Positions 1-46,041 of a stretch of 46,041 bases of DNA are shown in pieces. The stretch's first letter is position 1. Every line of letters begins with the position of its first letter. The notes below the pieces were generated by a model, which was not told the DNA's origin, did not search any database, and worked only from the letters and a program-made list of their open reading frames with translations. This DNA is from Rhodobacter sp. Its GTDB lineage: Bacteria > Pseudomonadota > Alphaproteobacteria > Rhodobacterales > Rhodobacteraceae. A program made the position numbers and the translations under genes. The stretch spans positions 1 to 46,041 of the forward strand of contig PNJK01000022.1 of NCBI GenBank assembly GCA_013821825.1. The letters are read 5' to 3'.

Positions 1-1
1 T

Positions 2-307
<306 letters not shown>

Positions 308-313
308 TCATTT

Positions 314-346
314 CTTTCCCCGCAGGCTTTCCGCCTGCGGGGAAAG
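314..346 (+). terminator. Hairpin terminator after ahcY
   Basis: A perfect 14-bp stem (314-327 with 333-346) closes a 5-nt loop seven bases after the ahcY stop. No T-tract follows. Such hairpins are common 3' ends in GC-rich alphaproteobacteria, so termination or mRNA stabilisation is inferred. Confidence 0.75.
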
Positions 347-452
347 CTGGGCGATGTTTCCCGTTGCCGTTTGACCCTCATGCCTTAAGCTATCGCCGTC
401 TCCGCCCTTCGAAGTGGCGGAACAGGACGGGTAGAAGGAACGAGGAAAACTC

Positions 453-794
453 ATGGGTAAGAGAGACGAACTTATCGCGAAATACGCGGCCGACCTGAAG
501 GCGAAGTGCAATGTCACCCCGGACATGGCGTTGCTTACCAAGGTCACCATTGGCTGCGGCCCTTCGATTTATGACAACGACGCCTCCACCGTTGCCGCCA
601 CTGACAAGGATGAACTGGAGCGGATCAAGACCAATTTCCTGATGAAGAAATTGGGCCTGAAGGACGGGCCTGCCCTGATGGAAGGCATCAACGCTGCCGC
701 CGAAACATACGGGAAGTCCGAGCGCAACAAACTCCGTGCGGTGTTCTACTATCTTCTGGTCAAGCATTTCGGCAAGGAAGCCGCCTACAAGTAA
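453..794 (+). CDS. DUF2853 family protein
   Basis: A 113-aa cytoplasmic protein matching the DUF2853 family in length and in its conserved stretches: TIGCGPSIYDND near residue 35-46, then an EL.RIKTNFLMKKLGL segment and a C-terminal FYYLLVKHFGKE. No signal peptide or membrane segment is present, and the family has no assigned biochemical role. The ATG follows a GAGGAAA ribosome binding site at suitable spacing. It stands alone between the ahcY terminator and the metal island and is probably the last ordinary chromosomal gene on this side. Confidence 0.9.
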   Translation: MGKRDELIAKYAADLKAKCNVTPDMALLTKVTIGCGPSIYDNDASTVAATDKDELERIKTNFLMKKLGLKDGPALMEGINAAAETYGKSERNKLRAVFYYLLVKHFGKEAAYK

Positions 795-1209
795 GGCGCT
801 TCCACCACGCAACCCACCTCTCTCTCCCCCCTCCGTGGGGGAGGGTGGTAGTGGCTTTGGCTGCGACTGGACTATCTGGACCGCCCGAATCCACCGGATT
901 TGAACCAAGCCCTCCATATTCGCGCCTTGTCCAGGGCGGGGGATTCGGGGCATCACTGACTTGTCAAGGGCAGTACGCCCGGGACCCTTTTCGAGATCAC
1001 GTGCGGTGCTTGGGGTGTGCGCGTGGAGTGGATGGAGGGTTCCGTAGGGGTGCGGGGCCCTCCATTCCTTTTTTCCGGGCAGATGGCGTCGGATGCGTGA
1101 TTTCATCCTCCAGACCTGTGCCGAACCGACCAGCAGGTGCAGGCAGTAGCCTAACTCAGCCGGAAATTTGTCCAAGGATCGGGGAGCAGCTCAAACCGAG
1201 CGCAGCCTG
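795..1209. other. 415-bp gap with repeat-like hairpins
   Basis: No gene is supported here; the open frames lack family sequence and ribosome binding sites. It holds a C-rich/G-rich inverted repeat near 824-844, of the kind scattered between alphaproteobacterial genes, and a possible terminator at 1032-1070. It separates conserved chromosomal genes from the minus-strand two-component operon and is a plausible insertion boundary, although no att-like direct repeat was recognised. Confidence 0.5.
1032..1070 (+). terminator. Possible terminator with T-run
   Basis: ATGGAGGG (1032-1039) pairs with CCCTCCAT (1058-1065) around an 18-nt loop and is followed by a T-rich run to about 1074. It lies downstream of the DUF2853 gene on the same strand. 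The loop is long, so the call is tentative. Confidence 0.4.
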
Positions 1210-1494
1210 TCATTTCTCCAGTTGTGCCTTGCGACGCTCGTACTCCTCGTCGTCGATTTCACCCTTGGCATAGCGTTCGCGCAGAATCGCGTCCGCGTCC
1301 GCGTCCGATTTGCTGGCCGGGCCCGATCCGGTGACAAAACCGCGGACGGCAAACACGATCAATGCGATGATCGCCCCCCAGAATACAAGCATCAGCAAAC
1401 CGCCAACCATGTCGAATCCACCTCCCCACATCATTTGACCGAAGCCCCCGCCCCAACTGTCCGCTGGACCGCCAAACGCGGACCCGGTGGACAA
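1210..1494 (-). CDS. SHOCT-domain small membrane protein, signal region frameshifted
   Basis: A 94-aa product if read from TTG at 1494. It has a Gly/Trp/Met-rich N-terminus (GGGFGQMMWGGG), one membrane helix (LLMLVFWGAIIALIVFAV) and a C-terminal SHOCT-type motif, ILRERYAKGEIDDEEYERR. SHOCT segments are short oligomerisation modules found at the ends of membrane proteins. An ATG at 1535 overlaps the upstream kinase stop as ATGA and starts MKTGISVAVSSALS, which looks like a signal peptide but runs out of frame after 34 codons. The simplest reading is a one-base indel in the signal sequence around 1505-1512. Last gene of the two-component operon; role unknown. Confidence 0.75.
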   Translation of the reverse strand: MSTGSAFGGPADSWGGGFGQMMWGGGFDMVGGLLMLVFWGAIIALIVFAVRGFVTGSGPASKSDADADAILRERYAKGEIDDEEYERRKAQLEK

Positions 1495-1531
1495 GACAAA
1501 GCTGACGAGACGGCAACGGAGATACCTGTTT

Positions 1532-2914
1532 TCATGACATGTTCCCTTCTTCCTGTTTGGGTTCTGCTTCGAGCGGCAGCGTGACGGTCACGAGCAGACC
1601 GCCCTCGACGCGGTTCGACAAAGTCACTTCGCCGCCGTGGGCTCTGATGATTGTTCGTGCGATCGACAGGCCAAGGCCGGTTCCGCCGGTTTCGCGCGAA
1701 CGGGATTTTTCGAGCCGGAAAAACGGCTCGAACACCTGCTCGAGTTCAGCTTCGGGGATCCCGGGACCATTGTCGGCAACGAGCACGTGGACGTGCTCGG
1801 CGTCGTGCCGGAAGGTGACGTTGGCCTCCCCGCCATAGCGCTGCGCGTTCTCGATGATGTTGCGCAAGGCGCGTCGCATCGTTTGCGGGCGCAGCCGGAC
1901 GCGAATGCTGTCGGCAGCTTCCAGGGAGAAGTGATCGATCATGTCGGCTTGCAACTGTTTCAGGTAGGCGCCCAGTTCCACCGTTTCGTAGGCTTCGGCG
2001 CTGGCCATGCCCCGCCCGAAGGCAAGTGTGGTGTCGACCATCTCCTGCATTTCCTGGACAGAGGATACGAGGCTTTCGCGCGTTTCGTCCTCCTCGACCA
2101 TCTCCGCCCGGACCCGCATGGCAGTCAGCGGAGAGCGCAGATCATGGCCCAATGCCGCGAGCAGACGTGTTCGGTCTGCGACGAATCGGGTCAGCCTTGC
2201 CTGCATCCGATTGAATGCCAGGGTGAGGCCGCGCACCTCGCTCGGACCGATCAACGGCAATGGATCGACAGCTTCGCCGCGTCCGAGCCTGTCGGCTGCG
2301 CGCGAGACACGCAAAAGCGGGCCGGTCAGACGGGTCAGAAGAAACCAGCAGGTCGAAAGCAGAATTATCGCTGCTGTGATGCCGAAACTGACTATTGACG
2401 CCCAGGGCCATTGCAACGGCGGCCGTTCGAACCGTGTTCCGACATTCAGCCATTGCCCGCCGATCAGGGCGATCGACAGCTGCATTTCGATTGCAGACAA
2501 CTCACCCCGCATCATTGCGAGATGTGGCGTCGTCGGGACGGCAAGGTCAACTTCATGCAATTCCACGCGGATTTCCCGCACTTTCGCTCCTCCAAGAAGT
2601 CCACGAACGCGCGCCTCGACGGCTCCGCCGTCGCCATGGTTCTTATGGTCGACGACCGGAATGTCGGAAAGATCGAAACGCACAAGGGGGGAATTCGCCG
2701 CCCTTAGGATTGCCTGCTGCAGGGATTCCGGCGCCTCTTCGAGCAACAGCGCGACGTTCGCAGCCCGACCCGCCGCTTCGAAGCCCAGAGCCGCACGCAC
2801 GGCGAGGCCACGCTCGTCCACGAACAGCCACAGGCTGATCGTCTGGGCGACCGCAAGCGCCGCGATGATCAGCAGGACAATCTGCCCTCGAAGACTGTCG
2901 ATGGCGCGCAACAT
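1532..2914 (-). CDS. Sensor histidine kinase, EnvZ/CusS-like
   Basis: A 460-aa inner-membrane kinase. TM1 spans about residues 11-32, a periplasmic sensor domain runs to about 170, and TM2 spans 172-193. A HAMP region follows, then the H box ALGHDLRSPLTAM with phospho-acceptor His257, an N box (NIIENAQRYG), and ATP-lid motifs DNGPGIP and GGTGLGLSIA. The ATG at 2914 overlaps the regulator stop (TGATG), which fixes this start over an upstream candidate at 2947. It is cotranscribed with the OmpR-type regulator. A metal ligand for the sensor is inferred only from the neighbours. Confidence 0.93.
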   Translation of the reverse strand: MLRAIDSLRGQIVLLIIAALAVAQTISLWLFVDERGLAVRAALGFEAAGRAANVALLLEEAPESLQQAILRAANSPLVRFDLSDIPVVDHKNHGDGGAVEARVRGLLGGAKVREIRVELHEVDLAVPTTPHLAMMRGELSAIEMQLSIALIGGQWLNVGTRFERPPLQWPWASIVSFGITAAIILLSTCWFLLTRLTGPLLRVSRAADRLGRGEAVDPLPLIGPSEVRGLTLAFNRMQARLTRFVADRTRLLAALGHDLRSPLTAMRVRAEMVEEDETRESLVSSVQEMQEMVDTTLAFGRGMASAEAYETVELGAYLKQLQADMIDHFSLEAADSIRVRLRPQTMRRALRNIIENAQRYGGEANVTFRHDAEHVHVLVADNGPGIPEAELEQVFEPFFRLEKSRSRETGGTGLGLSIARTIIRAHGGEVTLSNRVEGGLLVTVTLPLEAEPKQEEGNMS

Positions 2915-3636
2915 CAGCTCGACTCCCGGACGTCGGCAGCCAGGCAATAGCCGCCGCCGCGTACCGTTGTGACGATGCGGGGGCGCGCCGGATCAAGCTC
3001 GATCTTCCGGCGCAGCCGACTGATCTGGTTGTCTATGGTCCGGTCAAAAACCGATGCCGCGCGGCCTGCCGTCAGATCGAGAAGCTGATCGCGGCTCAGG
3101 ACAAAACGAGGCCGTTCCAGCAGGACAGTCAGAAGCTTGAACTCAGCGCTGGTCAGATCGGTTTGCGCACCTTCATCGTTCGACAGTACTCGACTGTCCG
3201 TGTCCAGAACCCAATGAGCAAAGGCAATGCGTCTGCCCGAAAGAGTGCCGGCGTAGGGCTCGGCTTTCGTCGAACGGCGCAGGATGGCTTTGATCCGGGC
3301 GATGAGTTCGCGCGGGTTGAAGGGTTTCGCAAGATAGTCATCCGCGCCGATTTCAAGGCCCACGATCCGGTCGATTTCCTCTCCGAGCGCAGTCAGCATC
3401 AGGATCGGAACGGTTCCACTTGCCGAAAGTCGGCGGCACACGGACAGACCGTCTTCTCCCGGCATCATGACGTCGAGAACGATCAGGTCGAATTGGCCAT
3501 TGGCGAGCTTCGCATCCATGTCGACCGCATCGCGTGCCGAGGTCGCGCGCATCCCGTTCTTCTCGAGATAACGGGTCACGGCGTCGCGGATTTCGCGGTG
3601 GTCATCGACGACAAGAATGTGTGGCGGTTCGCTCAT
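2914..3636 (-). CDS. OmpR-family response regulator
   Basis: A 240-aa two-domain regulator. The receiver domain has acidic Asp11/Asp12, phospho-acceptor Asp55 in LIVLDVMMPGEDG, and Lys104 in LAKPFNPREL. A winged-helix DNA-binding domain follows and ends with ISRLRRKIE and VRGGGYCL. It is the first gene of a regulator-kinase-SHOCT operon. The 170-bp region between it and the divergent EF-hand gene contains inverted repeats and is the obvious place for its operator, so the EF-hand and DUF302 genes are likely targets. Confidence 0.95.
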   Translation of the reverse strand: MSEPPHILVVDDHREIRDAVTRYLEKNGMRATSARDAVDMDAKLANGQFDLIVLDVMMPGEDGLSVCRRLSASGTVPILMLTALGEEIDRIVGLEIGADDYLAKPFNPRELIARIKAILRRSTKAEPYAGTLSGRRIAFAHWVLDTDSRVLSNDEGAQTDLTSAEFKLLTVLLERPRFVLSRDQLLDLTAGRAASVFDRTIDNQISRLRRKIELDPARPRIVTTVRGGGYCLAADVRESS

Positions 3637-3702
3637 AGCCCTTTCCTAGTCGAATGCGGGGTGCTTTCCCGAAGAGATTTGCCACGAAGTGTAACAGGCG
3701 CC

Positions 3703-3743
3703 GCGTTTGTGACCCGCTGATACAAAACGCCGGTATACCCGGC
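3703..3743. promoter_or_regulatory. Inverted repeats in divergent promoter region
   Basis: Between the regulator (start 3636) and the EF-hand gene (start 3807) lie an imperfect repeat GCGTTTGT (3703-3710) / ACAAAACGC (3722-3730) and an adjoining GCCGG-N5-CCGGC (3729-3743) whose centre includes the 8-bp palindrome GGTATACC. These are candidate binding sites for the neighbouring response regulator; that assignment is inference. Confidence 0.4.
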
Positions 3744-3806
3744 ATTCCGTCGCGACAATCACCTGCCATATGTTCCCTATCGCAACACTGACACAAGGTG
3801 ATCCGA

Positions 3807-4445
3807 ATGAAACGCAATACTCTCTTCGCTGCTCTGACCCTGACCGCAACCGTCCTTGGTGGTGCCGCTTTCGCGGATTCCGATCACGGACACGACGGAC
3901 AACCCGGCGGCAAACCTGGGCCCGGCATGACGCAGGGCGGTGACCCCGGCATGATGGGTGGCATGGACGGAATGATGGAAATGATGCAGCGCATGCATGG
4001 CAACATGATGGGCGGCGGCACTACGGGCGGCGGCATGATGGGCGGCATGGGTTCGATGGGCGGCATGGGCTCGATGGGTGGCATGGGCTCGATGGGCGAT
4101 GGCATGATGAAAAGTTTCGACGCTGACGGCGATGGCACGGTCACGCCCGAAGAGATGCGCTCGCAGCTGCAAGCCAAGCTCACCAAATACGACAGCGACG
4201 GCGACGGATCCCTCTCGATTGCCGAATTCGAAACCCTTCACAGCGCGATGATTCGCGAGGTGATGGTGGATCGCTTCCAGTACCTCGATGCTGACGGCGA
4301 CGGCGCGGTGACGGCGGAAGAGATGGTGGCACCGGCCGAAATTATGGAACGGATGCAGATGATGCAATCGAACATGGCGCAGTCGCCGGCTCAGCCCGGT
4401 ACTGACGAGGGCATGGACGGCGGAGCCGAGATGAACGACAATTGA
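3807..4445 (+). CDS. Secreted Met/Gly-rich EF-hand protein
   Basis: A 212-aa protein with a Sec signal peptide (residues 1-23). A His/Gly/Met-rich stretch (26-100) contains three copies of the hexapeptide MGGMGS. Three EF-hand loops follow: DADGDGTVTPEE (105-116), DSDGDGSLSIAE (129-140) and DADGDGAVTAEE (161-172). EF-hands bind Ca2+; the Met-rich part resembles periplasmic Cu(I)-binding stretches. ATG at 3807 is preferred over the in-frame GTG at 3798 because a CAAGGTG ribosome site precedes it and the signal peptide starts there. It is divergent from the two-component genes and probably controlled by them. A joint Ca/Cu role is inferred. Confidence 0.85.
   Translation: MKRNTLFAALTLTATVLGGAAFADSDHGHDGQPGGKPGPGMTQGGDPGMMGGMDGMMEMMQRMHGNMMGGGTTGGGMMGGMGSMGGMGSMGGMGSMGDGMMKSFDADGDGTVTPEEMRSQLQAKLTKYDSDGDGSLSIAEFETLHSAMIREVMVDRFQYLDADGDGAVTAEEMVAPAEIMERMQMMQSNMAQSPAQPGTDEGMDGGAEMNDN
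4038..4091 (+). repeat. Three 18-nt tandem repeats in coding sequence
   Basis: Three near-identical 18-nt units (4038-4055, 4056-4073, 4074-4091) encode MGGMGS each time and differ only at synonymous positions. They are part of the EF-hand gene, and such repeats can expand or contract by slippage. Confidence 0.85.
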
Positions 4446-4452
4446 GCAGTTC

Positions 4453-4474
4453 GGCGCCAGCTCAGGCTGGCGCC
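4453..4474 (+). terminator. Hairpin after EF-hand gene
   Basis: Perfect 9-bp stem GGCGCCAGC / GCTGGCGCC with loop TCAG, seven bases after the stop. There is no T-run. It may partly separate the EF-hand gene from the DUF302 gene downstream. Confidence 0.65.
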
Positions 4475-4589
4475 GCTTCCAAGAACGCCTGACCCGCGAA
4501 ACAACCGGACCGACCGCGAGAGCCGGTTCGGACCTGCGACGTCCAGGAAATGACGATCCACCACAGAATAGCCGAAAGGAAAAATCGAA

Positions 4590-4976
4590 ATGGCTTATAC
4601 CTATGATCGCGTTTTGAAGGATGTCGCCATAGGTGACGCCGAAATGCGTGTTCGCGATGCATTGGCAGAAAAGGGCTTTGGCGTGCTGACCGAGATCGAC
4701 GTGAAGGCGACGATGCAAAAGAAGCTGGGCGTGGAGATGCCACCCTATCGCATCCTGGGCGCCTGCAATCCGGTCATGGCCCACAAGGCCATCCAGATCG
4801 AGCCGCGCATCGGCGCAATGCTGCCCTGCAACGTCATTCTGCGCCAGGTGGACCAAGGCATCGAAATCAGTGCCATTGACCCTGTGGCCTCGATGCAAGC
4901 GGTAGGGAACGCCGACTTGGACGCGGTTGCCGGCCAAGTCCGCGACTTGCTCCGGGCGGCTGTGGACGCGGTCTGA
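4590..4976 (+). CDS. DUF302 domain protein
   Basis: A 128-aa protein carrying the DUF302 fold. Visible family features are the early AEMRVRDALAEKGFGVLTEIDVKATM segment, Y.ILGACNP around residue 55, and MLPCNVILRQ near residue 80, followed by DPVASM. No signal peptide is seen, so it is probably cytoplasmic. DUF302 proteins are small, common in metal and sulfur-oxidation loci, and without a proven activity. The ATG has an AAAGGA site upstream. It follows the EF-hand gene across a hairpin and is the last intact gene before the decayed cassette. Confidence 0.88.
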   Translation: MAYTYDRVLKDVAIGDAEMRVRDALAEKGFGVLTEIDVKATMQKKLGVEMPPYRILGACNPVMAHKAIQIEPRIGAMLPCNVILRQVDQGIEISAIDPVASMQAVGNADLDAVAGQVRDLLRAAVDAV

Positions 4977-5149
4977 TCTTTGTCGCAATACTCCTGACCT
5001 TCCTGTTGATGGAGGCGGCATATTGGCGAGGAACCGGCGCAACCGGGATCAAGGCAAAGTGCGAACGTCTGAAGACCGCGTTCACCCGTTGTGGGACGTG
5101 CGGCGTCAGTATGGCCTTTCGGCGCACGGGAACCGCGACAATGCTATCC

Positions 5150-5660
5150 CACCAACCCTCAAGACCGCCGGCGCGTTGGCCTTCGCCGGCGTCTTGCTGG
5201 CCCATGCGTTCTGACTTCTGTCCGACACCGTGGCCGGTCTGAAAGGCGACAGGATATCTGCGCGGATCGTTTCTGCGGGTATCTAGGGACCAATCGTGAT
5301 CGTCGGACTGATGGCAACGGCGATCGTGGCCACGCCGATCCCGACCGCGCCCATCTCTTTGGCCGCGGGCGCGGCTTACCGCCACACTCTCGGAACAGTC
5401 TACGTCGTACTCGGTGCCCTTGCAGCCTTCGGGCTCGCCCGGTTCCTGGGTCGGGACCTTTTGCGGCGGTGGTTCGGCGAAAAGGTCGATGCAGGCTGGC
5501 TCGGCTCTCAGACCGCATTGACGCTCGCCGTTCGTTATCAGCCGAATCTTGCCATTCACCTCATTTGACATCGTCAGCTATGCCTCAGGGCTCACCTTCC
5601 GGGTTTGACATCGCCGCGGCTGGAGTGCGCGTGGCTTCGAGGCGATAGGATGGGCAGCAC
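5150..5660 (+). pseudogene. VTT (TVP38/TMEM64) membrane protein, broken
   Basis: One frame can be followed from TLKTAGALAFAGVLLAHAF through stops TGA 5212-5214 and TAG 5284-5286 (probably a former Trp in AGI*GPIVIV). It continues into the VTT core PIPTAPISLAAGAAY and FGLARFLGRDLLRRWFG. Near 5530 the frame shifts and resumes as ISRILPFTSFDIVSYASGLT, the usual continuation of this family. Beyond about 5600 only fragments are seen. The intact protein would be a multi-pass DedA/SNARE-associated membrane protein. At least two nonsense codons and one frameshift mark it as dead. The exact start is unclear, and 4977-5150 holds nothing I recognise. Confidence 0.8.
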
Positions 5661-5858
5661 GACGGCCGCTGTAACCAGTAGCACCGGTCAGGCATCGGCC
5701 TGCCGGATTCCGGCGGTCCTGTCGGCGATGTCGTCCGCTTGTCAGCAGCCGACGGATCCTTTTGCCCGGTCACGGCGAAGCCTGGCGGATTTCCAATCCT
5801 TACAATGGTCTCCGGTGAGTCGCGTCCATTGAACGAAGCCAAACAAAAGGAGGTCCAA

Positions 5859-5996
5859 ATGGACACCCGTTCAACTTCTCAAACACAAGACCCGGCCACG
5901 CGGAAATCGAGCGGATGTTGCGGTGGCAAGGCCGACGCGCAACCGCAAGCCAAGGCCGAACCGCGCGTCGCGGAAACTGCCAGGAACAAGCCATGA
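5859..5996 (+). CDS. 45-aa CCGG-motif peptide
   Basis: A short hydrophilic product with a central SGCCGGK motif and Ala/Lys/Glu-rich flanks. The paired cysteines could bind a soft metal such as Cu(I). The start is set by an unusually strong ribosome site (AAAAGGAGGT, 5844-5853) a few bases before the ATG at 5859; a longer open frame upstream has no such support. No signal peptide is present. It is one of few open genes in the decayed cassette. I recall similar tiny CCGG proteins in copper loci but know no tested function. Confidence 0.65.
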   Translation: MDTRSTSQTQDPATRKSSGCCGGKADAQPQAKAEPRVAETARNKP

Positions 5997-6096
5997 TGCC
6001 AATCAATTATTTGCCGCAATCGCGGCGGCCCTTTTCCTGACCCTGCGCCTGACCTGCGGGGCCTGTGTCACGGGCGGTAATACCGCGGGAGGGCGG

Positions 6097-6357
6097 GTGC
6101 GTCTGCCTGTCGCGCCACTGGGTTGAACGCTGAGCCTGTTTCTGGCGCTGACATATGTCGTTTGCGTCGTGTTCGACCAGATATTCCCCAGCTAGGCGAT
6201 GTATGAGGTCAAGTCCGGCCTGCTGCCCGGTTTCGTCTGGCTGACCCCGGTCGGCTTCATCATCGGTCTGGCGGAAAGCTTTCCCTTTGGCTGGTGCGCA
6301 GCACTGATCTTTGGCGGCCTTTACAACGCCTTCGTGGGCCCGGGATCAGAGGCGTGA
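6097..6357 (+). pseudogene. DUF5676 membrane protein, two internal stops
   Basis: From GTG 6097, behind GGGAGG, the frame reads MRLPVAPLG, then a TGA (6124-6126) where the family has Trp. It continues LSLFLALTYVVCVVFDQIFPS, hits a TAG (6193-6195) where Tyr is usual, and ends with LLPGFVWLTPVGFIIGLAE and FGGLYNAFVG. These are the two membrane segments of DUF5676, a small protein of copper-resistance cassettes. Apart from the two nonsense changes the frame is intact over 86 codons, so the inactivation looks recent. The end at 6357 overlaps a GTG that could have started the next gene. Confidence 0.85.
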
Positions 6358-7467
6358 TCCCGACCGCAGTCCGAAACTGCGCTTTCTTGGTGCAGGGGGA
6401 AACGTGACGGGATCACGCTATCTGATCGAAGCGACGGGACGGCGCATCCCGGTCGATTGCGGACTGTTCCAGGGCTTCAAGCAACTACATGCGCGCAATC
6501 GCAAACCGTTCCCGGTGCGCGTCAACACTGCCGATACCGTGTTGTTGAAAGATACCCATCTGGACCATTCGGGATATCTGCCGGCGTTGATCCGGGCGGG
6601 GTTTCGCGGGCGGGTTCATTGCACCGAGGCGACGGCAGACCTGTGCAGGCTCATTCTGCCCGATAGCGGGCACATCAAAGAAGAAGAGGCGCGCTATGCC
6701 GCCAGAAAGGGATATTCCAAGCATAAGAACCCAAAACCACTCTACACACTCAAGGATGCAAAGGCTGTGTTGGATCGCTTTGAGATGAACGCCTTCGATC
6801 AAGGGATCGAGTTGGGCGACAGTATCGCGACCAGTTTCATTCCGGCAGGGCATCATCTTGGGGTGGGCCAGATCCGGCTGGAAGTTGGCGGCAGGGTTGT
6901 CCATTTCAGCGGCGATCTGGGTCATGATCCCGAATCGCTGATGCGACCGACGACGACATTCGGCGGGACCGATGTGCTGGTCAGCGAATCCACCTACGGC
7001 AACCGGTCTCATCCCGAAACCGACCCCGAGGCTGAACTGACCCCGATCCTGAAACGCATCTTTGCCCGCGGCGGCACGTTGCTGATCCCGTCGTTCGCCG
7101 TCGGACGGGCGCAAGCGCTGATGCTGCACATAGCGCGTTTGATGGAGCGGGGCGACACCCTCCATGTTCCGCTGTTTCTCAGCAGCCCGGTGGCGGTGGA
7201 CGCCACCGAGATCTTTCATCGCCCCCACGCAGGGCATCACGTCAGCCGCGAAGACTGCGAGGCGATGTTCAGGATTGCCGCGCGCGTGAACACGGTCGGG
7301 CAATCGAAGGAGCTGAACACGCTCCGGCGCCCGACGGTTATCGTCTCCGCCAGCGGAATGCCGACCGGTGGGTGCATCCTGTGCCCTCTGGCCAGCTTCG
7401 GCCGTGATCGGCGGGACACGATCCTGCTGTCCGGGTTTCGGGCTGGTGGCACGCGTGGCGCGGCCTG
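6354..7467 (+). pseudogene. MBL-fold/beta-CASP nuclease, truncated and active site altered
   Basis: The conserved frame starts KLRFLGAGGNVTGSRYLIE and carries FSGDLGHD, SESTYGNRSHP, IPSFAVGRAQ and VIVSASGMPTGG, which are hallmarks of the beta-CASP branch of metallo-beta-lactamase-fold RNases. In the metal motif HxHxDH the first His is Asp (codon 6551-6553), giving DTHLDH. After [15 protein letters not shown] (to about 7467) the sequence jumps into a thymidine phosphorylase frame, so the C-terminal part with the last metal His is lost. No good start codon exists in frame; GTG 6354 would need a one-base shift near 6375. Not expected to be active. Confidence 0.8.
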
Positions 7468-7629
7468 GCCCCCAGTCCCGCCGACGATCATTTCATCCGT
7501 GTCAAACGTCCGCTTGATTTCTATTCCGCCGGTCAGCTGGTGGCGAGCGTGCTGTCGAAAAAGGCCGCTGCCGGTGCAACGCATGTGTTGATCGACATGC
7601 CGGTCGGACCCACCGCCAAGGTGCGGTTG
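7468..7629 (+). pseudogene. Thymidine phosphorylase fragment
   Basis: About 54 codons with the signature of the thymidine/AMP phosphorylase family: [43 protein letters not shown]. The protein should exceed 450 residues; both ends are missing. The left junction joins it out of frame to the beta-CASP gene near 7468, and the right junction joins it in frame to a PRPP synthetase fragment near 7630. It is a deletion scar containing only an internal piece of the gene. Confidence 0.8.
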
Positions 7630-8061
7630 CTGGTAGCCAAGGTGGCCCGGCTGGCCGGACGGCCCTATGAGGTGTTACGCAAGGTGAGGTCTGGCGACCG
7701 CAGCGTCGATGTCAGCGTGCCTGAAAGCACGGCATTGTGGTAGGGAACACCGGTTATCCTAGACGACACCGCCTCTTTCAGGAGCACGATGGCGCGGACT
7801 GCCGAGCAATCGCTTCCCGAGACGGCCGCACCTGTCTGCCTGATCATCCACGCGGTCTTTGCGGATGTCGCTTATGATGCCCTCCCGTCTGCGCGTGGGG
7901 CAAGGATCGTCACCACCGACACCATACCCCTTCCTTCGAATGCGATCAGGATTTCCGGTGTACTGGCCAAGGCGCTCCGGTCGCTTGCGACAGGCCTTGA
8001 CCTTCCAATTGCTGGAACAACTGGGTTGGGCCCGAATCCCGCCGAAAGGACTTCCGAATGA
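7630..8061 (+). pseudogene. Ribose-phosphate pyrophosphokinase C-terminal fragment
   Basis: The frame reads [36 protein letters not shown], then TAG (7741-7743). It resumes in the same frame as GTPVILDDTAS, AAPVCLIIHAVFA, ARIVTTDTIPLPSNAI. These are the C-terminal half of a PRPP synthetase, including the PVILDD.AS phosphoribosyl-binding loop. The N-terminal ATP-binding half is missing. The intact enzyme would make PRPP from ribose-5-phosphate and ATP. The stop overlaps the CopA ATG (8058) as ATGA, showing that the original operon was tightly coupled. Confidence 0.8.
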
Positions 8062-10103
8062 CCCACCAAGCAAGCCGAGCCGCAACCGAAACTGAAACCA
8101 TCGTTTACGTCTGCCCGATGCACCCGGAGGTGCGGCAGAACGGTCCGGGCAATTGCCCGAAATGCGGGATGCATCTTGTGCCCGAGGCGGACGCTGCCGC
8201 CCATGCCGCGCACGATCACCACGCGCATGATCATCACGCAGGCGTCGCCCCGATGGACGGCAGATAACATACCGTCCCCGATGGCTATGATGGGGCCGTC
8301 TATACTTGTCCTATGCACCCGACCGTCCGTCAACCGGAGCCGAGATCCTGCCCGATCTGCGGCGTGGGGCTGCAGCTTGAATCGGCGGCGATGGCGGGGG
8401 AGGTCCGACCCGGAACTCGTCATTCTCACCCGTCGTTTCTGGATCGGCACGGTCCTGACCACACCGCTGCCGGTTCTGACTATGGGGCCTATCTCGGCGA
8501 TCCCGACGTGCGCGAGATTTTCGACGAGCGCACAACCTCTGGATCGAGCTGGTTCTCGGAACCCTTTGATCCTTTGGTGCGGCTGGCCGTTTACGGTGCG
8601 CGGCTGGAATTCCTTCCGGACGATGAACCTCAACATGCTCTCGCTGATAAGCATGGGCGTGATGGCGGCCTGGGTATTCAGCGTCGTCGCCGTTCTGGCG
8701 TCGGGCACTCTCCCCGACGGGTTCCCTGACGCAGAGGGTCATGTGGGCGTCTACTTCGAAGCGGCCGCCTTCATCGTCACACCGGTGCTGCTCGGTCAGG
8801 TGATGGAGGCGAGGCGTGTCGGGCCCGACATGATGCTGGCACTGATCGTCGAGATGGTGTCGAACGCGCAGCATTCGGGGGCGCCGATCCAGAAATTCGC
8901 CAACAGGGTGTCGGGTTAATTCGTTCCGCTTGTGATCGGCATAGCGGTTCTGTCCCACATCGTCTGCGCAATCTGGGGTCCGGCACCGGCATTGTCCTAC
9001 GCGCTGATCGCCGCTGTCGCGGTATTGATCATCGCCTGCCCCTGTGCGCTCGGCCTCGCCACTCCGATGTCAATCATGACTAACAACGGGCGCGAAGAGC
9101 AGGCCGGCGTTCTGATCAAGAACGCCGAGGCGCTGGAGCGGTTCGAGAGGGTCGATACCCGGATCGTTGACAAGACCGGCACGCTGACGATGGGCAAGCC
9201 GAAGCCTTTCGCCGTCATGCCCGAGGAAGGCCCTGACGAGGTCGAGGTCCTGCGCCTCGCCGCCTCGCTCGAGCGCGGATCGGAGCATCAGCTTGCCGAA
9301 GCCATAGTCAAGGGCGCGGATGAGCGAAACGTGAAGATGGCCAACGCTGACGACTTCGAGGCGGTCCCCGGCACGGGCGTCAAGGGGGTCGTCGAAGGCA
9401 AGGCGGTCGCGCTTGGAAATCTGGCAATGATCCGCGAGCTGGGGCTTGAGGCAGGCGATCCGACGGCTAAGGCGAGACGGTGATGTTCTTGGTGCTGGAT
9501 GGCAAGATCGCCGGTTTTGTCGCTGTCGCCGACCCGGTGAAGGAAACCACGCCAGCGGCTATCAAGGAGCTGCATGAACTGGAGTTCCGCGTCATCATGG
9601 CGACCGGTGACAACGAACGCACGGCCAAAGCCATCGGCGCGCGTCTCGGCAGTGACGAGATCCGGGCCGACGTGCTGCCCGAGGACAAGGCGCGGATCAT
9701 CAAGGAGTTGCAGCAGGAGGGCCGCAAGGTCGCCATGGCGGGAGATGGCGTCAACGATGCCTCCGCGCTGGCGCAGGCCGATGTCGGCATCGCAATGGGA
9801 CCGGCGCCGATGTGGCCATCGAAAGCGCGGGCTTCACACTGGTCAAGGGCAACCTCGACGGGATCGTGCGTGCGCGGCGGCTGGCCCGAGCCACCATGTG
9901 GAACATCCGCCAGAACCTGTTCTTCGCGCTGATCTACGACGCCTCTGGCGTGCCGGTCGCGGCGGGCGTCCTGTTCCCCTTCTTCGGCATCCTCATCGGC
10001 CCGATGTTTGCTTCCTTCGCCATGAGCGCCTCATCGATCCCCGTGGTACTCAATTCGTTGCGGATTCGCGGCGCGAAGATGCAGGAACGGATATTCAGCA
10101 TGA
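8058..10103 (+). pseudogene. copA: Copper-transporting P-type ATPase CopA, multiply disrupted
   Basis: Reading frames are pieced together. Two Cys-rich heavy-metal-binding modules come first (YVCPMHPEVRQNGPGNCPKC, then YTCPMHPTVRQ), split by TAA 8265-8267. A frameshift near 8395 follows, then membrane segments (MNLNMLSLISMGVMAAWVFS). A deletion after LLGQVMEARR removes the actuator domain with its TGE loop. TAA 8917-8919 precedes the CPC helix (IIACPCALGLATP) and DKTGTLT. A small deletion and frameshift occur at about 9480, [10 protein letters not shown] follows, and a one-base loss sits near 9801. The end reads FAMSASSIP. It cannot make a working P1B-type copper pump. Confidence 0.92.
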
Positions 10104-10362
10104 CTGATCAATCTGATCCTTCACATGCTAATCAAGATCATTCGAGGCATGCCCCCCGCCCGCCCTCGTTCTGGCGATCACGTGCCGGCATCTGTCTGAT
10201 CGTCGCCCTGGCTGTGGGTGGCCTTCCTCTGGGTTACGAACACCGGATGCACATCCCGGGCAGTGGGCTGCTGATCTGGCTGCCATTGCTGCTATGAGCA
10301 AGATGCACTTCTTCATGCACGGGGGTCACGACGGACATGGCTCTGGAGGCGACAAGACATGA
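10100..10362 (+). pseudogene. DUF2933 small membrane protein, frameshifted
   Basis: From ATG 10100 the product reads [36 protein letters not shown], then TGA near 10297. A shifted frame continues MHFFMHGGHDGHGSGGDK to TGA 10360-10362, which is the expected His/Gly-rich C-terminus of DUF2933 proteins. A frameshift near 10290 therefore separates the membrane part from the His-rich tail. The final stop overlaps the next ATG (ATGA), as in an intact operon. Confidence 0.75.
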
Positions 10363-11021
10363 CCGAACCCAAAACGGCATATGGTCCTTGGTTGCTTGTA
10401 TTCATCAACTCTGCGGTCTTCATCATCTTCGCCTTCAGCTTCTTCAAGCCGCAGACCTCGCGAGACTTGCGGAGCTTCGGGGCGCTCAGCGCCCTCGTCG
10501 TGGCGCTTTTCATGGAGAAGTACGGGTTTCCGTTTACGATCTTCCTCTTGTCCGTCTGGCTGCAGTGGACCCTGCCGGATATCGACTGTCTGGCTCAAGA
10601 TAGCTGGCTTCTGCCTGAAATGATCTTCGGCCGGCAGTCAAACCCGCATTTCGGCCCCTTCCATATCCTGAGCTTCGCCCTGATCGGGGGCGGCTTCTGG
10701 CTGATATCCGTGGCGTGGCACCATCTTTGGTCGGCGCAAAGGCAAGGGCGGCTGGCAACGACCGGTCCCTATGCCCGCATTCGCCATCCCCAACACGTGG
10801 GATTCGTTCTTATCATGCTGGGCTTTCACGTGCAGTGGTTAACCATCCTGACTCTCTCGATGTTTCCGTTGCTGGTCTGGATTTACGCGCGCCTTACGCT
10901 TGCCGAAGAAGCTTACAGCCGAGAACAGTTCGGCGAAGGCTTGGACAAGTATGCAGGCCGGGTTCCCGCCTTCGTTCCCAATCATTGGGCCAATAGGAGC
11001 GACGATCGCCAGTACGACTGA
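10359..11021 (+). CDS. ICMT/PEMT-like membrane methyltransferase
   Basis: A 220-aa multi-pass protein with about five hydrophobic segments and the isoprenylcysteine/phospholipid methyltransferase core GPYARIRHPQHVGF followed by a hydrophobic stretch and a terminal EE...FG...Y segment, where SAM and substrate bind in this superfamily. Length and motifs are normal and no disruption is seen, in contrast to both neighbours. Members sit in many copper cassettes next to CopA and DUF2933, but their substrate is unknown. Whether it is still translated is uncertain, because its upstream partners are broken and it would depend on read-through transcription. Confidence 0.82.
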   Translation: MTEPKTAYGPWLLVFINSAVFIIFAFSFFKPQTSRDLRSFGALSALVVALFMEKYGFPFTIFLLSVWLQWTLPDIDCLAQDSWLLPEMIFGRQSNPHFGPFHILSFALIGGGFWLISVAWHHLWSAQRQGRLATTGPYARIRHPQHVGFVLIMLGFHVQWLTILTLSMFPLLVWIYARLTLAEEAYSREQFGEGLDKYAGRVPAFVPNHWANRSDDRQYD

Positions 11022-11041
11022 TGCAAACCCAGGAGAAGGCA

Positions 11042-11519
11042 ATGAAATCACATGTAGCTGCACTTGCCGCGATTGCCTTGCCTGCGATGGCCCCTGCGGC
11101 CTTCGCTGCGTCCCACGGAGGAATGATGAGCATGATGAGTCCCGGACTGATGCTGCCATCCATGAATTCGTCCGAGGGCCGAAAGCTATTTGCTTCGAAA
11201 GGCTGTGTCGTCTGAATCGATCAACGGCGTCGGCGGTGAGGAAGCGATGATGCTGCATGCGGAGTTCATGGAATTGCCGATGAACCCTTTCGAGTTCACC
11301 TCCCGCATGTACCGTGGCGCCCCTGCGATGATCGTAGCGCAGCAAGAAGAATTGGCATATCGGATCGAGTTGACTGGTAGGGAGTTCGCCGACATCGTTG
11401 CCTTTGTCCATGACGCCGACGAGCAGGCGAAGTTCACCGAGGCGGACATCCCGTACGAGCCCAATGAGATGATGGAGCACACTGAGGAAGAGGGAGCCCA
11501 CGACCAGGCGGAATTGTAG
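11042..11519 (+). pseudogene. Cytochrome c family protein with haem motif destroyed
   Basis: ATG 11042 with AGGAGAAGG upstream opens a signal peptide (MKSHVAALAAIALPAMAP...AFA) and a Met-rich stretch, then SSEGRKLFASKGCVV followed by TGA at 11213-11215. A second frame resumes with SINGVGGEEAMM, MNPFEFTSRMYRGAPAM, ELTGREFADIVAFVHD, typical of the same protein. In an intact copy the junction would read GCVVCHSINGVGG; here TGAATCG replaces a stretch that should encode Cys-His-Ser, a net loss of two bases. The lesion removes both the second haem Cys and the axial His and shifts the frame. The mature part cannot bind haem covalently. Confidence 0.8.
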
Positions 11520-11995
11520 CCACAAGGCATTCGGCCAGATCAACCGCCCGAAGACCCTGAAGCGGGTGATCTATGAAAGAGCCGGTCCGGAGCTGCAGAA
11601 AGCCAGGATCCTGTCACTGCGCCACGAGATTGGGGCAGAACCGTAGAACCAAAGATCCGAAGGCCACAGCATCAGGTGAAACGCATTGCGGGCGATCATG
11701 CAGGCGCTGAAAGTACGGGCAAGTGACTGCGAAGTAACCATCCTTCAAGGCCTCGACGCACGCCAAGCTCGTCGGTATGCGCGCCAACCGGACGGTCAAG
11801 TTCAGGGTGTCTAACGTACCGTTGCGGCGCCTTCTGGAGCAACACCATGAGGCAGATATCAAGTGGCTCAACGCGTTTGAGAGTGCCTCGGTGTTTCTTG
11901 AGCGTTTGCTGAATCGCTCGCGCTTTCCAAAGGGAACCGCACGTTCTCGATCGGTATGTGCGCCGAGGAGCTGAAGTGGGTGCATAGGAATGAAA
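11520..11995. other. Unassigned 476-bp stretch
   Basis: Open frames exist on both strands (for example 11614-11985 minus) but none shows a family motif, a ribosome site or normal codon use. The first 120 bases still look mildly coding on the plus strand and may be the tail of the decayed cassette. The last 30 bases become AT-rich and belong to the nickel operon promoter. No insertion sequence ends were recognised. Confidence 0.4.
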
Positions 11996-12013
11996 ATAAT
12001 ATCTATACATTAT
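11996..12013. promoter_or_regulatory. Candidate HutC/GntR operator and promoter
   Basis: An AT-rich imperfect palindrome, ATAATATCTATACATTAT, lies 50 bp before the importer start. Its core ATCTATACA differs at one base from the GTMTAKACR pattern known for operators of the HutC branch of GntR regulators. The regulator encoded at the end of this operon belongs to that branch, so autoregulation is inferred. Confidence 0.45.
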
Positions 12014-12062
12014 CGAGTCCCCTGCTACGTTTGCAAAGGTGCACAGCAACAGGGGACAAGCC

Positions 12063-13610
12063 ATGCTCAAACTCGACCGTCGATCTTTCCTAGCCACAAC
12101 GGCGGGACTGTCCTTCCTATCCGTTCTGCCGCAGACCGCCTTTGCCGACGCCCATGGCGACACGCTGCGTGTCGCCATCGCGGGCGAAACCGGCGATCTG
12201 GATCTGTTGCAGAACGTGTCGACCCTGTCGACGTATTCGGCGGTCTTCGATGCGCTGATCCATTACGGGCCCGGTGGCGCACTGGAGCCGGGTCTGGCCA
12301 CGGCCTGGACGATTGCGGAGGACGGGCTGTCGATCAGCTTTGACCTGCGCGAGGGTGTCAGCTTCTCGGACGGCACTCCGTTCGACGCGGCCGCTGCTGA
12401 ATGGAACCTGAAGCGCTGGATGGGCGTGGCTGACTTCTCGTGGATTGGCATTGCCGATGCCTATGACAGCATCGTCATCGACGCGCCCAACAAGATCACC
12501 GTCAAGCTGAAGCGCCCGGTTCCCGCCGCCCTCCTTGAACTGACCATCGTGCGCCCGGTGCGCTTCCTGTCGCCCAAGGCGGCGGCGGGCCAGCCGATCG
12601 GCACCGGGCCGTGGATCGTGGAAAGCTATTCCTCGACCGAGACCATCCTGGTGCGCAACGATGCCTACTGGGGCGAAAAGCCGATCTTTGCCCGGATGGA
12701 GCTGAAGGTGGTGCCGGACGAGCTGGCGCGCGCCAACGCGCTGCGCGCCGGTGAGCTGGACGTGATCGGAGGTGATTGGGTCGCCCAGTTGTCGCCCCGC
12801 CGCGCCAAGGCGCTGGAAGGCGAAGGCATGACCATCGTGGCCGAGCCGGGCACCGCGACGACGATTCTCGGCTATTCGCCCATGGCGCCGATGATGCAGG
12901 ACAAGGCGGTGCGCGACGCGATCTACCTTGGCATCGACCGGGCGGCAGTGGCAACGGTGCTGTTCGAGGGCTATGCCGACCCGACGGTCGACATCTTCCC
13001 GACCACGGTGCCGACGGCCGGGACACGCACGCCGCTGCCCGCGCGGGATGTGGCGGCGGCGCAGGCGGCGCTGACCGCTGGCGGCTGGACCGGCGACGGC
13101 GCGGGCTGGACCAAGGACGGTGCGTCGCTCGAGATCGCTTTCCTCGTGTCCGAGGAAGCCTTCCCCGGTTCGCGCCGCATCGGCGAGATGATACAAGGCA
13201 TGTTGACCGAGGTGGGGCTGAAGGTGAACATCGAATCGGTTGACCTCGCCACGATGCACGACCGCCGGCCGAAGTTCGACTATGACCTGACCTTCTTCGC
13301 CACCTATGGCGCGCCCTACGATCCGCATGGCTCGCTGGGGGCGTCCTTTGTCACCGCTTCCGACACCGGCCCGGATGGCAAGATCTATGTCCACCCCGAC
13401 CTCGACGTGCTGGTGGCGACCGCGCTTGAGACGGGCGGCGACGCCCGCGAAGCGGCGATGCAAGCGGTCTATGACTGGCTGCGTGACAACACGGCGGCCT
13501 GCCCGCTGGTGGTGACGCAGCGCCTCTGGGCCGTGCATCCGCGCGTGGCCGGGTTCACCCTGCCGGCAACGGATTACGACCTTCCGTTCAAGGGCATCAC
13601 TCTGGGTTGA
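12063..13610 (+). CDS. nikA: NikA-like periplasmic substrate-binding protein (ABC, family 5)
   Basis: A 515-aa extracytoplasmic solute-binding protein. A twin-arginine-type leader (DRRSFLATTAGLSFLSV) covers residues 1-30. Motifs shared with NikA are RPVRFLSPKAAAG, IGTGPWIVE, VRNDAYWGEKP and FATYGAPYDPHG, plus a closing DLPFKGI. NikA-type proteins bind Ni2+ with a small chelator such as histidine; other family-5 members bind peptides. The ATG at 12063 is chosen over GTG 12039 because the leader starts there behind AGGGGAC. First gene of a five-gene transporter plus regulator operon. Nickel is favoured by motif resemblance and by the adjoining nickel-efflux genes. Confidence 0.8.
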   Translation: MLKLDRRSFLATTAGLSFLSVLPQTAFADAHGDTLRVAIAGETGDLDLLQNVSTLSTYSAVFDALIHYGPGGALEPGLATAWTIAEDGLSISFDLREGVSFSDGTPFDAAAAEWNLKRWMGVADFSWIGIADAYDSIVIDAPNKITVKLKRPVPAALLELTIVRPVRFLSPKAAAGQPIGTGPWIVESYSSTETILVRNDAYWGEKPIFARMELKVVPDELARANALRAGELDVIGGDWVAQLSPRRAKALEGEGMTIVAEPGTATTILGYSPMAPMMQDKAVRDAIYLGIDRAAVATVLFEGYADPTVDIFPTTVPTAGTRTPLPARDVAAAQAALTAGGWTGDGAGWTKDGASLEIAFLVSEEAFPGSRRIGEMIQGMLTEVGLKVNIESVDLATMHDRRPKFDYDLTFFATYGAPYDPHGSLGASFVTASDTGPDGKIYVHPDLDVLVATALETGGDAREAAMQAVYDWLRDNTAACPLVVTQRLWAVHPRVAGFTLPATDYDLPFKGITLG

Positions 13611-13634
13611 CCGGAAACGAGGAGGGCGATTTCG

Positions 13635-14576
13635 ATGCAACGCATGTTCATGCGGCGGGTGGGGCTTGCCCTCCTTCTGATGCTGGCGGCGACGGCGCTG
13701 ACCTTCTGGCTTGTCACCGCCGCGCCCGGAAACGTGGCCGCGCTCATCGCCGAGCGGGCGGCGGGCGCGGGCGCGGATGGCGCTATGATCGCCAGGATCG
13801 CCGATGAGCTTGGTCTGAACGATCCGCTGCCGGTGCGCTATGCGCGCTGGCTGGGCGACGCGCTGACCGGGGATTTCGGGATATCGCTCCGGACCGGCAA
13901 GCCGATGGCCGAGGAATTCGCCGAGCGTATCCCGATGACACTGGCGCTTCTGTCCGGCGGCGGGGTGCTGGTGCTGGTCCTGTCGCTGGCGATGGGCATT
14001 GCCGGGGCGGTGTCGAACGGCGGCGTCGCGGACCGGGTGCTGCACGGGCTGGCGCTGGTCGGGGCCTCGACCCCGAACTTCTTCGTCGCCGCCATGCTGG
14101 TGATCGTGTTCTCGGTCTGGCTGGGTTGGGTGCCGACCTTCGGCGTCTCGGGCCTGTCCTCATGGCTTCTGCCCTGGACCACCATCGCGCTCTTTCCCGC
14201 CTCGGTCCTGGCGCGTGTCGTGCGGGTGAACCTGCAGGACAGCATGTCGCGCCCCTTCGCCACCACCGGCTTTGCCAAGGGCCTGACCCGACGCGCGGTC
14301 CTGATGCGCGAGGCGCTGCCCAACATCGCCATCCCCTACATGACCACCTTCGGCGCGCAGTTCACGCTGATGATCATCGGCGCCATCGTGGTGGAGCGGG
14401 TGTTCGGCCTGAACGGCGTCGGCGCCTTCTTCATCGAGGCGATCCGCTTCCGCGATTTCATCGGCATGCAGGCGGTCCTGACGCTGTTCGTGGTGTTCTT
14501 CGTCTCGGTCAACCTGCTGTTCGACCTCTTGGCCATGCTGGCCGATCCCCGTCTTCGCCGTCCGAGGAAAGCATGA
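13635..14576 (+). CDS. nikB: NikB/DppB-type ABC permease
   Basis: A 313-aa inner-membrane permease. TM1 lies at residues 8-30 and is followed by the periplasmic loop of DppB-type permeases with LGLNDPLPVRYARWL and GDFGISLRTG. Five further helices and the cytoplasmic coupling (EAA) loop follow: TGFAKGLTRRAVLMREALPN, with the closing VERVFGLNGVGAFFIEAI. It starts 24 bp after the binding protein behind GAGGAGGGCG. With the next gene it forms the membrane channel. Confidence 0.85.
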   Translation: MQRMFMRRVGLALLLMLAATALTFWLVTAAPGNVAALIAERAAGAGADGAMIARIADELGLNDPLPVRYARWLGDALTGDFGISLRTGKPMAEEFAERIPMTLALLSGGGVLVLVLSLAMGIAGAVSNGGVADRVLHGLALVGASTPNFFVAAMLVIVFSVWLGWVPTFGVSGLSSWLLPWTTIALFPASVLARVVRVNLQDSMSRPFATTGFAKGLTRRAVLMREALPNIAIPYMTTFGAQFTLMIIGAIVVERVFGLNGVGAFFIEAIRFRDFIGMQAVLTLFVVFFVSVNLLFDLLAMLADPRLRRPRKA

Positions 14577-15466
14577 AGAACTGGCCCTGGGCGATCCTTG
14601 CCCCCGCAATCCTGTTCGTGCTGATCGGCATCTTCTCGCCCTGGATCATGACGCATGACCCCGCCGCGCAGGATTACGGTGCGCTGTTGCAGGGGCCGTC
14701 GGCGGCGAATTGGCTGGGCACCGACTACCTCGGCCGCGACCTCTTCAGCCGCATTGTCGGCGGCGCGCGGACCTCGCTTATCGCGATGGTCGTCGTGCTG
14801 GTCGCAGCCCTGGCGATGGGAGTCGTGATCGGGTCCTTTGCGGGCTATGTCGGGGGCAAGACCGAACTCGTGCTGATCTCGGTGATCGACATTGCCCTCG
14901 CGCTGCCGTCGCTGGTCATCGCGCTGGCCTTGATGGGGGTGTTCTCGGGCGAGAACTTCACCTGGATGAGCGACTACTGGAAGATGATCGTCGCCCTGAC
15001 GCTGGCCTGGTGGGCGAACTATGCCCGGATGAGCCGCGCGGTCGTGGTGGCCGAGTTGCAGCAGCCCTATATCGAGGCTGCCCGCGTGATGGGGGCGTCG
15101 CACATCTGGATCTTCACCCGCCACATCCTGCCGCATGTGCTGGGGCTGGTCGTCGTCTATGCCAGCGCCGATGCCGGCGCACTGGTGCTGGCCATCGCCA
15201 CGCTGTCGTTCCTTGGCCTGGGCGTTGCCCCGCCCACCCCGGAATGGGGGCAGATGCTGGTCGATGGCATGTCCTACATCGAGGAGAACCCGGCCCTCGT
15301 CATCATCCCCGGCCTGGCGCTGACCGCCGTGGTGGTCAGCTTCAACCTTCTGGGCGAGGCCTTCGCGCTGCAAAAGGTGCCGCGCGCCGTGCGCGGCCGC
15401 TTCCTTGCCCGCAAACGCGCCGCCCGCGCCGCCGAGGAAACCGCCCGGAACGAGGTGCAGGCATGA
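14573..15466 (+). CDS. nikC: NikC/DppC-type ABC permease
   Basis: A 297-aa permease partner. The N-terminal helix is followed by GPSAANWLGTDYLGRDLFSR, the hallmark of DppC/NikC proteins, and then by five helices and the EAA loop EAARVMGASHIWIFTRHILP. The ATG overlaps the previous stop (ATGA), implying coupled translation. The C-terminal tail is basic (RFLARKRAARAA). Paired with the preceding permease in the nickel-type transporter. Confidence 0.85.
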   Translation: MKNWPWAILAPAILFVLIGIFSPWIMTHDPAAQDYGALLQGPSAANWLGTDYLGRDLFSRIVGGARTSLIAMVVVLVAALAMGVVIGSFAGYVGGKTELVLISVIDIALALPSLVIALALMGVFSGENFTWMSDYWKMIVALTLAWWANYARMSRAVVVAELQQPYIEAARVMGASHIWIFTRHILPHVLGLVVVYASADAGALVLAIATLSFLGLGVAPPTPEWGQMLVDGMSYIEENPALVIIPGLALTAVVVSFNLLGEAFALQKVPRAVRGRFLARKRAARAAEETARNEVQA

Positions 15467-16470
15467 CCGCGCCGATCTATGAAGTCGAAGGGCTGGTGAT
15501 CGACCTCTATACCCCCAGCGTCTCGGTCCGCGCCGTGGATGTCGCAGGATTCCACGTGGCCCCCGGCGAAACCCTGGCGATCGTCGGCGAAAGCGGCTCC
15601 GGCAAGACCGTGATGACCCTCGGTCCGCTTGGCCTGCTCCCCGAAGGCGTCGCGGTGGATCTGCGCGGCACGGCACGGGCCGACGGCAAGGACATCCTGT
15701 CGATGTCTCCCGCCGACCTGTCGCGCCTGCGCGGCGGGTTCTTCGGCGTGATCTTTCAGGACCCGATGTCTGCCTTGAACCCGATGCTGAAGATCGGTCC
15801 GCAACTGGCGCGGCAGGCGCAGCTTTACGCCGGGCTTTCGGCAGAGGAGGCGCGCAAGGAAGCCGTCTCGCTTCTGGCCCGCTCCGGCATCCCGGACCCC
15901 GAGGACCGCTATGGCCGCTATCCGCACGAACTGTCGGGCGGCATGCTGCAACGCGCGATGATCGCGCTGGCGCTGGCCGCCCGTCCCCGCGTGCTGATCG
16001 CGGATGAGCCGACGACGGCGCTCGATGCCACCGTGCAGGCGCAGATCCTGGCCCTGATCCGCCAGATCCAGAAGGAAGACGGCATCGCGGTGATCCTGAT
16101 CACCCATGACATCGGCGCCGTTTCGGTGCTGGCCGACCGGGTGGCGGTGCTCTACGCGGGCCAGGTGGCCGAGGAGGGCAGCGCCGTCGACGTGCTGACC
16201 GCGCCGGTGCATCCCTATACGCGCGGCCTTCTGGCCTCGGTCCCCGACTTCCGCAGCGACCACGCGACGGGCACCAGGGAAATCCCCGGCATTCCGCCCA
16301 GCCAGACGCAACTGGAACCCGGCTGCCGCTTTGCCGACCGCTGCGATCTGGTCCAGTCGTCCTGCCGGACCCACCGCCCGCCGTTGGTCAGGCTGGGCGC
16401 AGGCCCGGTGCCGCATCGGGTGGCCTGTCCCGTTGTCATCGCCGCCGAGGGGATCGTGACACATGACTGA
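15463..16470 (+). CDS. nikD: NikD/DppD-type ABC ATPase
   Basis: A 335-aa ATP-binding subunit with Walker A GESGSGKT (about residues 41-48), Q-loop FQDPMSALNP, signature LSGGMLQR, Walker B VLIADEPTTALD and switch His in ITHD. The C-terminal oligopeptide/dipeptide-type extension has PGCRFADRCDLVQSSC, a Cys cluster usual in this branch. It starts at an ATGA overlap with the permease gene and couples ATP hydrolysis to import from the cytoplasmic side. Confidence 0.88.
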   Translation: MTAPIYEVEGLVIDLYTPSVSVRAVDVAGFHVAPGETLAIVGESGSGKTVMTLGPLGLLPEGVAVDLRGTARADGKDILSMSPADLSRLRGGFFGVIFQDPMSALNPMLKIGPQLARQAQLYAGLSAEEARKEAVSLLARSGIPDPEDRYGRYPHELSGGMLQRAMIALALAARPRVLIADEPTTALDATVQAQILALIRQIQKEDGIAVILITHDIGAVSVLADRVAVLYAGQVAEEGSAVDVLTAPVHPYTRGLLASVPDFRSDHATGTREIPGIPPSQTQLEPGCRFADRCDLVQSSCRTHRPPLVRLGAGPVPHRVACPVVIAAEGIVTHD

Positions 16471-17449
16471 CGCAATCGTCGCCCCGGCCATCAAGGCAAC
16501 GGGCCTGAAAGTCCATTTCCAGACCGCCGCCGGACTGGTCCGCGCCGTCGATGGTGTGGACCTGACCGTCGCGCAAGGTGCCTTCCACGGCATCGTCGGC
16601 GAGAGCGGCTGTGGCAAGACCACGCTCGCCCGCGCCCTGATCGGGCTGCAACCGGTCACCGACGGGCAGGTGAACATCCTTGGCCGCGACCGTGCCGAAT
16701 GGGCGCGCGCGGACCGCAAGGGCTTTGCCCGTGCCGTGCAGTTCATCTTCCAGGACCCACTCGGGTCGATGAGCCGCCGCCAGACCGTCGGCCAGACGCT
16801 GGAGGAGCCGCTCATGATCCACGGGACCGGAGACGGCAAGGCCCGCCGCGCGCGGGTGGCCGAGCTTCTGGACCTGGTGGCCCTGCCCGACACCGTGCTG
16901 GACCGCCTGCCCCGGTCGCTGTCGGGCGGGCAAAGGCAAAGGGTCTCCATCGCCCGGGCGCTGGCGCTTTCGCCGCAGGTTCTGATCTGCGACGAGCCGC
17001 TGTCGGCGCTGGATGTCTCGGTCCGCGCCCAGATCGTCAACCTCTTTGCCCGGCTGCAGGCGCAGCTTGGCCTGACCATCGTCATCGTCGCCCACGACCT
17101 TGCCATCGTGCGCGAGGTCTGTTCGGCGGTGACGGTCATGTACCTCGGCCGCGTGGCCGAGGAAGGGGCCGCCAGACGCTTTTTCGCCGACCCCGCACAC
17201 CCCTATTCCCAGGCCCTGCTCTCCGCCGTGCCGTCCCCCGATCCGCGCATCGAGGCGACACGCCCGCGCATCCTCTTGGAAGGGGATCCGCCCAGCCCGC
17301 GCAACCCGCCCCCCGGCTGCCGGTTTTCGACGCGCTGTCCGGTGGCCGAACCGCGCTGCCGGGAAATGGAGCCTGCCCTGCGTGCCGTTCCGCATGGCGG
17401 CGCTGCGGCCTGCCACCTTGCAGATGCAAGCATTCACGCCATGATCTGA
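16463..17449 (+). CDS. nikE: NikE/DppF-type ABC ATPase
   Basis: The second ATPase subunit, 328 aa. Walker A GESGCGKT, Q-loop FQDPLGSMSRR, signature LSGGQRQR, Walker B VLICDEPLSALD, and switch His in VAHD are all present, followed by the family tail PPPGCRFSTRCPVAEPRC. It overlaps the end of the preceding ATPase by 8 bp. Together the two ATPases form the heterodimeric motor usual for NikABCDE and Dpp systems. Confidence 0.88.
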   Translation: MTDAIVAPAIKATGLKVHFQTAAGLVRAVDGVDLTVAQGAFHGIVGESGCGKTTLARALIGLQPVTDGQVNILGRDRAEWARADRKGFARAVQFIFQDPLGSMSRRQTVGQTLEEPLMIHGTGDGKARRARVAELLDLVALPDTVLDRLPRSLSGGQRQRVSIARALALSPQVLICDEPLSALDVSVRAQIVNLFARLQAQLGLTIVIVAHDLAIVREVCSAVTVMYLGRVAEEGAARRFFADPAHPYSQALLSAVPSPDPRIEATRPRILLEGDPPSPRNPPPGCRFSTRCPVAEPRCREMEPALRAVPHGGAAACHLADASIHAMI

Positions 17450-17452
17450 CCC

Positions 17453-18232
17453 ATGCACGATCATGCCCCTGACACCCGTCCCGCCACTTTGCACGCCCGC
17501 ATCCGGGCGGAAGTCGAGGCGCGCATTCTATCGGGCGAATGGAAGCCCGGTTACCGCCTGCCGACCGAGACCGAACTGATGGCGCGTTACGGCTGTTCGC
17601 GGATGACGGTCAACAAGGCGATGGCCTCGCTGGCCGCGACCGGCCTGATCAGCCGCAACCGCCGCGCGGGAACTGTGGTCGCCCGCCCCCGGATGCATGC
17701 GGCGGTGCTGACGATCCCCGATATTCGCGCCGACATCGAGGCGCGCGGCGCCCGCTATGGCTACCGCCCGATCCTCGATGAAATTCGCCCGCCGTGCTGC
17801 GTGCATCTGGGGGCGGAAGGCTATCATCTGGGCAAAAGCAGGTTCATCAAATCGGTGCATCTGGCAGATGACAGCCCGGTGCTTATTGAAGATCGCCATA
17901 TCTTTCTCGATGCCATCCCGACTGCTGCGGTAGCTGATTTCCACAATCAACCGCCCGGCCCGTGGCTGGTGGGGAATGTACCCTGGACCGAAGCAGAACA
18001 TCGCATTGCCGCCATCGCGGCAGATGCATTGACCGCGCGCACATTGGAGGTGGGCGTCGGGGCGCCTTGTCTTCTGGTGGAACGCCGCACATGGCGTGGT
18101 GATGAAACCCTGACGATTGCCCGACAAGTGTTTCGCGGCGATGCCTTCGACCTGACTGCCCGATTTGGACCTAAACAAGGTCTTGGCCAAGGCGGGGCCG
18201 CGGATTTCAAGCAGCCCCGACAGTTCGGCTGA
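17453..18232 (+). CDS. GntR-family regulator with UTRA domain, HutC-like
   Basis: A 259-aa regulator. The winged helix is near residues 10-75 (LPTETELMARYGCSRMTVNKAM, GLISRNRRAGTVVA), then a UTRA ligand domain about 90-235 with LTIPDIRADIEARGARYGYR, which resembles HutC, and a conserved R.TWRGDETLTIARQVF segment. HutC-type proteins answer to small acids such as urocanate from histidine. It begins 3 bp after the last transporter gene, so it is probably cotranscribed and autoregulatory. The effector is not known; a histidine-related ligand would fit a Ni-histidine importer. Confidence 0.85.
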   Translation: MHDHAPDTRPATLHARIRAEVEARILSGEWKPGYRLPTETELMARYGCSRMTVNKAMASLAATGLISRNRRAGTVVARPRMHAAVLTIPDIRADIEARGARYGYRPILDEIRPPCCVHLGAEGYHLGKSRFIKSVHLADDSPVLIEDRHIFLDAIPTAAVADFHNQPPGPWLVGNVPWTEAEHRIAAIAADALTARTLEVGVGAPCLLVERRTWRGDETLTIARQVFRGDAFDLTARFGPKQGLGQGGAADFKQPRQFG

Positions 18233-18233
18233 T

Positions 18234-18869
18234 CTACTCCACTTCACCGATCTGGGAATTTGCACCACCCGTGCGCAAAGCGACCGTGACTGGAGCATCG
18301 CCACGGTTGCGCCGGAACCAGCCGAGCTTGCCCGTTAAGGGAGCCGTCATCGTGCCCTCCTGCCCCGGCGCGGTGCGCCCGCCTTCGAAGCGGTCCTCAT
18401 TTGTACGACCATCGTCCCCATGTTGCGTGTAGTTCACACCACCGCCTTCCGAGACCCATTCAAAGGTGGCAACGTCGCTGGCTGCCATCACCAGCTTGAT
18501 TTCCTCGGCCCCGGTCGGGGCAAGGCTGAACACCGTTTCGTCCCGCCAGCCAGACACGGCTGGCCCGGGTTCCGCGGCCGCTTCTGGCGCGGATCGCATG
18601 TCAAATCCGGATTTTCCCGAACCAGCCAGAATGGCTGAAATCTGATGCTCATGGTCGGTTGCGCCGTGCTGGCTGGCTCCGTCCTCGGCAGGCGAATGAC
18701 CATGAATCTGTTTGGCAAGGCCCGCCTGCTGAGCAAGACCAGGTGCGCCAGGGCCATCGGAAGACACGATCACAACTGGAGCCATGACAAGCGCAAGCAA
18801 AAGCGTGAACGCCACGACAAACCTTGCCGCAGGCGCATTAGTTGCACCTGTGTCCAGGGATCGTTTCAC
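18234..18869 (-). CDS. Transmembrane anchor protein linked to metal efflux
   Basis: A 211-aa protein with one N-terminal membrane helix (FVVAFTLLLALVMAPVVIV), a His-rich linker (HGHSPAEDGASQHG, DHEHQ) and a periplasmic domain with EIKLVMAASDVATFEWV, GVNYTQHGD and LTGKLGWFRRNRGDAPVTV. The domain is typical of proteins databases call transmembrane anchor proteins, found beside NreB-type exporters. It is divergent from the CsoR-family gene with an operator between them, and tail-to-tail with the gntR gene one base away. The mature function is unproven; metal binding by the His-rich linker is inferred. Confidence 0.75.
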   Translation of the reverse strand: MKRSLDTGATNAPAARFVVAFTLLLALVMAPVVIVSSDGPGAPGLAQQAGLAKQIHGHSPAEDGASQHGATDHEHQISAILAGSGKSGFDMRSAPEAAAEPGPAVSGWRDETVFSLAPTGAEEIKLVMAASDVATFEWVSEGGGVNYTQHGDDGRTNEDRFEGGRTAPGQEGTMTAPLTGKLGWFRRNRGDAPVTVALRTGGANSQIGEVE

Positions 18870-18897
18870 GCTCTGCCCGACTTCGCTGTTGTTCTAT

Positions 18898-18910
18898 CCC
18901 CCCTGGGGGG
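18898..18910. promoter_or_regulatory. CsoR/RcnR-type operator
   Basis: C6-T-G6 (CCCCCCTGGGGGG), a perfect 6-bp inverted repeat around one T, lies between the divergent anchor gene (start 18869) and the repressor gene (start 18924). G/C-tract palindromes are the known operator form of the CsoR/RcnR/FrmR family. The site ends 13 bases before the repressor ATG and no clear ribosome site is seen, so a leaderless transcript is possible. Confidence 0.8.
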
Positions 18911-18923
18911 TTAAGTTCAATCC

Positions 18924-19181
18924 ATGACACAAGACCACCTGCATGCAACCCACCCGGCTATCCTCACGCGGCTGAAGCGCGCCGAAGGTCATTTGCGCCA
19001 TGTGATCGGGATGATCGAAGCGGACGCACCCTGCCCGGACATCGCCACCCAACTCCTTGCGGTAGAGCGGGCCATCAGCGAAGCAAAACGCACCCTGATC
19101 CATGATCACATCGACCATTGCCTCGGATCATCGGCCTCCGGCGAACTTGCCGAGATCAAGGCTTTGACGAAACTTCTTTGA
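18924..19181 (+). CDS. CsoR/RcnR-family metal-sensing repressor
   Basis: An 85-aa all-helical repressor. The family core reads ILTRLKRAEGHLRHVIGMIE, C.DIATQLLAVERAISEAKRTL, HDHIDHCLG. Candidate metal ligands Cys37, His62 and Cys66 reproduce the Cys-x24-His-x3-Cys spacing of CsoR and InrS. RcnR has Cys and two His, and the extra His60 and His65 here, with His at 5, 7 and 10, make the metal hard to predict. The context (NreB-like exporter, nickel-type importer) favours nickel. It starts a module with the exporter and YqaA genes. Confidence 0.85.
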   Translation: MTQDHLHATHPAILTRLKRAEGHLRHVIGMIEADAPCPDIATQLLAVERAISEAKRTLIHDHIDHCLGSSASGELAEIKALTKLL

Positions 19182-19192
19182 AAGACGGACCG

Positions 19193-20503
19193 ATGTTGAA
19201 CGTTCTTGGCTACCGGACTTTCCGGCACCTTTTCGCAGCCCAACTGATAGCCCTGATTGGCACCGGTCTGGCAACGGTCGCCCTTGGCCTGTTGGCCTGG
19301 CAGCTTGCGGGCGACGACGCGGGGCTGGTGCTGGGAACCGCTCTTGCGATCAAGATGATCGCCTATGTTACGCTGGCACCTGCGGCTGCGGCTGTAGCCG
19401 AACGTTTGCCGCGGCGGGCATTTCTTGTCGCACTTGATCTGGTGCGCGCGGGCGTTGTGCTGTTCTTGCCCTTCGTGACGGAGGTCTGGCAGATCTATGT
19501 ACTGATCTTCTTCCTGCAAGCGGCCTCGGCGGGGTTTACCCCTGCGTTTCAGGCGACCATTCCGGATGTGCTGCCGGACGAGAAGGACTATACCAACGCC
19601 CTCTCGCTCATGCGGCTGACAGAGGATCTGGAACAGCTTGTCAGCCCGATGCTGGCCGCGGTCTTGTTGACCCTGGTCAGCTTTCCGGTCCTCTTCGGTG
19701 GCACGGTTCTTGGCTTTGCCGTCTCGGCACTCCTCGTGGGAACCGTCGCCCTGCCAGCGCGTGCCGTAGGCGATCCACAAGCATTCTGGACGTCGATGAC
19801 CAAGGGGGTGCGGATCTATCTGGCCACGCCAAGATTGCGTGGGCTGATGGTAATGGAAATGTCCGTCGCGGCGGCAGGGGCCATGGTCTATGTCAACACG
19901 GTCGTGCTGGTGCAGGCAAGACTGGGTCTTGGTGCTCCGCAGGTGGCGCTGGCTTTTGCCGCCTTCGGGGCAGGCTCGATGCTGGCGGCGTTCCTGCTGC
20001 CCCGGATGCTGGAGCGGATGGCAGACCGGCCCGTAATGTTGACGGGCGCTGCCCTGATGGTAGCCGGGGTAGCGATCACTGCCCTTGTCGGCAATCTTGC
20101 CGTGCTGCTGGTGCTTTGGGCGATCATTGGCTTTGGCTTTTCGCTGACGCAAACTCCGATCGGCCGGATTCTGAACCGATCCGCCCATCCCGAAGACCGG
20201 CCTGCCGTTTTTGCCGCGCAATTCGCGCTGTCACATGCGGCGTGGCTGGTCACCTATCCGCTGGCGGGTTCGGCGGGGTCAGCCTTTGGCCTGCCAGCAG
20301 CGGCGGTCATACTGGCGGCGGTAGGTGCGGTTTCATTGCTTGCCGTAATGAGGCTGTGGCCGTCGCAGGACCCCGCCGACATTGTGCACGACCATCACGA
20401 ACTGCCGCCCGACCACCCGCATCTACGCGACCCTACGGCCAACGGCCATCGCCACCCTTACCTGATCGACGATCTGCACCGCCGTTGGCCTTCAGCGACC
20501 TGA
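19193..20503 (+). CDS. NreB-like MFS metal exporter
   Basis: A 436-aa MFS protein with about 12 membrane helices and a cytoplasmic, strongly His-rich tail (HDHHELPPDHPH, NGHRHPY) as in NreB nickel-resistance exporters. MFS features include the loop RLPRRAF after helix 2 and ADRPVMLTGAALM in the second half. The ATG at 19193 follows GACGGACC and lies 11 bp after the repressor gene; an in-frame start at 19118 would overlap it. Export of Ni2+, perhaps Co2+, is the likely role. Confidence 0.82.
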   Translation: MLNVLGYRTFRHLFAAQLIALIGTGLATVALGLLAWQLAGDDAGLVLGTALAIKMIAYVTLAPAAAAVAERLPRRAFLVALDLVRAGVVLFLPFVTEVWQIYVLIFFLQAASAGFTPAFQATIPDVLPDEKDYTNALSLMRLTEDLEQLVSPMLAAVLLTLVSFPVLFGGTVLGFAVSALLVGTVALPARAVGDPQAFWTSMTKGVRIYLATPRLRGLMVMEMSVAAAGAMVYVNTVVLVQARLGLGAPQVALAFAAFGAGSMLAAFLLPRMLERMADRPVMLTGAALMVAGVAITALVGNLAVLLVLWAIIGFGFSLTQTPIGRILNRSAHPEDRPAVFAAQFALSHAAWLVTYPLAGSAGSAFGLPAAAVILAAVGAVSLLAVMRLWPSQDPADIVHDHHELPPDHPHLRDPTANGHRHPYLIDDLHRRWPSAT

Positions 20504-20510
20504 CACTACG

Positions 20511-20936
20511 ATGACGCTGTCGGCGATGTTCTTCGCTGCGTTCATTGCGGCGACCTTGATACCTGCTCAGTCCGAAGCCGTGCTGGTCGGGATGCTTTTG
20601 GCAGAATCCAATCCGGTCTGGCTGCTGCTTCTTGTGGCCACAACGGGCAACGTACTGGGGTCGCTGGTAAACTGGGCGATTGGCAGGTTCTTGCAAGGCT
20701 ATGCGGATCACCGCTGGTTTCCTGCATCACCGAGTCAGGTGGAGCGCGCCCGCCTTTGGTATGTGCATCGGGGGTGGTGGACGCTGTTCGGGTCCTGGCT
20801 GCCAATCATCGGCGATCCCCTGGTGCTGGTTGCTGGCCTCATGCGCGAACCGCTGTGGCGCGTGGCCCTGGTCGTCACCCTGGCGAAAGGCGGGCGCTAC
20901 CTCATTCTGGCCTGGATCACCTTGCGGTTTGCATGA
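20511..20936 (+). CDS. YqaA-family membrane protein
   Basis: A 141-aa membrane protein with four hydrophobic segments. Family sequence includes LIPAQSEAVLVGMLL, TTGNVLGSLVNWAIGR and the second-half WLPIIGDPLVLVAGLMRE. YqaA belongs to the DedA/VTT group of small membrane proteins implicated in lipid flipping, without a fixed substrate. It sits 7 bp after the NreB-like gene, so it is likely cotranscribed and part of the nickel-efflux module. It is intact, unlike the VTT relative at 5150-5660. Confidence 0.85.
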   Translation: MTLSAMFFAAFIAATLIPAQSEAVLVGMLLAESNPVWLLLLVATTGNVLGSLVNWAIGRFLQGYADHRWFPASPSQVERARLWYVHRGWWTLFGSWLPIIGDPLVLVAGLMREPLWRVALVVTLAKGGRYLILAWITLRFA

Positions 20937-20939
20937 CCG

Positions 20940-21332
20940 TCACACAGTGCGCTTTGCCCACAAGATGATGGCCGCCCCGATCAAACAAATCGCAGCACCC
21001 GTCAGGTCCCAGGTGACGGGTCGCTGTTTCTCGACCGCCCAAAGCCAAACGAGTGAGGCGGTGATGTAGACAGCACCGCAGGCCGCATTGGAACGACCCG
21101 CGAAGTCGGACGGCGCCAAGGTAAAAGGCTGGGCGAATACAGCCAGACTGATCAGTTCGGGGACGAGCCAGAAGGCGCTCGCCCCCTGTCGCATCCAGGC
21201 CCATACGGCAAAACAGCCCGCGATTTCCACGGCGGCAAGGAGGTCGCGGACCTGAGGGATACCCGGCCCGAATTCGCGAGCCCGCCGGATGAAGGCCAGC
21301 CGGACCACATCCCCCAGCCCATACGACCTTCG
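20940..21332 (-). pseudogene. YnfA membrane protein fused to a MerR remnant
   Basis: The last 98 codons (20940-21236) are a YnfA/UPF0060 protein lacking its first helix start: [47 protein letters not shown]. Immediately upstream in the same frame is [32 protein letters not shown], the helix-turn-helix flank of a MerR regulator. The joint near 21237 looks like a deletion that removed the rest of the MerR gene and the YnfA start. Inside YnfA the usual AYAAYGGVY is SNAACGAVY. No start codon is convincing, so it is listed as broken. Confidence 0.7.
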
Positions 21333-21525
21333 GCCAGCCTCGCTGCCCGGTGGCACTGCGCTGGCCGTTCTGGTCGGTGTCGGCGTATGGCTGCGACAGG
21401 GGCGCAAACGGATGGAAATGCTGGTCCCGACACTCACCGAAGGTTCACAGCGCAATCTTGTAACCTGCGGTCCCGCGAACCGTAGCGGCGAAGGTGTAGA
21501 GCGACTTCGGAATTGGTCTGCTTTA

Positions 21526-21963
21526 CTAAGCCAGGTCAGCCTCGGGATGCCGGTGATCAGTCGCGCAGAGCGAATGGTCCCCCAGAACCTCGATGACCCG
21601 GCAATCGGCGATCTTGCCGCCCGCGCATTGCACGACCATGCGCTCAAGCTCCACCTTCAGGGCGGTCAGCCGGGTGAGACGGCTTTCGACCTCGGCCAGC
21701 TGCGCCTTTGCAATGACATCGGCGGCGGCACAAGGTTGGTCGGGATCGTCCGACAGGCTGAGAAGATCGCGGATCGCTTCCAGCGTGAAGCCGAGATCGC
21801 GGGCGTGCCGGATGAAGCCCAGCCGCTCCAGCGCCTTGCGGTTGTAGAGACGCTGGTTGCCCGCGCTGCGGTCGGCCTCCGGCAGCAAGCCGATTTGTTC
21901 ATAATAGCGGATGGTCGGGACCTTGACCCCGGCCTGCGCCCCCAGTTTTCCGATGGTCAGCAT
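21526..21963 (-). CDS. MerR-family regulator, ZntR/CadR-like
   Basis: A 145-aa MerR protein: helix-turn-helix [20 protein letters not shown], then [20 protein letters not shown], a dimerisation helix, and a metal site with Cys78 (DDPDQPC), Cys113 and Cys121 ([10 protein letters not shown]), plus Cys133. A Cys at the position of residue 78 marks sensors of divalent ions (Zn, Cd, Pb), whereas Cu(I) sensors have Ser. It starts at 21963, where IGK begins, and diverges from the ZntA-type ATPase it should control. Confidence 0.88.
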
Positions 21964-21973
21964 CAGATTCCCC

Positions 21974-22004
21974 TTGAAGCTATAGTTGCTGGAGACATTA
22001 GGTT
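21974..22004 (+). promoter_or_regulatory. MerR-type promoter of the zinc/cadmium ATPase gene
   Basis: TTGAAG (-35, 21974-21979) and TAGGTT (-10, 21999-22004) are 19 bp apart, the overlong spacing MerR activators correct. The spacer has the dyad-like CTATAGTTGCTGGAG usual for such operators. It lies between the divergent regulator and ATPase genes. Confidence 0.7.
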
Positions 22005-22049
22005 CCCGAATCGATGAAGGCAACTGCCCCTCGGGGACAAGGGAAGAAG

Positions 22050-24302
22050 ATGACGGAAGCTAGAAGCGAAACGGCCTGCGACTGGACGGTGACGGGCATG
22101 GACTGCGGGTCCTGTGCGACCAAGATCAAGGATGCGGTGTCGCGTCTGCCGGGGGTCAGCGGCGTCGAGGTCGCCATCATGTCCGAGCGCCTGCGCCTGA
22201 CGCTGGACGAGGCCCGGACCGGGCGGGACAGGATCGAGAAGACCGTCCGCGCGCTTGGCTATGAGATCACGCCGCGCGCCGCCACCGCGAAGAAGGAGTT
22301 CGTGCTGCCGGGCGAGATTGACAGCCGCGAAGGGCACGGCCCTGGCCCGAATGCCAACGCCGCCGTGACGCGCGACGAGTCCGGCCACGGCAGCCCCGGC
22401 CATGTGCATGACGACCCCGCCGACCGGGGCAAGCGCTGGTATCAGACCGGCAAGGGCAAGCATGTCATCTTCACCGCGGTGCTGCTCGCCGCTGCCTGGG
22501 CGGTTGAACTCGTCGCGCCGCAGACCGGCAGATGGGCGTTCATCGCGGCCTGCCTGATCGGCGCGGCCCCGATTGCGCAGCGCGCCCTGGCAGCCCTGCG
22601 GATGGGCCAGCCCTTCACCATGGAAAGCCTGATGACCGTCGCCGCCATCGGCGCGCTCTTCATCGGCGCGGCCGAAGAGGCGGCGCTGGTCGTGTTCCTC
22701 TTCGCCGTGGGCGAAGTGCTGGAGGGCGTGGCCGCAGGCAAGGCGCGCGACGGGATCCGGGCGCTGGCCAATCTGGTGCCGAAGACGGCACAACTCGTCA
22801 CCGGCGAGGCCACCCGCGAAGTGCCCGCCGCCAGCCTGATGGTGGGCCAGACCGTGCTGGTGCGTCCCGGCGACCGCATTCCGGCGGATGGCGAGATCGC
22901 CGACGGCACCTCTGGCGTCGATGAAAGCCCGGTGACCGGCGAAAGCGTGCCGAGGACGCGGGGGCCGGGGGATTCCGTGTTTGCGGGCTCGATCAACACC
23001 GAGGCCGCCTTGCGGGTCAGGGTCACCAAGGGGCCTGCGGACAACACCATCGCCCGCATCATCCGTCTGGTCGAGGAGGCCGAGGAGGCGCGCGCGCCGA
23101 CCGAGCGGTTCATCGACCGGTTCAGCCGCTGGTACATGCCCGCCATCGTCGCCGTCGCGGCACTGGTCGTCGTGGTGCCGCCGCTGGCCTTCGATCAGCC
23201 CTGGGACAGCTGGATCTATCGCGGTCTGGCGCTGCTCTTGATCGGCTGCCCCTGTGCGCTGGTCATCTCGGTGCCCGCCTCCATCGCCTCGGCGATGTCC
23301 ACCGGGGCGCGGCGCGGGATGCTGATGAAGGGCGGCGCGGTGATCGAGGCGGCGGCCAAGGTCAGCCGCATCGCCTTTGACAAGACCGGCACCTTGACGC
23401 ACGGACGGCCGAAGGTCACCGACCTTGTTACCTTCGGCACGACGACCCAGGCGGAACTCCTCGCCGTGGCGGCGGGCGTGGAAACCGGATCGAGCCATCC
23501 GCTTGCCATTGCCATTCTGAAAGAGGCCAAGGAGGCGGGTGTCGCCGCGCTGCCGTCACGGGATGCCAAGGCATTGATGGGCAGGGGTGTCGTCGCTACC
23601 GTCGGCGATGCACCCGCCTGGGTGGCCTCGCCGCGTTACGCGACGGAGAATGGCGGGCTGGATGGTCTTGGCATGCGGCAGGCCGCTGTGTTCGAGGACG
23701 CGGGCAAGACCGCCGTCGCCGTGTTCCGCGAAAAGACCCCGCTCGGACTGATTGCCGTGCGCGACGAGCCACGCGCCGACGCCCCGGAGGCGGTGCGGCA
23801 ACTGAAGGCCATGGGCATCACGCCGGTCATGCTGACCGGCGACAACCCGCGGACGGCGGCGGCCATAGCCGGCGGCCTGGGCATCGAGTTTCAGGCCGAC
23901 ATGATGCCGCAGGACAAGCTCAAGACCATCAAGGACATGAGCGATCACGGCGGTGTGATGATGATCGGCGATGGCATCAACGACGCGCCCGCGCTGAAGC
24001 AGGCCTCGGTCGGCGTGGCGATGGGGTCGGGCACCGATGTGGCACTGGAAACCGCCGATGCGGCGATCCTGCGCGACCGGGTGACCGACATTCCCGCCAC
24101 GATCCGCCTGTCGCGCGGGGCGATGGCCACCATCCGTCAGAACGTGACCATCGCGCTGGGGTTGAAGGCGGTGTTCCTTGTGACCTCGGTGCTGGGGCTG
24201 ACCGGCCTCTGGATCGCGATCCTGGCCGACACCGGGGCCACCGTGCTGGTGACGCTGAACGCGCTGCGGCTCTTGCGCTTCAACCCGGAACGCGAGGTGT
24301 GA
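22050..24302 (+). CDS. zntA: ZntA/CadA-type heavy-metal P-type ATPase
   Basis: A 750-aa P1B ATPase. An N-terminal HMA domain (GMDCGSC, Cys19 and Cys22) leads into a His-bearing linker. The actuator loop TGES, the ion-binding CPC (residues 400-402), DKTGT with phosphorylated Asp444, the SSHPLA motif, and GDGINDAP follow. Sequence around CPC (LLLIGCPCALVISVPASI) and DKTGTLTHGRPKVTD is of the Zn/Cd/Pb type (P1B-2) and not copper. The start at 22050 has AAGGGAAGAAG upstream; an earlier in-frame ATG (22014) would overlap the regulator's 5' region. Likely controlled by the divergent ZntR-like protein. Confidence 0.93.
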   Translation: MTEARSETACDWTVTGMDCGSCATKIKDAVSRLPGVSGVEVAIMSERLRLTLDEARTGRDRIEKTVRALGYEITPRAATAKKEFVLPGEIDSREGHGPGPNANAAVTRDESGHGSPGHVHDDPADRGKRWYQTGKGKHVIFTAVLLAAAWAVELVAPQTGRWAFIAACLIGAAPIAQRALAALRMGQPFTMESLMTVAAIGALFIGAAEEAALVVFLFAVGEVLEGVAAGKARDGIRALANLVPKTAQLVTGEATREVPAASLMVGQTVLVRPGDRIPADGEIADGTSGVDESPVTGESVPRTRGPGDSVFAGSINTEAALRVRVTKGPADNTIARIIRLVEEAEEARAPTERFIDRFSRWYMPAIVAVAALVVVVPPLAFDQPWDSWIYRGLALLLIGCPCALVISVPASIASAMSTGARRGMLMKGGAVIEAAAKVSRIAFDKTGTLTHGRPKVTDLVTFGTTTQAELLAVAAGVETGSSHPLAIAILKEAKEAGVAALPSRDAKALMGRGVVATVGDAPAWVASPRYATENGGLDGLGMRQAAVFEDAGKTAVAVFREKTPLGLIAVRDEPRADAPEAVRQLKAMGITPVMLTGDNPRTAAAIAGGLGIEFQADMMPQDKLKTIKDMSDHGGVMMIGDGINDAPALKQASVGVAMGSGTDVALETADAAILRDRVTDIPATIRLSRGAMATIRQNVTIALGLKAVFLVTSVLGLTGLWIAILADTGATVLVTLNALRLLRFNPEREV

Positions 24303-24306
24303 CACA

Positions 24307-24477
24307 ATGAACTCGGGTTTCGGCTGGGCCGCGCTGGCCCTTCTTTTCGGCTATCTGGCGCTGTTCTTGCGAAGCGTCGGAGTGGCGGGCCGCAGCATGA
24401 CCGAACCTGTCCTGCTTTTCACGATCGCCGCTCCGGTGCTCGCCGACAGGCCGATCGAGACCACCTTTTGTTGCTGA
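24307..24477 (+). CDS. 56-aa hydrophobic hypothetical protein
   Basis: A short open frame starting 5 bp after the ATPase stop: MNSGFGWAALALLFGYLALF, a linker, then LLFTIAAPVLADRPIETTF and a terminal CC. Two membrane segments are predicted. I do not recognise a family, and there is no strong ribosome site. It may be a small partner of the ATPase or the start of a truncated gene. Confidence 0.35.
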   Translation: MNSGFGWAALALLFGYLALFLRSVGVAGRSMTEPVLLFTIAAPVLADRPIETTFCC

Positions 24478-24538
24478 CCTCGACCGCGCCCATTGGCTGA
24501 TGGAGCCCATCCCCCAGACTGTGCCCGATGCCTGCGCT

Positions 24539-24757
24539 TCATGCACCGCAACAGCCCCGCTCGGCCTGAATCAGCGGGCAGGCTACATCCCCGTAGGAAC
24601 AGAACACGCAGCAATCTCCGTCCTTCGGACGCAGCCTGACCCCGCAGGAGGCACAGACGTGGAAATACACACAGGCGTCCGTGGGCATGTCTTCTATGGA
24701 CTGGTGGCCGCATTCAGGACAGGTCAGAGTCGACTGCAGGATCGGTTTGCCGGCCAT
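24539..24757 (-). CDS. GDCCVxC-family small Cys-rich protein
   Basis: A 72-aa cytoplasmic protein with two CxxC pairs (TCPECGH, CASCG) and the signature GDCCVFCSYGDVACP, ending in CCGA. The family is associated with mercury loci, and some members carry selenocysteine in the signature; here the position is encoded by ordinary Cys codons. It lies 5 bp after merP and is the last gene of the mer operon. Ten or more Cys in 72 residues suggest soft-metal binding; the precise role is unknown. Confidence 0.85.
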   Translation of the reverse strand: MAGKPILQSTLTCPECGHQSIEDMPTDACVYFHVCASCGVRLRPKDGDCCVFCSYGDVACPLIQAERGCCGA

Positions 24758-24762
24758 TCCCA

Positions 24763-25068
24763 CTACCCTTTTGCGCGCGCCGGGTAGCCCGCATTGGCCG
24801 AGGCGGCCGCGATGGCCTCGGCGCTGGTCGCGGCGGTGTCGAAGATCACCGTTGCCGTGCGGGCCTCGAAGTCGATCTCGACGACGCGGACGCCCGCGAC
24901 GCCCTCCATCGCGCGCTTCACGGTTACGGGACAAAGCGCGCAGGTCATGTTGTCGATTGCGAAGGTCACGGTCTGCTCTGTGGCGACTGTCTGCGCGGCG
25001 GTCGGGACGGCAGTGAGCGACGCTGCGGCGGTCAGGCCGAACAGGGCGAGCGCAAGGGTCTTCTGCAT
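24763..25068 (-). CDS. merP: Periplasmic mercury-binding protein MerP
   Basis: A 101-aa protein with a signal peptide (cleavage near residue 25, PTAAQ) and an HMA domain with MTCALCPVTVKRAM, where Cys43 and Cys46 bind Hg2+. Length and the CALCPVTV sequence are typical of MerP and unlike copper chaperones (usually MxCxxC followed by basic residues). It hands Hg2+ to MerT in classical systems. It starts 18 bp after merT. Confidence 0.88.
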   Translation of the reverse strand: MQKTLALALFGLTAAASLTAVPTAAQTVATEQTVTFAIDNMTCALCPVTVKRAMEGVAGVRVVEIDFEARTATVIFDTAATSAEAIAAASANAGYPARAKG

Positions 25069-25086
25069 GAGGCTGTCCTTTCGGGG

Positions 25087-25476
25087 TCAGTAAAGAAGCG
25101 GGGCCCACCAGCCGATGGTGAGCGTAGCGACAACAAGGATGAGGGACGCCCAGAGCGCGGTCTTGGTGATCCGCGCCGAGACGGGCGTTGCACACAAGGT
25201 GCCGGGCGCGCAGACGGTCGGCTTGCGGAAATACACCTGCCGGAACCCGGCCGCGATGAAGCCGAGCGCGACCACCGCGAAGACCGGATTGTAGGGTTGC
25301 AGCGCCGTCAGGTTGCCGATCCAGGCGCCGGAGACGCCGAGGCTCAGCAGAACCAGCGGCCCGATGCAACAGGCCGAGGTGAGAATGGCACCCAGCACCC
25401 CGCCTGCCGCCAGCCAGCCCTTGCGGGTCGGAAAATCCGTTCCCACGCTGTCAGTCCCGTCGTCTGTCAGCGCCAT
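25087..25476 (-). CDS. merT: Mercuric transport protein MerT
   Basis: A 129-aa membrane protein with three hydrophobic segments. TM1 has the vicinal pair TSACCIGPLVLLSLGVSG. The second Cys pair lies in the loop KPTVCAPGTLC. Known MerT proteins take Hg2+ from MerP and move it to the cytoplasm. The start at 25476 follows a purine-rich site, and the N-terminus is about a dozen residues longer than in classical copies. First gene of the merT-merP-GDCCVxC operon. Confidence 0.9.
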   Translation of the reverse strand: MALTDDGTDSVGTDFPTRKGWLAAGGVLGAILTSACCIGPLVLLSLGVSGAWIGNLTALQPYNPVFAVVALGFIAAGFRQVYFRKPTVCAPGTLCATPVSARITKTALWASLILVVATLTIGWWAPLLY

Positions 25477-25507
25477 GCCGCGCACCTCTCGCCTGTGGTT
25501 GACGATG

Positions 25508-25538
25508 GGTGTAGGGTCTGTAGCAGCTACAGGCTCAA
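25508..25538 (-). promoter_or_regulatory. mer operator/promoter
   Basis: A perfect 7-bp inverted repeat CTGTAGC-A-GCTACAG (25518-25532) sits between merT and merR. On the minus strand it is preceded by TTGAGC (-35, 25538-25533) and followed by a -10-like TACACC about 19 bp on, the spacing MerR acts upon. It would serve both divergent promoters. Confidence 0.75.
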
Positions 25539-25551
25539 GAGGGAAAACCGC

Positions 25552-25968
25552 GTGTCGGATCACAAGGGCGAGACCGGAGTCACACGCGGCGACCTGGCCC
25601 GGGCGACCGGCTGCAACATCGAGACGATCCGCCATTACGAGAAGACCGGCCTGTTGCCCGACCCGCCCCGGACCAATGCCGGCTACCGCGTCTACTCTGC
25701 AGCACACGCCACGCGCCTGCGCTTCATCCTGCGTGCCCGCGAACTCGGCTTCTCGACGGAAGACGTCCGCGGGCTTCTGGGCCTAGAGGACGGCGCCGCA
25801 CCCACCTGCGCAGAGGTGAAGGAGCGTACCGAACGCCACCTTGCCGATGTCAGGGCCAAGATCGCGGATCTGGCGCGGATCGAAGCCGTGCTGGCCGAGA
25901 CTGCATCGCGATGTTCGGGCGCCGACGTCCCCGACTGCCCGGTGCTCGATGCGATTACCGGTCCTTGA
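25552..25968 (+). CDS. merR: MerR-family mercury-type regulator
   Basis: A 138-aa regulator starting at GTG 25552. Helix-turn-helix TRGDLARATGCNIETIRHYE, then YRVYSAAHATRLRFILRARE, and metal ligands Cys86 (APTC), Cys121 and Cys129 (RCSGADVPDC). Classical MerR has a nine-residue step between the last two Cys; here it is eight, as in several alphaproteobacterial MerR and other divalent-metal sensors. Divergent position from merT and the shared operator make control of merTP likely. The metal is assigned from context. Confidence 0.85.
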   Translation: MSDHKGETGVTRGDLARATGCNIETIRHYEKTGLLPDPPRTNAGYRVYSAAHATRLRFILRARELGFSTEDVRGLLGLEDGAAPTCAEVKERTERHLADVRAKIADLARIEAVLAETASRCSGADVPDCPVLDAITGP

Positions 25969-25995
25969 TGGTCAAGCCCTGGTCGGGCCCGGCGA

Positions 25996-26451
25996 TCAGG
26001 ACCGGTTCGCGAAGGCCGAGAACAGGGCCAGTGTCCGCTCGCTGACGTGATGCTCGATGCCTTCGGCGTCGCGCTCTGCCGTCTCGGGGTCGAGGCCGAG
26101 GCTGATGAGAAAGCGCAGGACGATCTCGTGCCGCCGCCGGCATTCCTTCGCCAGCGCACGACCTTCCTCGGTCAGAAAGACCGAACGATACTTCGCGCGG
26201 GTGATCAGGCCCTCGCGCGACAGTCGGTCGAGGGTCTTGCTCACGGTAGGTACCTTCACCCCGAGGCTTGCAGCGATGTCCACCGGGCGCGCCTCGCCCT
26301 GCATGTGGATCAGCTCGGCGATCAGTTCGACGTAGTCTTCCGCCAGCTCGTTGCGCCGCGCAGCGCGCACACCCTGAAATGCCCCCACGCGCAGGTCGGG
26401 GGAGCGGTCGTCACTGACAGCGGGCAGGGCTTCATGAGGATCATCGCGCAT
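25996..26451 (-). CDS. mntR: MntR-type manganese regulator (DtxR family)
   Basis: A 151-aa product from ATG 26451. It has the MntR core RRNELAEDYVELIAELI, a winged helix with DIAASLGVKVPTVSKTLDRL and GLITRAKYRSVFLTEEGR, and the metal/dimer segment RRHEIVLRFLISLGL, AERDAEGIEHHVSE. E. coli MntR is closely similar in architecture. An upstream ATG at 26523 is in frame but would lie over the promoter of the divergent oxidase gene, so 26451 is preferred. It is divergent from a multicopper oxidase-ZIP pair, which it probably controls. It overlaps nothing downstream; merR ends 27 bp away, convergent. Confidence 0.87.
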   Translation of the reverse strand: MRDDPHEALPAVSDDRSPDLRVGAFQGVRAARRNELAEDYVELIAELIHMQGEARPVDIAASLGVKVPTVSKTLDRLSREGLITRAKYRSVFLTEEGRALAKECRRRHEIVLRFLISLGLDPETAERDAEGIEHHVSERTLALFSAFANRS

Positions 26452-26478
26452 CTTCGGCGCAGTCTTGCATGATCCTGG

Positions 26479-26524
26479 TTGACAAGCAAACCCTGCTGGC
26501 GGATTTATAGCCTTGTCTAACATT
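26479..26524 (+). promoter_or_regulatory. Promoter region with GACAAG/CTTGTC dyad
   Basis: TTGACA (26479-26484) and a TTTATA/TTATAG box (26504-26510) form a plausible promoter for the oxidase gene. The half-sites TTGACAAG and CTTGTCTAA (around 26511-26520) are inverted across it. They are candidates for regulator binding, but I cannot match them to a known MntR box. Confidence 0.4.
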
Positions 26525-26564
26525 TCGCGCCAAGACTTTGGTGCCCGACTGGGAAGTTCGATCC

Positions 26565-27710
26565 ATGCCTGCTAACGACGACACCTCGGTTGATCCGTCA
26601 CGGCGTGCCTTGCTCGTCGCGGGCCTGGCCGCTGCCGGTGGCGCTGCCATCGCCGTCGGTGCGGCGCGGTCCCAGACCGCCCCCGACCCGATGGCCGGAC
26701 AGGATATGTCGGCAATGTCGGTCGATCCTTACGCCGCACCGATGCCCGGCATGGCGCATGGCAACATGACAACGGTCGGCAGCGTCGATCACGCCCGGAA
26801 TGGCTTCGACCCGACACCGATGCTGACCGACTGGGACATCGGTACGACCAAGATGCTTCCCGATGGCCGCACCCTGCGCACCTTCGAGGTCGAGGCCATC
26901 GACAAGGAAATCGAAATCGCCCCCGGCATCTTCTTTCCCGCCTGGACCTACAACGGCCGTGTGCCCGGTCCGGCGCTGCGTGCGAGAGAAGGCGAAAAGC
27001 TTCGGATCGTCTTCCGCAACCTGGGCTCGCACCCGCATTCCATGCACTTCCATGGCATCCACTCGGCGCGGATGGACGGCGTGCCCGGCGCGGGATTGAT
27101 CGGCCCGGGCGAGGAGTTCGTCTACGAGTTCGATGCCAAGCCATTCGGCTGCCATCTTTACCACTGCCATGCCCTGCCGCTGAAGCGGCACATGCACAAA
27201 GGCATGTACGGCCTCTTCGTCATCGACCCCGACCCATCGCGTCAGTCTGACCCGGCACTTTCCGCCGTTGCGGCGTCGCGCGTGCTGGGCAGCCCCGAGA
27301 ATGCACGCTGGCAGGAGTTGGCGATGGTGATGAACGCCTTCGACACCAATTTCGATGGTGGCAATGAGGTCTATGCCGTCAACACGGTGGGCCAGACCTA
27401 CATGAACGTGCCGATCCGCATCGACAAGACACGACCTGTGCGGGTCTATCTTGTCAACGTGACCGAATTCGACCCGATCAACTCGTTCCACCTGCACGGC
27501 AATTTCTTCGACTACTACGACACCGGCACGACGCTGACGCCGACCCTGCGAACCGTCGATCTGATCATGCAATGCCAGGCGCAGCGCGGCATCCTCGAGT
27601 TCAGCTTCGCCGAGCACGAGGACGGCCTCTACATGTTCCACGCCCACCAGGCCGAGTTCACCGAACTGGGGTGGGTCGGCATGTTCGACGTTCGGGGGCC
27701 AGAGGCATGA
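26565..27710 (+). CDS. Two-domain multicopper oxidase
   Basis: A 381-aa oxidase, short for the family and consistent with two cupredoxin domains. A twin-arginine-type leader (SRRALLVAGLAAAGG) precedes a Met/His-rich linker (residues 42-70). Copper ligands are HPHSMHFHGIH (156-166), CHLYHCHALPLKRHMHKGM (196-214, with a type-1-like Cys201, His209 and Met214), HLHG (309-312) and HAH (359-361). The type-1 site is thus in the first domain. It is divergent from mntR and overlaps the ZIP gene as ATGA. Substrate unknown; Mn2+, Fe2+ or Cu+ oxidation before uptake is a reasonable guess. Confidence 0.9.
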   Translation: MPANDDTSVDPSRRALLVAGLAAAGGAAIAVGAARSQTAPDPMAGQDMSAMSVDPYAAPMPGMAHGNMTTVGSVDHARNGFDPTPMLTDWDIGTTKMLPDGRTLRTFEVEAIDKEIEIAPGIFFPAWTYNGRVPGPALRAREGEKLRIVFRNLGSHPHSMHFHGIHSARMDGVPGAGLIGPGEEFVYEFDAKPFGCHLYHCHALPLKRHMHKGMYGLFVIDPDPSRQSDPALSAVAASRVLGSPENARWQELAMVMNAFDTNFDGGNEVYAVNTVGQTYMNVPIRIDKTRPVRVYLVNVTEFDPINSFHLHGNFFDYYDTGTTLTPTLRTVDLIMQCQAQRGILEFSFAEHEDGLYMFHAHQAEFTELGWVGMFDVRGPEA

Positions 27711-28888
27711 GCGACGAGAGCCAGCCAATCCGCCCCGCCATGACCCGGCTTTTGCTGGTGCTTCTGCCGCTGGCAGCCATTCTTGGGTCTTTCGTCTGGA
27801 TCGCCTCGCTCGATCCGCTTCGCAGCTTCAACAACGGCGCGCCGCCTGTCGAGTCCCTGACGGTGGAGCGCACGATCCTCGACACGTCCGGTATCCAGAT
27901 TCTGGTGCGGGCGGGCGGGTCGGAGGCGATGCAGATCGCTCAGGTTGCTGTCGATGACGCCTACTGGACCTTCACCCAGAGCCCGCCGGGCCCGATCCCA
28001 CGCGGCGGCGCTGTCTGGGTGCAGATCCCCTACCCCTGGGTTCTGGGCGAGGCGCACCGCGTTGCCCTTTTGTCGAATACCGGCACGGTCTTCGAGCACG
28101 AGATTGCCGTGGCGGTGCCCACACCAAAGGCATCTGCCGGTCAACTCCGCATACAGGCGCTGGTCGGCGCGCTGGTCGGCCTGCTGCCGGTGGCTCTCGG
28201 TCTGATGTTCTACCCTGCCATGCGGGGCTTTGGCACCTCTGGCATGAACTTCGTGCTCGCGCTGACGGTGGGCATGCTGGCCTTCCTGCTTCTGGACACG
28301 ATGGCCGAGGCCGTTGAACTGGCTGCCGAGGCGGCGGCGATGTTCCAGGGCTCGGCCATGGTGTGGCTGTCGGCGCTGGCCAGTTTCCTGTTGTTGATGG
28401 CCATCGGGCGCTGGCGCGGACGGCCCGAGGGGATGGCGCTGGCTTTCTATATCGCGCTCGGCATCGGGTTGCACAACTTCGGCGAGGGGCTGGCCATCGG
28501 TGGCGCATTCGCCGCGGGTGCGGCGGGGCTGGGTACTTTCCTCGTCCTCGGCTTTGCGCTGCACAACGTGACCGAAGGCATCGGCATCGCCGCCCCGATG
28601 CTGCGCATCCGCCCGCCGCTCTGGAGCTTTGCTGCGCTGACGCTGCTGGCGGGTGGACCGGCAGTGCTTGGCATCTGGGTTGGCAGCCTCGCCTACGCGC
28701 CGCAGTGGTCGGCTTTCGTACTAGCGGTCGGTGGCGGCGCAATCCTGCAAGTCATGGTCGAAGTCACGGCCTATCTGCAGCGTCAGAACAGTGATCGGCA
28801 AGCGATCCTGATCTCTCCAGCAGTTCTCAGCGGCTTCCTTGGGGGTATCGCTTTCATGTATGTGACAGCAGCGCTGATCAAAGTATGA
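27707..28888 (+). CDS. ZIP-family metal transporter with periplasmic N-domain
   Basis: A 393-aa membrane protein. TM1 (residues 13-33) is followed by an extracytoplasmic beta-rich domain (about 40-145) not found in ordinary ZIPs. About eight helices follow with the ZIP signatures LHNFGEGLAIGG (255-266, His256, Asn257, Glu260) and LHNVTEGIGI (285-294, His286, Glu290), which hold the binuclear metal site. Translation is coupled to the oxidase by ATGA. It probably imports a divalent metal such as Mn2+, Fe2+ or Zn2+; linkage to mntR favours manganese or iron. The extra domain could dock the oxidase. Confidence 0.87.
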   Translation: MSDESQPIRPAMTRLLLVLLPLAAILGSFVWIASLDPLRSFNNGAPPVESLTVERTILDTSGIQILVRAGGSEAMQIAQVAVDDAYWTFTQSPPGPIPRGGAVWVQIPYPWVLGEAHRVALLSNTGTVFEHEIAVAVPTPKASAGQLRIQALVGALVGLLPVALGLMFYPAMRGFGTSGMNFVLALTVGMLAFLLLDTMAEAVELAAEAAAMFQGSAMVWLSALASFLLLMAIGRWRGRPEGMALAFYIALGIGLHNFGEGLAIGGAFAAGAAGLGTFLVLGFALHNVTEGIGIAAPMLRIRPPLWSFAALTLLAGGPAVLGIWVGSLAYAPQWSAFVLAVGGGAILQVMVEVTAYLQRQNSDRQAILISPAVLSGFLGGIAFMYVTAALIKV

Positions 28889-29038
28889 TTCATCCGGCGC
28901 CAAGCCAAAGTCGTACCGGCCCGACGATGCTCGCGGCTACACAAGAAACAGGGATATCCGATGCAAACGATTGACAATTGCAGGTCAGCAATTCCAGGTG
29001 ACACCTCCAGACCGATTGGCGCCACGACGACCGTTGTC

Positions 29039-29335
29039 GTGAAACTGCGTCGGCCAACCTTTCTTGGTATTGCGCTCCTGACGCTCGGCGCATGCGCTGC
29101 CCCGATAAATCAGGCCATAGACAAGGAGACCGGCTATCTCAAGGAACTGCCGGAGGAAGTCGCCGCACTTGCGGCCCCCTACCAGAACCTGCAGGAAGTG
29201 ACCCTTCGACCCGAGGACGGTTGCTACTGGTACCGCTATGTTGGGCCTGTCGAGACGATGATGCTGCCTCTGCGCTCAAAGGCGGGCCGACCGATCTGCA
29301 CGCAGGCCGCAATCAAACCCGACGCCACGGGTTGA
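29039..29335 (+). CDS. Small putative lipoprotein
   Basis: From GTG 29039 the product is 98 aa: MKLRRPTFLGIALLTLGACA gives a lipoprotein signal with lipobox LGAC, then an acidic mature part with YLKELPEEVAALAAPYQNLQ and DGCYWYRYVGPVETMMLPL. An in-frame ATG at 28961 would put 26 polar residues before the signal and is less likely. No domain recognised. It follows the ZIP gene at 150 bp and converges on the LD-transpeptidase gene. Confidence 0.65.
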   Translation: MKLRRPTFLGIALLTLGACAAPINQAIDKETGYLKELPEEVAALAAPYQNLQEVTLRPEDGCYWYRYVGPVETMMLPLRSKAGRPICTQAAIKPDATG

Positions 29336-29350
29336 ACGCCTGCAGGCGTT
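29335..29350. terminator. Perfect 16-bp palindrome at gene end
   Basis: AACGCCTGCAGGCGTT is perfectly self-complementary and overlaps the lipoprotein gene stop. It could fold as a short hairpin with loop CTGCAG in either direction and lies between two convergent genes. A terminator role is inferred. Confidence 0.4.
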
Positions 29351-29422
29351 GCAACCTTCGGGCCTGGCGGCAGATCTTTCAGACCGAAACACTTCGCCTT
29401 TATCGGCGTCAAGAGACGCCGC

Positions 29423-30076
29423 TCAGGCGCTGCTCACCTTGTTGCCTTCTTCGGCGGGATAAAGATAGGCCGTCACGCCAAGCTGGACCTGATCGTACAA
29501 CTCGTTGATGTGCGGCATGACCATGCGCACACAGCCAGAACTTGCCCGACTGCCGATCGAGCGCGGAACGGGCGTGCCATGGATCCGCAGATAGGTGTCA
29601 CGGTCGCCGAGGTAAAGATAAAGCGCGCGCGATCCCAGGGCGTTGGTCGGGCCTGGCTCCACCCCGCCGGCGAATTTCGCGTAGATCTCTGGCTCACGCG
29701 CGATCATTTGCGGCGTGGGCGTCCACCTGGGCCATTTCGCCTTGCGCCCCACGGTGTAGGTGCCCGGCTCGTAGAGCCCGCCACGACCGATGGCGACGCC
29801 ATAGCGCATCGCTGTCCCATCCGGCATGATGTGGTAAAGATACCGGGCAATCGCATCCACATGGATGTCGCCGGGAACCAGCCCGGGGCGGGCCTCGACG
29901 CGTGTCGGCAACAGGCGCGGATTCAGGCCCCAGGGATTCGTGGTTGCCGGGTCATAGCCGGGCGGCGTCACCTCGGCGTCCCAGGCGTCCCACTGGTCCT
30001 GGAAATTCGATGCAGCCAAAGCCGGTGAGGAAATCAGCGCGGCAGTGGCCATCAGAAATTGGCGTCGATCGGGCAT
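29423..30076 (-). CDS. LD-transpeptidase (YkuD family), copy 1
   Basis: A 217-aa periplasmic enzyme that makes or remodels 3-3 crosslinks in peptidoglycan, or attaches lipoprotein to it. A signal peptide (DRRQFLMATAALISSPALA) precedes the catalytic domain, whose active-site block has HGTPVP (His166) and SRASSGCVRM (nucleophile Cys182). The start at 30076 is chosen because the leader begins there. It stands apart from its neighbours in a minus-strand unit of its own. Copy 2 lies at 45002-45562 and is only distantly similar. Confidence 0.9.
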   Translation of the reverse strand: MPDRRQFLMATAALISSPALAASNFQDQWDAWDAEVTPPGYDPATTNPWGLNPRLLPTRVEARPGLVPGDIHVDAIARYLYHIMPDGTAMRYGVAIGRGGLYEPGTYTVGRKAKWPRWTPTPQMIAREPEIYAKFAGGVEPGPTNALGSRALYLYLGDRDTYLRIHGTPVPRSIGSRASSGCVRMVMPHINELYDQVQLGVTAYLYPAEEGNKVSSA

Positions 30077-30367
30077 CAGCTTCGCTTTCGAAAAAGAACC
30101 TTGCCCCTCAAACCATCGGGAGCACTCCAAGCTTGGAATCGGTCAAATTCCGGCCGCAATGTCCAGTCAAGTCCACGTGACCCCGTGATTTTGTGGCCAC
30201 AAGCTTGTCGAGCCTGACGTAGCACCAATGCGCGGTCCGAACCGGCCCCGGGGTTCGACAGGCGCGCCTTCTGACAATGGCGTGAGGCCGCATCGTCGAA
30301 CTTGCATCTCTGGCAGCCGAAGAGATTAGCTGCAGTCCGGAAAGGGAGGCCGCAACCACTGCAAATC

Positions 30368-31813
30368 ATGGAAGAACGGAAGCTACAGAACACTTTGCCA
30401 CGGAGAGCTTTGGTTGGGCTCCTTCTCGCGACCGCTGCCGGCATCAGCCTGATTATTGCTTTGCCGCCTCACTCTGTTGCGCCGCTTGCCCTGGTCGCTT
30501 TCGGCCTGCTGGCTGTCCTCCCGCTGGGCCAGTCTGCATTCAAAGCTTCAGGCTTCGGCTACGTCCTTGGCCTCGGTCGATTTGTTCCCGGGCTCTTGTG
30601 GATCACCGAAAGCTTCCAGGTCGAAGCGGACCGGTTCGGATGGTTGGCTCTGCCCGCGGTTCTTGGCCTTGCCGCTCTCCTGTCAGTCTTTCGCGCCTTG
30701 GCCCGCAATTTGGCGGCGCGGATGGAGCGCGCCGGATTGCCGCTGGCGGTCTGGATCGCGACAGGCTGGACCGCCATGAAATGGCTGCGCGGACATGCTC
30801 TCACCGGGTTTCCGTGGAACCTTGCCGCCTACACGCTGGCCGACTGGTTGATTGCAGCGCAAGCGTCCTCCGAGGTCGGGAATTATGGGCTGGGTTATCC
30901 TCTGGTGCTGAGCGCTGCGCTTGCCGGACTGGCCTTCTTTACGCCTGACGGAAAGTTCCGCGTCGTTCAACCGAACATCCCGCAAAGTGCCAAGTGGGAC
31001 GAAGGCTCCCGAAAAGCGGACATCCTCCGGCTTCCGGCGCTTTCTGCGCGCCCCGGCGATTACGATATCCTGCTCTGGCCAGAAACGGCCTGGCCGGGGT
31101 CCCTCGCAGAAGACACTGGCGCACGCGTCATGCTTGGCTGGCTCTTGCCAGAGACCGGCGTGTTGTTGGCGGGCAGTCCGGAGCGGGGGGCCGAAACGGC
31201 CGGGACGGAGTGCCGAAATGCCGTTATTGCCATCTCTCCTGACGGTACCGTCCTGGCCCGCCACGCCAAACATCTCCTTGTGGCGTTCGGTAAACACATT
31301 CCACGGCGAGATCTCTTGCCATTCCAGCGTCTTGTTCAATCCTTCGGCGATTTCTTGCCCGGTCCGCGACCCTGCACCCTCGCTCTCGGCCCGTATCCTT
31401 CCGCTGGGGTCGCGATTGGCTGCGAGATCATCTTTCCCAGGCATGTCGTCGACGACGCGATTCGACCGGACCGGATCTTCAATGCAACGAACGACGCGTG
31501 GTTCGGTGCCTCCATGGGGCCATGGCAACATCTCACATCAGCCCGGATGCGGGCAATTGAAGACGGCCTTCCACTCGTGCGGGCCGCGAACACCGGAATC
31601 CCGGCCGTGGTCGATGCCTACGGCGCAACTTTGGCCATGCTGGATATCGAGACGTCGGGCGTCATCAATAGACGCATGCCCCGCCCGCTGCCGCCGACCC
31701 TCTACGCCCGTTTCGGAGACTGGACCGTTCTCCAACACGTGCTCGTTTCATGGGGCGTCTGTGGTTACTGGGGCCGGCGGCAACAGGCCTACCTGAAGGG
31801 AACATCGACATGA
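30368..31813 (+). CDS. lnt: Apolipoprotein N-acyltransferase paralogue
   Basis: A 481-aa membrane enzyme expected to add the third acyl chain to lipoproteins. Hydrophobic N-terminal half with about six helices including GFPWNLAAYTLADWL, then a nitrilase-like domain. The catalytic Glu is in LWPETAWPG, Lys in HAKHLLVAFGKHIPRR, and Cys in VAIGCEIIFP, with FNATNDAWFG later. The usual KxxLVPFGEY motif is altered (LLVAFGKH) and CYEIIFP is GCEIIFP. The membrane part is shorter than in housekeeping Lnt, so this is probably an accessory copy. Start 30368 begins MEERKLQN. It overlaps the next gene by ATGA. Confidence 0.85.
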   Translation: MEERKLQNTLPRRALVGLLLATAAGISLIIALPPHSVAPLALVAFGLLAVLPLGQSAFKASGFGYVLGLGRFVPGLLWITESFQVEADRFGWLALPAVLGLAALLSVFRALARNLAARMERAGLPLAVWIATGWTAMKWLRGHALTGFPWNLAAYTLADWLIAAQASSEVGNYGLGYPLVLSAALAGLAFFTPDGKFRVVQPNIPQSAKWDEGSRKADILRLPALSARPGDYDILLWPETAWPGSLAEDTGARVMLGWLLPETGVLLAGSPERGAETAGTECRNAVIAISPDGTVLARHAKHLLVAFGKHIPRRDLLPFQRLVQSFGDFLPGPRPCTLALGPYPSAGVAIGCEIIFPRHVVDDAIRPDRIFNATNDAWFGASMGPWQHLTSARMRAIEDGLPLVRAANTGIPAVVDAYGATLAMLDIETSGVINRRMPRPLPPTLYARFGDWTVLQHVLVSWGVCGYWGRRQQAYLKGTST

Positions 31814-31983
31814 TCGGGCCGATATTCGGGGTAATCGGGTTTGCCTGGGGATATCTCGTCGCACGGCAGCGCGGCGGAAAGACCCTGGACCGCCTGCAGT
31901 ACGGAGCAGGCTTCGCCATTGCGTTAGGGCTGTTCGGGACTATCTTCGGTATCGCACTCGCAAGGTATCTTGGGGCGTCTTGA
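31810..31983 (+). CDS. 57-aa membrane protein coupled to lnt
   Basis: Two membrane helices (IFGVIGFAWGYLVA and IALGLFGTIFGIALA) separated by a basic loop RQRGGKTLDRLQYG. The ATG overlaps the lnt stop as ATGA. Small proteins of this shape sit behind accessory lnt genes in relatives, sometimes mislabelled as acyltransferase. A helper function for Lnt is inferred; no motif shows activity. Confidence 0.7.
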   Translation: MIGPIFGVIGFAWGYLVARQRGGKTLDRLQYGAGFAIALGLFGTIFGIALARYLGAS

Positions 31984-32089
31984 TCGGCGAAACCTCGCCG
32001 GTCGTGAAATCCTCACACCGATGTCGCTTGAACCTCTAGTTGCTCGAGGTTCCAGACGTCGGGATGTTCTCTTCCTCTGGACTGTCTTC

Positions 32090-32683
32090 ATGCGCCTCAG
32101 TCACCTGCAAATCATTCTTTGGGTCGCTGCTGCGGCGGCTGCCATCGCTTTCGCGGCGCTACGGTGGTCGTCTGCAACCGACGGCAAGGCGGTGGCTGGT
32201 CCGGCCTTCACACCCTCTTTCACGCTTGCAGACAGCGAAGGTCGTGTCAGAACGACTGCCGAGTTCCGCGGAAAGTTCCTTCTCGTGTTCTTTGGTTTCA
32301 CGAGCTGTCCCGACGTCTGTCCGACCACGCTCTCGGAAGTCGCGCAGATCATGGATGACCTCGGGTCGGACGCCGCATTGGTCCAGCCGATCTTCATTTC
32401 GATCGATCCAGACCGGGACAGGCAGCTTGGTCTGGCCGAATACACCACGGCCTTTCATCCCTCGATCCTCGGTCTGGCCGGAAGCGAGGCGGACACACGT
32501 TCGGCGGCCGCGAGCTTCAAGATCTTTTACGGGCGTGAGACCGACTCTTCTGCCCCCGACGGCTACACCATGGCGCATAGTCCCGGACTCTTTCTGATCG
32601 ACCCGAACGGTGAGTGGCTCCGCCAGTTTGGCTTTGGCACGCCTGCCGCCGAAATCCTCTCCGACCTTCAATCGAGATTCTGA
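32090..32683 (+). CDS. SCO1/SenC-family copper protein
   Basis: A 197-aa membrane-anchored thioredoxin-fold protein: one N-terminal helix (residues 8-25), then copper ligands Cys73 and Cys77 in FFGFTSCPDVCPTTLSEV and His163 in YTMAHSPGLFLID. SCO proteins deliver copper to, or keep thiols reduced in, the CuA site of cytochrome oxidase, and related roles exist in copper stress. Start at 32090 begins the hydrophobic leader. It lies 3 bp before a PCuAC gene, its common partner, so both probably act together. Confidence 0.92.
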   Translation: MRLSHLQIILWVAAAAAAIAFAALRWSSATDGKAVAGPAFTPSFTLADSEGRVRTTAEFRGKFLLVFFGFTSCPDVCPTTLSEVAQIMDDLGSDAALVQPIFISIDPDRDRQLGLAEYTTAFHPSILGLAGSEADTRSAAASFKIFYGRETDSSAPDGYTMAHSPGLFLIDPNGEWLRQFGFGTPAAEILSDLQSRF

Positions 32684-32686
32684 CCC

Positions 32687-33160
32687 ATGAACCACTTCCT
32701 TCTTGCAGCGGCCCTCGCACTGACCGCGCCAGCAGCGATGGCCTGCGAAACCGTGGTTGTCGGCGATCTGACTGTTGAAAACGCATGGTCCAAGGCGACG
32801 ATCGGCGCCGGGCGGCCGGGCGTTTTCTATGTGGTGATCACCAACACCGGATCGACAGACGATGCGTTGCTTGGCATTGCTAGCCCTGTTGCCGGGATGC
32901 CGATGCTCCACGAAACCGTCATACAGGATGGCGTTGCGTCGATGCCGCATGCCATGTCGATCCCCGTGCCGGCCGGCCAGAGCGTGCAGCTCTCGCCGGG
33001 TGGTTACCATGGCATGCTGATGGGACTGACCACTGCCCTGAAGGAGGGCGACAGCTTCCCGGTCACACTGTCTTTCGAGAAGGCTGGCGAAGTCACGGTG
33101 AACGTCGAGGTCCTTTCCCTGCGCGCGGAGGGTCCGGATTGCGCCGACGCAGGGCAATAA
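32687..33160 (+). CDS. PCuAC periplasmic copper chaperone
   Basis: A 157-aa secreted protein with a signal peptide (residues 1-19). It has the exact copper motif H-x10-M-x21-H-x-M formed by His75, Met86, His108 and Met110. PCuAC passes Cu(I) to SCO or cytochrome oxidase CuA sites. The mature protein starts near Cys20. It follows the SCO gene by three bases and overlaps the start of a decayed second SCO gene. Confidence 0.92.
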   Translation: MNHFLLAAALALTAPAAMACETVVVGDLTVENAWSKATIGAGRPGVFYVVITNTGSTDDALLGIASPVAGMPMLHETVIQDGVASMPHAMSIPVPAGQSVQLSPGGYHGMLMGLTTALKEGDSFPVTLSFEKAGEVTVNVEVLSLRAEGPDCADAGQ

Positions 33161-33591
33161 TCCTCGGAGCGGTGGGAGTGTCCAGAGCCATCGCCTGCAT
33201 GCCGGGCGTCGGTGCCTTTCGCACCCGCAATCGGTCTGCCGCCAATTCAGCCCTGCCCTTGCCGATCGGCGGGATGACCTGGCAACTGACCGACCATCGC
33301 GGCCGGTCTGTCCGACCCGCAGACTGGATCGGCTGATGACTGCGCTGATTTCGGTAGATCCTGAACGTGACACGCCTGATACCCTTCAGACCGCGTCGGA
33401 ACTTCGATCCGCGCATCGTGGGGTTGACGGGATCGGCCGATGAAGTGGCACGGGCGGCCTCAGAGTCCCGCGCGACCTGTCGCCGCGTCGAGAAGGACGA
33501 TGGCGACTACACCATGGACCATAGGGCGGGCGTGTTGCTTCGGCGGACGATCTTGACGCAGTCGCAAAACGGAGCCGTGATACGGACTTAG
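33139..33591 (+). pseudogene. Second SCO-family gene, decayed
   Basis: TTG 33139 starts RRRRAIILGAVG, then LPIGGMTWQLTDHRGRSVRP and DWIG before a stop near 33336. Another frame gives MTALISVDPERDTPDTL, and a third gives NFDPRIVGLTGSADEVARAA and RRVEKDDGDYTMDHRAGVLL. These are consecutive parts of a SCO protein (the late His is in TMDH), but the segment that would hold the CxxxC copper motif is deleted and at least two frameshifts are present. The intact SCO upstream makes this copy dispensable. Confidence 0.8.
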
Positions 33592-33617
33592 ATCAATCAG
33601 GTGAGGGGGGACCGGGG

Positions 33618-34094
33618 ATGAGCGAACATCAGATCGGACGTCGTGAGGTCATCCTCGCAGCAGCGGCCATGGCTCTGGTCGCTGCCACCAAGGCTCAATC
33701 GCAAGCAGAGCCGCCAATCCATGTCGTCAAGGGGCGGGGTTGCGAATGTTGCGACGCCTGGGTCGACTATCTTCGCGAGCAAGGCTTCACCGTGACGGAT
33801 GAAGTGTCGATGGGAACGCTGCTGATCCGCTTCAAGATGGATCAGGGCATCCCGGCAAAGGCTTTTTCCTGCCACACCGGAACCGTGGACGGCTATGCGC
33901 TCGAAGGCCATGTCCCCGCTGCGGATATCCGGAAGCTGCTGACCGAGCGCCCCGACGCAGTCGGACTCGCCGTTCCCGGAATGCCCTATGGCTCACCCGG
34001 GATGGGATCAGGAGACGGTCGCGATGCGCATGATGTCCTGCTGGTTCGACAGGATGGCAGCCTGGAGGTCTATACCAGCTATCCGGCTGTGTGA
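33618..34094 (+). CDS. DUF411 metal-binding protein, copy 1
   Basis: A 158-aa protein with a signal-like leader (IGRREVILAAAAMALVAAT) and the DUF411 core: IHVVKGRGCECCDAWVDYL, FSCHTGTVDGYALEGHVP and AVPGMPYGSPGM. DUF411 proteins are small periplasmic Cys-containing proteins found with copper genes and thought to bind or traffic copper. The CxCC motif and the later SCHT Cys/His are candidate ligands. A paralogue lies at 37541-38008. Confidence 0.88.
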   Translation: MSEHQIGRREVILAAAAMALVAATKAQSQAEPPIHVVKGRGCECCDAWVDYLREQGFTVTDEVSMGTLLIRFKMDQGIPAKAFSCHTGTVDGYALEGHVPAADIRKLLTERPDAVGLAVPGMPYGSPGMGSGDGRDAHDVLLVRQDGSLEVYTSYPAV

Positions 34095-34158
34095 CGCACC
34101 TCGTCTCCGAAGGACTGGTGGGGATCGACGGCGTTCGGGCCAGGAGAAGGAAGAACGC

Positions 34159-34680
34159 TCAGAAAGCAGCCACGATCTGTTCAACGGCTTCTTCGCTGTC
34201 CCATACGAACGGACCCCGAAGCCGCCCGATCTCGCGTGATTCCCGGTCGATCAGAAGCGTCGTCGGCAGCCCGATGAAGGCGAGTGCCAGTTGCACCCGC
34301 ATCGGGTCCGCCCAGTAGAGGGGCAGATTGGCAAGACCGATCTCGTCATAGAACTGCCGACCCCGGCCGATCCCCTCGGCGTCGATGCAGAGCGGGAGCA
34401 CCGCAAAGTCACCGCCCCCCAGCCGCGCTTCAAGCCGGTCGAGGGTCGGCATCTCCTCGCGGCAGGGCGGGCACCATGTCGCCCAGATGTTCAGAAGGAT
34501 CACACGTCCGGCAAAGTCCTCAAGGTCCCGCGTGGTTCCGTCCTCACCGAGGATCGGCGGCGAAAGCAAGGGCTGCGGGTCTTTCCGAAGCCGGAATGGC
34601 GGACGCGCCTCGGCGGACCCCGCAACCAGGGCAGCGGCAAGACCGGCAAGCAGAGGTCGGCGGCCGATCGGCAAGGACAT
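34159..34680 (-). CDS. TlpA-like periplasmic thioredoxin
   Basis: A 173-aa thiol-disulfide protein with a leader (IGRRPLLAGLAAALVAG) and the active site NIWATWCPPCREEMP (Cys70, Cys73), followed by the cis-Pro region IGLPTTLLID. Such proteins reduce Cys pairs in the periplasm, including those of SCO or CcmH-like partners. The ATG at 34680 follows GAAGGGTGAG; GTG 34689 is the only other choice. It lies downstream of the CopA-like oxidase on the same strand, 59 bp away. Confidence 0.9.
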   Translation of the reverse strand: MSLPIGRRPLLAGLAAALVAGSAEARPPFRLRKDPQPLLSPPILGEDGTTRDLEDFAGRVILLNIWATWCPPCREEMPTLDRLEARLGGGDFAVLPLCIDAEGIGRGRQFYDEIGLANLPLYWADPMRVQLALAFIGLPTTLLIDRESREIGRLRGPFVWDSEEAVEQIVAAF

Positions 34681-34739
34681 ATGGCTCACCCTTCGCAGAA
34701 AGCCGGACCCGCAGACAATCTGCGGATCCGGCAGGGGCC

Positions 34740-36230
34740 TTACGCCGAAACCGAGAACTCGGTCATCATGCCCGACGCCAGGTGGGGCATGTGGTGGCAG
34801 TGCAGCATCCAGCGGGCCGCTTCGCCCGCATCCACCGCGACCGTGACCATGCTCATCGGCGCCACGTGGACGGTGTCGCGCACCGCACCCGAGAACCGGT
34901 TCCCGCCAATACCGACCACCTGGAAGGCGTGGCCGTGCAGGTGCATCGGATGACCCATCATCGACATGTTGTGGAAGGTGATCTCGACACGCTCGCCGGA
35001 TTTGGCGGTAACCGGAATGTGGCTGCCCCAGGTCTGCCCGTTGATGGTCCAGACATAGGGCATCATCGAGCCACCCAGCATCAGCATCGGTTGCGATACC
35101 GGCGCACGTTCGGGCAGCGGATTGACGGCGCGAAGCGCGGCTTCTTGCGTCAGATCGCCGCTGAAGGCGGGATACTCGCTGTCGGCCAGTCCGGCAATCC
35201 TGGTCACGGCGGCACCAGGAGTGGCAAGGATCACCCCCGTCCGCTCGCGCGCGCCTTCGCGCAGCGCAAGGATCGGGAAGGCCCCGCCATCACCCGGCAC
35301 GTCTACCTCGATGTCCAGCCGCTGGCCCATTGCCACGCCGAACCGGCTGCCAGGCAGGGGTTTCACCAGCTCGCCATCGACCGCGACCAGCCGACCCGGC
35401 AGGCTGCCGGTGTCGATCCAGAACACGGTCGCCGCCGCCGCGTTGATCACGCGGATCAGAACCCGTCCGCCCTTGTCGACCTGCACCACCTCGGGGTCGT
35501 CGAGCGTGCGGTCATTGGCAAGATAGGCATCGAAGTTGAAGTCGTTGAGATCCATCTCCATGCCAGGAGCCATGCCGGTCATGCCCTGCATGTTGCTCAT
35601 ATCCATGCCGGCCATATCCATGCCCTGCATATTGCCCATGTCCATGCCCTGCATATTGCCCATGTCCATGCCGGCCATGCCTTCCATGGCTTCGCCGCCG
35701 AGGATCTCGGCCAGCACCTCGGCCGCCGGGCGGAACGAGAAGTCGTGCAGGAACAGCACCACTTCCTGGCGATCGGCCGCAACATCCTCGGGCGTGCGAA
35801 CGATCAGCGGGGCGGCCAGCAGTTCCATCTCCTGCACCGCGATATGGCTGTGCATCCAGTGGGTGCCGGGCCGGGCCGCAAAGTCATAGCTGCGGGTCTC
35901 GCCAGGGACGATGGCCGACATCGGGATGTCGGGCACGCCGTCCTGGGCATTGGGCGGGATCTGCCCGTGCCAGTGGATGATCGTGTTTTCGGCCAGCTCG
36001 TTCGTCAGATCGACGCGAAAGCGCTGGCCGGGGTCAAGCACCAGGCCGATGCCTCCGGCGGCGTTCACCGCGCCCTTCACCGTGGCCGCCCGGCCGCCGA
36101 TGTCAAGGACACGCGTGGTCGCGCGCAGGGACAGGACATCCGAAGCCGCCCAAGCGCGGGCAGGCAGGATGAGCGAGGCGGACGTGGCCGCTGAAACGGC
36201 CAGAAAGCCGCGGCGAGTAAGCGTAGTCAT
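34740..36230 (-). CDS. Three-domain multicopper oxidase, CueO/PcoA-like
   Basis: A 496-aa Tat-exported oxidase (TRRGFLAVSAATSASLIL leader). Copper ligands are HWHG (86-89), HWMHSH (124-129), HPMHLHGH and HCHHMPHLASGM. A Met-rich insert (about residues 182-226) has repeated GMDMGNMQ, as in CueO and PcoA, where Met sites bind Cu(I). It oxidises Cu(I) to Cu(II) in the periplasm. The start at 36230 has AGGAGAA upstream. It is the second gene of a unit that begins with a CQQHC protein. Confidence 0.93.
   Translation of the reverse strand: MTTLTRRGFLAVSAATSASLILPARAWAASDVLSLRATTRVLDIGGRAATVKGAVNAAGGIGLVLDPGQRFRVDLTNELAENTIIHWHGQIPPNAQDGVPDIPMSAIVPGETRSYDFAARPGTHWMHSHIAVQEMELLAAPLIVRTPEDVAADRQEVVLFLHDFSFRPAAEVLAEILGGEAMEGMAGMDMGNMQGMDMGNMQGMDMAGMDMSNMQGMTGMAPGMEMDLNDFNFDAYLANDRTLDDPEVVQVDKGGRVLIRVINAAAATVFWIDTGSLPGRLVAVDGELVKPLPGSRFGVAMGQRLDIEVDVPGDGGAFPILALREGARERTGVILATPGAAVTRIAGLADSEYPAFSGDLTQEAALRAVNPLPERAPVSQPMLMLGGSMMPYVWTINGQTWGSHIPVTAKSGERVEITFHNMSMMGHPMHLHGHAFQVVGIGGNRFSGAVRDTVHVAPMSMVTVAVDAGEAARWMLHCHHMPHLASGMMTEFSVSA
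35617..35664 (-). repeat. Exact 24-nt tandem duplication in Met-rich insert
   Basis: Two identical 24-nt units (35617-35640 and 35641-35664) encode the octapeptide GNMQGMDM-type repeat on the minus strand. The repeat lengthens the Met-rich insert of the oxidase. Identity without synonymous change implies a recent duplication. Confidence 0.85.
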
Positions 36231-36293
36231 GCGAATTCTCCTGTATCGCAACAATAATCAGGCTGAAGGCTCCGGCGCACCGGAACCATCGGG

Positions 36294-36650
36294 TCAGATC
36301 AGCCCGGGTTTCGGAGGCGGGCCAGGAGGAGGTATGGCCAGCGATGCGGCAAGCAGGTCACCTCTCAGGTCGCCGAGAACCGAGCGTTCAATGGCTTCGG
36401 CTTCGGGGCTGGGAACGGGGAAAGCCGCAGCTGCGGAAAAGCAGTGCTGCTGACAGAACATGAGCTGAACCGTGTCGGCGGAGTTTTCGGTCGCAGGCAT
36501 CTGTGCGACGTGGCCCGCCATTGCAATCATTTGCTCGTGTTCGGGCGGCGATTCCTGCCGTCCTTCGGCCAAGGCAAGCATCGGCAGAACCGCCGCCAGA
36601 AGATAGGCGCCGAGGATCAGGGCACGAATGCGAAACGACGAACCATCCAT
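36294..36650 (-). CDS. Small secreted protein with CQQHC motif
   Basis: A 118-aa product: an N-terminal hydrophobic leader (ALILGAYLLAAVLPMLALA), a His/Met-bearing stretch (HEQMIAMAGHVAQM), LMFCQQHCFSAAAAF, and a Pro-rich end (PPPGPPPKPGL). The CxxHC motif resembles small DUF2946-like copper-locus proteins. It starts 64 bp ahead of the oxidase on the same strand and is likely cotranscribed. Copper binding is inferred. Confidence 0.6.
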   Translation of the reverse strand: MDGSSFRIRALILGAYLLAAVLPMLALAEGRQESPPEHEQMIAMAGHVAQMPATENSADTVQLMFCQQHCFSAAAAFPVPSPEAEAIERSVLGDLRGDLLAASLAIPPPGPPPKPGLI

Positions 36651-36833
36651 CACAGTTTTCTTATCAACCTGGTTACTTGCCGTCATCCGACAGTTTGGTG
36701 TCCGGCCCTCTGCCGAAACCTTAAAGCTGTGCAAGAAATGCCGAAAATCAATAACGCCCTGGTCAGATATCGAAGAGTTTACTGGAATTCGGACGAAATC
36801 CGCGAAACCTGCAAGAAGCGTGGGGAATAAATC

Positions 36834-37445
36834 ATGAAGCGACTTCTGCTTGCCCTTTTGGCGACCCTGTCTCTTGGCGCCTGTGGTGCCGAACCGATCT
36901 GGGCGCCGGACGAGGCAGTGGCGGCGGCGCGCTACGAACACCCAGGCCCCACGTCGATTACCCTCTACACCGTGCTTTCGACGCGCAGCGGTGCTGGCGC
37001 GCATGCCGGCCTCCTGATCAACGGTTCGCAGCGTGTGCTGTTCGACCCGGCCGGCACCTGGCGGCATCCGAAGATACCCGAGCGCAACGATGTCCATTTC
37101 GGCATCACGCCAAAGATGGTGGACTTCTACATCGACTATCACGCCCGCGAGACCTACGACGTTGTCGAGCAGACGATCGAGGTCTCTCCGGAAGTTGCAG
37201 CCCTGGTCATGCAACGTGCCATGGCCTATGGCGCGGTGCCCAAGGCCAACTGCACCATTGCGATATCGCGCGTGCTGGAGGGGGTCCCCGGTTTCGAGAG
37301 CCTGCCGTTGACGTGGTTCCCGAAGCGGATGATGGAAGTTCTCGCCGATGTGCCGGGCGTCCGGACCCGCCGGATCACGGACGATGATGCCGACGACAAT
37401 CACGGCGTTCTTCTCGTCCAGGCCGGTGATCCACGACTTAAGTAG
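36834..37445 (+). CDS. Lipoprotein with permuted papain-like hydrolase features
   Basis: A 203-aa protein with lipobox LSLGACG (Cys17). The mature part has STRSGAGAHAGLLINGSQRV and later KANCTIAISRVLEGVPGF. A His near the start and a Cys in a helix later in the chain are the arrangement of NlpC/P60-like and YiiX-type papain folds; that reading is tentative. It stands alone between the divergent oxidase unit and the second DUF411 gene and looks like an ordinary Rhodobacterales gene. Confidence 0.7.
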   Translation: MKRLLLALLATLSLGACGAEPIWAPDEAVAAARYEHPGPTSITLYTVLSTRSGAGAHAGLLINGSQRVLFDPAGTWRHPKIPERNDVHFGITPKMVDFYIDYHARETYDVVEQTIEVSPEVAALVMQRAMAYGAVPKANCTIAISRVLEGVPGFESLPLTWFPKRMMEVLADVPGVRTRRITDDDADDNHGVLLVQAGDPRLK

Positions 37446-37540
37446 TTTCTGCGTGATAATTCCCGCAACGAGCGATACTTCTCTCGCCACGCGAGGCCGC
37501 CAGCAGTATGTTTCCCGTAGATTGCGAAACGAGGTCTACG

Positions 37541-38008
37541 ATGAAAATAACGCGCCGTACCATTCTCCTTGCGGGACCGGGTCTCATTGCCATCACCGCC
37601 ACGCCATTGCTGGCCGAAGCGGATGAGCAGATCCATGTGGTCAAGGATCCCGGCTGTCCCTGCTGCAATGCCTGGATCGGTTACCTTCGCGACAACGGTT
37701 TCAATGTCAGCTTCGAGGAGCGCAGTGTCGAAGACCTCGCGATCTACAAGCGCGAGCGCGGCATCCCGGAAGCGCTGTCCTCCTGTCACACTGCGACCAT
37801 CGGCGACTACACCGTCGAAGGCCACGTCCCCGCCGCCGATATCCGTCGCCTGGTCGCCGAACGCCCCGCTGCGGTCGGGCTTACCGTTCCGGGCATGCCG
37901 ATGGGCTCGCCCGGCATGGGGCCGGAGAGCGCGCGCCAGGCCTACGACGTTCTTCTCGTCGGTCTGGACGGCAGCAGCAGCGTCTTCACCAGCTATCCGG
38001 CTGCCTGA
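37541..38008 (+). CDS. DUF411 metal-binding protein, copy 2
   Basis: A 155-aa paralogue of the protein at 33618. Leader ITRRTILLAGPGLIAI, then IHVVKDPGCPCCNAWIGYL, LSSCHTATIGDYTVEGHVP and VPGMPMGSPGM. The start at 37541 (MKITRR) is preferred over 37508 because the leader begins there. It lacks close neighbours on the strand, ends at a bidirectional hairpin, and probably binds copper in the periplasm like its paralogue. Confidence 0.9.
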   Translation: MKITRRTILLAGPGLIAITATPLLAEADEQIHVVKDPGCPCCNAWIGYLRDNGFNVSFEERSVEDLAIYKRERGIPEALSSCHTATIGDYTVEGHVPAADIRRLVAERPAAVGLTVPGMPMGSPGMGPESARQAYDVLLVGLDGSSSVFTSYPAA

Positions 38009-38025
38009 CATTCCTCAAGGACGCG

Positions 38026-38046
38026 GGGCTGCCGTCAGGGCAGCCC
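38026..38046. terminator. Bidirectional hairpin between convergent genes
   Basis: GGGCTGCC and GGCAGCCC form a perfect 8-bp stem with loop GTCAG. It lies at the ends of the DUF411 gene (stop 38008) and the minus-strand gene ending at 38035, and can act for both. Confidence 0.7.
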
Positions 38047-38688
38047 GGCTTCGGTTGACTGCCAGGCGGCTTGCAGCGCAGCCTGCGGGCTTACGCCGTC
38101 AAGCGGTCTGACCGCGACATCCAGCCGTCGCGCAGCATAATAGGCCGTGGCCGCCATCACACCAGGCGCCGTGCCATAGGCGAGGCGGTAGCGCGCCGCG
38201 AAGTCGTCCATCCGGTCGTCACTGTCCCATCCCTCGGGCAGCATCGCTTGCATGAGGACGGTGCTTGCCGAGAGATACTCGCGCGCCGCTTCGCTGGCGG
38301 CGGGCTCGGGGCCAAGGACGATGACGACATCGGCAGGCTCGACCGGCGAGCCGATCAGGCCCTCGACCAGCCCGGCGGCGTCGCGCGGCAGAGGAAGTAT
38401 CTGCACGTCAACCCCGCCCAAGTGCCCGTCAGAGGTTTCGCTCGCGTGCCCGTCCCGCTCATCCGCCGCGAGCAGAAAACCCCGGACTGCTTCCGCGAGG
38501 CTTGCCTCACGGTTTTCGCCGAAGACCAGAAGCGCGGCAGTGAACGAATGCGCAGAAGCGATCCCTGACAGAACCATCCAGAACGCCGCCACCCGGACGA
38601 CGCCGCTGAATATGGTCTTGCCCCCCGCCAATGCCGCGAAGGCGGATCGGCGAAGGCTTGCCGGAACGCGCCGCAATAAGATGCTCAT
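38035..38688 (-). CDS. Periplasmic-binding-fold fragment-like protein
   Basis: A 217-aa secreted protein with a hydrophobic segment (GVVRVAAFWMVLSGIASAHS) and a mature part reading VDVQILPLPRDAAGLVEGLI, PADVVIVLGPEPAASEAA, DDFAARYRLAYGTAPGVMAA. The last part resembles the C-lobe of Leu/Ile/Val-type binding proteins, but the length is only half the usual. Translation is coupled to the DsbA-like gene (ATGA at 38688/38685). Ligand unknown; a chaperone-type partner of the oxidoreductase is possible. Confidence 0.6.
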   Translation of the reverse strand: MSILLRRVPASLRRSAFAALAGGKTIFSGVVRVAAFWMVLSGIASAHSFTAALLVFGENREASLAEAVRGFLLAADERDGHASETSDGHLGGVDVQILPLPRDAAGLVEGLIGSPVEPADVVIVLGPEPAASEAAREYLSASTVLMQAMLPEGWDSDDRMDDFAARYRLAYGTAPGVMAATAYYAARRLDVAVRPLDGVSPQAALQAAWQSTEAGLP

Positions 38689-39413
38689 TCCGCGGCTCGT
38701 GCGGCGGCCACACTTTCGGACAACTGCGCCTTTTGGACGAAGCCCGGGATCAGCTGATCGCCCACGACAAAAGAAGGCGTTCCATTGAAGCCAAGCGCCT
38801 CGGCCAGGCGCATCGACGTCGCGATATGCTCGTCGACCTCGGGCGCCTGCATGTCGGCTTTCAGCTTTTCGACATCCAATCCGATTTCGCCGGCAACCCG
38901 CAGCACCGAGTCGGCCTCGACCTTGCCGCGCATGCCCATGAGGGCTTTGTGAAACTCGATATACTTGCCCTGTTTCCGCGATGCGAGCGCGGCGCGGGCG
39001 GCGAAGACCGACCCTTCGCCCAATATCGGCCACTCGCGCAGAGCCAGGCGGACACCTCCATCCTCGGCCAGCAGCGCGTCGACTTCCGGCATGGCCCGCT
39101 TGCAGTAGGGGCAGTTGTAGTCGAAGAACTCCACGACCGTGACATCGCCGTCGGGATTGCCCAGCACCGGCGCGTTGGGATCACGTTCCAGCATGTCCCG
39201 CTGATTAGCCAGAACCGCAGCCGCGGCGGCCTCTTGCGCTTCTGCTTGCCGCGCTTCGAGGGCCTGCAATGCCTCCAGTATCAGCTCGGGGTTCTCCCGC
39301 AGCGCCTCGGCCACCAGAGCCTTGATCCGCTCATCGGAAATCTCCTGCGCGAATGACGGGCCGGAAATCGAGACCCAGAGGGCGCTGGTAAGCAACAGGA
39401 ATTTGGCGCGCAT
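38685..39413 (-). CDS. DsbA-family thiol-disulfide oxidoreductase
   Basis: A 242-aa secreted protein: signal peptide (1-22), a helical spacer with Ala/Glu-rich coil (about 25-75), then the thioredoxin domain with FFDYNCPYCKRAMPE (Cys101, Cys104) and cis-Pro GTPSFVVGD. The long helical N-part is typical of the Com1/ScsC/BdbD type, some of which protect against copper by keeping thiols correct. It starts at 39413, and 106 bp separate it from the end of the upstream cytochrome gene. Confidence 0.9.
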   Translation of the reverse strand: MRAKFLLLTSALWVSISGPSFAQEISDERIKALVAEALRENPELILEALQALEARQAEAQEAAAAAVLANQRDMLERDPNAPVLGNPDGDVTVVEFFDYNCPYCKRAMPEVDALLAEDGGVRLALREWPILGEGSVFAARAALASRKQGKYIEFHKALMGMRGKVEADSVLRVAGEIGLDVEKLKADMQAPEVDEHIATSMRLAEALGFNGTPSFVVGDQLIPGFVQKAQLSESVAAARAAE

Positions 39414-39519
39414 CGGTTAGACCTTTCTTGTGGCAAATGCTTTGTTAAGGGATGCATCCTCAATTGACTATAGGGGGCAAGCTCGAATCTGTGCCGCGAA
39501 ACCTTGTCCGGTTCCGGGG

Positions 39520-39984
39520 TCATGGCTCACCGGCCTCGAGGGTGCTGCGCTCTTCCTGCTGAGCCCGAATATCCTCGGGCCAGGTGGACTTGATGTAGTC
39601 CAGAACCACATTGATTTCCTCGTCTGTCAAGCGGCCGCCAAAGCCGGGCATGCCCGAGGGGAAGTCGACGCCCATATCGTCCAGAGCCGCCTGCCCGCCG
39701 CGCTTGATATAGTCGAACAGCATGGTGTCGCCGTGATGCCATGTGTGGCCGTTCTCGTCATGCGGCGGCGCGGGATAGGTTCCGTCCTCGTTGCCTGTTC
39801 GCCAGTTCGGTTGTCCCTCGAGATTCGCGCCGTGGCAGGAGGCGCAGTTTGCGGTGTAGATCGCGCGGCCCTGTTCAAGATCCGGGCCGCTGTGAAAGAA
39901 GGCGCGCGCCTGTGACGTGGACAGCAAGAAGACCGCCATAGCCCATGCGGCCGCGGCGAGTTCCATCTTGCCAGGTGTTCGCAT
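39520..39984 (-). CDS. Mono-haem cytochrome c, small
   Basis: A 154-aa secreted protein with a signal peptide ending near ARA (residue 28), haem motif CASCH (Cys47, Cys50, His51), and a probable Met ligand in FPSGMPGF. The sequence DLEQGRAIYTANCASCHGAN and LTDEEINVVLDYIKSTWP is usual for class I periplasmic cytochromes that carry electrons to or from oxidases and dehydrogenases. It lies 8 bp after the PBP2 gene and is the last gene of the operon that starts at 45562. Confidence 0.92.
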   Translation of the reverse strand: MRTPGKMELAAAAWAMAVFLLSTSQARAFFHSGPDLEQGRAIYTANCASCHGANLEGQPNWRTGNEDGTYPAPPHDENGHTWHHGDTMLFDYIKRGGQAALDDMGVDFPSGMPGFGGRLTDEEINVVLDYIKSTWPEDIRAQQEERSTLEAGEP

Positions 39985-39992
39985 AGCCGCCC

Positions 39993-41948
39993 TCACGTCC
40001 GGCTCACTGTGATCGGTGCCTCCCCATCCGGCGGGAGTATCTGCTCGGAAAGGAGCCCCAGATCCTCCCGGACCCGCGCCCTCTGTGCTGTCGGATAGGC
40101 ATCTTCGGGGGGCACGCCCCCATACTGTGCGAAAAGCATGATGTCGCGCGCAATCGGCGCCGCTGCGGTCGACCCGCCACCCCCATGTTCCACCACGACG
40201 GTTACTGCATATCGGGGCGCGTCGAAGGGTGCGTAGGCCACAAACAGCGCGTGGTCTCGCTGGTCCCAGGGCAATTCCTCTTGTGACCGGATACCTGCGG
40301 CGCGCTCGGCCGCCGTAATGGAAAAGACCTGGCTCGTCCCGGTCTTCCCGGCCATGGCCTTTGTCACATCGGCGATCCGCGACCCGTAGGCCGTCCCGCG
40401 CTCGTGGTTCGAGACCTCGAACATGCCCTGCCGCACGATCTGAAGCGCCTCTGCCGAAAGCCCCAGCGACGCCGCAGCTGGTTCCTCCTGACCGGTCCCA
40501 CCAAGCGGGCGCACAAGGCGCGGCAATACCGCCGTTCCCGAGGCCAGGCGCGCGGTCATCGTTGCAAGCTGGATCGGCGAAGCAAGGGTGTAACCCTGCC
40601 CAATCGAGGCATTGATCGTGTCGCCGATCAACCACTCCTGCCCGTAGCGCTCTTGCTTCCAGGCGCGTGTCGGGTTGTTGCCGTGCACTATGCCTGAGAG
40701 AGGGAGGTCGTACTTCTTGCCCAGTCCGAGACGGTCGTTCATCGCGAAGATGCCGTCGATCCCGATCCGTTGCGCGACTTCGTAGAAGTAGACATCGCAG
40801 GATTCCCGCAGCGCGCCGACCATGTTCACCCGCCCGTGCCCGCCGGTCTTCCAGCAATGGAACCTGCGACCAGAGATCTCGACAAAGCCCCTGCAGGTCA
40901 CCGTTTCTTCGGGGTCCATGACACCGGTTTCCAGCGCGGCCAGCGCGTTCGACATCTTGATCGTGGATCCAGGAGGATAGGCGCCCTGCACGGTCTTGTC
41001 GGCGAGAGGACGATACTCGTTGTCGCGCAGCGCGCCGTACTCCTTGCTCGAAATTCCCCGGACGAAGAGGTTCGGGTCGAAGGCGGGTGCCGAAGTGCAA
41101 CCGAGGAGATCACCGTTCGTCACGTCCATAACGATCGCCGCCGCGCTTTGCCCCTCAAGGCGCACCCGCATGAAGTTCTGCAAGTGATGGTCGAGCGTGA
41201 TCTGCATGTCGGGACCAGGGGCCGGCGGATCAAGTGCCAGCTCGCGCATGGTTCTGCCACCGGCATTGACCTCGACGCGCTGTGCCCCGGGTTCTCCGCG
41301 CAGGTCTCCCTCGCGGATGCGCTCGATCCCGGTCTTGCCGATCTGATAGTCGGGCAGGCGCAAGAGAGGATCAGATTCGCCTTCCGCGACCGTCAGATCG
41401 CTTTCACTGACCGGTCCCACATAGCCGACCTGATGCGCGAAGTCCGGGCCGAAAGGATAGACCCGCGACAGCACCATCTCGGGGTAGATGCCGGGCAGGG
41501 CCGGGGCATTCAGGGCGACGATCGACAGTTCCTCCCAGGTGACCCGGTCTTTCACCGTGATCGGAACGAAGGCTTGAACACGGTCGGTCTGCTCACGGAT
41601 CTTCGCCAAAGTCTCAGCGTCCAGACCTAGCAGCACTTGCAGCTTCTCCAGAACGCCGTCGACATCCCGGACTTCTTCCGGCACCAGCGTGATGCGGTAG
41701 GCCTGCTCGTTGTCCGCAACGATCTTTCCGGCTCTGTCGAAGATGCGCCCCCGGTCAGGGCGCACGAGCCTCAAGCTGATCCGGTTTTCCTCAGCCAGAA
41801 GATAATATTGCTCGGCATCGCGGACGCCCAGTTGCCACATCCGGACACCAAGCAGGCCGACCACCGAGGTCATCGCCCCCCCGAGCAACAGGGACCGCCG
41901 CGTGGTCATCCGTGCGGCCTGTGCAAGATCACGTTCAGACCGGCGCAT
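39993..41948 (-). CDS. mrdA: Penicillin-binding protein 2 paralogue
   Basis: A 651-aa class B PBP: one N-terminal helix (residues 19-38), the non-catalytic domain with RPDRGRIFDRAG, and a transpeptidase domain with PPGSTIKM (Ser328, Lys331), SCD (383-385) and KTGT (535-538). PBP2 crosslinks peptidoglycan for cylindrical growth. Placement in an operon with cytochromes, apart from rodA or mre genes, implies an accessory copy. The start at 41948 has AGGGGGAGGAACC upstream and overlaps the preceding gene by 14 bp. The usual second motif SxN is SCD here. Confidence 0.9.
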   Translation of the reverse strand: MRRSERDLAQAARMTTRRSLLLGGAMTSVVGLLGVRMWQLGVRDAEQYYLLAEENRISLRLVRPDRGRIFDRAGKIVADNEQAYRITLVPEEVRDVDGVLEKLQVLLGLDAETLAKIREQTDRVQAFVPITVKDRVTWEELSIVALNAPALPGIYPEMVLSRVYPFGPDFAHQVGYVGPVSESDLTVAEGESDPLLRLPDYQIGKTGIERIREGDLRGEPGAQRVEVNAGGRTMRELALDPPAPGPDMQITLDHHLQNFMRVRLEGQSAAAIVMDVTNGDLLGCTSAPAFDPNLFVRGISSKEYGALRDNEYRPLADKTVQGAYPPGSTIKMSNALAALETGVMDPEETVTCRGFVEISGRRFHCWKTGGHGRVNMVGALRESCDVYFYEVAQRIGIDGIFAMNDRLGLGKKYDLPLSGIVHGNNPTRAWKQERYGQEWLIGDTINASIGQGYTLASPIQLATMTARLASGTAVLPRLVRPLGGTGQEEPAAASLGLSAEALQIVRQGMFEVSNHERGTAYGSRIADVTKAMAGKTGTSQVFSITAAERAAGIRSQEELPWDQRDHALFVAYAPFDAPRYAVTVVVEHGGGGSTAAAPIARDIMLFAQYGGVPPEDAYPTAQRARVREDLGLLSEQILPPDGEAPITVSRT

Positions 41949-42678
41949 GGTTCCTCCCCCTCCCTGACAGTTCGGAAGCGCCCTTGGCGCGGATCGTCCG
42001 CAGGTAAGCTGCGGCCCGCAGTCCAAAGACCAAGACCACCAGCCCGACGAACCAGAATTGAAGCGGGTTCGGCTCCGGCGTTTCCCGGTGGAAGCTCAGG
42101 AAGTGCATGAACAGGAAGTAGGCGACATGAGCCACCGTCAGCCACCAGAGCGGGAGAACGCCCATCTGCAGGAACTTCCAGCCGGACAGGCCAAGTCGGC
42201 GCATCGCAAAATCGCTCGAAGTTGCGGCCAGCAGCACCGCGAGGACCAGTGCCGCGATCCCGATGGCATTGGCGAGCCCGAACCCAGGCTGGAACATGAC
42301 GTATACCAAGAGTTCGGGATGCCACTCGAATCCGAAAAGCCGCATCAGGTCCCACTGCACCCAACCGACAAGGATTATTGCCGCATGCACGAAAGCCAGA
42401 AGGCAGCCGTGGATCCCCGTCTCCCGGCGGAACGGCAGCAGCTGCTGGGCCGGGCGCAGAAGGCGCGCGAGGGGGCCCAGTCCCACCGACAGCGCAACCA
42501 ACACAAGCGACGCATCCCCGATCGCGCGGTTCCAGCGATGCATCGGGCTCCACTCGGCGTGGACGGTCGCAAAGCCCGCCACCAGACCCGCTGCGACAAG
42601 GGCCGTCAGCCCGTGCCGAACAGAAGCTTTTCGGACAAGCCGACGGAATGATCCGACTTGACCCGACAAGATCGTCAT
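41935..42678 (-). CDS. Ferric-reductase-like haem membrane protein
   Basis: A 247-aa protein with about six helices and paired His residues: ETGIHGCLLAFVHAAIILVG and LPLWWLTVAHVAYFLFMHFL. The arrangement matches the ferric reductase-like transmembrane domain (MsrQ/YedZ and NOX type), which binds two b-haems and moves electrons across the membrane. No NAD or FAD domain is present, so electrons must come from another carrier. It starts at an ATGA overlap with the upstream gene and overlaps PBP2 by 14 bp. Confidence 0.85.
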   Translation of the reverse strand: MTILSGQVGSFRRLVRKASVRHGLTALVAAGLVAGFATVHAEWSPMHRWNRAIGDASLVLVALSVGLGPLARLLRPAQQLLPFRRETGIHGCLLAFVHAAIILVGWVQWDLMRLFGFEWHPELLVYVMFQPGFGLANAIGIAALVLAVLLAATSSDFAMRRLGLSGWKFLQMGVLPLWWLTVAHVAYFLFMHFLSFHRETPEPNPLQFWFVGLVVLVFGLRAAAYLRTIRAKGASELSGRGRNHAPV

Positions 42679-43166
42679 TTCAGTTCTCCCTGCATTGATT
42701 CCACCTTTTCCTGCACTGTCGCGCCGCTGTTCCGGGGGACGATAAATCTGCGCCACGTGCTTAGGGCCGCGAAGCCCATGATGACCACCCCCACTGCGGC
42801 AAGCCACGGCCTGATCGGGTCGAACCAGACGAGCAAAGCTGGTCCACTGAACAGAAGCATCAGCACCTTGTTGCATACCGGACAGGCGATCCCGAGGAAA
42901 CTGGCAATCCCGCCCGTCCCGGATCCGCGCAACGTGCACTGCGGTACCCAGAACGCCGCCGTCACGCCGGCCAGCAACGCCGTCAGGACAGTGGCCCCGA
43001 ACTCCCACGAGCCGATGGGCGTCATGCGGACAAACAAGGGGTTCGCCCAGACCGCCGTCACTGTGCCCAGGACCGCAAACAGCGCCAGGCCAACGGCGGT
43101 GCCGCGAAACCCTCTGCGCAGGGCGTCCTCGTGCCGTGCCAGTATTCCTGCTGCATCACTTGGCAT
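42675..43166 (-). CDS. Membrane protein with CPVCNK motif
   Basis: A 163-aa protein with about four helices. Cys77 (WVPQCTL) and Cys95/Cys98 in GIACPVCNKVLMLLFSG are likely to sit at a membrane face. A CPxC pair in a helix can carry redox or soft-metal chemistry, as in VKOR-like proteins or copper ATPases. I recognise no family. The ATG lies inside the preceding FixH/YtkA-like gene with an 11-bp overlap. Confidence 0.7.
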   Translation of the reverse strand: MPSDAAGILARHEDALRRGFRGTAVGLALFAVLGTVTAVWANPLFVRMTPIGSWEFGATVLTALLAGVTAAFWVPQCTLRGSGTGGIASFLGIACPVCNKVLMLLFSGPALLVWFDPIRPWLAAVGVVIMGFAALSTWRRFIVPRNSGATVQEKVESMQGELK

Positions 43167-43584
43167 CGAATTCCATCTCCGCGAAATCTTCGCCGATGCC
43201 GACATTGACGACCCAGCGACCGGCCATCGGCAGTTTGACATTGGCCCTCCAAACGCCGGATTCGACCAGTTCAAGCGGCGGTTCGAACCCGTTCATGTTC
43301 ATGCCGACCATCGCGAAGTAGACGTTCGGGCGCATGGGGTCCGTCTCGATCGCGTCAGCGTTGGGCATGAACTGGATCTCGAGTCGAACATTGCGGTTTC
43401 CGAGCGCAAAGATCTGGGCGTCCAGGCGACCATCCGACAGTGCTTCGGAAACCGATGCCGTTGGTGCGATGCCTTCTGTGGATGCCAGCTCCGCCGCCGG
43501 AGGTCTGAGTGCTGCCCAGATGAATGTGCCGACGAAGACAAGGAACCCAACAGCGATCAAGATGGCCAAGACTCTAGTTTTCAT
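43156..43584 (-). CDS. YtkA/FixH-like periplasmic protein
   Basis: A 142-aa protein with an N-terminal membrane anchor (VLAILIAVGFLVFVGTFIWA) and a beta-rich domain ending NVYFAMVGMNMNGFEPPLEL, GVWRANVKLPMAGRWVVNV. The Met motif VGMNMNG and the last half fit the YtkA-like/FixH group, which helps supply copper to oxidases. It overlaps the upstream cytochrome gene by 11 bp. Cu binding is inferred from the family and the surrounding genes. Confidence 0.8.
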   Translation of the reverse strand: MKTRVLAILIAVGFLVFVGTFIWAALRPPAAELASTEGIAPTASVSEALSDGRLDAQIFALGNRNVRLEIQFMPNADAIETDPMRPNVYFAMVGMNMNGFEPPLELVESGVWRANVKLPMAGRWVVNVGIGEDFAEMEFDAK

Positions 43585-44463
43585 TTGTCATATCCATCCG
43601 CGAATGATCCACGCCCGCCATCGGTGTGCCGGTTGCTGGAGGGGTGAGCGTGGGGATCGTGCCCGTGCCCTCGGGGTCGAGCGGGTAGGTTGCGATGGCC
43701 ACTCGGTCGGCGTCGGTCAGGTACGAGGTGCCCTCGGCCACGACCGCGGCCATGCTGCCACCGAAGGCATCCCCGTTGGGCAGCAGCCCCGACTGGAGCG
43801 CATAAGCCAGGTTCGCGACTGTCCACTCTCGTCCGTCCAGGTCGGCAACCAGGATCGACGGAGCTTTGCTGCCGCCGGGAAGGCTGTCGTTCCCGGCAAA
43901 GCTTGCGGCTTCGTCCAGGCCACCGGCAAGCGTCCGGCCCGTGTGGCAGGCCGCGCAATGCGCCACCCCTTCGACCAGCAGGCGCCCTCGGTTCCAGGGC
44001 AAGGATGTGCCCATCAGCGCATCGGTGGTCGGCGGGTCAAGGTAAGCGGCGCGCCAAAGCTTCAACCCCGACCGGAAGCTGAAGGGAAACTCCACATCAT
44101 GCGCAGGGGCGACTTCCGCGGCGGGCGAAACGGTGCGGAACGCCTCCCGCAAGTCGGCAATATCCTGGTCGGTGAAGCCCGCGTAGAACGAATAGGTGAA
44201 AACCGGATAATACGGGTCTGGGAACAGCGCCAGCATGATCTCGCCAGCGTGGCCGGCAATGGCACTTGCGCCCTCCGAGACGATGAAAGTGTCGCAGGAG
44301 ACCGCGCCCTGCATCATCGGTGCCAGTTCCGCGATGGTGTCACGCATTGCCGTCATTCCGTTCATCCGATCGAGGGCGACACCCGTCGCCCCGTATGTGC
44401 CAACGCCACCGCCAAGACCGCGGAGACGGCAAGCGCTATCGCGCCCGTCCATAGAGGTTTCAT
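43574..44463 (-). CDS. Larger mono-haem cytochrome c, frameshift in leader
   Basis: The mature part reads MTAMRDTIAELAPMMQGAVS, LMGTSLPWNRGRLLVEG, HCAACHTGRTLAGGLDEA, SKAPSILVADLDGREW, and shows one CxxCH. It resembles the cytochrome c subunits that partner periplasmic dehydrogenases. ATG 44463 starts MKPLWTGAIALAVSAVLAVA, a good signal peptide in another frame. Adding one G to the four-G run at 44389-44392 joins both parts to 296 residues without a stop. Either the gene is frameshifted or the run is misread; as given, only starts near 44365 would yield product, without a leader. Overlaps the next gene by 11 bp. Confidence 0.8.
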
Positions 44464-44628
44464 CTGCCTGACTGCCTTGGTTTCTTTTTTTGATCGATAG
44501 CCACGCCCAGCCGGTCAAGCCGGTCGCACGCTGCAGGGGTATCTTGTGTCAGGCTAAGAAGATATCGAACTTGGGTCAGCCGCTCAGACTGCGCCGCCAA
44601 ATCTTCGAACGTTCGTTTGGCCCGACAA
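44464..44628 (-). other. Coding-like remnant in another frame
   Basis: A minus-strand frame of about 60 codons reads LEAWRDCRAKRTFEDLAAQS, ERLTQVRYLLSLTQ, ACDRLDRLGVAID before its stop at 44460. It has natural amino-acid use and no stop, and partly overlaps the end of the small secreted protein's gene in a different frame. No ATG with a ribosome site is seen. It may be the displaced C-terminus of a frameshifted gene. Confidence 0.3.
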
Positions 44629-44925
44629 TCACGCCAGGCTTCGAGGGGGACGGAGCGTGATGGTCGGACCGCCAAAACGACGCAGCGACTGGGCGGGGCC
44701 GGGCAGAAGAAAAGCCACTGCCGGATTGGGCAGCTTCGACGCCAAAGCCTCGGGCACGACAAAGGCGGTGCAGATGACGCCGGGATGGCAAGCGGGCACC
44801 GCCGCCGGTTCGAAGTCATCTGCGTTCTCAACCAAGAGGTCGGCATGATGTTCGTCGACCGACCCGGCCTCTGCCCACTGTCCCAGCACCAGTGCCAGGA
44901 CCAGCACGACGGACAGGAGCCGCAT
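44629..44925 (-). CDS. 98-aa secreted hypothetical protein
   Basis: Signal peptide MRLLSVVLVLALVLGQWAEA, then an acidic mature part with EHHADLLVEN and FEPAAVPACHPGVICTAFVV. Two Cys bracket HPGVI and could form a disulfide or metal site. The end is Arg/Pro-rich. I know no family. It follows the LD-transpeptidase gene (ends 45002) and precedes the cytochrome gene. Start 44925 is where the leader begins. Confidence 0.6.
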   Translation of the reverse strand: MRLLSVVLVLALVLGQWAEAGSVDEHHADLLVENADDFEPAAVPACHPGVICTAFVVPEALASKLPNPAVAFLLPGPAQSLRRFGGPTITLRPPRSLA

Positions 44926-45001
44926 TGACGCGTACCGCAGCAACCTGCTTGCAGGCAGGTCCTGCCGAGCGGTCGATGGGGTCGCCTTCGATTTCATCCG
45001 T

Positions 45002-45562
45002 TCAGATCAGCTTGACCTGCGTTCCAACCGGAGTGCGGTCGAAAACCTCTTCGATGTGCTCGTTGTAAAGCCCGATGCAGCCGTTCGACGAGCGGCGGCC
45101 GATCTTGCGCGTGTCTTGGGTCCCATGAATCCGGTAGTACTGCCACGACAGATAGAGGGCACGTGTGCCAAGCGGGTTGCTCGGGTCGCCTCCAGGCACG
45201 AACGCCGGCCATTCCGGGTTGCGCTCCCGCATCGACGGCGTCGGTGCCCAACTCGGGTTTACCCTTTTCTCGACAACCTCGGTGTACCCCCGGCGGGTCA
45301 ACTCGTCCGACAACGGGACAGAGCTTGGATAGAGATACATCTGACCATCGCTCGTCCATTGCTGGAGAATGCGGGCGTTCGTGTCGGCAATGATGATTCC
45401 CACCCCGAGAGCGTCAAAGTGATCCTGCCACTCGTTGGTCTGGAAGGCCGAGATGTTGTTGCGAACCGGGCCCCGGTTGTCTTCCGAAGCAAAGGCTGCA
45501 CGACCGGTCACGAAGGGCGTAGCAAGTGCTCCGGCAACAAAAAGTCGTCGACTGAATTTCAT
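45002..45562 (-). CDS. LD-transpeptidase (YkuD family), copy 2
   Basis: A 186-aa periplasmic enzyme. The leader (SRRLFVAGALATPFVTG) has a twin-arginine look. The catalytic block has YYRIHGTQD (His146) and RRSSNGCIGLYN (Cys162). The region VNPSWAPTPSMRERNP is typical of ErfK/YbiS-like LD-transpeptidases that couple Braun-type lipoproteins or make 3-3 bonds. GAGGAGCAG precedes the ATG at 45562. It is the first gene of the minus-strand run down to 39520. Confidence 0.9.
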   Translation of the reverse strand: MKFSRRLFVAGALATPFVTGRAAFASEDNRGPVRNNISAFQTNEWQDHFDALGVGIIIADTNARILQQWTSDGQMYLYPSSVPLSDELTRRGYTEVVEKRVNPSWAPTPSMRERNPEWPAFVPGGDPSNPLGTRALYLSWQYYRIHGTQDTRKIGRRSSNGCIGLYNEHIEEVFDRTPVGTQVKLI

Positions 45563-45665
45563 GGTCTGCTCCTCTTTTTTGAAAGCTGTGTCGCCTTCCA
45601 AGATGGGAAGGTCAAATAGCTTTGCATCGCTGAAGGGTCACAAACAGGTGAATGCGTGGTGTTTT

Positions 45666-45690
45666 CGCCAATTCCGCGAGGAATTTGGCG
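45666..45690. promoter_or_regulatory. Inverted repeat upstream of the LD-transpeptidase operon
   Basis: CGCCAATTCC and GGAATTTGGCG form a dyad with a GCGA centre and one bulged base, about 105 bp before the LD-transpeptidase start and 55 bp before the divergent partial gene. It may be a shared operator or a hairpin; no known site is recognised. Confidence 0.45.
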
Positions 45691-45743
45691 CTAACTCTGA
45701 TGTGATCATTCTGCATCGAGGGGCGGAAGGTTATGCTCAGCCC

Positions 45744-46041
45744 ATGCGGACGATCATGACCCTGTTATGCAGCTTTCTTCTGCTCGCCACCCTTTTCGGA
45801 CTGGCGCACCCTGAACGATCGTCGCAGGGGGCGCAGGCAGACGCGCTTCATGCCGCTCCCCTGATTCGGGACAATTTGTGCGAAGAGGGATCAGGACATG
45901 GGACATGTCAGCTTGTCGCCGCCGACCAGCCGCTGCTCTTCAGCCCGATGGCGGTTGTCGGATCCTCGTATTTCGAGATCACGCCGGTCGCGGCCCCCGG
46001 CCGCAGCTTTGCCCCCCGCACCCCACCCCCGCGACGCGTCT
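45744..46041 (+). CDS. Secreted hypothetical protein, partial
   Basis: Open to the right edge. A hydrophobic leader (TIMTLLCSFLLLATLFGLA) is followed by HPERSSQGAQADALHAA, a Cys-containing stretch (CEEGSGHGTCQL) and a Pro/Arg-rich end. No family recognised. It diverges from the LD-transpeptidase operon and, like it, encodes an exported product. Confidence 0.5.
   Translation, partial: MRTIMTLLCSFLLLATLFGLAHPERSSQGAQADALHAAPLIRDNLCEEGSGHGTCQLVAADQPLLFSPMAVVGSSYFEITPVAAPGRSFAPRTPPPRRV

Follow-up and report, generated by a model that had tools for sequence, protein, structure and literature searches.

Among the targets of copper in bacteria, one report names lipoprotein acylation, L,D-transpeptidases (LDTs) and disulfides (PMC6593411). 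According to another, copper inhibits the LDTs of V. cholerae, and several species form fewer LD-cross-links under copper (PMC11390936). Copper induces lit2 in Listeria monocytogenes and Enterococcus, where a mobile element carries the gene and it is transcribed together with lgt2 and copper genes (Armbruster et al. 2019, via PMC8275575). Here we describe a block of genes that encodes its own LDT and PBP2 together with haem and thiol proteins, and that is part of a mobile copper-resistance island in Rhodobacter-like bacteria. A search of titles and abstract starts, with subscription journals mostly outside its coverage, found no published description of this gene set.

The window, a stretch of 46,041 nt of Rhodobacter sp. 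contig PNJK01000022.1, carries the block on its minus strand, from LDT to DsbA (45562 to 38685). Reading of the sequence together with Pfam and NCBIfam searches confirmed that wall enzymes and haem proteins genuinely share this run, as the sequence-only reading had proposed. The block and its surroundings contain the following features:

45594..45615, minus strand: CueR/MerR-like dyad TTGACCTTCC-N6-GGAAGG, located 31 bp ahead of the LDT start codon and predicted to be the block's operator-promoter
45002..45562, minus strand: L,D-transpeptidase (YkuD) with signal sequence; PF03734 78.7 bits (cut-off 23.4); dN/dS 0.045-0.110
44629..44997, minus strand: small secreted protein; no Pfam family above cut-off; fast evolving, dN/dS 0.23-0.57
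43574..44463, minus strand: remnant joining a cytochrome c' 5' part to a dihaem cytochrome c 3' part (alignment; Pfam of the intact genes in relative L006)
43156..43584, minus strand: YtkA/FixH-like membrane-anchored periplasmic protein; conserved Met cluster M92, M97, M120 (alignment A6)
42675..43166, minus strand: CPxC (CPVCNK) helical membrane protein; no Pfam/NCBIfam family above cut-off
41935..42678, minus strand: ferric-reductase-like transmembrane haem protein; PF01794 34.4 bits (cut-off 28)
39993..41948, minus strand: PBP2 (MrdA) paralogue of the island clade; TIGR03423 677.9 bits (cut-off 455); dN/dS 0.061-0.096
39520..39984, minus strand: monohaem cytochrome c; PF00034 50.6 bits
38685..39413, minus strand: DsbA-like thiol oxidoreductase with ScsC N-terminal domain; PF01323 91.6 bits, PF18312 36.7 bits; next after the cytochrome in relatives
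38035..38631, minus strand: secreted protein of unknown family; hypothetical by annotation in relatives, position kept
37508..38008, plus strand: DUF411 copper-island protein; PF04214 92.8 bits
34740..36230, minus strand: multicopper oxidase (MCO); 76% to a Tabrizicola plasmid protein
32687..33160, plus strand: PCu(A)C, island gene
32090..32683, plus strand: SCO, island gene
30410..31813, plus strand: Lnt, island gene
29423..30052, minus strand: second LDT of the window, island gene

We lean toward the view that this block supplies substitute transpeptidases, which copper probably induces, to sustain wall synthesis under copper, alongside a periplasmic copper/thiol-redox module. From the remnant to the last cytochrome c the junctions are overlaps of 11, 11, 4 and 14 bp followed by an 8-bp gap, as noted earlier. 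The LDT and the small protein are encoded in separate frames upstream of this overlapping part, with gaps of 4 bp and 165 bp. In the annotations of relatives the overlaps are 11, 11, 4, 20 and 4 bp on Gemmobacter fulvus p5 and 11, 38, 4, 14 and 4 bp in Tabrizicola piscis. The DsbA-like gene (39413-38685) comes after the last cytochrome c here and is a block member in relatives.

On Tabrizicola, Neotabrizicola and Gemmobacter plasmids the block is surrounded by CueR, CopA, DUF305, a second LDT, DsbA, DUF411 and MCO, which places a CopA-type ATPase, a copper regulator, a multicopper oxidase and chaperones around it. Within the stretch examined per locus, at least one of CopA, MCO and CueR lies near 66 of the 80 CPxC loci in our sample; the other 14 have none, and 8 of these are on stretches longer than 20 kb. 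Mobility is evident from the plasmid copies and from 20-kb stretches that are 99.96-99.98% identical between records filed under Tabrizicola and Rhodobacter.

The sequence-only reading had proposed a search for co-occurrence in relatives, and had held that a block rare or always interrupted there would speak against it. The full gene set is present at 36 of 80 CPxC loci (5 of them with one split or partial gene), and a PBP2 gene follows on the same strand at most 3.5 kb downstream at 47 of 80, or in 16 of 42 clusters at 80% identity; many of these loci are near-copies, so locus counts overstate independent events. The clustering of CPxC with PBP2 is far beyond chance, and the pair is kept at about 60% PBP2 identity and despite loss of neighboring genes. 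The block is rare, with CPxC in 7 of 394 family genomes, but in 31 of the 36 full sets all five genes checked are free of splits and none is partial. Its parts do occur separately: PBP2 is found without the ferric-reductase-like protein at 8 of 80 loci (2 of the 8 with an LDT in reach), and LDT plus the ferric-reductase-like protein without PBP2 at 10 of 80, although the contig ends too soon in 3 of these (L068, L073 and L084). CPxC itself represents a family of membrane thiol proteins, modelled in neither Pfam nor NCBIfam, that accompanies copper genes beyond Rhodobacterales.

Both wall enzymes retain their catalytic motifs. The LDT scores above the PF03734 cut-off, has the catalytic His and Cys with an intact SSNGCIG motif, and groups in the tree with island sequences (SH-aLRT 99; 15 island rows and 1 other). 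We do not assign it to LDTGo, described in PMC10864386 as a 1,3-cross-linking LDT family, because the LDTGo structure 8QZG is absent from its 7 PDB matches at E<=1e-5. In the island PBP2, which passes the TIGR03423 threshold, the SxxK, SxN/D and KTG motifs are intact as STIK328, SCD383 and KTGTS535. Island copies form a single clade apart from chromosomal MrdA (27 island versus 16 chromosomal sequences, SH-aLRT 100), a result reproduced in a second tree, and share 53-59% identity with chromosomal PBP2. In four family genomes (G104, G147, G196 and G292) the PBP2 above the strict threshold fell in the chromosomal clade and was excluded from the island count. A chromosomal PBP2 is also present in all six family genomes that have an island copy, and in the window's genome (contig C48) it adjoins mreB, mreC and a RodA-type gene; no mreB/mreC/rodA neighborhood exists beside the island PBP2, which thus does not lie in an elongasome operon. 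PBP2, LDT and DsbA (dN/dS 0.066-0.135) are under purifying selection, and no other protein of the block is as constrained.

We know of no copper sensitivity of PBP2. Mean residue counts in island versus chromosomal PBP2 are 4.1 versus 4.7 for Cys, 11.8 versus 10.5 for His and 17.6 versus 16.9 for Met; because these contents are not clearly below the chromosomal ones, we see no sign of copper-hardening through loss of such residues. A His pair at 254-255 is conserved in the island PBP2 clade and rare in chromosomal PBP2.

CueR promoters carry a CCTTCC-N7-GGAAGG dyad within a 19-bp-spaced promoter. The dyad upstream of the block, through which copper would induce it, occurs in 0 of 100 shuffles and at 2 sites in the 4.0-Mb genome. 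Each of the 33 block-type LDT genes that could be tested has TTGACCTTCC-N6-GGAA upstream (6 different sequences), with the full dyad at 20 and an altered right arm at 13. As the block dyad has a 6-bp spacer versus 7 bp in the island copA promoter, the regulator may not be CueR.

The stretch 44463-43574, previously taken for one cytochrome c gene, turned out to be the remnant of two genes that are intact in relatives, encoding a cytochrome c' and a dihaem cytochrome. The frame from the ATG at 44463 ends early, and the long frame 44518-43574 has no signal peptide. Alignment with three relatives revealed that the frame shifts by 1 base after the signal peptide and that ~740 bp, comprising the cytochrome c' 3' part and the dihaem 5' part, are absent (alignment A1). 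This piece was not found elsewhere in the window's assembly, where the only other match was a 41% identical protein on contig C7. The remnant may reflect true decay or an assembly fault, and the whole module may be non-working in the window's genome because its first two cytochromes are broken. One CxxCH and a copper-type tail, MAGVDHSRMDM, are retained. An MxGMDHSxM-type motif is present in 32 of 46 cytochrome A and 36 of 49 cytochrome B sequences of relatives, and this Met/His motif is predicted to be of copper-binding type.

Among the remaining proteins, YtkA/FixH-like survives as a label only, since the scores lie under the Pfam cut-offs (PF13115 21.3 versus 25.9 bits, FixH 16.3 versus 23), as does that of the L006 relative (PF13115 19.3 versus 25.9 bits); an M..[MH].M motif is nonetheless found in 53 of 54 relatives. 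The CPxC protein probably has four membrane helices, and Cys76, Cys94, Cys97 and Met47 are invariant in a 43-sequence alignment (A5). AlphaFold models the protein with moderate confidence (pLDDT 77.9, pTM 0.61) and places the CPxC pair in a predicted helix; Foldseek returned no fold match in the PDB at E<=0.001. We rejected a MerT-like transporter (PF02411 9.9 versus 32.9 bits, NF033556 15.8 versus 180 bits). Of 32 pattern matches to CPxC in viral contigs none was confirmed, and PADLOC gave 0 matches for the 3 proteins tested. Of 196 genomes from the order, 7 encode relatives of the ferric-reductase-like protein at E<=1e-25. The protein is also encoded in plasmid-borne copper islands of Phaeobacter and Paracoccus, in 24-kb stretches without a CPxC match. 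Identification as MsrQ was rejected against NCBIfam PRK05419.1-2, and the block genes include no MsrP.

These observations suggest how the block might operate. Periplasmic copper poisons cysteine-dependent envelope enzymes, LDTs included, and a copper-sensing MerR-type regulator would probably switch the block on. With its own LDT and PBP2, which would have to be active under copper, the island would allow cross-linking to continue during copper stress, PBP2 adding DD-cross-linking capacity, presumably with the host RodA. The cytochromes, the Met-rich YtkA-like protein, CPxC, the haem-b reductase and DsbA would together handle copper and thiol redox in the periplasm and so keep it fit for these wall enzymes. 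A link to copper and to replaced or protected wall cross-linking had been proposed at the outset, and genomic context, phylogeny, selection and the predicted operator now back it. If true, an island with its own LDT and PBP2 would be natural evidence for the wall as a real target of copper toxicity; it would connect copper resistance with the biology of the cell wall and offer testable, possibly copper-tolerant transpeptidases.

A direct flow of electrons from haem carriers to the transpeptidases fares worse: PBP2 works through a serine and offers no obvious redox handle, the parts are separable in the 8 and 10 loci described above, and the first cytochrome is broken here. Direct redox coupling could act on the LDT, with the reductase drawing quinone-pool electrons and passing them through CPxC (with YtkA and DsbA) to keep the catalytic Cys reduced and copper-free, as MsrQ feeds MsrP. 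Consistent with this, LDT, CPxC and the reductase occur without PBP2 and cytochromes A/B at 9 of 80 loci (the contig ends soon after in 3), 3 of the 9 being Rhizobiales loci with a different LDT; CPxC has three invariant Cys; and LDTs are copper-inhibited cysteine enzymes (PMC11390936, PMC6593411). We consider it unlikely, however, given the loci with CPxC and PBP2 that lack the reductase, the plasmid copper islands that encode the reductase without CPxC, the missing MsrP-like partner and sub-threshold MsrQ score, and a CPxC pair that lies in a predicted helix and could face either side of the membrane. Rather improbable, too, is a membrane relay running from the quinone pool through the haem-b reductase and an intramembrane CPxC thiol pair to the periplasm and dedicated to keeping the catalytic Cys of a wall cross-linking enzyme reduced and copper-free; if it were true, respiration would power wall protection under copper.

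The wall enzymes might also be cargo of the mobile element, horizontally co-transferred and functionally unlinked to the redox genes. The near-identical 20-kb stretches, the plasmid copies and the scarcity of CPxC in the family speak for such passengers, but the strong constraint on PBP2 and LDT, the persistence of the CPxC-PBP2 pair through divergence and neighbor loss, and the preserved overlapping frames make this quite improbable. Least probable of all, in our estimate, is that the island PBP2 and a beta-lactam-insensitive LDT serve as a pair in drug tolerance. Resistance is known to arise through acquisition of a second PBP, and LDTs reportedly bypass PBPs in E. coli, in work attributed to Peters in 2018; the surroundings are copper-related, however, the PBP2 motifs are ordinary, and three block-bearing plasmid stretches contain no annotated beta-lactamase gene.

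Several known systems resemble the block in part. The chromosomal PBP2/MrdA of the elongasome shares family, domain order and catalytic motifs with the island copy, which differs in its separate clade, its lack of adjoining mreBC/rodA and its location on copper islands. MsrPQ, which carries out periplasmic methionine sulfoxide repair, likewise combines a membrane-bound haem-b protein from the ferric-reductase superfamily with a neighboring periplasmic enzyme open to copper or oxidant harm, but the block lacks MsrP and its reductase scores 20.8 of 130 bits with the MsrQ model. A copper-island operon on a Paracoccus plasmid (cytochrome-cytochrome-multicopper oxidase-cytochrome-DsbA) has its cytochromes and DsbA in the same order, with identities of 37%, 63% and 58% for cytochromes A, B and C and 66% for DsbA, except that the multicopper oxidase occupies the place of YtkA-CPxC-reductase-PBP2. 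The nearest precedent is the lit2/lgt2 pair, which copper induces and which mobile elements of Gram-positives carry. In both, an envelope enzyme with a housekeeping role has a second copy that is mobile and encoded with copper-resistance genes; whereas that pair concerns lipoprotein acylation in Gram-positives and its induction is observed, the block concerns peptidoglycan cross-linking in Alphaproteobacteria, includes haem and thiol proteins, and is predicted to be induced.

The DNA studied here is one entire contig (C22) of a 234-contig draft genome, and the closest named relatives of its gene block fall within the Paracoccaceae.

45562-38685, minus strand: the block, in gene order L,D-transpeptidase (LDT), small secreted protein, cytochrome remnant, YtkA-like protein (a label only), CPVCNK membrane protein (CPxC), ferric-reductase-like haem protein, PBP2, monohaem cytochrome c and DsbA-like protein

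The gene overlaps described in the sequence-only reading held when the sequence was read again; the cytochrome c that it took as intact at 44463-43574 is a broken frame compared with relatives' plasmids. Alignment to the Tabrizicola piscis, Neotabrizicola shimadae and Gemmobacter fulvus plasmids showed that ~740 bp are absent, leaving the first part of a cytochrome c' gene joined to the last part of a dihaem one, with a 1-base shift between the signal peptide and the remainder. The intact gene in L006, one of the three plasmid stretches, matches cytochrome c' family PF01322, and a search of the window's assembly did not recover the absent piece. A secreted protein at 38035-38631, without a Pfam match and hypothetical in relatives' annotation, comes after DsbA in most full islands.

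In all three plasmids the block is flanked on one side by CueR, CopA, DUF305, a second LDT and DsbA, and on the other by DUF411 and a multicopper oxidase (MCO), beyond which lie SCO, PCu(A)C, an M23 peptidase and Lnt in two of the three (L006 and L008) and a transposase with unrelated genes in the Neotabrizicola plasmid. The window's own island carries MCO, DUF411, SCO, PCu(A)C, Lnt and another LDT; a search of the window gave no match to the M23 peptidase. A neighboring arm (CopA, DUF305, DsbA2, LDT2) ends contig C67 of the same genome, which we infer to be joined to the window, and another copy of the LDT2 end starts contig C163. A CopA-type ATPase gene broken across several frames lies at 8164-10069. 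LspA and DsbB lie further along on the Tabrizicola plasmid. A copper plasmid of Phaeobacter bears a pair of LDTs together with Lgt, LspA, DsbB and an Lnt relative, with neither PBP2 nor CPxC matched within the stretch examined. Spare copies of envelope-building enzymes thus recur among the islands examined. In Pseudogemmobacter bohemicus Cd-10, three 20-kb island copies on one contig (L035, L036, L040) are base-for-base identical, reflecting either amplification or an assembly artefact.

We scanned the CPxC alignment against contigs of 84,980 species, confirmed 94 relatives and examined the best 80 loci for block genes; since the scan started from the block's own CPxC and retained the top matches only, the figures count CPxC loci and not all copper islands. 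Among these best 80 of 94, 36 matched LDT, both cytochromes, YtkA-like protein, CPxC, reductase and PBP2, with one gene split or partial in five (L028, L050, L052, L056, L060). Six held LDT-YtkA-CPxC-reductase without PBP2, three (all Rhizobiales) LDT-CPxC-reductase, eight CPxC and PBP2 without reductase, four reductase and CPxC alone, nine other partial sets (some truncated by contig ends) and 14 no partner of the block set. PBP2 lay within 3.5 kb downstream of CPxC at 47 of the 80, or in 16 of 42 clusters at 80% identity, with remnants at three more loci; six loci scored as PBP2-less stop less than 2.2 kb downstream and may yet carry it. CPxC occurs in 7 of 394 genomes of the family, six of which carry an island-type PBP2; the seventh (G234, taken as LDT-YtkA-CPxC-reductase locus L068) has a single PBP2 of the chromosomal group. 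The CPxC family extends to Rhodospirillales, Betaproteobacteria and one Acidobacteria MAG (L082-L098), and 11 of these 17 loci have an MCO, CopA or DsbA-like gene in the stretch examined. Whole or partial blocks on contigs from MAGs that bear the labels Verrucomicrobiaceae, Porticoccus and Cyclobacteriaceae (L025, L050, L067) represent either far transfer or mis-binning. Plasmid CP070277.1, filed under Dysgonomonadaceae, equals a Martelella plasmid (NZ_CP066787.1) in length (166348) and matches almost equally well, so a co-culture was probably mislabelled.

Island PBP2s formed one group on a long stem (SH-aLRT 100; 27 island, 16 chromosomal and one outgroup sequence), and a second tree (15 island, 19 other) agreed; both were quick searches supported by SH-aLRT only. 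The island PBP2 is a lineage separate from the chromosomal one, which is also retained in all six family genomes with an island copy and in the window's genome adjoins MreB, MreC and a RodA-type protein. Its active-site motifs are intact. Across eight pairs of loci, dN/dS by a simple counting method, with several dS values above 1, was 0.045-0.110 for LDT, 0.061-0.096 for PBP2, 0.066-0.135 for DsbA, 0.083-0.271 for the monohaem cytochrome, 0.126-0.310 for the reductase, 0.102-0.360 for the YtkA-like protein, 0.116-0.421 for CPxC and 0.23-0.57 for the small secreted protein. LDT and PBP2 are not decaying passengers.

45594-45615, minus strand: predicted CueR/MerR-like dyad, TTGACCTTCC-N6-GGAAGG, upstream of LDT

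The left arm TTGACCTTCC with GGAA precedes LDT in every one of the 33 relatives that have a complete gene of the window's LDT type and sufficient upstream sequence (six different sequences, many of the 33 near-copies), and the full dyad in 20 of them; sites of the TTGACCTTCC-N6-GGAA type number 43 in all across 1.35 Mb. The dyad appeared in no shuffle of the window and at two sites in its whole genome, the second on contig C118 (L158 6190-6324) before a cut-short LDT copy (residues 2-27) followed by unrelated sequence; this is what is left of a further copy of the beginning of the block. The island copA promoter has a 7-bp spacer versus 6 bp at this predicted site, so CueR itself may not be what binds the 6-bp form.

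A Met/His motif of the M-x-G-M-D-H-S-x-M type, which resembles copper-binding motifs, was present in 32 of 46 cytochrome c' and 36 of 49 dihaem cytochrome proteins; a scan of 383 further proteins of the block gave no instance of it. The YtkA-like Met cluster (M..[MH].M) is conserved in 53 of 54, and three CPxC cysteines are invariant in the alignment. Passages of published work report that V. cholerae LdtA loses activity in vitro when exposed to copper, which also reduces LD-cross-links in several species (PMC11390936), that lipoprotein acylation, LDTs and disulfides are hit as well (PMC6593411), and, for Rhodobacter capsulatus, that too much copper in the periplasm strikes cytochrome c maturation as one of its main targets (PMC8456105). 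The islands hold spares for the very steps that copper hits (LDTs, Lnt/LspA/Lgt, DsbA/DsbB, cytochromes), and we therefore read the block, with moderate confidence, as copper-stress stand-ins for wall synthesis combined with a copper and thiol-redox module. PBP2 would presumably supply DD-cross-links once LD-cross-linking fails; PBP2 itself is not known to be copper-sensitive.

Against the stand-in reading we count the loss of two cytochromes from the window's own copy and the finding of no copper-ligand depletion in island PBP2. Also counted against are the 14 of the best 80 of 94 CPxC loci with none of CopA, MCO and CueR (eight on stretches longer than 20 kb, some on short contigs), and an LDT tree, with few branches well supported, in which island LDTs are not one clade overall; window-type LDTs do form a clade (support 99), including one row (L126) from a genome where no CPxC was found, and the LDT types of loci L061 and L068 are placed elsewhere. 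The reductase is also present in copper islands without CPxC. A stronger and less likely proposal, in which electrons would be delivered to the LDT cysteine, is compatible with the LDT-CPxC-reductase trio.

A sister operon in Paracoccus aerodenitrificans p1 (L011 18280-21607; cyt-cyt-MCO-cyt-DsbA) differs from the block in that MCO occupies the place of PBP2 and its companions. Literature searches, within their listings and passages, returned no published account of the block gene set, and the nearest precedent, judged from passages of the source (PMC8275575), is lit2/lgt2 of Gram-positive mobile elements.
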